Position numbers and translations under genes: made by a program. DNA of 34,173 nt from Candidatus Methanomethylophilaceae archaeon. Its GTDB lineage: Archaea; Thermoplasmatota; Thermoplasmata; Methanomassiliicoccales; Methanomethylophilaceae. The notes beneath the pieces were generated by a model. That model had not been told where the DNA came from. It did not search any database and saw nothing but the letters and a program-made list of their open reading frames with translations. The stretch lies in NCBI GenBank assembly GCA_944321985.1, contig CALUNK010000008.1:1-34173 (forward strand), written 5' to 3'. Positions 1 through 34,173 of this stretch are shown piece after piece. The first letter of the stretch is position 1, and every line of letters begins with the position of its first letter.

Positions 1-111
1 GCGCCAGTGGATGGCGACGGAGGTGTCCAGTCCGCCGGAGTAGGCGAGGACGACCTTGTCCCTTCCGGCTTTTTTCTCTGCATTTTTGGCTTTGGACTTG
101 CAGGCTGCCAT
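1..111 (-). CDS. argG: Argininosuccinate synthase, N-terminal 37 residues (runs off the window)
   Basis: The reverse strand encodes a start at 111 followed by a lysine-rich stretch and then KVVLAYSGGLDTSVAIHW. The SGGLDTS is the ATP-pyrophosphatase loop that binds ATP in argininosuccinate synthase, the enzyme joining citrulline and aspartate. The first 17 or so residues (MAACKSKAKNAEKKAG) are a short basic extension before the usual family start. The gene continues beyond base 1. It is divergent from argCJBD, so the two transcripts share a regulatory spacer. Identification rests on the motif and the arginine-gene context, and both agree. Confidence 0.93.
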   Translation of the reverse strand, partial: MAACKSKAKNAEKKAGRDKVVLAYSGGLDTSVAIHWR

Positions 112-140
112 TGTGATCGAGCGCCCCTAACGTATTCTCA

Positions 141-153
141 GATATATGTATAG
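141..153 (-). promoter_or_regulatory. Probable TATA element of argG
   Basis: Read on the reverse strand this is CTATACATATATC, about 30-40 bases before the argG start at 111. That is the usual archaeal spacing for a TATA box serving a short-leader mRNA. Confidence 0.5.
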
Positions 154-189
154 TAGGAAGAAGAGATGAAAATGAGATGAAAACTATCC

Positions 190-205
190 TGTACGATTTC
201 GTACA
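190..205. promoter_or_regulatory. Perfect 16-bp palindrome, candidate operator between argG and argC
   Basis: TGTACGATTTCGTACA is a perfect inverted repeat with 7-bp arms around TT. It lies in the 290-base spacer between the two divergent arginine transcripts. A dimeric repressor or activator could bind here and coordinate both. No arginine regulator is visible in the window, so the binding protein is unknown. Confidence 0.5.
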
Positions 206-345
206 CATGGAAATGAACCGTTAGATTCAGTATTTTCTTTCAGTTTTCCCAGTGAAGACAAGCTGTTACCAAGCCCACAAGCAGGTTCGGAAGGCGCCAC
301 AACCGTCCGTGCGGGAACTATGGTTACAACATGTGTCTGAAATGA

Positions 346-361
346 AACAATACCTTTTTTA
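346..361 (+). promoter_or_regulatory. Weak TATA-like, T-rich promoter candidate for argCJBD
   Basis: The stretch AACAATACCTTTTTTA lies 40-55 bases before the argC start chosen here (403). It is too close to the ATG at 367 to direct a transcript containing that codon comfortably, which favours the later start. Confidence 0.3.
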
Positions 362-402
362 ACACTATGTTAGTGGCGATGACACTACACCGAGTGATGG
401 AA

Positions 403-1419
403 ATGACCAGGATAGGGATCATAGGGGGCACGGGATACACCGGCAGCGAGCTGGCTCGCATCCTGTGCATGCATCCAGATGTGGAGATTGCAGCGATGAC
501 CTCTCGTCAGAACGCTGGTGTCAGGGTGGCCGACGTCCATCCTTTCCTCAGCGGATATGTGGACCTCCAATTCACGGAGAGGATATCCGATACCAAGGAT
601 CTCGATCTGGTCTTTGTCGCTACACCTCACGGTGTGGCGATGAACGAGGTTCCCGCCCTTCTGAACCAGGGGATTAAGGTCATCGACCTATCGGGAGACT
701 ACAGGATGCACGACGTTGGCGTCTACGAGAAGTGGTACGGGCATACGCACACGGACACGGAGAACCTCCAGAAGGCGGTGTACGGACTCCCGGAATTCTT
801 CCGTGACGAGATCCTCGGTGCGGATCTGGTCGCAAACCCCGGATGCTATGCCACGTCGATCATTCTGGCATGCGCTCCGCTGCTCAAATCGGGACTTGTC
901 GAAGACGAGGTCATCGTCGATGCCAAGTCCGGGACTTCCGGCGCGGGGATGGTCCCGAGCGCACGCACTCATCACTCGACGTGCGGCGAGTCGATCATTC
1001 CGTACAGCGTCGGTACCCATCGCCACACTCCCGAAGTGGAGATGGCGGTCGATCGCTTCGCGGGCTCGCACATGAAGGTCACGTTCGTCCCGCAGCTGAT
1101 CCCGATAGTTCGCGGAATCCTGTCCTCCTGCTACTTCAACCTAAAGGAGGAAGTAAATCAGGAGGACATCGACGAGATCTACCGTAACCAGTACGGTGGC
1201 GAGCGCTTCGTTCACTACGTTAAGGAACCCTCCATCCGCGCGGTGGTCGGTTCAAACCATGCACAGGTGGCATCGCGTCTGATGGGCGACAAGGTCGTCG
1301 CGTTCGGTGTCGTGGACAACCTGGTGAAGGGGGCCGCCGGACAGGCAGTCCAGTGCATGAATCTGATGCTCAATCTCAAAGAGACCGCTGGGCTAGATGT
1401 GCCCGGGCTGGGGGTGTGA
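403..1419 (+). CDS. argC: N-acetyl-gamma-glutamyl-phosphate reductase
   Basis: Third step of arginine synthesis: NADPH-dependent reduction of N-acetylglutamyl phosphate to the semialdehyde. The N-terminus MTRIGIIGGTGYTGSELARI is the Rossmann nucleotide-binding loop (GxTGYxG). The catalytic cysteine sits in ANPGCYATS (Cys148 from this start). The frame stays open back to an ATG at 367 and has another ATG at 397. I chose 403 because family members begin right at the Rossmann strand and because the promoter-like T-rich run lies only a few bases before 367. From 403 the protein is 338 residues, normal for the family. argJ begins two bases after the stop. The family is clear; the start codon is not certain. 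Confidence 0.95.
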   Translation: MTRIGIIGGTGYTGSELARILCMHPDVEIAAMTSRQNAGVRVADVHPFLSGYVDLQFTERISDTKDLDLVFVATPHGVAMNEVPALLNQGIKVIDLSGDYRMHDVGVYEKWYGHTHTDTENLQKAVYGLPEFFRDEILGADLVANPGCYATSIILACAPLLKSGLVEDEVIVDAKSGTSGAGMVPSARTHHSTCGESIIPYSVGTHRHTPEVEMAVDRFAGSHMKVTFVPQLIPIVRGILSSCYFNLKEEVNQEDIDEIYRNQYGGERFVHYVKEPSIRAVVGSNHAQVASRLMGDKVVAFGVVDNLVKGAAGQAVQCMNLMLNLKETAGLDVPGLGV

Positions 1420-1421
1420 GG

Positions 1422-2648
1422 ATGGTAGAAATCATAGATGGAGGCATAACGACCCCGCAGGGATTCAAAGCCACAGGGGTCCACAGCGGAGTCAAGTACC
1501 GTTCCCTGGACATGGGACTTCTCTATTCGGAGGTTCCCGCCAGGGCATACTGTGCATTCACAAGCAACAACGTTAAGGCAGCGCCGGTGCAGGTGATGAT
1601 GGAGGAGAACTCCCCCATGCTGTCAGCCGTCGTGGTGAACAGCGGAAACGCCAATGCCCTCACCGGGCGCCGCGGGATAGAGGACGTCTACGCCATGAAG
1701 CAGGCCGTTGCCGCGGAGCTCAATCTCGACCCCAAGGAGGTCGGGGTCATGTCCACCGGTCTCATCGGCCGTTTCCTGGACATGCACAAGATCCGCTACG
1801 GCATATCCCGTGCCGTCAAGACCCTCGATGTGGGGCGCGATGCGGACGGGCTCATCGCCCAGGCCATAATGACCACGGACACGATCAAGAAGGAGTGTGC
1901 AGTGCGCGCACGCATGTCTGATGGAACGCTGGTGTACGTCGCCGGAATCTCCAAGGGGAGCGGTATGATAGCGCCCCATGTCAAAGTGCTTCACGGCACC
2001 ACCCTCACGCTGATTAGCACGGATGCGACTCTCGGTGACGATTTCGCCGAAGTCTGGCAGTCCATCTTGGACGACACTGTGAACATGGTCACGGTCGACG
2101 GGGACCAGTCCACCAACGACACCTGCATCCTCCTGGCCAATGGCAGGTCCAACTCCAAACCGGCAGACCACGATCCCGAATTCGAGGCTGCTCTGCGCAC
2201 GATCATGACCAACATCGCGCACGACCTCGCGAAGGACGGCGAGGGAGCCAGCAAGCTCATCGAAGTGCAGGTTACCGGAGCCGAGACCAAGGACGATGCC
2301 AAGCTTGCGGTCAAGGGGATCCTCAACTCGCCCCTGGTAAAGACGGCCATCTTCGGATCAGACCCGAACTACGGTCGTCTGATGATGGCCATCGGTGCAT
2401 GCGGTTGCAAATTCGACCTCAACGAGGTACGTCTTACCATAAAGGGCGGGGACATGGAGGTCCCGATCCTGGATTCCGGGGCCCCGATATTCCAGGACGA
2501 GCGTGCCGTGGAGGTCGTCCGCATGGCCATGGACAACAAGGAGGTCACGATACTGGTCGATCTCGGCGTAGGCGAGGAGTCGTCCACCGGCTGGGGTTGC
2601 GATCTCACTTACGATTACGTCCGCATCAATGCGGAGTATGCGAGCTGA
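1422..2648 (+). CDS. argJ: Glutamate N-acetyltransferase / ornithine acetyltransferase
   Basis: Moves the acetyl group from N-acetylornithine to glutamate (cyclic arginine pathway); it is made as one chain that cleaves itself into two subunits. Family blocks seen: GGITTPQGFKATGVHSG at the N-terminus, VVNSGNANALTG, and SKGSGMIAP before the cleavage site. The usual site reads GMIAPNMATML; here four extra residues follow GMIAP, giving HVKVLHGTTLTLISTDA. The equivalent nucleophile is probably Thr193, with Thr194 next to it. The start is the ATG two bases after the argC stop, preceded by GGGGGTGTGAGG, and gives 408 residues. The frame extends upstream into argC without family similarity. Confidence 0.94.
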   Translation: MVEIIDGGITTPQGFKATGVHSGVKYRSLDMGLLYSEVPARAYCAFTSNNVKAAPVQVMMEENSPMLSAVVVNSGNANALTGRRGIEDVYAMKQAVAAELNLDPKEVGVMSTGLIGRFLDMHKIRYGISRAVKTLDVGRDADGLIAQAIMTTDTIKKECAVRARMSDGTLVYVAGISKGSGMIAPHVKVLHGTTLTLISTDATLGDDFAEVWQSILDDTVNMVTVDGDQSTNDTCILLANGRSNSKPADHDPEFEAALRTIMTNIAHDLAKDGEGASKLIEVQVTGAETKDDAKLAVKGILNSPLVKTAIFGSDPNYGRLMMAIGACGCKFDLNEVRLTIKGGDMEVPILDSGAPIFQDERAVEVVRMAMDNKEVTILVDLGVGEESSTGWGCDLTYDYVRINAEYAS

Positions 2649-2652
2649 GCAG

Positions 2653-3468
2653 ATGAAGGACCTATACGTATTGAAGTTCGGTGGAAATGCGATCCGCGGC
2701 AGGGATGACATGATGCGTCTCTCCAGGGAGATCGCGGAGCTCATCCATGACGGCGACAGGATCATCCTCGTCCACGGTGGGGGCCCCGAGATATCGGAGG
2801 AGATGGAGAGGCGCGGCATGACGCCCCGCAAGGTGTGCGGCGTCAGGGTGACCGACGCGGACTCGCTGGACGTCGCAGAGACGGTCCTCAGGAGGCTCAA
2901 CTCCGAGATAGTCGGATGCCTTCAGGAATCCGGAGTGCAGGCTCTGGGAATCCCCGGGTATTTCTGCACCGTTTGTACAAGGAAGGCACCCATAAAGGCT
3001 ATCGAGGACGGGAAGGAGATTGATGTGGACCTCGGTCTCGTCGGTGAGGTGTCGGGGGCAGATCCCCAGTGCCTCTTCGATCTCCTGGATCAGGGAATCA
3101 CCCCAGTCATATACCCCATAGGAAAGGACGCAGAGGGCAGAATGCTCAATGTCAACGCCGACACGATGGTCGCCGGCATAGCCGCTGGTGTAGAATGCAA
3201 GGAGATGATCACCATAACGGATGTCCCCGGCATAATGCTGGACATCAACAACTCCGGTTCCAAGGTCGATTCGCTCACCTTGGCGGATGTGGACCGTCTG
3301 ATCGCCGACGGAACGATTTCCGGTGGGATGATTCCCAAGGTCGAAGCATGCAGGAAGGCTCTTCTAGCCGGAGTCACGACCGTCAGGATGGTGAATGGCA
3401 AGGATCCCAGGAGCATAATCACGGACATCAAGAAGGGGGTGCCGCACGGCACGATCATCACGAAGTGA
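2653..3468 (+). CDS. argB: Acetylglutamate kinase
   Basis: Phosphorylates N-acetylglutamate with ATP, the second step of arginine synthesis. The amino-acid kinase signatures are present: VLKFGGNAI at the N-terminus (Lys8), ILVHGGGPEI (substrate loop), and ITDVPGIMLD in the C-terminal ATP-binding half. I chose the ATG at 2653, four bases after the argJ stop, giving 271 residues starting MKDLYVLKFGG. In-frame ATGs at 2629 and 2638 lie inside argJ and would add residues before the first strand. No LysW carrier gene is present, which favours the arginine rather than the lysine version of this family. Confidence 0.93.
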   Translation: MKDLYVLKFGGNAIRGRDDMMRLSREIAELIHDGDRIILVHGGGPEISEEMERRGMTPRKVCGVRVTDADSLDVAETVLRRLNSEIVGCLQESGVQALGIPGYFCTVCTRKAPIKAIEDGKEIDVDLGLVGEVSGADPQCLFDLLDQGITPVIYPIGKDAEGRMLNVNADTMVAGIAAGVECKEMITITDVPGIMLDINNSGSKVDSLTLADVDRLIADGTISGGMIPKVEACRKALLAGVTTVRMVNGKDPRSIITDIKKGVPHGTIITK

Positions 3469-3473
3469 GTGAA

Positions 3474-4649
3474 ATGGATTTCAACGAAGTAAAATCGAAG
3501 AGCGACCGCTATCTGTTCCAAAACTACGGTCGCATCCCCTTGTCGTTCACGCACGGCAGTGGATGCTACCTGTACGGGAGCGACGGCAGGGAGTACCTGG
3601 ACCTTGTGGCTGGAATCGCTGTGAACTCCCTCGGGTATGCCCATCCCGACGTCACCAGGGCGATCCAGGAGCAGGCATCGCGGATGACACACGTCTCCAA
3701 CCTGTACTATGTGGAGCAGCAGGCGGAGCTGGCGGAGAGGATTTCGTCCATAACCCCCGGCAACCTGGACAGGACTCTGTTCTGCAACAGCGGCGCCGAG
3801 GCCAACGAGGGCGCTCTGAAGGTAGCCGTTCGTTATACTGGACGCAGCAAGGTAATGGCCGCTCTGGACGGGTTCCACGGCAGGACGTCCGCTGCGATGG
3901 GAGCCACCGGCCAGGAGAGCATTCAGAAGTCCTTTGAACCCCTGATATCCGATGCTTACGAGTACTTCAGGTTCGGGGATCTCGAGAACGTCAAGGAGAA
4001 GATGACCAAGGATGTCGCCGCGCTCATTGTCGAGCCCATACAGGGAGAGAGCGGGGTGCACACCGCTACCGCGGAGTTCTTCAAGGGTGTCCGCGACCTG
4101 TGCACCGACAACGGGACGATGATGGTTGTGGACGAGGTCCAGACGGGCATCGGGCGCACCGGAGAATGGTACGGCATCCAGAACTACGGGGTCGTCCCCG
4201 ACATCATCACGATGGCGAAGGCGCTTGGCGGGGGGACGCCGATCGGTGCCGTAACCACCACCGACGACATCTCAGCGGTCATGACCCCGGGTTCCCACGG
4301 GACCACTTTCGGCGGCAATCCCCTGGTTTGCAGCGCGGGATGCGCGGTGCTGGACGTCATGAAGAGAGACGGCATCGTCGCCCATGCCAAGGAAGTCGGT
4401 TCCAGATGGATGGCGGACCTCATGTCAATAGACTCGCCCAGGATCGCTGACGTTCGCGGATGCGGCCTCATCATCGGTGTCCAGATGGACTCGAACGAGA
4501 CGGCCTCGATGGTCCAGAGGTACTGTCGCGACAACGGTGTTCTCATCAACGTCGCACACGGCGGTACGATCCGCCTCATCCCTCCGCTCATCATCGACGA
4601 CTCCCAGAAGGATGTGTTCACGAAGCTTCTGAAAGAGGCGTTGAACTGA
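3474..4649 (+). CDS. argD: Acetylornithine aminotransferase (PLP-dependent, class III)
   Basis: Converts N-acetylglutamate semialdehyde to N-acetylornithine with glutamate as amino donor. Fold type I class III signatures: FCNSGAEANEGALK, the HGRTSAAM loop, VDEVQTGIGRTG, and the PLP-binding lysine in ITMAKALGGGTPIG (Lys249). The length of 391 residues is normal. A GTG at 3465 overlapping the argB stop, with a GTGA junction, is in frame and would add three residues; the ATG at 3474 is the simpler choice. It is the last gene of argCJBD; the spacer after it is T-rich. Confidence 0.94.
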   Translation: MDFNEVKSKSDRYLFQNYGRIPLSFTHGSGCYLYGSDGREYLDLVAGIAVNSLGYAHPDVTRAIQEQASRMTHVSNLYYVEQQAELAERISSITPGNLDRTLFCNSGAEANEGALKVAVRYTGRSKVMAALDGFHGRTSAAMGATGQESIQKSFEPLISDAYEYFRFGDLENVKEKMTKDVAALIVEPIQGESGVHTATAEFFKGVRDLCTDNGTMMVVDEVQTGIGRTGEWYGIQNYGVVPDIITMAKALGGGTPIGAVTTTDDISAVMTPGSHGTTFGGNPLVCSAGCAVLDVMKRDGIVAHAKEVGSRWMADLMSIDSPRIADVRGCGLIIGVQMDSNETASMVQRYCRDNGVLINVAHGGTIRLIPPLIIDDSQKDVFTKLLKEALN

Positions 4650-4674
4650 GGAACACGGCTGTCCTATTTCCAAA

Positions 4675-4690
4675 CCTTTTACATTTTTCT
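4675..4690 (+). terminator. Probable T-tract terminator of argCJBD
   Basis: Two T runs (CCTTTTACATTTTTCTG) follow the argD stop by about 25 bases without a strong hairpin. This is the usual archaeal intrinsic terminator form. Confidence 0.4.
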
Positions 4691-4702
4691 GTCTATTTTA
4701 AA

Positions 4703-4714
4703 ACATTCATATAG
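4703..4714 (+). promoter_or_regulatory. TATA element of the ACT-domain gene
   Basis: ACATTCATATAG lies 22-33 bases before the ATG at 4736, the spacing expected for a leaderless transcript. Confidence 0.45.
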
Positions 4715-4735
4715 ATGTAATGAAATGCCTTCGAC

Positions 4736-5422
4736 ATGTCCAAAAGCGTCATCAAGGAGAGTCTTGCCGAGAAGACCAGGATGTACATAGACGCCCACCC
4801 CAGCATCAAGGACTGTGTAGCCAAGGGACTCATCAATTATTCGTCTCTCGCCAGGATGATCATGAAGGACATCGGCGTGGACAACGAGGAGGCCGTGATG
4901 ATTGCTTGCCGTCGCTACGCCTCTAAGCTTTCGGTTACCACCGATCATGAGCTAAGTATTCTTAGAATCCTGAAGGACAGCAGGTTGGAGATGAGGACCA
5001 AGACATGCATCGTTACCGCCAAAAACGATTGGTCAGTCCTGCACAAGATGGATAACCTGTTCAAGGATCTCTGGAACGAGAACAGTATCATGCAGTGTGT
5101 CCAGTCCGCTTCTGCTGTGACTATAATAGCAGACACCCTTCTCAAGGAGAGGATTATTGACACGGTAGGCAGGTTCAATCTCATCAAGGTCAGGGAGAAC
5201 TTGGTGGAAATCGCTGTCAAGTCCCCGGAGAAGATAGTGGATACAAGCGGGGTCATAGCTTATCTGATCACAAACCTGTCTGACGCGGGCATAAATATCG
5301 AGGAGACCGTTAGCTGTCATACGGACACGATTTTCATTGTTGGCGAATCTGACATGATAAATGCATACTCGGTGTTGACGAAGTGCATACAGTCCGCCGA
5401 GGAGACTGTCAAGGCTGAATGA
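4736..5422 (+). CDS. ACT-domain protein, probable amino-acid-sensing regulator
   Basis: The 228-residue protein has an N-terminal helical region containing LINYSSLARMIMKDIGV, a form seen in archaeal ACT-domain regulators. The C-terminal half resembles paired ACT modules such as those of aspartokinase: LIKVRENLVEIAVKSPEKIVDTSGVIAYLITNLSDAGINIEE followed by the DTIFIVGESD strand (segments abbreviated by region, residues about 145-210). ACT domains bind amino acids and alter a partner's activity; no enzymatic motif is visible. It has its own promoter and terminator between the arginine operon and a transporter operon, so a role in amino-acid sensing is plausible but not shown. Family assignment is fairly sure; ligand and target are unknown. 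Confidence 0.75.
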   Translation: MSKSVIKESLAEKTRMYIDAHPSIKDCVAKGLINYSSLARMIMKDIGVDNEEAVMIACRRYASKLSVTTDHELSILRILKDSRLEMRTKTCIVTAKNDWSVLHKMDNLFKDLWNENSIMQCVQSASAVTIIADTLLKERIIDTVGRFNLIKVRENLVEIAVKSPEKIVDTSGVIAYLITNLSDAGINIEETVSCHTDTIFIVGESDMINAYSVLTKCIQSAEETVKAE

Positions 5423-5425
5423 GTC

Positions 5426-5457
5426 TTTTTTTAAACCAGAAGCGGGGCTCGCCCCGC
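5426..5457 (+). terminator. Terminator: T7 run plus GC hairpin
   Basis: Seven T bases follow the ACT-gene stop by three bases. Next comes GCGGGGC TC GCCCCGC, a perfect 7-bp-arm inverted repeat (5442-5457). The T run alone would stop archaeal polymerase; the hairpin may protect the 3' end. Confidence 0.6.
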
Positions 5458-5600
5458 ATCTATACTAATATATCAGATCTTCTGCATCGCTAAGCGAATA
5501 TTCTACAGCTCCATATTCATCGATGAAACATTGGTCTGATGTGGATGCTTTGTCGATGATTGTGCGAAGAGATGATTCGAAAAGATAGTGAAAATGGGTG

Positions 5601-5618
5601 GGACGGTTTCCCGTCCCG
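5601..5618 (-). terminator. Hairpin downstream of the transporter operon
   Basis: GGGACGG TTTC CCGTCCC is a perfect 7-bp stem with a four-base loop, just beyond the stop of the ATPase gene on the reverse strand. Coordinates may be off by one base. Confidence 0.5.
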
Positions 5619-5625
5619 AAATTGT

Positions 5626-6369
5626 TTAAAGGATTTTGGATAGGAAGTCCTTGAGACGTTCGTTCTGGGGGTTTCCGAAGAATTCATCTGGAGTGTTCTC
5701 TTCTGCGATAATTCCATCGTTGAAGAACAGGACTCTGTCAGAAACCTCTCTGGCAAATCCCATCTCGTGAGTGACCACGACCATAGTCATTCCAAAGTCG
5801 GCCAGGTTCTTGATGATGTTCAGGACTTCCCCGACCATCTCGGGGTCGAGGGCGGAAGTCGGTTCGTCGAAGAGCATTACGTCGGGGTTCATCGCTAGTG
5901 CCCTGGCTATTGCCACACGCTGCTGTTGTCCCCCAGAGAGCCTCGAAGGGTACTGGTCTGCTTTGTCCAGAAGGCCAATTCTCGTGAGAAGTTCGTCTGC
6001 TTTTGTGGATGCATCCTCTTCCGTCATTATCTTCAGTTTCACAGGGGCCAGCATGATGTTTTCTTTTACCGTCTTGTGCGGAAAGAGGTTGAAGTTTTGG
6101 AACACCATGCCGATTCTGCGACGTAGGACGTCAACATCTGTGTCGGGGGCGAGAATATCCGTTCCCTCGAACACTATGCTTCCTGCAGTTGGTTTCTCCA
6201 GCAGATTTATTGACCTGAGGAACGTGGATTTTCCGCATCCAGATGGTCCGATGATGGAGATGACTTCTCCTCTATGCACGTCTAGGTTTATGTCTTTCAA
6301 GACCACATGGTCTCCGAAGGATTTCTCAAGGTTCCTGACCTCTATCAACACTTCTCCGTCAGTAGGCAC
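5626..6369 (-). CDS. Polar amino acid ABC transporter, ATP-binding subunit (GlnQ-like)
   Basis: Cytoplasmic ATPase that powers amino-acid import through the adjacent permease. Walker A is GPSGCGKST, the ABC signature [17 protein letters not shown], Walker [15 protein letters not shown], and the switch histidine lies in [10 protein letters not shown]. This set, with the EMGFA tail, is typical of the GlnQ/HisP class. The frame is open to an ATG at 6387. However, an AAAGGAGG ribosome site lies seven bases before a GTG at 6369, so I chose 6369 (247 residues). The gene then overlaps the permease stop by 11 bases, which implies translational coupling. Substrate cannot be read from the ATPase. Confidence 0.9.
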
Positions 6370-8563
6370 TGTTAAGCCTCCTTTCAAGCCTCTTTATCAG
6401 GTGGCTGAGCACCAGGACGATCGCCAGATATATGGCGGCCACAACGATGATTGGGAACAGCGCATCATAGGTCTGTCCTCTGATTATATCCGCTCCCCTG
6501 GTCAGGTCTATTATTCCTATGTATCCAGCGATAGATGTTTCCTTCAGCAGGGAAATTCCCTCGTTGCCCAGAGCGGGGGTTACGTTTCTGAGTGCCTGCG
6601 GAAGGATGACCGTTGTCATGGCCATCCAGTTACTCATTCCCAGGCTGCGGCAAGCCTCCATCTGTCCTTTCGGGACTGCTGTGATTCCGGATCTGAATGT
6701 CTCGGCTACATACGCTGCCGAATTCAATCCAAATGCTATCGATGCTATAAGTATTGAGTTGTCTGATGATGCAAACACCACATAGTAGATCAACAGCAAC
6801 TGGACCATCATTGGCGTACCGCGTATTACTGTGATATATGCCCTGGCTACAGTGTTGATCGCCCGCATCTTCCCGGTCAGATCATGGATGCTCCTGACTA
6901 CTGCGAGCATCGCACCCAGAGCGAGTCCGATTACCAGTGCCGATGCAGTGATAATCAATGTGTTCTTCAGACCCTCAAAGATGTAGTTGTAACGATCGAA
7001 CTTCAAGAAGTCGTTGTAGAACCTATCCCAGAGGTCTGCCCAGAACCCCCCTGCGTTTTCATCATCTTCATCCTCGATTTCCTGGGAACTGTAGTAGGAA
7101 GGGATTTCTTTGAAGTCGTTCTTTGCATAATAGTCTATTATCTTGTCTATGGTTCCGTTCTCAGTCAATTTAGCGAGGGATGTGTTGACCTCGTCACAAA
7201 GCTCCTGGTTGCCAAGTGCAAATATGAAGCCGTAGTATTCTGGTTCGGCATCGGTGATATCAAGGATTTTCAGATTAGGTTGTCTGGCTACCTGGGCTTC
7301 TGCCACAGCACTGTCGACGATCTCACAGTCCGCCTTTCCGTTTAGAACATCCAGAATCACCTCGGTGTAGGCCTTTTGGTAGATGATGTTGTTGGACAGT
7401 GTCTCTGCATAGTCAGCGCCACTTGTACCTGTCTGCACGGAGATTTTCTTTCCCTTGACGTCGTCTAATGTTTGGATGTCGGAACCTTCTTTGACGACGA
7501 CCACTTGTTTGATGGTGTAGTACGGATCGGAGAACAGAGCCTGTCTATCTGGATCCATGGTGAATCCGGCAGCGCCCATATCGCACTTGCCCTGACCAAC
7601 TGACAGGATGATGGAGTCAAAGGTATTGCTTCTCATCTCCAGTCTGTAGTTCATATCGTTGCATAGGGCCCTGACTATGTCCATATCTATTCCCGCGTAC
7701 TCGGTTCCATACATGTATTCGAACGGTGGGAAGTCCGGACTGGTTTCCACCACAAGGGTGCCCTTGTAGGAAAAGAATGATGGGGTGTCGGCAGAGTATC
7801 CGTTGCTTTCGTAATGGTCGATTATCTGCTGGAGAATGCCGTTCTCCTTGATCTTCGCCAGGGATGAGTTGAACCTTTCTTGCAGTTCTGTGTTGTTCTT
7901 GGAGAATATGAATCCGTATTGCTCGATTGGGGATTCTGTCAGGATATCCAGAACTTTTAGTTCGGGATGTGAGGCAGCTTGTGATATTCCGACGGCCTCA
8001 TCTACAATTTCACAATCGGCTTTTCCGTTGAGTAGATCGAGGATGACGCTCTGGTAGGACGCCTGGTATATGACGTTGGTCCGGGCATTAGTACTGATCT
8101 CTGCAGCGTAGTCGGCTCCTGTGGTTCCGTTCTGTACGGAGATTCTTTTGTCTTTCACATCTTCGAATGTTTCTATGTCGGTGTTTGCCGGAGCTACGAC
8201 AACCTGGTGTATGTCAAAGTACGGGTCAGAGAATAGGACTGATTCTGCTCTTTCCGGTGTTATGCTGAAACCGGACGCTCCAATGTCTGCTTTTCCTTGG
8301 GGCACAGATACCAGAATGGAATCGAACGTGTTCTGTCTGAACTTCACGTCGCATCCCATGTCGTTACACACGGCACGGACGATGTCCATATCTATTCCAA
8401 CGAATTCTTCCCCTATTGTGTAATCGAACGGGGCGAAATCTGGACTGGTCTCTACTATGAGGACCTCTCTGTCATCGTTGTGGGATGTGGCGTACCATGT
8501 GCCTCCAGCGACGCACAACATTACGATGATTATTGCCACCGTAATCCACTGTTTTTTATTCAT
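6359..8563 (-). CDS. Amino acid ABC transporter: two tandem binding domains fused to the permease (GlnP-like)
   Basis: A 734-residue fusion. Residues 5-25 are a signal anchor. Residues about 33-255 and 270-485 are two SBP_bac_3 amino-acid-binding domains. An acidic linker (about 494-504, [10 protein letters not shown]) leads to a multi-span permease domain (about 528-734) with the EAA-type loop [14 protein letters not shown]. The two binding domains are close duplicates: [34 protein letters not shown] in both, and [10 protein letters not shown] in both. Each keeps an arginine for the ligand carboxylate (ITPER; MDPDR) and the aspartate of CEIVD for the amino group. This is the architecture of Lactococcus GlnP. 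The start is the ATG before [12 protein letters not shown]; the open frame runs further upstream without signal-like sequence. Base composition is less GC-rich than the arginine genes, which suggests transfer. Confidence 0.9.
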
Positions 8564-8601
8564 TATATCAGCCAACAAATTACTATACCATCGTTTGGTT
8601 T

Positions 8602-8615
8602 CACATATAATAAGA
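8602..8615 (-). promoter_or_regulatory. Probable TATA element of the transporter operon
   Basis: On the reverse strand the sequence reads CTTATTATATGTGA, 39-52 bases before the ATG at 8563, leaving a short 5' leader. Confidence 0.45.
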
Positions 8616-8619
8616 ATCC

Positions 8620-9547
8620 GACATAATGTTAATTTAATCAACAGGATGCTTCAGTTAAAACATATTGTGCAAGCTCAAACACAATATATGCCAGATCATT
8701 CAGTTATCGAGGTTTTGTCATGTGTTTTAAACCTCTACAATTCGTACCATCGATTCTGGTTTCAGTAATCTGTTTGATTGTTGTTTTATTAAATGTAGAA
8801 GACAGTCTATCGATTGATGAGAAATCAAATCTTAGAGTGTTTTCAATGCATCTGGTACAACCTACATCTAGAAATCAGTCTGATGTGGATACTGTGATGT
8901 TTGTATTTTGACGTAGGTGTTGTTGAATTATTGAGGCTGATTCTCCGTATATCTAATCGTTCAACAATAACTGAATTTATATGAATGGCTTTGGAAACCA
9001 ATCCGTTCATTATGTTGACATTGATCATTGCATGATGAATGGGAATCTTCGATTTGATGGTTATAACGCAAAAGTCCTCTGGTTGAGTTGTCCCTACGCA
9101 TTAGAACGTCGAATTGGTTTAACACATCGAATTGCGATTATTGTTAGTATTCTGTTAAAAGAGCATATGTGATGCAGAATCCGTGTATACGGGGTCGAAC
9201 ATCGATATAGTCAAGAAATTCTATGACAATAAAAGTGTGAGAAGAATCCAGAATATCAAACAAGTAATGGCATTTTTAGAGTCTCTTGGATCTCACGGAC
9301 AATACACAAGATATTATTCGAATTTACCAAATTCGTTTGTTTTTGTTTTATCAACTTTATCATGAAAGTCAATATTATATCCTTCTTTTACTATCATCGC
9401 TGTGTTCCAACGTACGCCGGAACTCGCACCGATACTGGCGTTATTCTATTGCGGGAAAAGGAACGGATCCCGTATGGTGCCGCTATTCAACGGCCTCCTC
9501 ATAAGCACGTCATGTTACAATCTGATCGTGCAAACGAAGGCAGAACA
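8620..9547 (+). other. AT-rich spacer without a recognised gene
   Basis: About 930 bases, clearly AT-richer than most of the window. Two short frames (8981-9172, 63 codons; 9183-9365, 60 codons) have no recognisable domain, no good ribosome site and AT-driven codon use, so I do not call them. An 8-bp inverted repeat, TTGTTGAA/TTCAACAA, lies at 8920-8927 and 8960-8967. The stretch may hold decayed foreign genes or the regulatory region of the membrane protein that follows. Confidence 0.5.
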
Positions 9548-10276
9548 ATGAATCAAAACGAGACAAAACATGTATTCCCTAGCGAGATCGCTTTTCTAGT
9601 CGGTCTTTTTCTCACGTCTACATCGATTTGCGTTTTTCTGAAGAGTGGACTCGGCATAACAGTCATCTCCTCTGTACCACTAGAGCTCCATTATATCATA
9701 CCGTCCATCGACTACGGGATGTGGAATTTCATCTACTTCCTGTTCATTTTACTATTAACCATAATTCTGGTCCGGCATGTAAGAAAAAGTTATGTTGTAT
9801 CTATTTTCCTCGGACTTGGATATGGGGTAATAATAGATGTCATGCAGCCGCTGATAGACTCGCTTCCTTCTGGAGGGATACCTTTACAGGCAGTTTATTT
9901 TGCTGTATCGATGTTTATTATTTCTTTGGGTTTGGCCATGTTTATGAGGTGTGGGATGCCATTGCTTCCATTCGACACCTTCATGCGTGATATGATTCTA
10001 ACATACAGGATACCATATAGGAATCTGAAGACGTTATTCGATATCATTTGTTTACTCACGTCAATCGTTTTATCATTGCTCTTTCTAGATGGCATTGTCG
10101 GAATAGGGGTAGGAACCATAGTATCCGCACTTTTTACAGGCATCTGTACATCCAAAATGATAGGTCTATTGGACAGATACTTTGTATTCAGTCCTGCTTC
10201 TAAAGTCGTCGCCCATGCTTTGGAAAACGGATATGGTGCTATACCAGTTGGAGAACAAAAGAAAGTAGATCGGTAA
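9548..10276 (+). CDS. YczE/YitT-type integral membrane protein
   Basis: A 242-residue protein with about six hydrophobic segments, starting EIAFLVGLFLTSTSICVF, and a middle part with LGYGVIIDVM and an IISLGLAMFMRCGMPLLPFDTFMRD stretch (near residues 115-150). The pattern matches the YczE/YyaS/YitT group of small membrane proteins, whose transported substrate is not established. The start at 9548 follows GAAGG by a few bases. The frame is open back to 9362, but that extension is polar and has no ribosome site. It sits in the AT-rich island beside a decayed recombinase, so horizontal origin is likely. Family assignment is moderate. Confidence 0.65.
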   Translation: MNQNETKHVFPSEIAFLVGLFLTSTSICVFLKSGLGITVISSVPLELHYIIPSIDYGMWNFIYFLFILLLTIILVRHVRKSYVVSIFLGLGYGVIIDVMQPLIDSLPSGGIPLQAVYFAVSMFIISLGLAMFMRCGMPLLPFDTFMRDMILTYRIPYRNLKTLFDIICLLTSIVLSLLFLDGIVGIGVGTIVSALFTGICTSKMIGLLDRYFVFSPASKVVAHALENGYGAIPVGEQKKVDR

Positions 10277-10294
10277 CCATAATCCAACCTAAAC

Positions 10295-10302
10295 ATTTTT
10301 TC
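10295..10302 (+). terminator. T-tract terminator of the membrane protein gene
   Basis: A run of six T bases lies about 20 bases after the stop, with more T-rich sequence following (CTGTTTCG). Confidence 0.4.
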
Positions 10303-10370
10303 TGTTTCGTGTTGAAGATTATATGCAATATCAACGTATATTTGTTCGAAATAAAGGTATGATTTTCAAT

Positions 10371-10408
10371 TTTCGTTAGGCTCTACAATATTTTGCTGTC
10401 CAACGAAA
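10371..10408. repeat. Inverted repeat TTTCGTT...AACGAAA
   Basis: Seven-base perfect arms, extended to nine with one bulge (TTTCGTTAGG / CCAACGAAA), surround a 24-base loop. It marks the boundary between the AT-rich island and the GC-richer decayed recombinase region. Function unknown. Confidence 0.4.
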
Positions 10409-10617
10409 TCACGACATATGACAGAAAGATCCAGGAACTGTGCGGGATCCTGACGGAGACTATGCTGGCCAGGAAGACGAATAAGAGTGAAATCATCACT
10501 ACTCCAGGGATTCACAGGGCCCTGCAGAAGTACAGCAAGATCACCTGGAGGTGTCAGGTGGCTGAAGATCTCCGTGGATGTCAGGACGTCCGCGGACAAG
10601 AGTGTCGGGGGACAGCA

Positions 10618-10980
10618 CGGTAGTCGTCTTTTATGCCTGCGTATTCACTGGGTGGGGGCAGGATGCCGATAACCGGATGCTCTGTATCCGCGAGGTATCG
10701 GAGGCCAGAGGTCATGTCGTTTATGTGGAGTATATCGTTGTGGCCTCTGGCGAATGTTCCAAACGCCTCCAGCTAGACGGGGTGCTGTGGCAGTTAAGAC
10801 AGGAAAGCTCCACAAGATCATGGCAGTCAAGCTGGATTGCCTGGCAAGGTCGGTTATTAACCTTGCCATCATGATGCAGTTATGGAGGAGTGGAATGTCG
10901 GAGTTGGCCATCCTCGGAGCGGTAGCCGCTCTGGGCATGGAGTCCGATGCCGCGGGCGAGGACCTCTCGGGGACGTACGG
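10618..10980 (+). pseudogene. Decayed serine recombinase (resolvase/invertase family)
   Basis: One frame gives VVVFYACVFTGWGQDADNRM and REVSEARGHVVYVEY, matching the resolvase start YxRVSTxxQ...D.Q...I.....GH.V. It continues through an SGE...KRLQLD segment. After a frame change near 10797 another frame continues with KIMAVKLDCLARSVINL, matching KLDRLARSVxDL, and then AILGAVA, matching the LGAVAE helix with the intervening part deleted. The catalytic serine of RVST is now Phe, its Arg is Cys, the LDRLARS Arg is Cys and the usual RPQLD Pro is Leu; all four fit C-to-T changes. The C-terminal DNA-binding part is not recognisable. Upstream 10393-10620 is an open frame I could not identify. Confidence 0.72.
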
Positions 10981-11127
10981 GGAGCCTTCGGTGATTATTG
11001 TCTTCTGCGGGTCTGGGAAATATTTTTCCAAACATTTCTGGATTAATGTAGGAGGGGTTAAAAGAATGCATCAGGAATGTGCTATTTTCCAGGACAATAG
11101 TCTGACTATCTAGAATGAAATCAATAA

Positions 11128-11205
11128 TGGCGAACAGGAGGGGATTCGAACCCCCGGCCTGCAGCTTAGGAGGCTGCTGCCATATCCAGACTAGGCCACC
11201 TGTCC
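11128..11205 (-). tRNA. tRNA-Arg, anticodon CCT
   Basis: On the reverse strand the acceptor stem GGACAGG pairs with CCTGTTC (one G-U pair), followed by discriminator G and an encoded CCA. The anticodon stem is GCAGC/GCTGC around CTCCTAA, giving anticodon CCT, which reads AGG codons. The T arm is GGGGG-TTCGAAT-CCCCT. No intron is seen. Confidence 0.93.
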
Positions 11206-11230
11206 GCTGAATTCCCCGAAACCTACGTCG

Positions 11231-11239
11231 GATATAAGC
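11231..11239 (-). promoter_or_regulatory. TATA element of tRNA-Arg
   Basis: GCTTATATC on the reverse strand, 26-34 bases before the tRNA 5' end. Confidence 0.5.
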
Positions 11240-11289
11240 ATTTCGATTGACAGATTTGTTTGAAATCTAATCCAAAGAATGATAACAGA

Positions 11290-11367
11290 GCCGAGGCCCG
11301 GATGGGATAGATGTTTTGGGGCCTCGGCCAAAAACGGGTGATGTGCCTCCTCGGGGGAAGAAGCACA
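11290..11367. other. Two strong hairpins, candidate small RNA or terminator region
   Basis: A perfect 10-bp stem (GCCGAGGCCC at 11290-11299 with GGGCCTCGGC at 11319-11328) is followed by a second hairpin with outer stem TGTGC/GCACA (11342-11346, 11363-11367) and inner CTCC/GGGG. They lie in the 320-base gap between tRNA-Arg and the next gene. I recognise no RNA family; strand cannot be decided. Confidence 0.4.
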
Positions 11368-11451
11368 GTATGAAAATCGTGTTGTAATTAATAAATCGAT
11401 TGTTGTTATCTTTGTAAAATTTGTCATATTTGTTTAATACATAAATTATGT

Positions 11452-11485
11452 AATAACAGATATTAAATATCTGGTGTCTGTTATT
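11452..11485. promoter_or_regulatory. Nested palindromes, candidate operator of the following regulator
   Basis: Outer arms AATAACAGA (11452-11460) and TCTGTTATT (11477-11485) are perfect 9-bp inverted repeats. Overlapping the left arm is AGATATT-A-AATATCT (11458-11472), a perfect 7-bp-arm palindrome that is also TATA-like. The block ends 43 bases before the start of a winged-helix protein, a natural place for autoregulation. Confidence 0.5.
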
Positions 11486-11528
11486 CTATTTGGGATGTAC
11501 TTTGCCGTCTGGTCGTAAGAAAAGGATC

Positions 11529-12329
11529 ATGGTGGCTTGTGTCACCTTCGAGACCTCGAAGGTTGTGGAACCAGCTCTGTACTATGAGATAAACAAGGCC
11601 CACATCATTCACTATGTGAAGGATCCAACCTCTGAGAGCGGCATGATTTACGACAGTTTTTGCCAGAGAGTCTGCGAGTTGCTCAGGACGGAGTCGCCAC
11701 GTGAGGTCGAGGTGGTAATTCACAACGAGCGTGTCAGCGATTTCTCCGTCATGCTTCGTACGGTGCTCTCCATCATACAGTCTGAGAACGCCGACGGAGA
11801 GGGATGCGAGATTTATGTCAACGTCTCCGCTGGTTCACCAGAGTATTCCTCTGCGGCCACCGTCGCATCGATGATGGTCCCGGGGACGATACCGTTCTCC
11901 GTAGGAACCCAGGAGTACACTGTTCCTACCGAGAGGATTAAGGACGTCTATTTTGTCGATGGTGAGCCAGTCGGACTGACCAAGTCCACCTATCCACCTC
12001 GTACGATGCCGATATACAACATCAGCATTCCGGAGGAACATCTTGTCCGTGGTCTGCGCATCCTCCACGAAAGGAACTCGTCCAAGTCATCCGTTACCAG
12101 TGGCAGGATGGTGCAGGCCCTGAAAGAGGCTGGTCTGTGGTACCGTGACACCGAATCGGGAGATCCGGACAGGAAGTCCACCCAGCGTCAGACAGAGGCC
12201 GTCTACTACCAGAGGGACTTCATCACCAAGTGGGTGAAGAACGGGTGGATCAGGAAGGACGACCTCCGCAACAAATACGTCCTGACTGATGACGGGATCA
12301 ACGTCGTCAACACGTTCTATCTCGATTGA
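11529..12329 (+). CDS. HFX_2341/DUF6293-type regulator: CARF-like domain plus winged helix
   Basis: A 266-residue protein. The N-terminal half looks like a Rossmann-type CARF-like domain: MVACVTFETSKVV, then the ligand-loop motif YVNVSAGSPEYSSAATVAS (residues near 95-113), similar to the NVSGG-type loops of CRISPR-linked sensors. The C-terminal part (residues about 170-266) has winged-helix character, with KSSVTSGRMVQALKEAGLW and a YVLTDDGINVV end. Such proteins are haloarchaeal and methanogen regulators of unknown ligand; no CRISPR array or cas gene is near. The start at 11529 follows AAAGGATC; the frame is open to an earlier ATG at 11490 which has no ribosome site. The palindromes just upstream suggest it controls itself. 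Confidence 0.75.
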   Translation: MVACVTFETSKVVEPALYYEINKAHIIHYVKDPTSESGMIYDSFCQRVCELLRTESPREVEVVIHNERVSDFSVMLRTVLSIIQSENADGEGCEIYVNVSAGSPEYSSAATVASMMVPGTIPFSVGTQEYTVPTERIKDVYFVDGEPVGLTKSTYPPRTMPIYNISIPEEHLVRGLRILHERNSSKSSVTSGRMVQALKEAGLWYRDTESGDPDRKSTQRQTEAVYYQRDFITKWVKNGWIRKDDLRNKYVLTDDGINVVNTFYLD

Positions 12330-12500
12330 TTTCCGTCTTTCTTCTCTTTCCGTTTCATCCTCCAGCCGACGCTTTCGTTGTCCCGCGTTCTGCACTAATA
12401 ACATGAAATACAAACATTACAATAATAACAACGAGATGTAATTATATCGTCCTGTGCATCTCTCATATGCAGCTGATGAAGGCTGCGGGAGAGAAGAGAG

Positions 12501-12653
12501 ATGACGCACTACCAGCAGACACTGATCATACCGAGGACCAAGCAGCGTTTCCCCACCGAGCCGCAGAGATCCAGGCGCCAAGCCTATAGGCCGTCTGTGA
12601 ACGGGAACAACATCAACAGCGATCTGAACACCATATTGGCGTTCTTCGATTGA
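12501..12653 (+). CDS. Possible 50-residue small protein
   Basis: The frame starts MTHYQQTLIIPRTKQRF and ends NTILAFFD before TGA. It is basic and polar in the middle (RSRRQAYR) with a hydrophobic C-terminus. A purine-rich GGGAGAGAAGAG lies directly before the ATG, and the third codon positions are G/C-rich like real genes here. A TATA-like TAATTATAT lies near 12439-12447. No family is recognised, and a chance frame cannot be excluded. It is the only coding candidate in the 430-base spacer between the regulator and the FKBP gene. Confidence 0.4.
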   Translation: MTHYQQTLIIPRTKQRFPTEPQRSRRQAYRPSVNGNNINSDLNTILAFFD

Positions 12654-12678
12654 CACGCCAGGTGCGGATAGGATGGAG

Positions 12679-12696
12679 GGGAGGCACCGCCCTCCC
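12679..12696 (-). terminator. Hairpin downstream of the FKBP gene
   Basis: GGGAGG CACCGC CCTCCC forms a 6-bp stem about 70 bases past the FKBP stop on the reverse strand. No long T run follows, so its role as terminator is uncertain. Confidence 0.35.
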
Positions 12697-12762
12697 ATTT
12701 CCAATCGGGAGAGTTAGAATTAAGGGTGTTTAGGTAAGGGGTTTCGGATATGGAATATCGAA

Positions 12763-13458
12763 TCACTCGGCGGGGGTGTCGGCCTTCTTGGACTCCCAAA
12801 CCTGGACGAACTCGACACGGTCGACTCCGAAGGTGTTGCGGTAGTCCGAGACGAGCCTGTACTTGGCGACGGCCCAGCCCTCGTGGAATTTGCAAATCTC
12901 GGCCTCGGTGACGACGACCTTGTCCTCCATGATGCCGAATCCGAATCCCTCAGATGTTCCGAAGTCCATCTCCATGATGCACTTGGCCTTCTCGATGGGG
13001 TCGGTGACCTCCTCGATGACGGTGACCTCGTATTTCAGGTCGTGACCGGCCAGGGGGTTGTTGAAATCGACTTTGACACGACCGGCTCCGACGGACATGA
13101 CGACTCCGTTGCGGTTGCCAAGGCTGACGGACATTCCAGGGTAGGGGTTGATCTCGTTCTTGTAGAACTCCTTGATGGGGTGGAGCTCGATGAGCCTGGG
13201 GTTCCTGGCACCGGCGGCTTTCTCGCAGGGGATGGTGACCTCGATCTCCTTTCCAATCTCGGCACCAGCGATGGCAGTGTCCAGGTCAGCGTAGAGGGAA
13301 CCGGATCCGACGATGTAGGCCATCGGGGCATAGGTGACCTTCTCGTTGAAGATTCCAGCCTCTTTGGCTGCGTCGGCGTTCGTGGTGTCGTAGAGCCTGT
13401 CTGCGTCTGCGAAGTAGGCTTTGTATTCGATGCGGACAATATTTTTAGCGTCTGCCAT
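12763..13458 (-). CDS. FKBP-type peptidyl-prolyl isomerase, archaeal long (SlyD-like) form
   Basis: A 231-residue cytoplasmic folding helper that speeds proline cis-trans isomerisation. The N-terminal FKBP core has VRIEYKAYF, a YDTT-type loop, PMAYIVGSGSLYADLDTAIAG (the usual GxGxLxxGLE region, altered here) and GKEIEVTIPCEKAAG leading into the insert-in-flap chaperone domain. NRNGVVMSVGAGRVKVDFNNPLAGHDLKYEVTV is the return of the core strand seen in SlyD and archaeal FKBP26 proteins (residues about 115-147). The C-terminal 80 residues form the extra domain of the archaeal long form. It is a single gene with its own hairpin behind it; the ATG at 13458 is the only sensible start. Confidence 0.9.
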   Translation of the reverse strand: MADAKNIVRIEYKAYFADADRLYDTTNADAAKEAGIFNEKVTYAPMAYIVGSGSLYADLDTAIAGAEIGKEIEVTIPCEKAAGARNPRLIELHPIKEFYKNEINPYPGMSVSLGNRNGVVMSVGAGRVKVDFNNPLAGHDLKYEVTVIEEVTDPIEKAKCIMEMDFGTSEGFGFGIMEDKVVVTEAEICKFHEGWAVAKYRLVSDYRNTFGVDRVEFVQVWESKKADTPAE

Positions 13459-13562
13459 TTGAAATCACCATTTGAATGTCAATGTATGATGGGCTCGCGA
13501 TTGCGTTGTATAATATAACAATGTCGGTGAGAGTCCAGAACGATGCACGTCCGATGGAAACC

Positions 13563-13571
13563 GATATAAAC
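13563..13571 (+). promoter_or_regulatory. TATA element of tRNA-Thr
   Basis: GATATAAAC lies 25-33 bases before the tRNA 5' end. Confidence 0.55.
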
Positions 13572-13595
13572 GAGTTGCGGATACGACTGATTGGT

Positions 13596-13670
13596 GCCGC
13601 CTTGGCTTAGGGGTATAGCGGCTGACTTGTAATCAGCAGGCCGGGGGTTCAAATCCCTCAGGCGGCTCCA
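13596..13670 (+). tRNA. tRNA-Thr, anticodon TGT
   Basis: Acceptor GCCGCCT pairs perfectly with AGGCGGC, followed by discriminator T and an encoded CCA. The anticodon stem is GCTGA/TCAGC around CTTGTAA, giving TGT (reads ACA). T arm GGGGG-TTCAAAT-CCCTC. T-rich sequence follows (CTTTGTTTT) and probably ends transcription. Confidence 0.95.
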
Positions 13671-13983
13671 CTTTGTTTTAACGGTACGTCAATGGGTGTC
13701 CGCACGGGACGACGAGACGTCATGATCGGTGAGACGGATTCCCCGAGCGGTGAATAGGGCCGAATCCATCCCGATATGATGGCCGAGCGTTCGGGATGGG
13801 TCTGTGCGATTGGGGTACCCGGTCCAACAACAGACCATGGGTTGCGTATGCCTGGTGTGTTCCTGACATATAGCGCCCGGTCTGAGGCCGTTGTCTGAAA
13901 GTAAATGGAACCATCGGGGGGGGGGATTGAAGATGGAGTCCCAGTTCTCATTCGAAGCGTGGCTGATGTCTATTTCGACACGG
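13671..13983. other. Non-coding spacer with three consecutive hairpins
   Basis: No convincing gene. Three stems follow one another: GGATTC/GAATCC (13736-13741, 13762-13767, with inner CCC/GGG); CATCCCGA/TCGGGATG (13767-13774, 13791-13798); and GGTCTGT/ACAGACC (13799-13805, 13830-13836). A run of nine or ten G bases lies near 13916. The block lies after tRNA-Thr and after the end of the convergent transglutaminase-like gene, so it could be a shared terminator region or a structured RNA. Confidence 0.45.
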
Positions 13984-15195
13984 TCAGCAGATTAAGTAAA
14001 GTCCGTCCTGGGGGTCATCGCCCTCGCCCAGATATTGGAACCGTCCGTCGGAGGTTATCGTGTAGTCCTTTGAGATGACCCCAGTGGGCATTGGATTGCT
14101 GAGCGTGGTCTCGCAACCGTAGAACGTCTCCCCGCCATGGTCGTAGGAGTAGATGTGGAACCTCGATGAGCTCCCCCAGTCGATCTCGTTGGAGTATTGG
14201 TCTAATGCTACGGCAGCCAGTGCATGGCCGGGGACAATGAACATCCCGGAGTCGTAGCCAGCGGCGTCGAAGAGGACGGCGCAGAGGAAGGAGGTGTCCT
14301 CGCAGTCCCCTCCGCCGTGGTACAGCGTTTCTATCGGAAACGCCCAGTATTCAGAACAGCCGTAGAGGATCATGTCGTCGAAGTAGTCGAAGCATATTTG
14401 CACGAACCCGAGAATGAAGTCGGCATAGTCCTTCCCATCGACAGGGGACGTCGTTCCGAACGCTCCCAGGTATGCAGATCTGAGTTCTTTCTCCAGAGAC
14501 GTGATGGTCGCGTCCGTGGCTGTCATCGCGGCAACCCTGTCCCCGAATTCACCGTAGGTCCTCAGATACGGAGAATACGCGGCGTACTCGTCGTAGTGAG
14601 ACAGTTCGTAGGACACTGAGGCGGAGAAGTCATAGCCCATGTACTCCCATTGGAAAGTGTCGGTCACGGTTCCGTAGAGCTTGAGAACCCCGGCGGCACT
14701 AGAAGCAGGGGTGTGATCCTTCAGATTTTCGCCTTCCACCCAGACCGTGTACTCTCCCGGCGGGAGTTCGGCCTTGTCTATCCAGAGTTCGGTCCAAAAG
14801 GGCCTGTATGTGTTGTCAGTCCCGTCACGGCCGACGAAGTGCCAGATGTAAGGAGGGAAGTTATCGTCGAAGTCGTAGAACACGATATGCAGGGACTCCC
14901 CTTCATCGGTGACGGTGAATGTCCCGTCGGCCAAGGCTCCTGTGACGTAAACGTCATCGCTCACCCAGTACGCAGGTTGCTCTTCCGGACCATGCAGGGC
15001 CAATCCGACGAATGCCACCGTGATTGCAAATATCAGCACTATGGGAATGGCGATGATGAGTATCGTTCTGCGTCTTTCCTTCCGATCCCCGTGCGTAGGT
15101 ATGGGGGTGGTGCCCACTGGATCCACTGAGAATCCGCATTTCGGGCAGTAGGTTGAGCCCTCGTCAAGCTCGCGGCCGCAGAACCTGCAGTACAT
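13984..15195 (-). CDS. Zinc-ribbon, single-span membrane protein with transglutaminase-like domain
   Basis: A 403-residue protein. Residues 3-20 form a zinc ribbon (Cys3, 6, 17, 20). A basic stretch and one membrane span follow (about 43-67). Then comes a beta-rich extracytoplasmic region and a transglutaminase/cysteine-protease-like domain with the catalytic cysteine in HGGGDCEDTS (Cys298) and histidine in VPGHALAAV (His324). The topology implies the ribbon is in the cytosol and the catalytic domain outside. The substrate is unknown; a role at the cell surface is an inference. TATA at 15218-15228 makes the ATG at 15195 the start of a near-leaderless mRNA. It is divergent from the cardiolipin synthase gene. 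Confidence 0.8.
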   Translation of the reverse strand: MYCRFCGRELDEGSTYCPKCGFSVDPVGTTPIPTHGDRKERRRTILIIAIPIVLIFAITVAFVGLALHGPEEQPAYWVSDDVYVTGALADGTFTVTDEGESLHIVFYDFDDNFPPYIWHFVGRDGTDNTYRPFWTELWIDKAELPPGEYTVWVEGENLKDHTPASSAAGVLKLYGTVTDTFQWEYMGYDFSASVSYELSHYDEYAAYSPYLRTYGEFGDRVAAMTATDATITSLEKELRSAYLGAFGTTSPVDGKDYADFILGFVQICFDYFDDMILYGCSEYWAFPIETLYHGGGDCEDTSFLCAVLFDAAGYDSGMFIVPGHALAAVALDQYSNEIDWGSSSRFHIYSYDHGGETFYGCETTLSNPMPTGVISKDYTITSDGRFQYLGEGDDPQDGLYLIC

Positions 15196-15217
15196 GACAA
15201 AGAAAACATCCGATGAC

Positions 15218-15228
15218 TATATAATAAG
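15218..15228 (-). promoter_or_regulatory. TATA element of the transglutaminase-like gene
   Basis: TTATTATATAG on the reverse strand, 23-33 bases before the start codon at 15195. Confidence 0.55.
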
Positions 15229-15280
15229 ACGATAGGGGATGATCGGAACAACCGAATCTTCCCAATGATTCTGGGGAACC

Positions 15281-15290
15281 AAATAAATAC
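15281..15290 (+). promoter_or_regulatory. TATA element of the cardiolipin synthase gene
   Basis: AAATAAATAC lies 23-32 bases before the ATG at 15313. It therefore supports that ATG over the one at 15265, which lies upstream of the box. Confidence 0.55.
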
Positions 15291-15312
15291 ATACCAGGGG
15301 TACCCAAGAGAC

Positions 15313-16806
15313 ATGTCGGAGTCCATGTTCCCTCCAGAGGTGGAGCAGGCGCTCTCCTACACCGTGACACTCTCCGAGATAGTGACGATAATAGTTATCT
15401 TCGATATCGCGGCGCTCCTGGTCCTCATGTTCTTGGAGAGGTACGACCCCAGGGTCTTCGTGACGTGGCTTGTCATGCTATGCCTGGCACCACCCGTCGG
15501 GTTCATCCTGTACATGTACCTCGGTGCCACTATCTACAACCGCAGGAAGTTCACGCCCAAGAACATCACCGACACCCAGCTCATGATGGCGACGGAGTAT
15601 CAGAGCAATCTCCTGGAGGGGCTAGGGGAGGAACCGGACAAGGGGGAGATGTACCGTATGGCCAAGTGCATGGAGAAATCAGGCGCCTGGTCCTACTCGG
15701 ACGACAACGACGTTATCCTGTACACAGAGGGGAACGAGAAGCTGTCGAATCTTCTGAACGACCTCAGGTCAGCCAAGAAGTCCATACTGATGGAGTACTA
15801 CATCATCCGCAACGACTCCATCGGTAACGAGCTCATGGACATACTCACCCAGAAGGTCAGGGAGGGCGTGGAGGTCCGTCTCCTCACGGACGCCTTCGGA
15901 ATCGGAAAGGGACCCAAGGAAGGCATATTCAAGTTCAGGAACGCCGGCGGACACTACGCGACGTTCCACTCGTCGCTGAACCTCCTGCTCAGTCCGAAGA
16001 AGAACAACAGGAACCACCGTAAGATAGCTATCATCGACGGCAAAATCGCCTACTGCGGCGGTTTCAACATCGGGAACGAGTACCAGGGGGAGGGTCCTCT
16101 GGGTCACTGGAGGGACGCCTCCGTCAGAGTGGTCGGTTCCGGGATAATCCCGATGGCGGTCAGGTTTTCCGCCGATTGGCAGTACTGTGCCAGGAAGGAT
16201 CCGCTGAAGCCCATTGGCCATTATCTGGGGGATGTCATCATTCCGCACACAGGCAACGTGAGGATGCAGCTGGTCTCCGGCGGTCCCGACACGATGCCGA
16301 ACAATCCCGTCCAGATGCAGTACCTGGCGATGATAGTACACGCGAAGGAGCGCCTCTACATCACCACCCCGTACCTCGCTCCGGACGAATCGATGATCCT
16401 GGCACTGGCAAACGCGGCAAAGTCGGGGGTGGACGTGAGGATAATGATCCCTGACAAGAAGGACCACATGTTTCTGTTCTGGAACAACATGTCGTACGCC
16501 AACGCTCTGATGAAGGCGGGTGTGAGGGTGTGGCGCTACAACGACGGCTTCGTCCACGAGAAGCTCATCGTCATGGACGACTGGTGCTGTTCCGTCGGGT
16601 CGGCGAACTTCGACATCCGTTCGTTCACGCTGAACTTCGAGACAAATGTCATGATCTATTCAGAGGAGATAACCAGGCAGGCAGCGGACCAGTTCCTGGC
16701 CGACCTGGAGAGGAGCACCGAGTACTCCTGCGAGGAGTACGACAGGAGGACAGTGATGATGAGGGTCCGCATAGCCATATCGAGGCACATGATTCTGCTG
16801 GCGTGA
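15313..16806 (+). CDS. cls: Cardiolipin synthase-type phospholipase D family enzyme
   Basis: Membrane enzyme that transfers a phosphatidyl group between lipids; in archaea it would make archaeal cardiolipin-like lipids. Two N-terminal membrane spans (residues about 17-40 and 47-72) are followed by two phospholipase D motifs: HRKIAIID (His235, Lys237, Asp242) with GGFNIGNEY after it, and HEKLIVMD (His415, Lys417, Asp422) with SVGSANFDIRS after it. The length of 497 residues fits bacterial-type Cls. The frame extends to an ATG at 15265, but the promoter position supports 15313. The next gene starts four bases after its stop and also belongs to lipid metabolism. Confidence 0.92.
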   Translation: MSESMFPPEVEQALSYTVTLSEIVTIIVIFDIAALLVLMFLERYDPRVFVTWLVMLCLAPPVGFILYMYLGATIYNRRKFTPKNITDTQLMMATEYQSNLLEGLGEEPDKGEMYRMAKCMEKSGAWSYSDDNDVILYTEGNEKLSNLLNDLRSAKKSILMEYYIIRNDSIGNELMDILTQKVREGVEVRLLTDAFGIGKGPKEGIFKFRNAGGHYATFHSSLNLLLSPKKNNRNHRKIAIIDGKIAYCGGFNIGNEYQGEGPLGHWRDASVRVVGSGIIPMAVRFSADWQYCARKDPLKPIGHYLGDVIIPHTGNVRMQLVSGGPDTMPNNPVQMQYLAMIVHAKERLYITTPYLAPDESMILALANAAKSGVDVRIMIPDKKDHMFLFWNNMSYANALMKAGVRVWRYNDGFVHEKLIVMDDWCCSVGSANFDIRSFTLNFETNVMIYSEEITRQAADQFLADLERSTEYSCEEYDRRTVMMRVRIAISRHMILLA

Positions 16807-16810
16807 TACG

Positions 16811-17839
16811 ATGTACACGGATGTTCTGATCATAGGGTCGGGACCAGCCGGCATATCCGCGGCGTTCCATCTCGACGGATACGAGGGGAGCGTGGTCGTC
16901 CTCGAGAGACTCTCCGATTCAATGTTCAGCAGGTACCACTCGGTCTGCGGCGAGGCGGTCAGCGACAGGATGTTCATCAAGGCCGGAATCGAACCCGAGT
17001 CGGTGGTAGCCAGGGTCGACAGGATAGAGATCTCGTTTCCCGGAGGTACAGTGATTACGGTCCCCGTCGATGGGAACATAATCGACCGTCCGGAGATGCT
17101 CAGGTCGATTCGCAGGAGGTGCGGTGCGGAGTTCATCCGTGCGACGGCAACGTCGGTCGTCAGGGAGGGGGACGGTTTCCTTGTGGGGACCACCGTCGGC
17201 GAAATCCATTGCAGATACCTGATCGGGGCGGACGGTGCCCACTCTGTTGTGAGAAGGGATGTCTTCGGTTCCGTTCCGGAGATGTTGTCGGCGGTCAACT
17301 ACATAGTCGAAGGCGATGGGGGCTCGTCCCTGTCGTTCACCGTCAGCCAGTCTCTAAACGGTTTCTACAGCTGGAGGTTCCCATCGAAGCCGGGCACTAT
17401 GTCGGTGGGATCGCCCAAGGGAGAGGTCCCTCCCGAGGGGAACATCTCTTCCGGCGCCCGTCACATCCCGTTCGGCGGTGTTCCGAGAGTCGTCGATGGC
17501 AACGCAATGATCGTCGGGGATGCTTCGGGGATGGCAAACGCGCTGTGCTACGGAGGGATAGGGGTCGCGATGCTCTCTGGGAGGAAGGCGGCAGAGGCCG
17601 TGAAGGCAGGCAGACCGAACAGGTACGCCAGATGGTACAGCAGATCTGTCTACGTCAATCCGCATTTCATGAAGGCCCACCGGCAGTTCTCCCAGTGGAC
17701 CGATGCAGACATCGCCGAGGCCATGAGGCAGTTCGGTGGCGGGTACTCCGTAGGAAGGGGAATCGTGGCAATCATAAGGCATCCGAGATTTGCCAACGTC
17801 TATTTTGCCACATGGGTCGCGTTCAAGAAGGGATGGTGA
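16811..17839 (+). CDS. Geranylgeranyl reductase family FAD enzyme
   Basis: A 342-residue flavoprotein. The N-terminal dinucleotide fold is IIGSGPAGISAA (GxGxxG), and the second FAD motif is IVGDASGMANALCYGGIGVAM (residues about 233-253). A YHSVCGEAVS segment near residue 36 matches the CG-containing loop of archaeal geranylgeranyl reductases, which hydrogenate the double bonds of archaeal membrane lipids. The gene lies four bases behind cls, so the two are co-transcribed, which supports a lipid substrate. It could be the main digeranylgeranylglycerophospholipid reductase or a paralogue; the sequence alone does not decide. Confidence 0.82.
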   Translation: MYTDVLIIGSGPAGISAAFHLDGYEGSVVVLERLSDSMFSRYHSVCGEAVSDRMFIKAGIEPESVVARVDRIEISFPGGTVITVPVDGNIIDRPEMLRSIRRRCGAEFIRATATSVVREGDGFLVGTTVGEIHCRYLIGADGAHSVVRRDVFGSVPEMLSAVNYIVEGDGGSSLSFTVSQSLNGFYSWRFPSKPGTMSVGSPKGEVPPEGNISSGARHIPFGGVPRVVDGNAMIVGDASGMANALCYGGIGVAMLSGRKAAEAVKAGRPNRYARWYSRSVYVNPHFMKAHRQFSQWTDADIAEAMRQFGGGYSVGRGIVAIIRHPRFANVYFATWVAFKKGW

Positions 17840-17880
17840 ATTGGACCATACATCCAATAATATAAAATTAACGTGTATAT

Positions 17881-17890
17881 TTTTATATTT
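17881..17890 (+). promoter_or_regulatory. TATA element of the triple zinc-ribbon gene
   Basis: TTTTATATTT lies 21-30 bases before the ATG at 17911, as for a leaderless mRNA. Confidence 0.55.
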
Positions 17891-17910
17891 ACAACGCCAG
17901 ACATAATCGC

Positions 17911-18435
17911 ATGTCACTAACATTGCCGCTTAGCAGCCCGTTGAGGTGCGCGAGGTGTTCGTACGAATGGACCCCGCGTAAGGACCAGTTGCCGAAGCGG
18001 TGTCCGAAGTGTCGTTCGATCAAGTGGAATGACTCCCACCTCAGAGTCACATGCCTTCGCTGTGGCCACACATGGAACTCCCACAACGGATCTCCGAAGC
18101 GGTGCCCGTCCTGCGGGACGCATCAGTGGAATGTCCCGCCACGCAGTTATATCTGTAAGCGCTGTGGCTACAGTTGGAATGCCAAGGGGACGAAGGTTCC
18201 CAGGAAATGTCCGCTGTGCTCGTCCAAGGACTGGGCAAGCGAGAGGGGGATCGACATCCAGAAGATTTCTGAGCAGGTCCCGGAGGTGGATGCCGTCATG
18301 GAGGGACTTATCATGGGGGAGTATCGCAAGGGAAGCTCTTGCGTGGACATCTCCATATCTCAGGGAATACCGTACAGTCTGGTCTTCGAGACGGTTAGGA
18401 GGAACAGCATTACCGCCAACAACATAAAGGTGTGA
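17911..18435 (+). CDS. Protein with three tandem zinc ribbons and a C-terminal helical domain
   Basis: A 174-residue protein. Three CxxC...CxxC modules follow each other with near-equal spacing: Cys13/16 with 31/34, Cys48/51 with 65/68, and Cys82/85 with 100/103. Each has an aromatic Trp after the first pair (YEWTP, HTWNS, YSWNA) and a KRCP/RKCP turn. Residues 115-174 are helical and could form a small DNA-binding unit (VDAVMEGLIMGEYRKG, then SISQGIPYSLVFETVRRN). The make-up suggests a nucleic-acid-binding or transcription protein; no exact family is recognised. An isochorismatase-family gene follows after 16 bases, probably in the same transcript. Confidence 0.75.
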   Translation: MSLTLPLSSPLRCARCSYEWTPRKDQLPKRCPKCRSIKWNDSHLRVTCLRCGHTWNSHNGSPKRCPSCGTHQWNVPPRSYICKRCGYSWNAKGTKVPRKCPLCSSKDWASERGIDIQKISEQVPEVDAVMEGLIMGEYRKGSSCVDISISQGIPYSLVFETVRRNSITANNIKV

Positions 18436-18451
18436 AATCCTAGGCCGAGGC

Positions 18452-18967
18452 ATGCGTGCCCTGGTCGTCATTGACTATCAAACCGATTTCGTCACCGGCA
18501 CTCTGGGGAGTCAGGATGCCGTCACAATCGAGGATGCCGTAAGCTCCCTGATATCGTCTTATCTGGATTCAGGTGATTCCGTGTTCTTCACCAGGGACAC
18601 TCACGGCCCTGGTTATTTGGACTCCCGCGAGGGGAGGCTTCTTCCCGTCCCGCACTGCATAAGGGGAACCTCTGGATGGTCAATTCACGGCAAGGTCGGG
18701 GAGCTCTCGGAGGATCCGAGGTGCCGTGTTATCGACAAGCCCACATTCGGCTGTGCGGAGCTCATGGAACTCCTGAAGGGCTATGACGAAATAGAGCTCT
18801 GCGGGGTGGCGACCAACATATGCGTCATCGCCAACGCGGTCATCGCAAGGACGGCCAATCCGGAGGCGAGGGTGTTCCTCCGCAGGAACTGTGTCGCCAG
18901 CTACGACAGGGAGCTGGGGGAGAAGGCGCTGGATGTGATGGGGTCCCTCCAGGTGGAGATACTTTGA
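18452..18967 (+). CDS. Isochorismatase-family cysteine hydrolase, possibly nicotinamidase
   Basis: A 171-residue hydrolase with the family triad: Asp8 in VVIDYQTDF, Lys96 in VIDKPTFGC and Cys124 in VATNICVIANA. The TRDTH segment (residues about 50) is the metal-site region of nicotinamidases, so release of ammonia from nicotinamide is a reasonable guess, but other amides are possible. It lies behind the zinc-ribbon gene, with GGTGTGA about 20 bases before the start, and its stop overlaps the start of the acetyltransferase gene, giving translational coupling. Confidence 0.85.
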   Translation: MRALVVIDYQTDFVTGTLGSQDAVTIEDAVSSLISSYLDSGDSVFFTRDTHGPGYLDSREGRLLPVPHCIRGTSGWSIHGKVGELSEDPRCRVIDKPTFGCAELMELLKGYDEIELCGVATNICVIANAVIARTANPEARVFLRRNCVASYDRELGEKALDVMGSLQVEIL

Positions 18968-19521
18968 CACTCAGGACATTGAACCTGAGGACGGAACGCC
19001 TGGAGCTCAGGAGGTTCGAAGAGTCCGATGCGGAGGTCTGCTTCAGGAACTGGATGTCCGATCCCGAGGTGGCCAGGTTCGCCACATGGGAACCACACAA
19101 GGATGTCCTGCAGACCAGGAGGATCATTAGGTCATGGACTCGTCAGTACGAGAACGGCAGCATGGACTGGTGCATCGTGCTCAGGTCTATGGGCGAGCCC
19201 ATAGGGAGCATCACCGCCGTCCGTGACTATCCCGACCAGGGGTACTGCGAGATCGGCTACTGTTTGAGTCAGAGACATTGGGACCACGGCTATATGACGG
19301 AGGCTTTGACGGCGATATCGAGGTACATCATGGATTTCACGGATTACTCGTTCATCCAGGCCAGGTTCGACACTGAGAACGAAGCGTCGGGAAGGGTGAT
19401 GGAGAAGTGCAACTACAAGCCCGTATGCGACAGGGAGCTACCGGACCCCAAGACTGGCAGGCCTCGCACGTACAGGTTCATGAGGCTGTACCGTAGCGAC
19501 GTGATGTTGTTCGCGGACTGA
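18964..19521 (+). CDS. GNAT-family N-acetyltransferase (RimJ/RimL type)
   Basis: A 185-residue acetyltransferase that uses acetyl-CoA, probably on a protein or small amine. It opens with LRTERLELRRFEESDAE, the usual RimJ/RimL start, then FRNWMSDPEVARFATWEPH, IGSITAVRDY and the acetyl-CoA loop SQRHWDHGYMTEAL. The frame has no ATG at a fitting place; it is open upstream through the preceding gene. A TTG at 18964 sits in TTGA overlapping the isochorismatase stop, with AGGTGGAG a few bases before, so I take TTG as the start. It converges with the coiled-coil gene, leaving eight bases between stops. Confidence 0.85.
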   Translation: MTLRTLNLRTERLELRRFEESDAEVCFRNWMSDPEVARFATWEPHKDVLQTRRIIRSWTRQYENGSMDWCIVLRSMGEPIGSITAVRDYPDQGYCEIGYCLSQRHWDHGYMTEALTAISRYIMDFTDYSFIQARFDTENEASGRVMEKCNYKPVCDRELPDPKTGRPRTYRFMRLYRSDVMLFAD

Positions 19522-19529
19522 ACCCAAAA

Positions 19530-20066
19530 TCACTCGGGGAGGTTGTCCCTGACCTTCTCGATTTTCCTGACGGCCGCTATGTACTTCTCGTGCTCCGAGT
19601 TCGCGGCCTTCCGGCATGTCTGACACTGCTCGTGGCAAACCTGCGCCTCCTGTCTGAGGCTCTCCGCCTGGTCCATGAGGGTGTGCATCTTCTCGTGAAG
19701 CGCCTGTCCGTCCTGGGAGTACTTGACCACCTTCTGGTGGTAGTTCTGTGCCTGCGACTTGGCTTCGCCGATGTCACCCAGGCCTCCGGCAGCCCTCATC
19801 CTGGCGGCACGGTCGTTCCATTCGTCGCGCTTCTGCTTGTTCTCTCTGGCGCAGATGTTGCATTCGTCCCTCTGCTGCTTGTACACGGATGCCTGCGAGG
19901 AGAGTTTCCTGGCCTGCGCCTGGAGCTTGTCCCTCTTGTCGGCGAGAACCTGTGCCTGTCTGTTGTACTCGTCACGGGCGTTCCTGTGCTTCAGGGCTTC
20001 CCTGTTTAGCTCGGCGACTATCTCGTCCAGTTTGCGGGCGTCCTCCTCTATCACCTCGGAGATCAT
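19530..20066 (-). CDS. Coiled-coil protein of unknown function
   Basis: A 178-residue protein made almost wholly of long charged helices with heptad-like spacing (for example KLDEIVAELNREALKH and KRDKLQAQARKLSSQ). A short break (RAAGGLGDIGEAK, residues near 90) divides two coiled-coil arms, suggesting a hairpin. Cysteines appear as CNIC and CHEQCQTC in the two arms and could bind metal where the arms meet. It resembles archaeal coiled-coil proteins of the COG1340 kind, which have no known task. It overlaps the preceding prephenate-dehydratase-like gene by ATGA, so the two are translated together. Confidence 0.75.
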   Translation of the reverse strand: MISEVIEEDARKLDEIVAELNREALKHRNARDEYNRQAQVLADKRDKLQAQARKLSSQASVYKQQRDECNICARENKQKRDEWNDRAARMRAAGGLGDIGEAKSQAQNYHQKVVKYSQDGQALHEKMHTLMDQAESLRQEAQVCHEQCQTCRKAANSEHEKYIAAVRKIEKVRDNLPE

Positions 20067-20635
20067 GCCGATCCCTTGCGGAGGAGGTGGAACTCGGTCA
20101 TGTTGTCGGACCTGTCCTCGATGTTCTCGTGGATCATGTGGAGATGGAACATCTGGCCGGCGTTGCGTCTGCAGACTACTGCCGTGTCCTCGCTGAGTTT
20201 TCCCTCTGAGAGGTACTCGGCCGCGACGGCTGTGTCTTCCACCTCGATCCGGTCAGCGCCTGGGAAAAGCCTTTCCAGATTTCCCTTGGTCTGGAGCAGC
20301 GCCTGGATGTGGGAAGCGACGTGCCTTATCGGGCCGTCGTATCCGTCCCTGACAAAGACGCAGTGGTGTATCGGGACCCAGAAACTGAGCACGAACTCTA
20401 TGTCGTCCCTGTCCCTCAGGGCGATCCTCGTCTCCTCGACGGGGCCGGCGTTTATGTTGGCTACGGCTACAACGCCGTACTCCGCACCCTCCAGATCCAT
20501 GGCGTCGACGACACCCCTAGAGTCGACCCTCGGGAGGAGCTCGTACTCGTCCCATCCCATTTTAGCGGCGAACTCCACCGCCGCCTGTTCGGAGTTGGAT
20601 CCCGGGATGCCCATATAGGCTATCGTGACCGTCAT
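20063..20635 (-). CDS. Prephenate-dehydratase-like protein without ACT domain
   Basis: A 190-residue protein with the two-lobed PDT fold pattern: TIAYMGIPGSNSEQAAVEFA at the start (family: IAYLGPEGSFSHQAA), YGVVAVANINAGPVEET in the place of the PIENS loop, and DNMTEFHLL near the end. The family's TRF motif is here T180-E181-F182, so the arginine is replaced by glutamate, and the ACT regulatory domain is absent. Catalysis of prephenate to phenylpyruvate is therefore doubtful; it may be a binding or scaffold relative. It forms a coupled pair with the coiled-coil gene, which is unusual company for a phenylalanine enzyme. Confidence 0.72.
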   Translation of the reverse strand: MTVTIAYMGIPGSNSEQAAVEFAAKMGWDEYELLPRVDSRGVVDAMDLEGAEYGVVAVANINAGPVEETRIALRDRDDIEFVLSFWVPIHHCVFVRDGYDGPIRHVASHIQALLQTKGNLERLFPGADRIEVEDTAVAAEYLSEGKLSEDTAVVCRRNAGQMFHLHMIHENIEDRSDNMTEFHLLRKGSA

Positions 20636-20658
20636 GATGCGTCCGAATCGGGAAATGA

Positions 20659-20667
20659 CGTATATAG
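20659..20667 (-). promoter_or_regulatory. TATA element of the PDT-like gene
   Basis: CTATATACG on the reverse strand, about 24-32 bases before the start at 20635. Confidence 0.5.
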
Positions 20668-20844
20668 TTGGCGTAAAGAGTCGGGAACCCAGAGGGTCAA
20701 CGGGAGGGTGGCTCCTGCACCCATTCCTCGGACTTACGATTCAGGCGACGGGTCTGTCCGTTAGGTCCGATTCCAAAGGCGGTAGGTCGAAGAAACCGAT
20801 GAATGACCCCATTCTTTTTCAGCGACCGATGCTTACGAATGTTC

Positions 20845-21078
20845 ATGGATGAGAGTTATCGCAAGTGTCGCACGTGCAGGTTCTGCAGGCATGCAGGAGA
20901 CTTGTGGGTATGTCTCCCGGAGTCGAGGTCCACGTTGCCTGACGAAACCTGCGGGAGGTACCGTCCAGGTTGTTGTGAGAACTGTCTCCACTATTCAGGA
21001 GGGAGATGCCAAAGGACCGGGAACGAGATGTTCCCCCTGGATGTCTGCTCCGATTACGATCCGTCGGGTGCGATATGA
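20845..21078 (+). CDS. Small protein with two tandem CxxC metal-binding modules
   Basis: A 77-residue protein starting MDESYRKCRTCRFCRH. Two modules with the same plan follow: a CxxC pair, a single Cys after about 8-10 residues, then Cys with a following Tyr (first module ending ETCGRYRPG, second CENCLHYSGGRCQRTG ending DVCSDYDP). The pattern resembles small cysteine-rich proteins of anaerobes that probably hold zinc or iron; function unknown. In-frame ATGs at 20803 and 20839 are possible; 20845 gives the shortest and most plausible N-terminus. It lies alone between the PDT-like operon and the DUF5685-like gene, with about 270 bases of featureless DNA after it. Confidence 0.65.
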   Translation: MDESYRKCRTCRFCRHAGDLWVCLPESRSTLPDETCGRYRPGCCENCLHYSGGRCQRTGNEMFPLDVCSDYDPSGAI

Positions 21079-21352
21079 CGTCTATCTCTCTTCGGCTCCG
21101 AGGGTGGTGTACCGGCATCATGGTGGATGCCTCCCAGTCCGCAACAGGTCCGTCCGCACTTCTGCAGTGGCATGTCCCGAAGCCTTCCGCCCAGCTAGTT
21201 TCCAAGTCAGATTCGGATATCGTAGACGGTGCATAACCCGTGATCCTCGTCAGCCGATTGGTGGTGGGGTCGTCCCAAGTCATAAGGTCTTGGTCCGTGT
21301 TGAGCGGTATCGGACGGGTGTGGAGGTGCGTCGACGGATTCCGATCGAATCC

Positions 21353-22258
21353 TCACTCGGACATCCTGGCGCTCCTGTTGGAGAACACGTTCTTGACGCT
21401 AGCCTTGGCCTGTGCGTTTCCAGAGATGACCTTCCTCGCGGATTCGGGGATGCCATAATAGACGATGTTGTCGCACAGTGACACGTTCCCCCTCATCATC
21501 GGCCGGACCTTGGAGTAGTTGGACTGGAGGGATCCGATGGTCTCGTTGACGAGGCCTGTGAACTGGAAGATGTTCGAGTCGATGAGCTTCCTGGCGTTGA
21601 CGAACCCGGAATCTGGCAGAAGCGGGTTGTAGGTGCCCTCCATGAAATCCTCATCCAGGTCGTCGATGGCATCCATTATGTAGACCGCGGTGCTCAGCTC
21701 GGTGAAGAGCTCTCCGAGTTCCGGGGAGTAGGAGTCGCCGGCGATGTCCTCCAATGCCCCTATGAGGCCCTTCCCGAACGTCCTTCCCATGAGGCGAGCG
21801 TCTTTGCAGCCTTCCAGTTCCAGCTCCCTTAGGTTTCTGAACCCCTCTCCGACCATATCGTCGTAGTCCGGATGCAATCCCACTGCCTTCTCTATCGCCC
21901 GGTTCAGTGTCAGGGATATGAACTTGGATTTGAGGGAGGGGTCGTCTGTCTCGTCGTCGTAGAGCTCCCACTTCGTCAGAATCAGGGTGTATGCGGCCAT
22001 GTCGCGCATCAGTTCGTCGTCGGTCTTGGAGCGTTCAAGGACGCAGATCGTGTTCTCCGTGGGGCCGATGTCAAGGGCCCTGCCCGTCAGGCCGCAGAGC
22101 AGGATGGTGTTGAACGTCATGTCGTAGTTCACCGTCAGCGTCCCCGTGAGACCGAAACCGTCGTGCAGCTGATGGCATCCCTCGCAGTAGTACCTCCTGT
22201 ATCTCGAGAGGTCTGCGGGGGAGAGCCTGCCGTACGCCGGGACGGTGTAGCCGAACAT
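21353..22258 (-). CDS. DUF5685-like protein
   Basis: A 301-residue soluble, mostly helical protein. It opens MFGYTVPAYGRLSPADLSRY and continues YYCEGCHQLHDGFGLTGTLT, the typical beginning of the DUF5685 group, with a CxxC pair near residue 25. In the second half lies YIMDAIDDLDEDFMEGTYNP, an aspartate-rich helix reminiscent of the metal-binding DDxxD motif of isoprenoid synthases. That likeness is my own reading and does not prove such activity. The start at 22258 is the only sensible one. It is divergent from the cysteine-rich peptide and radical SAM genes, 437 bases away, so it may or may not belong to that system. Confidence 0.68.
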   Translation of the reverse strand: MFGYTVPAYGRLSPADLSRYRRYYCEGCHQLHDGFGLTGTLTVNYDMTFNTILLCGLTGRALDIGPTENTICVLERSKTDDELMRDMAAYTLILTKWELYDDETDDPSLKSKFISLTLNRAIEKAVGLHPDYDDMVGEGFRNLRELELEGCKDARLMGRTFGKGLIGALEDIAGDSYSPELGELFTELSTAVYIMDAIDDLDEDFMEGTYNPLLPDSGFVNARKLIDSNIFQFTGLVNETIGSLQSNYSKVRPMMRGNVSLCDNIVYYGIPESARKVISGNAQAKASVKNVFSNRSARMSE

Positions 22259-22628
22259 GCAACCTCAATCTTCGTGGGCGATATGATTGTTGCGATTGCA
22301 GTTTTCGAGAAGGTCGTTGACGTTGGTTCAGGTGTCAATGACGGCAAGGCCACCCTTTCACCGTGATCCAGGATCCAGTTAAATGAACGCCCGACGAGAC
22401 TGGCCCTCACCTCCCCTGTGCCGTGCCGAGTGTCGAACTATGTGAACAATGGTGTGAACGCTGTCCGTGGACCGGTCTTCCATCCGAACGGAAACCGTCC
22501 CATTATCTCATTTAATCTCATGATTCTATGTAAGAATTACGATGTTCCCGTTCCATACAGTCAGATGCGGCGCCAGTGTGTGCAAAATGCCGTGTTTCAG
22601 ATATCTGGCATATACCGTCCAGAACCTA
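22259..22628. other. Spacer between the DUF5685-like gene and the peptide operon
   Basis: No gene seen. The short open frame 22418-22636 has no ribosome site or recognisable sequence. The stretch includes GGACCGGTC (22471 region) and imperfect inverted repeats, and must hold the reverse-strand promoter of the DUF5685-like gene. Confidence 0.4.
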
Positions 22629-22630
22629 AT

Positions 22631-22689
22631 CGTTAAATACGCGCACTAAGTACGCCTAGACTGTACCGAATTCAGCGTCGGTAGGTGAG
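22631..22689 (+). promoter_or_regulatory. Promoter and ribosome site of the peptide/radical SAM operon
   Basis: A TATA-like CGTTAAATAC (22631-22640) would place the transcript start near 22660. GGTGAG (22684-22689), the strong archaeal ribosome site, lies six bases before the peptide's ATG. A dedicated promoter plus a strong site fits high expression of the peptide. Confidence 0.55.
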
Positions 22690-22695
22690 TATCCC

Positions 22696-22992
22696 ATGTC
22701 GTACGAGTCAGAATCCGTAGACAAATTGACCGCACTTTACGAGAGCCAGTCCCCGTCCGCGTTCATCGCGTTCGCTATGGAGGGACTTCCCGAGACTACC
22801 CACGACGAGCGTGTCGACAAGGGGGACCACGACGGATCCACGAAGTGCGACTACTGCTGCTGCGACGACAAGGGATGCTGCAACACTCCCGGATGGTACG
22901 GCTGCCTCATCGGAGGAGTCGTAGTCTGTGTCATCTGTTGTTGCTACGCCACCAACGGTTTCAACGGTGTCTGGACCTACTGGCCATTCTGA
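22696..22992 (+). CDS. Cysteine-rich peptide, probable precursor of a radical-SAM-modified product
   Basis: A 98-residue peptide in two parts. Residues 1-50 are polar and free of cysteine, with a helical stretch (TALYESQSPSAFIAFAMEGLPE) and a charged linker, as expected for a leader. Residues 51-98 hold 11 cysteines (51, 54, 55, 56, 61, 62, 70, 78, 81, 82, 83) in clusters YCCC, GCC and ICCC. A Gly/Val-rich hydrophobic segment (residues about 66-84) and an aromatic end (NGVWTYWPF) complete it. The radical SAM/SPASM gene starts 14 bases after its stop. Together this is the typical layout of a RiPP precursor with its maturase. A metal-binding peptide or membrane-bound small protein is the main alternative. 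No known precursor family is recognised. Confidence 0.75.
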   Translation: MSYESESVDKLTALYESQSPSAFIAFAMEGLPETTHDERVDKGDHDGSTKCDYCCCDDKGCCNTPGWYGCLIGGVVVCVICCCYATNGFNGVWTYWPF

Positions 22993-23006
22993 TCCAGCGA
23001 AGCCGT

Positions 23007-24140
23007 ATGAAACCCTACCTGTCGGTAGTCGTGAAGCCGACGCTGTACTGCAACACGGGATGTAGGCACTGCTACCATACACCGGACGAGAGGGTCAAGG
23101 GCGAAATGTCCCTCGACACTCTCGATCGTCTTTTCAAGATGGTCTCACAGGAGTACGAGGCCGCATGGTTCATCTGGCATGGCGGGGAGCCGCTCACACT
23201 CCCCATGTCGTTCTACAAGGAGGCCATCGAGCTCCAGAAGAAGTACTTCGGCAGGAAGAACGGACGCTGCGGCAACACTGTCCAGACAAACGGGACGCTC
23301 ATCAACAGGCGTTTCATGGCATACTGCAGGGAGAAGCAGATCAACGTAGGTGTCTCCTACGAGGGTCCATACAATCATGTCCTCAGGGAGGGCGATCCGT
23401 CCAAGGCCCTGGACCTCCTATCATCCAAGGAGAATAAGTATTCCGTGTCCGCAACGATATCGGCGGAGACCGCTCTGAAGCAGAAGGATCTGTACGACCA
23501 TTTCAAGGTCAAAGGAACCAACCTCTCCCTGTCCCCGGTGATCCCCGCCGGATGCGCCAGATCCAACGGCACGGTTCCCGATGCGGACGATTTCATAAGG
23601 GGGAGCATCGAGGCATTCAATGCGTGGTTCCACGACTCCGAAGCGAACGTTCCGCTCATACCCCACTATCTGTACATCCTCAACTATCTGGGGGATCCCA
23701 CACCATCGGATTGCGCCCACACGTCATGCCTCACCAAATGGATGTGCGTCAACCCCGACGGGTCCGTCTACCCCTGTGCCAAGGCATGTCCCTCCGAGTT
23801 CTACATGGGGAACATAAACGGGGTCTCGTCCATATCCGAGCTGTTCCAGTCAGAGGGTTTCAGGAGGATCCTTGTCGGCTCCATAAAGAGGCGCGAGAAG
23901 TGCGCGTCTTGTCCGATATTCAGGTACTGTAACGGCGGGTGCAGCATGGACGCCTATCACGAGGGATGTCTTGAGGACAACGGCAACGATTCCTGCAGGA
24001 TCTTCAGAGAGGTCTTCACCCACATCTCCAATGAGGTCCAGGCTGTTCTTGACGGGGATGGCGACGTGTCAGGGCTCAATCCGTTCGTCAGGGATGCGAT
24101 TGTGGGAAAGCTGGTGAACCCCCGCGTCGTGTCGCAATGA
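23007..24140 (+). CDS. Radical SAM/SPASM peptide maturase
   Basis: A 377-residue enzyme. The radical SAM cluster motif is CNTGCRHC (Cys15, 19, 22), followed by WHGGEPLTL (SAM contact), QTNGT and a normal half-barrel. The SPASM region carries further cysteines at 236, 241, 247, 257, 261, 299, 302, 308, 312, 321 and 330, including CVNPDGSVYPC and CASCPIFRYCNGGC, enough for two auxiliary iron-sulfur clusters. SPASM enzymes of this form make thioether or carbon-carbon links in peptides, or mature sulfatases; no sulfatase is here. With the cysteine-rich peptide directly upstream, thioether formation on that peptide is the natural inference. The start at 23007 gives the usual short N-terminus before the first strand; the frame extends upstream only across the peptide gene. 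Confidence 0.9.
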   Translation: MKPYLSVVVKPTLYCNTGCRHCYHTPDERVKGEMSLDTLDRLFKMVSQEYEAAWFIWHGGEPLTLPMSFYKEAIELQKKYFGRKNGRCGNTVQTNGTLINRRFMAYCREKQINVGVSYEGPYNHVLREGDPSKALDLLSSKENKYSVSATISAETALKQKDLYDHFKVKGTNLSLSPVIPAGCARSNGTVPDADDFIRGSIEAFNAWFHDSEANVPLIPHYLYILNYLGDPTPSDCAHTSCLTKWMCVNPDGSVYPCAKACPSEFYMGNINGVSSISELFQSEGFRRILVGSIKRREKCASCPIFRYCNGGCSMDAYHEGCLEDNGNDSCRIFREVFTHISNEVQAVLDGDGDVSGLNPFVRDAIVGKLVNPRVVSQ

Positions 24141-24191
24141 TCCGGCCTTCACAGCCATGACGGTCCGTCTGGAGGCATAATAGGTTCTGAT

Positions 24192-24321
24192 GCGGTTTCG
24201 AGGCAGTCGCGAAGGACTCGTCGATCAGGCGGGGATGAAACCGCTGGGCATCTGGGGACAGAGGCTATCGACATGTTACAGGATGAGATCGAGTGACGGG
24301 TCAACGTGTCGCTGATCGACG
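24192..24321. repeat. Structured spacer with two crossing inverted repeats
   Basis: GCGGTTTC/GAAACCGC (24192-24199, 24237-24244) and CGTCGATCAG/CTGATCGACG (24219-24228, 24312-24321) are perfect 8- and 10-bp pairs. They interleave, so both stems together would form a pseudoknot. The region is the 230-base spacer between the convergent radical SAM and metA genes and contains no gene. Confidence 0.45.
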
Positions 24322-24372
24322 GTTCATCGCGGTATTCATGTCGAGCCGAGTCTGTCGCCAGTCCTTGCAATC

Positions 24373-25293
24373 TCAGTCCGAGCCGATGTCGTCTTTGAGG
24401 TAAGGCGTGACCTGGTACACATAATAGTTCAGCCAGTTGGTGAAGAACAGTGTGGCATGGCCCCTCCACCTGACGACGGGGTCTTTGCGGGGATCGTCAC
24501 CTTCGAAATAGTGGTCAGGTACGTGCGGGTTCTTTCCAGCTTCCAAGTCCCTTTCGTATTCGTATGCCAATGTGCCCGCGTCGTACTCGAAGTGGCCGGT
24601 GACGAAGATCTGGTTCCTTTCCGACTGGACGATGCCGACGCCCGACTCCTCGGATGCGCAGACGACATGAAGGTGCGGATTCTCTTCGATGTCCACCGCC
24701 CGGACCTCGGAGTGTCTGGAGTGGGGCATCTGGAAGCGGTCGTCGAAGCCTCTGAACAGAGGTTCGTTCTGCACTAGCACGCGTTGCTCAAATATCCCCG
24801 ACACCTTGGATTCCAACGGGTGTTTGGGGATGCCGTAATGATGGTACAATCCGGCGAACGCCCCCCAGCAGATGTACATCGTGGAGCATACATTGGTCAG
24901 CGTCCAATCCATTATCTCGCATAGCTCCTCCCAGTAGTCTACCTGGTCGAAGTCGATGGACTCCAATGGTGCCCCTGTTATGATCATCCCGTCGTACTTG
25001 CGTTTCCTGACCTCGTCGAAAGATCTGTAGAACCTGTCCAGGTACTCCGCGGATGTGTTCTTGGATTCGTGAGTGGACATTCTCAGGAACTCCACGTTGG
25101 TCTGCAGGGGGCTGTTGCTCAGGCATCTGAGGAGTTGGACCTCGGTCTCCACCTTTGTTGGCATGAGATTCAGGATGAGTATGTCCAGCGGGCGTATGTC
25201 CTGGGTGTCCGCCCTGTGCTCTGACATCACGAATATGTTCTCGGATTCGAGGACGGAGGTGGCTGGTAGGTCATCCGGAATCTTCACCGGCAA
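24373..25293 (-). CDS. metA: Homoserine O-acetyltransferase (MetA fold)
   Basis: Activates homoserine for methionine synthesis. The MetA family is clear: [14 protein letters not shown] at the N-terminus, catalytic Cys142 in [15 protein letters not shown], and His234/Glu236 in VTGHFEYD. Residue 111 decides the acyl donor in this family: glutamate favours acetyl-CoA, glycine succinyl-CoA. Here [10 protein letters not shown] places Glu exactly at 111, so acetyl transfer is predicted despite the common succinyltransferase label. Its length of 306 residues is normal. It follows cysK by four bases, so O-acetylhomoserine or O-acetylserine chemistry is probably linked in one operon. Confidence 0.92.
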
Positions 25294-25297
25294 CGGA

Positions 25298-26203
25298 TCA
25301 CCCGTAGATGTTCAGGCTCATGTACTTCTCGCCGCCGTCCGGGAGTATCGCGACGATTCTGGCCGAAGGTTCCTCCTCGGCCTTCCTCAACGCAGCGTAG
25401 ACGCTGGCACCCGACGAGATCCCGGCAAGGATCCCCTCTCTCTTGGCGAGCTCGGCCGCAGTCCTGATGGCTTCGTCCCCGGGAACGGTGACGACCTCGT
25501 CGATGAGGTCAGGCAGGTAGTTTCCTGGGATAAAGTTGGAACCGATCCCCTGAATCTTGTGGGGTCCCGCCTGTCCAGCCGTGATGAGGGGGCTCTCGGC
25601 GGGTTCCACACCGATGACCTTTGCCCTCGACCCCGTGTCCCTGAAGCACTGTGCGATACCGGATGCTGTGCCTCCAGTACCAACCCCTGCGAACACGTAG
25701 TCCACATCTGGCAGGTCCCTGAGGATCTCCATTCCCGTACCTGTCCTGTGGGCGGCTATGTTGGCGGGGTTGTCGAACTGGCCAGCTATGAACCCGCCCC
25801 TCTCCGCCCTCACCTTCTCGGCGAGGTCTACGGCGCCCTTCATGCCCTCCGCTCCCGGCGATAGGAGCACTTCGGCGCCGTACGCCCTCATGAGGGCGAT
25901 GCGCTCTGGGGACATGGTGTCGGGCATGACGATAACGGCCTTGAATCCCATCGCGGCACCTATCATGGCTATTGCGATTCCCGTGTTACCGGATGTCGGT
26001 TCGATCACGGTTCCGCCCTCTTTCAACTCACCGCGTGCGACGGCGTCGTTGATCATGGACAGGGCCGCACGGTCCTTGATGGATCCGCCCGGGTTGCCTC
26101 TCTCCACCTTGACGAAGACATGGGTGCCCGGAGGGGCCATCCTGTTCAGACATACGAGTGGCGTGTCGCCTATGGTCTCCGTGATGCTGGAGTAGAGTGT
26201 CAT
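25298..26203 (-). CDS. cysK: Cysteine synthase-type sulfhydrylase (PLP fold type II)
   Basis: A 301-residue PLP enzyme joining sulfide to an O-acetylated amino acid. The PLP lysine is Lys43 in [12 protein letters not shown], the substrate loop is [11 protein letters not shown], and the phosphate-binding loop is [13 protein letters not shown] serine-rich GISSGAS segment follows near the end. The family usually uses O-acetylserine, but no serine acetyltransferase is seen here, and the operon partner makes O-acetylhomoserine, so homocysteine formation is a possibility. The start at 26203 has GGGTGAC before it and a TATA box at 26228-26240. Confidence 0.9.
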
Positions 26204-26227
26204 GTCACCCTGATGCGGGCGCTAATA

Positions 26228-26240
26228 CAAAAATATTAAA
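26228..26240 (-). promoter_or_regulatory. TATA element of the cysK-metA operon
   Basis: TTTAATATTTTTG on the reverse strand, 25-37 bases before the cysK ATG. Confidence 0.55.
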
Positions 26241-26281
26241 TCCGCGGGTCGGACGCCACTTCATTCATCGGATGACAGGAC

Positions 26282-26387
26282 CGGAGACTCCGCTGCACGG
26301 GACTGGTGAACATGGTGTTTCAGTCCCGTCCGACCCATCGGTCGAACTTCGAAAAGGCATGGGCAGCACACCCAGTCTTCCGATGGG
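26282..26387. repeat. Cluster of three inverted repeats between cobO-like and cysK genes
   Basis: CGGAG-A-CTCCG (26282-26292), ACGGGACTG/CAGTCCCGT (26297-26305, 26321-26329, 15-base loop) and CCCATCGG/CCGATGGG (26334-26341, 26380-26387) follow each other, all perfect. They lie upstream of the cysK TATA box and beyond the end of the adenosyltransferase gene, so they could end that transcript or form a separate small RNA. Confidence 0.45.
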
Positions 26388-26416
26388 ATGCGGACGTCCC
26401 GGTCTTATGACGGGAA

Positions 26417-26962
26417 TCAGTACTCGATCCCCTTTCTTGCATCCACTCCCTGGTCGAACGGGTGTTTCACCAGAGTCATCTCCGTCACCAGGTCGGCGTA
26501 GTCGATTATCTCCCTGGGAGCTCCTCTTCCTGTGAGCACTACCTCCGTATGTGGGGCTCTGGATTCAAGCAGGGCTATGAGCTCCTCCGCAGAGACCAGG
26601 CCGAACTTCATGGAGTTGTTGATCTCGTCGAGTATGACGAGGTCGTAATCGCCTGAACGCAGGACCTCGGCGGCCCTCTCCATACCTAGGCGGGTGAGCC
26701 TCTCCTCCTCCTCGGGTGGGACTCTGCCCTTGAAGTGGTCCGTGCCCATGGGCTCGATGGTGAATCCGGGAAGTCTTCTGCCGGCTATGTGCTCGCCGTA
26801 GCCGCCGTCTGGTTTCAGGAACTGTAGCATGATCACGTTGAGTCCGCGACCGGTGGCTCTGAGGGCCAATCCGAGGGCGGTGGTGGTCTTGCCCTTACCG
26901 TTGCCGGTGTAGACCTGTACGAGCCCCAGACGGTTCTTTATCTCTTCGGGACAATCGCTCAT
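26417..26962 (-). CDS. cobO: Cob(I)yrinic acid a,c-diamide adenosyltransferase (CobO/CobA type)
   Basis: Attaches the adenosyl group from ATP to cobalt of corrinoids. The N-terminal P-loop GNGKGKTTTALGLALRA is the CobA/CobO signature; VIMLQFLKP and YDLVILDEINNSMKFGLV carry the other conserved strands, and VVLTGRGAPREIIDYADLVTEM is the typical C-terminal block (residues about 140-161). The length of 181 residues is that of the family. Corrinoids are central to methylotrophic methanogenesis, so the gene fits the proposed host. It is transcribed in the same direction as cysK-metA but separated by the structured spacer. Confidence 0.92.
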   Translation of the reverse strand: MSDCPEEIKNRLGLVQVYTGNGKGKTTTALGLALRATGRGLNVIMLQFLKPDGGYGEHIAGRRLPGFTIEPMGTDHFKGRVPPEEEERLTRLGMERAAEVLRSGDYDLVILDEINNSMKFGLVSAEELIALLESRAPHTEVVLTGRGAPREIIDYADLVTEMTLVKHPFDQGVDARKGIEY

Positions 26963-27010
26963 GTTATCCGTCTGTAATCGGCGTCCGGTGTAGATAATCT
27001 GTTACCCGCT

Positions 27011-28069
27011 TCACCATGCTCCCATGAAGTGCTGGACGATGAGGCTCATCACCGTTATGGCAATCCAGCAGGTGAATCCTATGGTCAGGGGCTTTCCTCC
27101 GGTCTTGACGAGCTGGATCAGATTCGTGTTAAGCCCTATGGCAGCCATGGCGACCACGATCAGGAAGGAGCTGAGCGTCTTCAGGTCCGAGAACAGAGTC
27201 TCGGCTGTCGAGAGGGCGTCCCCTGTGGCGACCGAGGTCACGATGGTGGTGATGAGGGATGCCAGGATGAAGAACAGGATGAACATTGGGAACGCGTGTC
27301 TGACATTTCTTCCCAGGTTCTCGCCGTTGGACTCTTTCTTGGCCATGTACAGGGACAGGGCTATGACGATGGGGATGATGAACAGCGTCCTTGTGAGCTT
27401 CACGATGGTGGCCTGGTCCAAGACTACGTGGTCCAGGCCGTGCATGGCGTCCCATGTGGATGCAGCGGCGGTGACCGAGGACGTGTCGTTGATCGCGGTT
27501 CCCGCGAAGAGAGCGAACCCCTCGTCGCTCATGCCCAGGATGTTCCCGAGTGTCGGGAATATGATCGCGGCGATGACGTTGAAGAAGAAGATGATGGCGA
27601 TGGACTGGGCGATTTCATCATCCTTCGCCTTAATTACCGGGGCTGTGGCGGCAATTGCCGACCCTCCGCAGATGGAGGATCCGACGCCCACCAGCGTTGT
27701 CGTGTTCGCGGGTGTGTGCAGGATCCTGTAGAACATATAGGCTACAATCAGCGATGTGGATATAGTGGTGACAATCACCGGCAGGGACCAGACACCTACA
27801 CTGGCGACGGTGGCCAGGTTCAGGCCGAATCCCAGGAGAACCACAGAGAACTGCAGTATGTACTTGGATGTGAACGATGTCCCGTTAGCTATGCGGCTGC
27901 GATCCTTGATCACCATCGCGAAGACCATACCTATGAGAATCGCTACGATCGGCGCTCCGATGACCTCCATGCCGTCGATGCTCTTCACCAGAATCCAGGA
28001 CGGGATGGCTATGGCGAACGCGGCTAGGATGCCTAAACCGTTCTTGGCGAGAAATCCCTTCAAATCCAT
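27011..28069 (-). CDS. YeiH-family (UPF0324) membrane protein, putative sulfate exporter
   Basis: A 352-residue integral membrane protein with about ten hydrophobic spans. Family blocks are seen: [48 protein letters not shown] (the most conserved loop), [20 protein letters not shown] and the [13 protein letters not shown] end segment. The group is annotated as putative sulfate exporters, but the substrate is not firmly known. Two genes away is the sulfur-assimilation pair cysK-metA, which may be relevant. The frame is open to a TTG at 28081; the ATG at 28069 lies at proper distance from the TATA box at 28095-28107, so I use it. Confidence 0.85.
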
Positions 28070-28094
28070 GAGAACGTCCAACCGTCTCGAGAGT

Positions 28095-28107
28095 GTATAA
28101 TATTTTA
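28095..28107 (-). promoter_or_regulatory. TATA element of the YeiH-type gene
   Basis: AAATATTATACAC-like sequence on the reverse strand, 26-38 bases before the ATG at 28069. Confidence 0.5.
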
Positions 28108-28203
28108 TGTCCAGCTAAGCAACGTTAAGTTTTTGAAAACGGGGCTCTGATGGCGTTTCATTGCAGGCGTCCCATGAAGTCTCTGGTATGTATGACCAAA
28201 CTC

Positions 28204-28214
28204 CTTTTTTACAA
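28204..28214 (+). promoter_or_regulatory. TATA-like element of the first MFS transporter gene
   Basis: CTTTTTTACAA lies 20-30 bases before the ATG at 28234. It lies inside the longer open frame, which argues that upstream in-frame ATGs are not used. Confidence 0.4.
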
Positions 28215-28233
28215 GTTCATGAATGGCGTCGGT

Positions 28234-29442
28234 ATGACTGAAAGCCACGGTTTCTCGCCGACGAAGGCGACTCTGCTAACCATACTGCTCTGTTCTATGC
28301 TGATGCTTATGGGAGGCGCTGCCGTGGCGCCGGCACTGCCGTTGATCGAACAGGTGTTCCCGGATCAGGGGACGCTAGTCTCTATGATCATCACGGTCCC
28401 GTCCTTGGCCGTCGGTCTCGTCGGTTTCGCGATGGGTGCCCTGGCGGACAGACTCGGAAAGGTCAGGGTTCTCAGCACATCGCTGGTGGTCTTCACCGTC
28501 GCGGGAGTCGTAGGGTTCCTTATGGATGGAAGCTCTGACGAGCAGCTGTACGTTCTTCTTGCGTTCAGGTTCATCGTCGGAATCGGGATCGCAGGAATCT
28601 CCAGCTCGGTCACCGCGTTGATCGCCGAGTACTACGGAGGAATGAACAGGATAAAGGTCCTGAGCTACCAGTCTGCGGCGATGGGTCTTGGCGTGCTGAT
28701 ACTGGAGTACACAGGGGGCCTTCTGGCCGAGTTCTCCTGGAGAGAGCCTTTCCTGGTCTATCTGATCGGAGTGCCGATCCTGATCATGGTGCTGCTCACG
28801 ATGAGGGAGCCTAAGAGGGATGTGCCGGAGGATGTCGCCAGGGTCGTCCCCGAGAGGAAGGCAAACGGAAGGCTGCTAGCTGTCTGCTACGCCACGATAT
28901 TCATAGCGATGACGATGGCGTTCCTGCTTCCGACGAAGATGCCCACATACCTGCAGACGGAGCTCGCAGTCACCACTTCCGCGACCGGGTTGTTCCTCGG
29001 TGTTCACGGGGTCACCAATGCCTGCATGAGTCTGATGTACCGCAGGCTAGTCCAGAGAATCCCGCCCTTCAAGATCATATCAATAGGGTTCTTCCTTCTG
29101 GCAGCATCGTTGGTCTTCCTGAAGATATCCGAATCCATCGCATCGTCCATCGCTCTGATGGTCGTCGCAGGAATCGCCCTTGGAATGATAAGTCCTGCAG
29201 TGTCAAACACACTGGCTGCGGAAACAACCGCAACCACGTCCGGAAAGATCATGGGCGGATACAGCACCTGTCTGAACCTCGGACAGTTCTCCATCTCGCT
29301 TATCAGCGTCCCGTTGTTCGCAGCAGTGGGAAACTCGTATCCGGACCTTTTCGCGGTCATGGCCGTTGTCGCTGTCGTGGTCGGTCTGACGTTCATAGTC
29401 CTCAGCCGCAGCAGTCTGGCGACGGGAAAGGCATCGGCCTGA
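28234..29442 (+). CDS. MFS transporter, 12-span
   Basis: A 402-residue permease of the major facilitator superfamily. Twelve hydrophobic spans can be drawn; the loop between spans 2 and 3 is GALADRLGKVRVL, the standard GxLaDrxGrkxxl motif, and RFIVGIGIAGISSSVTALIAEYY covers span 4 (near residue 115-137). Charged substrate-specific residues are not diagnostic, so drug, sugar or acid export are all open. The frame is open to 28150, but the promoter and ordinary N-terminal length favour the ATG at 28234 (MTESHGFSPTKATL). A second MFS gene follows in the same direction after 100 bases. Confidence 0.85.
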   Translation: MTESHGFSPTKATLLTILLCSMLMLMGGAAVAPALPLIEQVFPDQGTLVSMIITVPSLAVGLVGFAMGALADRLGKVRVLSTSLVVFTVAGVVGFLMDGSSDEQLYVLLAFRFIVGIGIAGISSSVTALIAEYYGGMNRIKVLSYQSAAMGLGVLILEYTGGLLAEFSWREPFLVYLIGVPILIMVLLTMREPKRDVPEDVARVVPERKANGRLLAVCYATIFIAMTMAFLLPTKMPTYLQTELAVTTSATGLFLGVHGVTNACMSLMYRRLVQRIPPFKIISIGFFLLAASLVFLKISESIASSIALMVVAGIALGMISPAVSNTLAAETTATTSGKIMGGYSTCLNLGQFSISLISVPLFAAVGNSYPDLFAVMAVVAVVVGLTFIVLSRSSLATGKASA

Positions 29443-29545
29443 GTCCAGAACGTCAGCATCGGGCCTCCAACACAAAGTAGATAACCTACCCGTTACAGTG
29501 TGAGTTCGGGCGGGAGACTCCGCTTGGTTATAGGAAGGGGCATGC

Positions 29546-30928
29546 ATGTCATACACGGTGACGGAGAGGAAGCTGGTTCTGCTGGCATGCTGTCTCGCGG
29601 GATTCATCACCCCGCTTCTGAGTACGATGATGAATCTGTCGCTGGTCAACATCGGGGAAGAGTTCGGAGTGGGCTCGCATATGCTGGCCTACGTCAACAC
29701 CGCGTTCCTCCTATCGTCCGTCGTGTTCATGGTCCCGATGGCGAAGTTCGGGGACATCCACGGGAAGAAGAAGACGTTCATTCTGGGGGTCGCCATCATC
29801 GCGGTCGCCTGTCTGATGGCGCCGCTATCCCCCTCGTTCTATTTCCTCATAGCCTGCAGGGTCATCATGGGGCTAGGATCCGCATGCATTGTGACAACCA
29901 GCATCTCGATGATAACGGACATCTATCCGCACGAGAACAGAGGAGGCGCCATAGGGCTTCAGACTATGTGCGTCTACATCGGATTGGCGGCCGGACCGGT
30001 CCTTGGAGGTTTTCTCAACGACCTCCTGGGGTGGCACAGCCTGTTCCTCATCATCGTCCCGATCGCGGTAACATCCATAATCTTCATGTCGAGGTTCGGT
30101 TCCGAGATCTCCCCCGACAGGGGAGGCAGGTTCGACGCGAAGGGGGCCGTTGTGTACGGCATCGCCATCGTCCTCAGCATGGGGGGCATGATCAACCTTC
30201 CCGAGACCTGGGCTTACATTATGCTGGTCGTGGGAATCGCGTTCATAGGGCTCTTCGTGTTGGTTGAGCTTAGGGTCCCGTATCATCTGCTGAATGTCAG
30301 GTTGTTCAAGGGCAGGGTGTTCACAGGCTCTTGCATCGCGACGTTCATGAACTACGCCGCCTCATATTCCATATCCTACTTCCTCGCGCTGTACCTTCAG
30401 AGCATTGGAGGCCTCACGGCTACCCAGGCAGGAATGCTGATGCTCATCCAGCCCGCGATCCAGGCCGTAGGCACGCCGTATTTCGGCCGTATGTCCGACA
30501 GGCTCCGTGACAAGCGCATCCTCCCTACAGCCGGACTGGTCATATCCGCGGTGGGGATAGCCACCATCCTGACCTATAATGTCGGCACCCCGCTCTGGGT
30601 GATAGCAGTCACCCTCATCGTGGTGGGTTTCGGGTTCTCTCTGTTCTCCGCTCCAAACACCTCCATCATAATGGGGTCCGTGGAGCCGCGCGAGACCGGC
30701 GAGGCGTCCGCAATGGTCGCGGTGATGAGGCAGACCGGCATGATGGTGAGCATGGGCATCGCGATGCTGTTCATATCGGTCATCATGGGGTCCGCCGACA
30801 ACCTTGTTCCCGAGACGTACGGCAGTTTCATCACGGTCATGAGGTACTCCTTCGGAGTCTGTGTAGTCATGTGCGTGGTCGGTGCCATCGTATCCATGTT
30901 CCGGGGGAAGGGTTCAGTCGCGGCTTAA
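29546..30928 (+). CDS. MFS transporter of the DHA2 (EmrB-like) type
   Basis: A 460-residue permease with about 14 spans, the number usual for the DHA2 drug:proton antiporters. It shows MAKFGDIHGKKKTFI (loop 2-3 motif), a RVIMGLGSACIVTTSISMITD span and the motif-C-like GLAAGPVLGGFL in span 5 typical of exporters. The C-terminal half has a second loop motif GRMSDRLRDKRILP. No membrane-fusion partner gene is near, as expected in an archaeon with one membrane. GGAAGGGG lies six bases before the ATG. The gene probably exports toxic compounds, but the substrate cannot be read. Confidence 0.88.
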   Translation: MSYTVTERKLVLLACCLAGFITPLLSTMMNLSLVNIGEEFGVGSHMLAYVNTAFLLSSVVFMVPMAKFGDIHGKKKTFILGVAIIAVACLMAPLSPSFYFLIACRVIMGLGSACIVTTSISMITDIYPHENRGGAIGLQTMCVYIGLAAGPVLGGFLNDLLGWHSLFLIIVPIAVTSIIFMSRFGSEISPDRGGRFDAKGAVVYGIAIVLSMGGMINLPETWAYIMLVVGIAFIGLFVLVELRVPYHLLNVRLFKGRVFTGSCIATFMNYAASYSISYFLALYLQSIGGLTATQAGMLMLIQPAIQAVGTPYFGRMSDRLRDKRILPTAGLVISAVGIATILTYNVGTPLWVIAVTLIVVGFGFSLFSAPNTSIIMGSVEPRETGEASAMVAVMRQTGMMVSMGIAMLFISVIMGSADNLVPETYGSFITVMRYSFGVCVVMCVVGAIVSMFRGKGSVAA

Positions 30929-30980
30929 CATTATTAAGGATGGCTAATCGACAACTGTTTTCAATGAGCAGACCTTAGGG

Positions 30981-32015
30981 ATGCTCATGGCAAACGCGGC
31001 TGACGAGAACTTCGAGTTCCAGAAGATAATCGTTGTCCTTGGTTTCACACTCCTGATCATCAAGTACTTCGCGTACTTCCTGACGGGATCGGTGGCAATC
31101 TTCACAGACGCCACGGAATCGATAGTCAACGTCGTCGCCGCATGCATCGGGATATACGCCCTATACCTCTCAGCCCAGCCCGCTGACAGGTCGCATCCCT
31201 TCGGCCACGGCAAGATAGAGATCATCTCCTCGGCGGTGGAGGGAACGATGATCATGGTCGCGGGCGGGATCATCATCCTGGAATCCATCAACTCCTTCTT
31301 CCACCCCGGAGAGATCTCCGACCTGGACATCGGTCTGGTGCTGGTCGCCATCGCGGCGGCGGCGAACTACGCCGTGGGGAGGGTCGCGATCCGCAAGGGT
31401 AGAAAGAATCGTTCCCCCGCACTGGAGGCGAGCGGTAAGCATCTGTGCTCCGACACATACTCCTCGGTGGGAATCCTGATCGGCCTGTTCATCGTGTACA
31501 TAGCAGAGTGGATGGGTTACGACGCTCGCTGGCTGGATTCGTCCATAGCAGTGATATTCGGTTTCATCATACTGTACACAGGACTGGGGGTTATCAAGAG
31601 ATCTGTGGATGAGACCATGGATCGCGCCGACGAGGACCTAATCGCCGATGTCTCCTCGATGATAAACGAGTACAGACACGATGACTGGATCGACGTCTAC
31701 AATCTCCGTCTGATCAAGTACGGTCCGAAGATCTACGTAGAGATGAAGGTCGTCCTTCCCAAGAGCATGACCGTTGCGCAGGAGTACGTCGAGAAACAGG
31801 AGATCGACGAGGCTGTGATGGCGAAGTACGGGGATTCGGTGGAGACTTCGATAAACGGTGTTCCATGCAGTGAGTTCCACTGCCGCCACTGCGCAAGGAA
31901 CTGTATGGACAGGGTCATCCCCTACGAGTGTCCTCTTGAGTGGACCCCCTCCAGGCTTTGCTGCGTAAAGCCTCATGCCCCCAGCAACAAGGTGACCATA
32001 CGCGAGGAACGTTAA
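30981..32015 (+). CDS. Cation diffusion facilitator transporter with cysteine-rich tail
   Basis: A 344-residue metal exporter of the CDF family. Spans 1-6 carry the known sites: SVAIFTDATESIVNVV (first metal site, DxxxS/E form), HPFGHGKIEIIS after span 3, and GKHLCSDTYSSVGILIG (HxxxD of span 5). A cytoplasmic domain of about 80 residues follows. The end is unusual: after residue 295 come seven cysteines (296, 301, 304, 308, 317, 327, 328) with histidines, as in CSEFHCRHCARNC. Such a tail is not part of the standard fold and may sense or deliver metal. Zinc, manganese or iron cannot be told apart. The ATG at 30987 is an alternative start. Confidence 0.88.
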   Translation: MLMANAADENFEFQKIIVVLGFTLLIIKYFAYFLTGSVAIFTDATESIVNVVAACIGIYALYLSAQPADRSHPFGHGKIEIISSAVEGTMIMVAGGIIILESINSFFHPGEISDLDIGLVLVAIAAAANYAVGRVAIRKGRKNRSPALEASGKHLCSDTYSSVGILIGLFIVYIAEWMGYDARWLDSSIAVIFGFIILYTGLGVIKRSVDETMDRADEDLIADVSSMINEYRHDDWIDVYNLRLIKYGPKIYVEMKVVLPKSMTVAQEYVEKQEIDEAVMAKYGDSVETSINGVPCSEFHCRHCARNCMDRVIPYECPLEWTPSRLCCVKPHAPSNKVTIREER

Positions 32016-32078
32016 CGGTACTAGCGCGTGCTGATAAGGGCTCTTACTTTTATCTATCGGTTTTCAGATGACCAGCCC

Positions 32079-32660
32079 ATGGCACAGGCAGAGATTCCCA
32101 GGGAGGTCGCTGATGCGGGCCTCTCCGATTGGTACGATACCCTCAACGATCCGAACAAGGTCAAGTTGCGCAGGTATCTCCAGGGCATAGACACCTCATC
32201 CCCTCAGACCTTTCTGGTGCAGCTCATGGAAAGGGCCACGGAGGATCACAATTACGGTCTGTCTATCGTCGCAGGGGAATATGCCGCCAATCACGAGATG
32301 GACGACTACAGCAGATTCGTCATCACCGAGGGATACATAGACGGTCTCTTCGGAGCCGAGAGGTTCGAGGAGGCAAAGGAGGCCTGCGCCAGGAACCTGG
32401 ACCTGTTCCCTCTGATAAAGGACCGCTTCCTCCAGGAGAACGGCGGCGAGCTGCCCAAGCACATTGCTTGCCGTAACAGGCTCATAGACATCGTCGTCGG
32501 GGTGGAGGCCGGTTACGATATGGCCGACGAGATTCTCACCCAGTACGTTAAAATGGGTCTGCTGGACGAGGGGGAGAAGGCATACAGGATGCAGAGCATC
32601 AAGATTCACAGGATGCAGAAGACCTTCGACAACATCTTCATCTACCGTCCGAAGGAATGA
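32079..32660 (+). CDS. Conserved-looking helical protein, function unknown
   Basis: A 193-residue protein, acidic and predicted mainly helical, with no signal peptide or membrane span. Repeated helix-turn-helix pairs (ERFEEAKEACARNLDLFPLIKD, residues about 105-126) give a TPR-like look, but I cannot match a family. ACTTTTATCTA at 32046-32056 lies 23-33 bases before the ATG at 32079, as for a leaderless mRNA; the frame is open to a GTG at 32028 upstream of that box. Its 3' end overlaps the convergent NIF3-like gene by 23 bases. Confidence 0.68.
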   Translation: MAQAEIPREVADAGLSDWYDTLNDPNKVKLRRYLQGIDTSSPQTFLVQLMERATEDHNYGLSIVAGEYAANHEMDDYSRFVITEGYIDGLFGAERFEEAKEACARNLDLFPLIKDRFLQENGGELPKHIACRNRLIDIVVGVEAGYDMADEILTQYVKMGLLDEGEKAYRMQSIKIHRMQKTFDNIFIYRPKE

Positions 32661-32988
32661 CGGACTTCCAGGGGATCAGAGGGATCACGTCGATAGCGGG
32701 CTCCTCGTAGGGATGCGCTCTGCGGACCGCGCCGACCGCCCTCCCGAGGTCTGCGCTCCTCACGGCGAACTCGAGGCGGAATTCGTCCGCCGTCCTCACC
32801 TCTCCGACCTCCCCGTCGAACGGGGACGATCCCTCGAGCGGTCTCCAGCAACCCTTCACCGGCCACCAGCTGAATACATGATCGTAGCCGGGGTACAGGG
32901 GATCGATGACGCCATCCAAGGCGTCCATCACGATTTCCAGATGGCTTCCGGGAACCGTGACGCCGATCTTATAGGCGTCCCATTCCAC
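32638..32988 (-). CDS. Small YqfO/NIF3-like (COG3323-type) protein
   Basis: A 116-residue protein starting from GTG. It has YKIGVTVPGSHLEIVMDALD at the start, PGYDHVFSWWPVKGCWRPL in the middle and the diagnostic RRAHPYEEPAIDVIPL near the end. These are the marks of the PII/CutA-like domain found inside NIF3/YqfO proteins or as a separate small protein. It may bind metal or a small ligand; function is unknown. It overlaps the end of the PHP gene upstream by 20 bases, so the two are translated together, and its 3' end overlaps the opposing gene. Confidence 0.8.
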   Translation of the reverse strand: MEWDAYKIGVTVPGSHLEIVMDALDGVIDPLYPGYDHVFSWWPVKGCWRPLEGSSPFDGEVGEVRTADEFRLEFAVRSADLGRAVGAVRRAHPYEEPAIDVIPLIPWKSVIPSDGR

Positions 32989-34012
32989 GCATCGGCCTCC
33001 TGTGCGACTGGAGTTCCTCCAGGGCCTCCGTCATCTCGAGGAGGTCCTCTTTCCCGGATCCGGGGCCGCCGCGCTCGTCTACCGCCCTGATTATCATGTC
33101 GACGGAGGAGAGCCTGTCAGGAATCAGGGGGGTCATCTCGCTCGCGCTCTTCTTCAGGAAAGAGGTGCTGAGGACTGTCGCGATGAACGACATCGGGGGC
33201 ATCACGTACATGAGGCCAGCGATGATGCCAGTGGCCTTTTTCAGGTCGGTGATGCTGTTGATCTTCTCGATGAGATGGTCATGAGGGACGCTCTTGAGCT
33301 TGCCCAGCAACGATTTGTACATGAGCTTCTGCGCGCCGAGGACCACGTCGACGCTCCACTGGACCTGTCCGAAGACCGGGGCGGGTTTACCGACCGCGAC
33401 CGTGGATTTGTTGAGGATCGCTCTCCTGAAGTCATCGGCTGTAGTGCCTGAGAACTCGGTCCAGTTGTAACCGGACGTGTAGACCGAATGGGCATCGCTT
33501 CCCGACGTCTCCGCCCATCTGCCTGGGTACCTGTCCATGACAAGCCTGGCGAACATGTTGGAGTAGGTGTCCGGGTGGCCTCCGTTGATGATCTCGAAGC
33601 CGTCGATGTCCAGGTCGAGGATACGCTCCTGAAGCCCAGGCGTATGCATGCTGAACGGATGGGGGGCTATGGCAAGTCCGCCCTGAGACCTTATGATGTC
33701 AATGGTCTCCTCGACGGTAAGCATGTCGGGAATCTTCTCCGTCAGGAAAAGGCCGATGATCTCTCCGTCGGCGGTGGTGACCTCCTCTCCGACTATCACC
33801 TCTATGTCGTTGAAGTTGGCCTTGGCGTATTTCTGGGCGATGAACGCTCCGGCTATCTCATCGTGATCTGTGATGGCCATGACGTCCATGCCGAGCTCCC
33901 TCATCCTATCCACCTGTTTCTCCGGCAACGTGGTCGATTCCGGAAATTTCAGGATGCCGAGTTTATTGAAGCCGGAGTACTCGGTGTGCAGGTGGGTGTC
34001 GGCTTTTCCCAT
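32969..34012 (-). CDS. PHP-domain metal-dependent phosphoesterase
   Basis: A 347-residue protein. The N-terminal PHP domain has KADTHLHTEYSG (first metal motif), AITDHDEIAGA (second), GEEVTTADGEIIGLFL, GGLAIAPHPFS (third) and SGSDAHSVYTSG (fourth), so the metal sites appear complete. The substrate is a phosphoester, perhaps a nucleotide or a small metabolite. About 130 C-terminal residues form an extra part with hydrophobic segments (GIIAGLMYVMPPMSFIATVL), possibly a membrane anchor. In-frame GTG codons at 34027 and 34024 exist, but GGTGAG lies eight bases before the ATG at 34012 and a TATA box about 25-33 bases before it, so I start there. Confidence 0.87.
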   Translation of the reverse strand: MGKADTHLHTEYSGFNKLGILKFPESTTLPEKQVDRMRELGMDVMAITDHDEIAGAFIAQKYAKANFNDIEVIVGEEVTTADGEIIGLFLTEKIPDMLTVEETIDIIRSQGGLAIAPHPFSMHTPGLQERILDLDIDGFEIINGGHPDTYSNMFARLVMDRYPGRWAETSGSDAHSVYTSGYNWTEFSGTTADDFRRAILNKSTVAVGKPAPVFGQVQWSVDVVLGAQKLMYKSLLGKLKSVPHDHLIEKINSITDLKKATGIIAGLMYVMPPMSFIATVLSTSFLKKSASEMTPLIPDRLSSVDMIIRAVDERGGPGSGKEDLLEMTEALEELQSHRRPMRGMGRL

Positions 34013-34035
34013 ATACTGACTCACCACTTCTGCCA

Positions 34036-34045
34036 GTATTTTAGT
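34036..34045 (-). promoter_or_regulatory. TATA element of the PHP-domain gene
   Basis: CTAAAATACT on the reverse strand, 24-33 bases before the ATG at 34012. Confidence 0.5.
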
Positions 34046-34063
34046 TTAACCTAATAGTCTTCG

Positions 34064-34173
34064 TCAGGCGTAGTAGTACTCGCCCTTGGATTTCTGTTCG
34101 CGGTCGAGCCTGGAGTCGGGCTTGTTGATCCTGGGCCTGTGGGTGTCCGCATCCCTGCGGAACGTGATGTCCA
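34064..34173 (-). CDS. ABCE1/RLI ribosome-recycling ATPase, C-terminal 35 residues
   Basis: The reverse strand reads [16 protein letters not shown] then [19 protein letters not shown] and stops with TGA. This is the recognisable end of ABCE1/Rli1 (family: VTFRRDPxxxRPRINKxxSxxDxEQKxxGxYYY), the iron-sulfur ABC protein that splits ribosomes after termination in archaea and eukaryotes. The rest lies beyond the window. It is a strong marker that the DNA is archaeal. Confidence 0.88.

Follow-up and report, generated by a model that had tools for sequence, protein, structure and literature searches.

The window, i.e., the whole 34,173-nucleotide stretch analysed here, carries a gene for a 98-residue peptide (22696-22992, + strand), the putative substrate, followed after an intergenic gap of 14 nt (22993-23006) by the gene of a 377-residue radical SAM/SPASM enzyme (23007-24140, +). 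A TATA-like box, TTAAATA (22633-22639, +), and a ribosome-binding site, GGTGAG (22684-22689, +; 6 nt 5' of the peptide ATG), precede the pair; the nearest relative has retained both, and the other genus members inspected have TATA-like and GGTGA-type variants of these elements. Upstream, in the opposite direction, lies the gene of a 301-residue protein of the DUF5685 family (PF18937; 21353-22258, − strand), whose start is 437 nt from the peptide gene. The original prediction had described a peptide without cysteines in residues 1-50 and with 11 in the last 48, encoded 14 bases ahead of the enzyme and behind a promoter and GGTGAG site; the open reading frame translation and coordinates agree with this, and the promoter and ribosome-binding elements were located. 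Its account of a two-gene system, however, has to give way to one of three genes, because the divergent DUF5685 gene, omitted from the earlier coordinates, is coupled to the peptide-enzyme pair and is its most constant neighbour. Tail to tail with the DUF5685 gene, a cysteine-rich protein of 91 residues (CRTCRFCRHAG...; 20803-21078, +) is encoded, which has no Pfam match and is found in 14 of 38 neighbourhoods.

Residues 1-50 of the peptide are leader-like: they are free of cysteine, share a conserved L..LY..QSP.AF pattern and contain predicted helices at 8-18 and 20-29. After this leader helix region and a variable linker, the cysteine-rich half (residues 51-98; 22846-22989, +) presents, in order, a conserved C-x-[Y/W/F]-x-CC...G.C motif, a hydrophobic stretch, CC-x-Y and the C-terminal [YFWC]-W-P-[F/N/Y/L]. 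The hydrophobic stretch has a mean Kyte-Doolittle value of 2.0-3.1 over 17 residues, with a predicted helix at 65-85. Invariant or nearly so are Y15 and Q18 of the leader, together with H45, C51, Y53, C55, C56, C82, Y84, G88, Y95, W96 and P97; W96 and P97 are strictly invariant, and position 53 is held by an aromatic residue in the wider homologue set. The residues at i+2 from the conserved aromatics are cysteine (C55), threonine or serine, and proline. No match to a known precursor family was obtained in NCBIfam, Pfam or PDB, in line with the earlier remark that no precursor class could be recognised. The AlphaFold model of the peptide (pLDDT 57.7) was used for helix positions only, its low confidence being expected of a substrate peptide.

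Both the peptide and the enzyme are under purifying selection, with dN of 0.01-0.18 and dS of 0.37-1.09 among genus members, and leader and core behave alike. On sequence grounds, the peptide would be a precursor composed of a leader-like, cysteine-free helical half and a cysteine-rich half, each held by purifying selection. Chance clustering of the cysteines is excluded by this protein-level conservation (dN << dS) and by a probability of about 1e-10 for at least 11 cysteines in 48 residues at an assumed cysteine background of 1.5%.

The peptide gene lies directly 5' of the enzyme gene, at a gap of about 0-53 nt, in all 63 homologous loci whose upstream DNA could be read. This set is independent of the genome survey described below, and all its loci come from Methanomethylophilaceae-type methanogen genomes; the peptide was recognised by a strict motif in 56 loci and by inspection in the other 7, where Trp or Phe usually replaces Tyr in C-x-Y-x-CC. 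In one locus (L144, near 3950-4000) the peptide frame has no stop after WPF and runs into the enzyme start, which could reflect an error in sequencing or a genuine overlap. Among 60 genomes of the family, the enzyme was detected in 49, the peptide in 48 and both in 48, and the peptide profile returned a single peptide for each enzyme locus; joint presence and absence is significant for enzyme and peptide (Fisher p=4e-11) as well as for enzyme and DUF5685 (Fisher p=4e-9). The co-occurrence check proposed with the original prediction thus links precursor and enzyme, and no close enzyme homologue among the 63 loci was found without the peptide beside it. A profile search of 100 genomes revealed no unlinked or additional precursor copies, and two possible extra peptides (G015:C18 and G016:C14, long open reading frames with weak phmmer matches) were lost when the profile was used. 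In 40 genomes from other families of the order, the peptide profile had no match, and enzyme matches were weak and distant. By named genome records, the hosts are Methanomethylophilaceae, including Methanomethylophilus, Methanoplasma and Methanomicula.

The enzyme begins with MKPYLSVV, a start conserved in its homologues, and carries the radical SAM cluster motif CNTGCRHC at residues 15-22 (23049-23072, +). Its SPASM region (C236-C330; 23712-23996, +) contains eight anSME-type ligand cysteines, C236, C241, C257, C299, C302, C308, C312 and C330. None of these eight or of the three radical SAM cysteines varies among 30 family sequences, which bears out the full SPASM cysteine set originally predicted; C107 and C261, the latter within the SPASM region, are additional invariant cysteines in the same sequences. 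Both PF04055 and PF13186 score above cut-off. The best profile is DynA (159 bits), followed by the anaerobic sulfatase maturase TIGR03942 (153), TIGR04083 (104.5), GrrM (93.8) and AmcB (92.4), and no peptide-maturase or anSME profile comes near its own cut-off. Among the 3-CyFE models, GrrM (93.8 bits against a cut-off of 310), AmcB (92.4/425) and YhhB (61.7/445) all remain unreached, and the scores for SCIFF (TIGR03974; 62.6/425), PapB (NF047865; 58.9/340) and CcpM (43.9/500) are likewise far under their thresholds. Among solved structures, anSME, CteB and ChlB come closest.

An N-terminal RRE domain is absent from the enzyme. A stand-alone PqqD-type RRE was matched once, weakly, in the window's own genome and not in the other 59 genomes, so a PqqD-like RRE is not considered part of the system; the sole match (L228, G000:C136:35158-35331) is an AT-rich PqqD-like open reading frame that could belong to a foreign element or a contaminating contig. 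As noted in the original prediction, no protease or exporter gene is adjacent, and none was constant among the neighbours in 38 loci; leader removal and export by general factors are possible. In the enzyme tree, the family and three gut Clostridial enzymes form one clade with 100/100 support, with anSME apart. As the tree contains few references, with long branches for CteB, 8vpo and ChlB, conclusions from it are restricted to the family clade, the Clostridial enzymes as its sisters and the separate placement of anSME. One genome (G032, L079:5099-6200, −) encodes an intact enzyme frame without CxxxCxxC and GGEP, in which the eight SPASM cysteines are retained, and the peptide and DUF5685 are kept as well; among family enzymes the loss of CxxxCxxC is confined to this locus. 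It may represent either early decay or a natural radical-dead variant in which the SPASM protein has a non-catalytic role, e.g., in peptide binding, and, because the peptide is kept, radical chemistry does not appear indispensable in this genome.

The DUF5685 gene is located within 1.5 kb of the enzyme, in divergent orientation, in 55 of 56 further loci; in the sole exception (G015) some 20 kb of one contig separate the two. Across the 38 neighbourhoods it is the most constant companion, and the remaining genes vary. An AlphaFold model (pLDDT 88.7) predicts an all-alpha, isoprenoid-synthase-like fold, and each of the best 50 Foldseek matches in the PDB is either an isoprenoid-synthase-fold protein or a UbiA prenyltransferase (E about 1e-2; TM at most 0.52). 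Two Asp-rich motifs are conserved: D101-D-x-x-D105 (21944-21958, −), at the end of helix 82-105, and D196-A-x-D-D200-L-x-x-D204 (21647-21673, −; D196-x-x-D-D200-x-x-x-D204 in general form), at the end of helix 179-199, with three helices between them in the predicted model. This layout suggests a likeness to class I isoprenoid synthases. The protein also has an invariant C25-x-x-C28 followed by H29 (22175-22186, −), a putative metal site, and a third invariant cysteine, C72. A sequence search of the PDB gave no credible match for DUF5685, and homology with polyprenyl synthases at the sequence level was rejected, since hhalign returned 0.2%, a background level like that of the controls. Four genus members (G003, G007, G009 and G012) possess a third, highly divergent gene of the polyprenyl-synthase family (E 1e-11 to 1e-15). 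In bacteria, four of four DUF5685 loci (L187-L190) have a J-domain (DnaJ-like) gene alongside and none has a radical SAM or peptide gene beside DUF5685; in the Clostridia with the closest bacterial enzyme relatives, DUF5685 was not found next to radical SAM genes, J-domain genes being there instead. The general function of DUF5685 may therefore be unrelated to peptide modification, and the J-domain linkage possibly marks a separate role within the family.

We consider it probable that the three genes form a conserved peptide-maturation unit of Methanomethylophilaceae. In the proposed mechanism, the 98-residue peptide would consist of a recognition (leader) half and a cysteine-rich half with a hydrophobic helix and Y-W-P-F at its end; the SPASM enzyme, presumably cotranscribed with it, would abstract hydrogen from the peptide and install at least one oxidative side-chain cross-link in the Cys/aromatic region, as cysteine thioethers or as C-C links at Y53, Y84 and Y95-W96. 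DUF5685 would serve as a dedicated partner, acting on the peptide or carrying it, and, as its predicted fold suggests, may bind a prenyl diphosphate. We infer with strong confidence that the peptide is the substrate of the enzyme, with moderate confidence that a cross-link forms in it, and only weakly that DUF5685 acts on it. The constancy of the peptide 5' of the enzyme and of DUF5685 nearby, the purifying selection on leader and core, and the closest enzyme profiles, which are those of peptide maturases (DynA, TIGR04083, GrrM, AmcB) and anSME, argue for this unit. The lack of an RRE in the enzyme and of a family-wide stand-alone one, the lack of a linked protease or exporter, the poor peptide model, the G032 enzyme that has lost its radical cluster beside a retained peptide, and the J-domain rather than peptide neighbours of bacterial DUF5685 argue against it. 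The earlier designation as a RiPP locus in a methanogen holds for the constant SPASM-enzyme partner and the methanogen hosts; taken to mean a natural product released by cleavage, it is unsupported, because the core shows conservation in place of diversification and there is no linked protease, exporter or RRE. For the same conservation, a constant role of the product, in membrane, redox, signalling or cofactor functions, is more probable than weapon-like diversity. The most likely reading is that of a previously undescribed RiPP-like, family-conserved peptide that receives its cross-links from the SPASM enzyme and is handled by DUF5685, perhaps with prenylation.

Two alternatives would detach the peptide from the enzyme's chemistry. 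TIGR03942 as second-best profile and anSME as best-matching solved structure could indicate that the enzyme matures sulfatases under anaerobic conditions, or performs some comparable housekeeping modification, with an incidental peptide neighbour; this is extremely improbable, and we reject it, since the 153 bits fall far under the 349-bit cut-off, the position corresponding to anSME Asp277, which we take to be the catalytic residue (directly after the YPC cysteine), is Ala, Ser or Gly in the family, no PF00884 sulfatase occurs in 36 family genomes searched, anSME occupies another branch of the limited tree, and the peptide is present at all loci. A grouping with sulfatase maturases, which the original prediction had named as contrary evidence, was accordingly not observed. 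The peptide could also be a cysteine-rich metal-binding or membrane protein, chemically independent of the enzyme and held next to it by shared regulation only. Its cysteine density, a transmembrane-like stretch conserved in hydropathy and not in sequence, and its retention where the enzyme has lost the radical cluster are consistent with such a protein, but we regard this as quite improbable in view of the exclusive one-to-one linkage across the family, the conservation of the leader-like half in the manner of a recognition sequence, and the general action of this enzyme class on short peptides.

Within the preferred maturation unit, the kind of cross-link has to be weighed. Sactionine or ranthipeptide links on cysteine, as originally predicted, would yield a SCIFF-like multi-thioether peptide; the 8-13 cysteines in the last 50 residues of family peptides, with C51, C55, C56 and C82 invariant, fit this part of the prediction, and so does the presence of CteB among the structural matches. 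The closest precedent is SCIFF, a cysteine-rich peptide that is conserved throughout its lineage without diversifying and is encoded next to a SPASM enzyme (PMC8326336). The scores for SCIFF, PapB and CcpM are nevertheless far under their cut-offs, the RRE half of these maturases is missing, and the aromatic positions of the peptide are conserved to the same degree as the cysteines. Moreover, the nearest non-family relatives of the enzyme, with which it shares a supported clade, neighbour Tyr/His-x-Asp peptides with few or no cysteines that resemble cyclophane substrates, so thioethers, plausible but short of an even chance, are one possibility among others. In two Lachnospiraceae relatives (L168 and L169), YSDYM repeats occur in a protein encoded downstream (L168:5110-5919), a Ruminococcus relative (L170) has an upstream 56-residue peptide with HDDYDCHTDY (L170:3758-3925), and the archaeal relatives L171 and L174 are followed by H/Y-x-D rich peptides (L174:5176-5541); these small proteins are likely further undescribed substrate families. 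Triceptide-like cyclophanes, with C-C links from conserved aromatics to a neighbouring beta-carbon and with the cysteines serving metal binding, disulphides or membrane packing, have a precedent in the i+2 links formed by YxdB (Tyr to Asp) and MscB (Phe to Ser) (PMC11002830), and the high rank of the DynA, GrrM and AmcB profiles and the conserved aromatics at 53, Y84 and W96 point in this direction. This version is tentative: no Tyr-x-Asp motif is conserved in the peptide, the residues at i+2 are not those that usually act as acceptors, and no 3-CyFE-type profile reaches its cut-off. Judged from sequence, C-C links of the cyclophane type and thioethers appear about as likely as each other. A further possibility is that DUF5685 is an isoprenoid-synthase-fold peptide prenyltransferase acting on W96 or a cysteine, like ComQ and PalQ; these two and ChrPC share the fold and attach prenyl groups to Trp residues of small peptides (PMC10853753, PMC13290415), and the fold matches, the paired Asp-rich motifs and the invariant C-terminal Trp-Pro suggest a parallel. 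It is an attractive minority hypothesis and on balance unlikely, because the profile-profile comparison at background level and the bacterial J-domain linkage weigh against it, as do the modest Foldseek values (E about 1e-2, TM about 0.5) and the C25-x-x-C28/C72 cysteines, which are foreign to isoprenoid synthases.

A distinctly unlikely extension combines both activities: radical SAM cross-links in the core and an isoprenoid placed on the C-terminal Trp or on Cys by DUF5685 would give a doubly modified archaeal peptide, conserved and membrane-anchored in gut methanogens, and if true, DUF5685 would be an unrecognised family of peptide prenyltransferases. SPASM-matured peptides are already known as a class; what is new here is the peptide family and its DUF5685 partner. 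To our knowledge, few modified ribosomal peptides have been described from archaea, and our literature search found none for Methanomassiliicoccales, nor any account of DUF5685 function. For this Pfam family, which is also bacterial, the locus offers a first functional hypothesis and a testable partner, and the unit would supply a concrete substrate-enzyme pair for study. Since a single-copy peptide is kept by almost all of a host-associated methanogen family, its physiological role is worth finding; the hosts concerned are archaea of human, ruminant and termite guts, where they produce methane.

Several known systems invite comparison. SCIFF (CteA/CteB, Tte1186) likewise pairs a short cysteine-rich, non-diversifying peptide, near-universal in its lineage, with a single SPASM enzyme; the peptide described here is, however, non-homologous, its enzyme is devoid of the RRE half and stays far under the cut-off of the SCIFF model, and the DUF5685 gene, the hydrophobic helix and the YWPF end are absent from SCIFF. 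The triceptide/3-CyFE enzymes (GrrM/OscB, YhhB, YxdB), DynA and AmcB are, like the enzyme of the window, short SPASM proteins without an RRE, and YxdB adjoins Y/H-x-D peptides, as do the nearest relatives of our enzyme; their models remain far under cut-off, and the peptide here is cysteine-rich, without a conserved Tyr-x-Asp or Trp-x-Asn. TIGR04083 (rSAM_pep_methan, the Mhun_1560 family) comprises archaeal SPASM enzymes that modify peptides and are similar in length, but its 300-bit cut-off is not attained and the two are separate families. In anSME (4k36/4k37), the nearest solved structure, domain layout and SPASM ligands are shared, whereas the catalytic Asp is replaced in our enzyme, the family genomes searched contain no sulfatase and the branch is another one. 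Bacterial DUF5685 proteins belong to the same Pfam family and have both Asp-rich motifs and the CxxC; they differ in their DnaJ-like neighbour in place of radical SAM and peptide genes in the four loci. Finally, in ComQ-ComX and PalQ-PalX a protein of isoprenoid-synthase fold, the fold predicted for DUF5685, is encoded next to a small peptide that, as here, has a conserved near-C-terminal Trp, whereas DUF5685 shows no detectable sequence kinship with ComQ or PalQ, the gene order is divergent and a radical SAM gene is adjacent.
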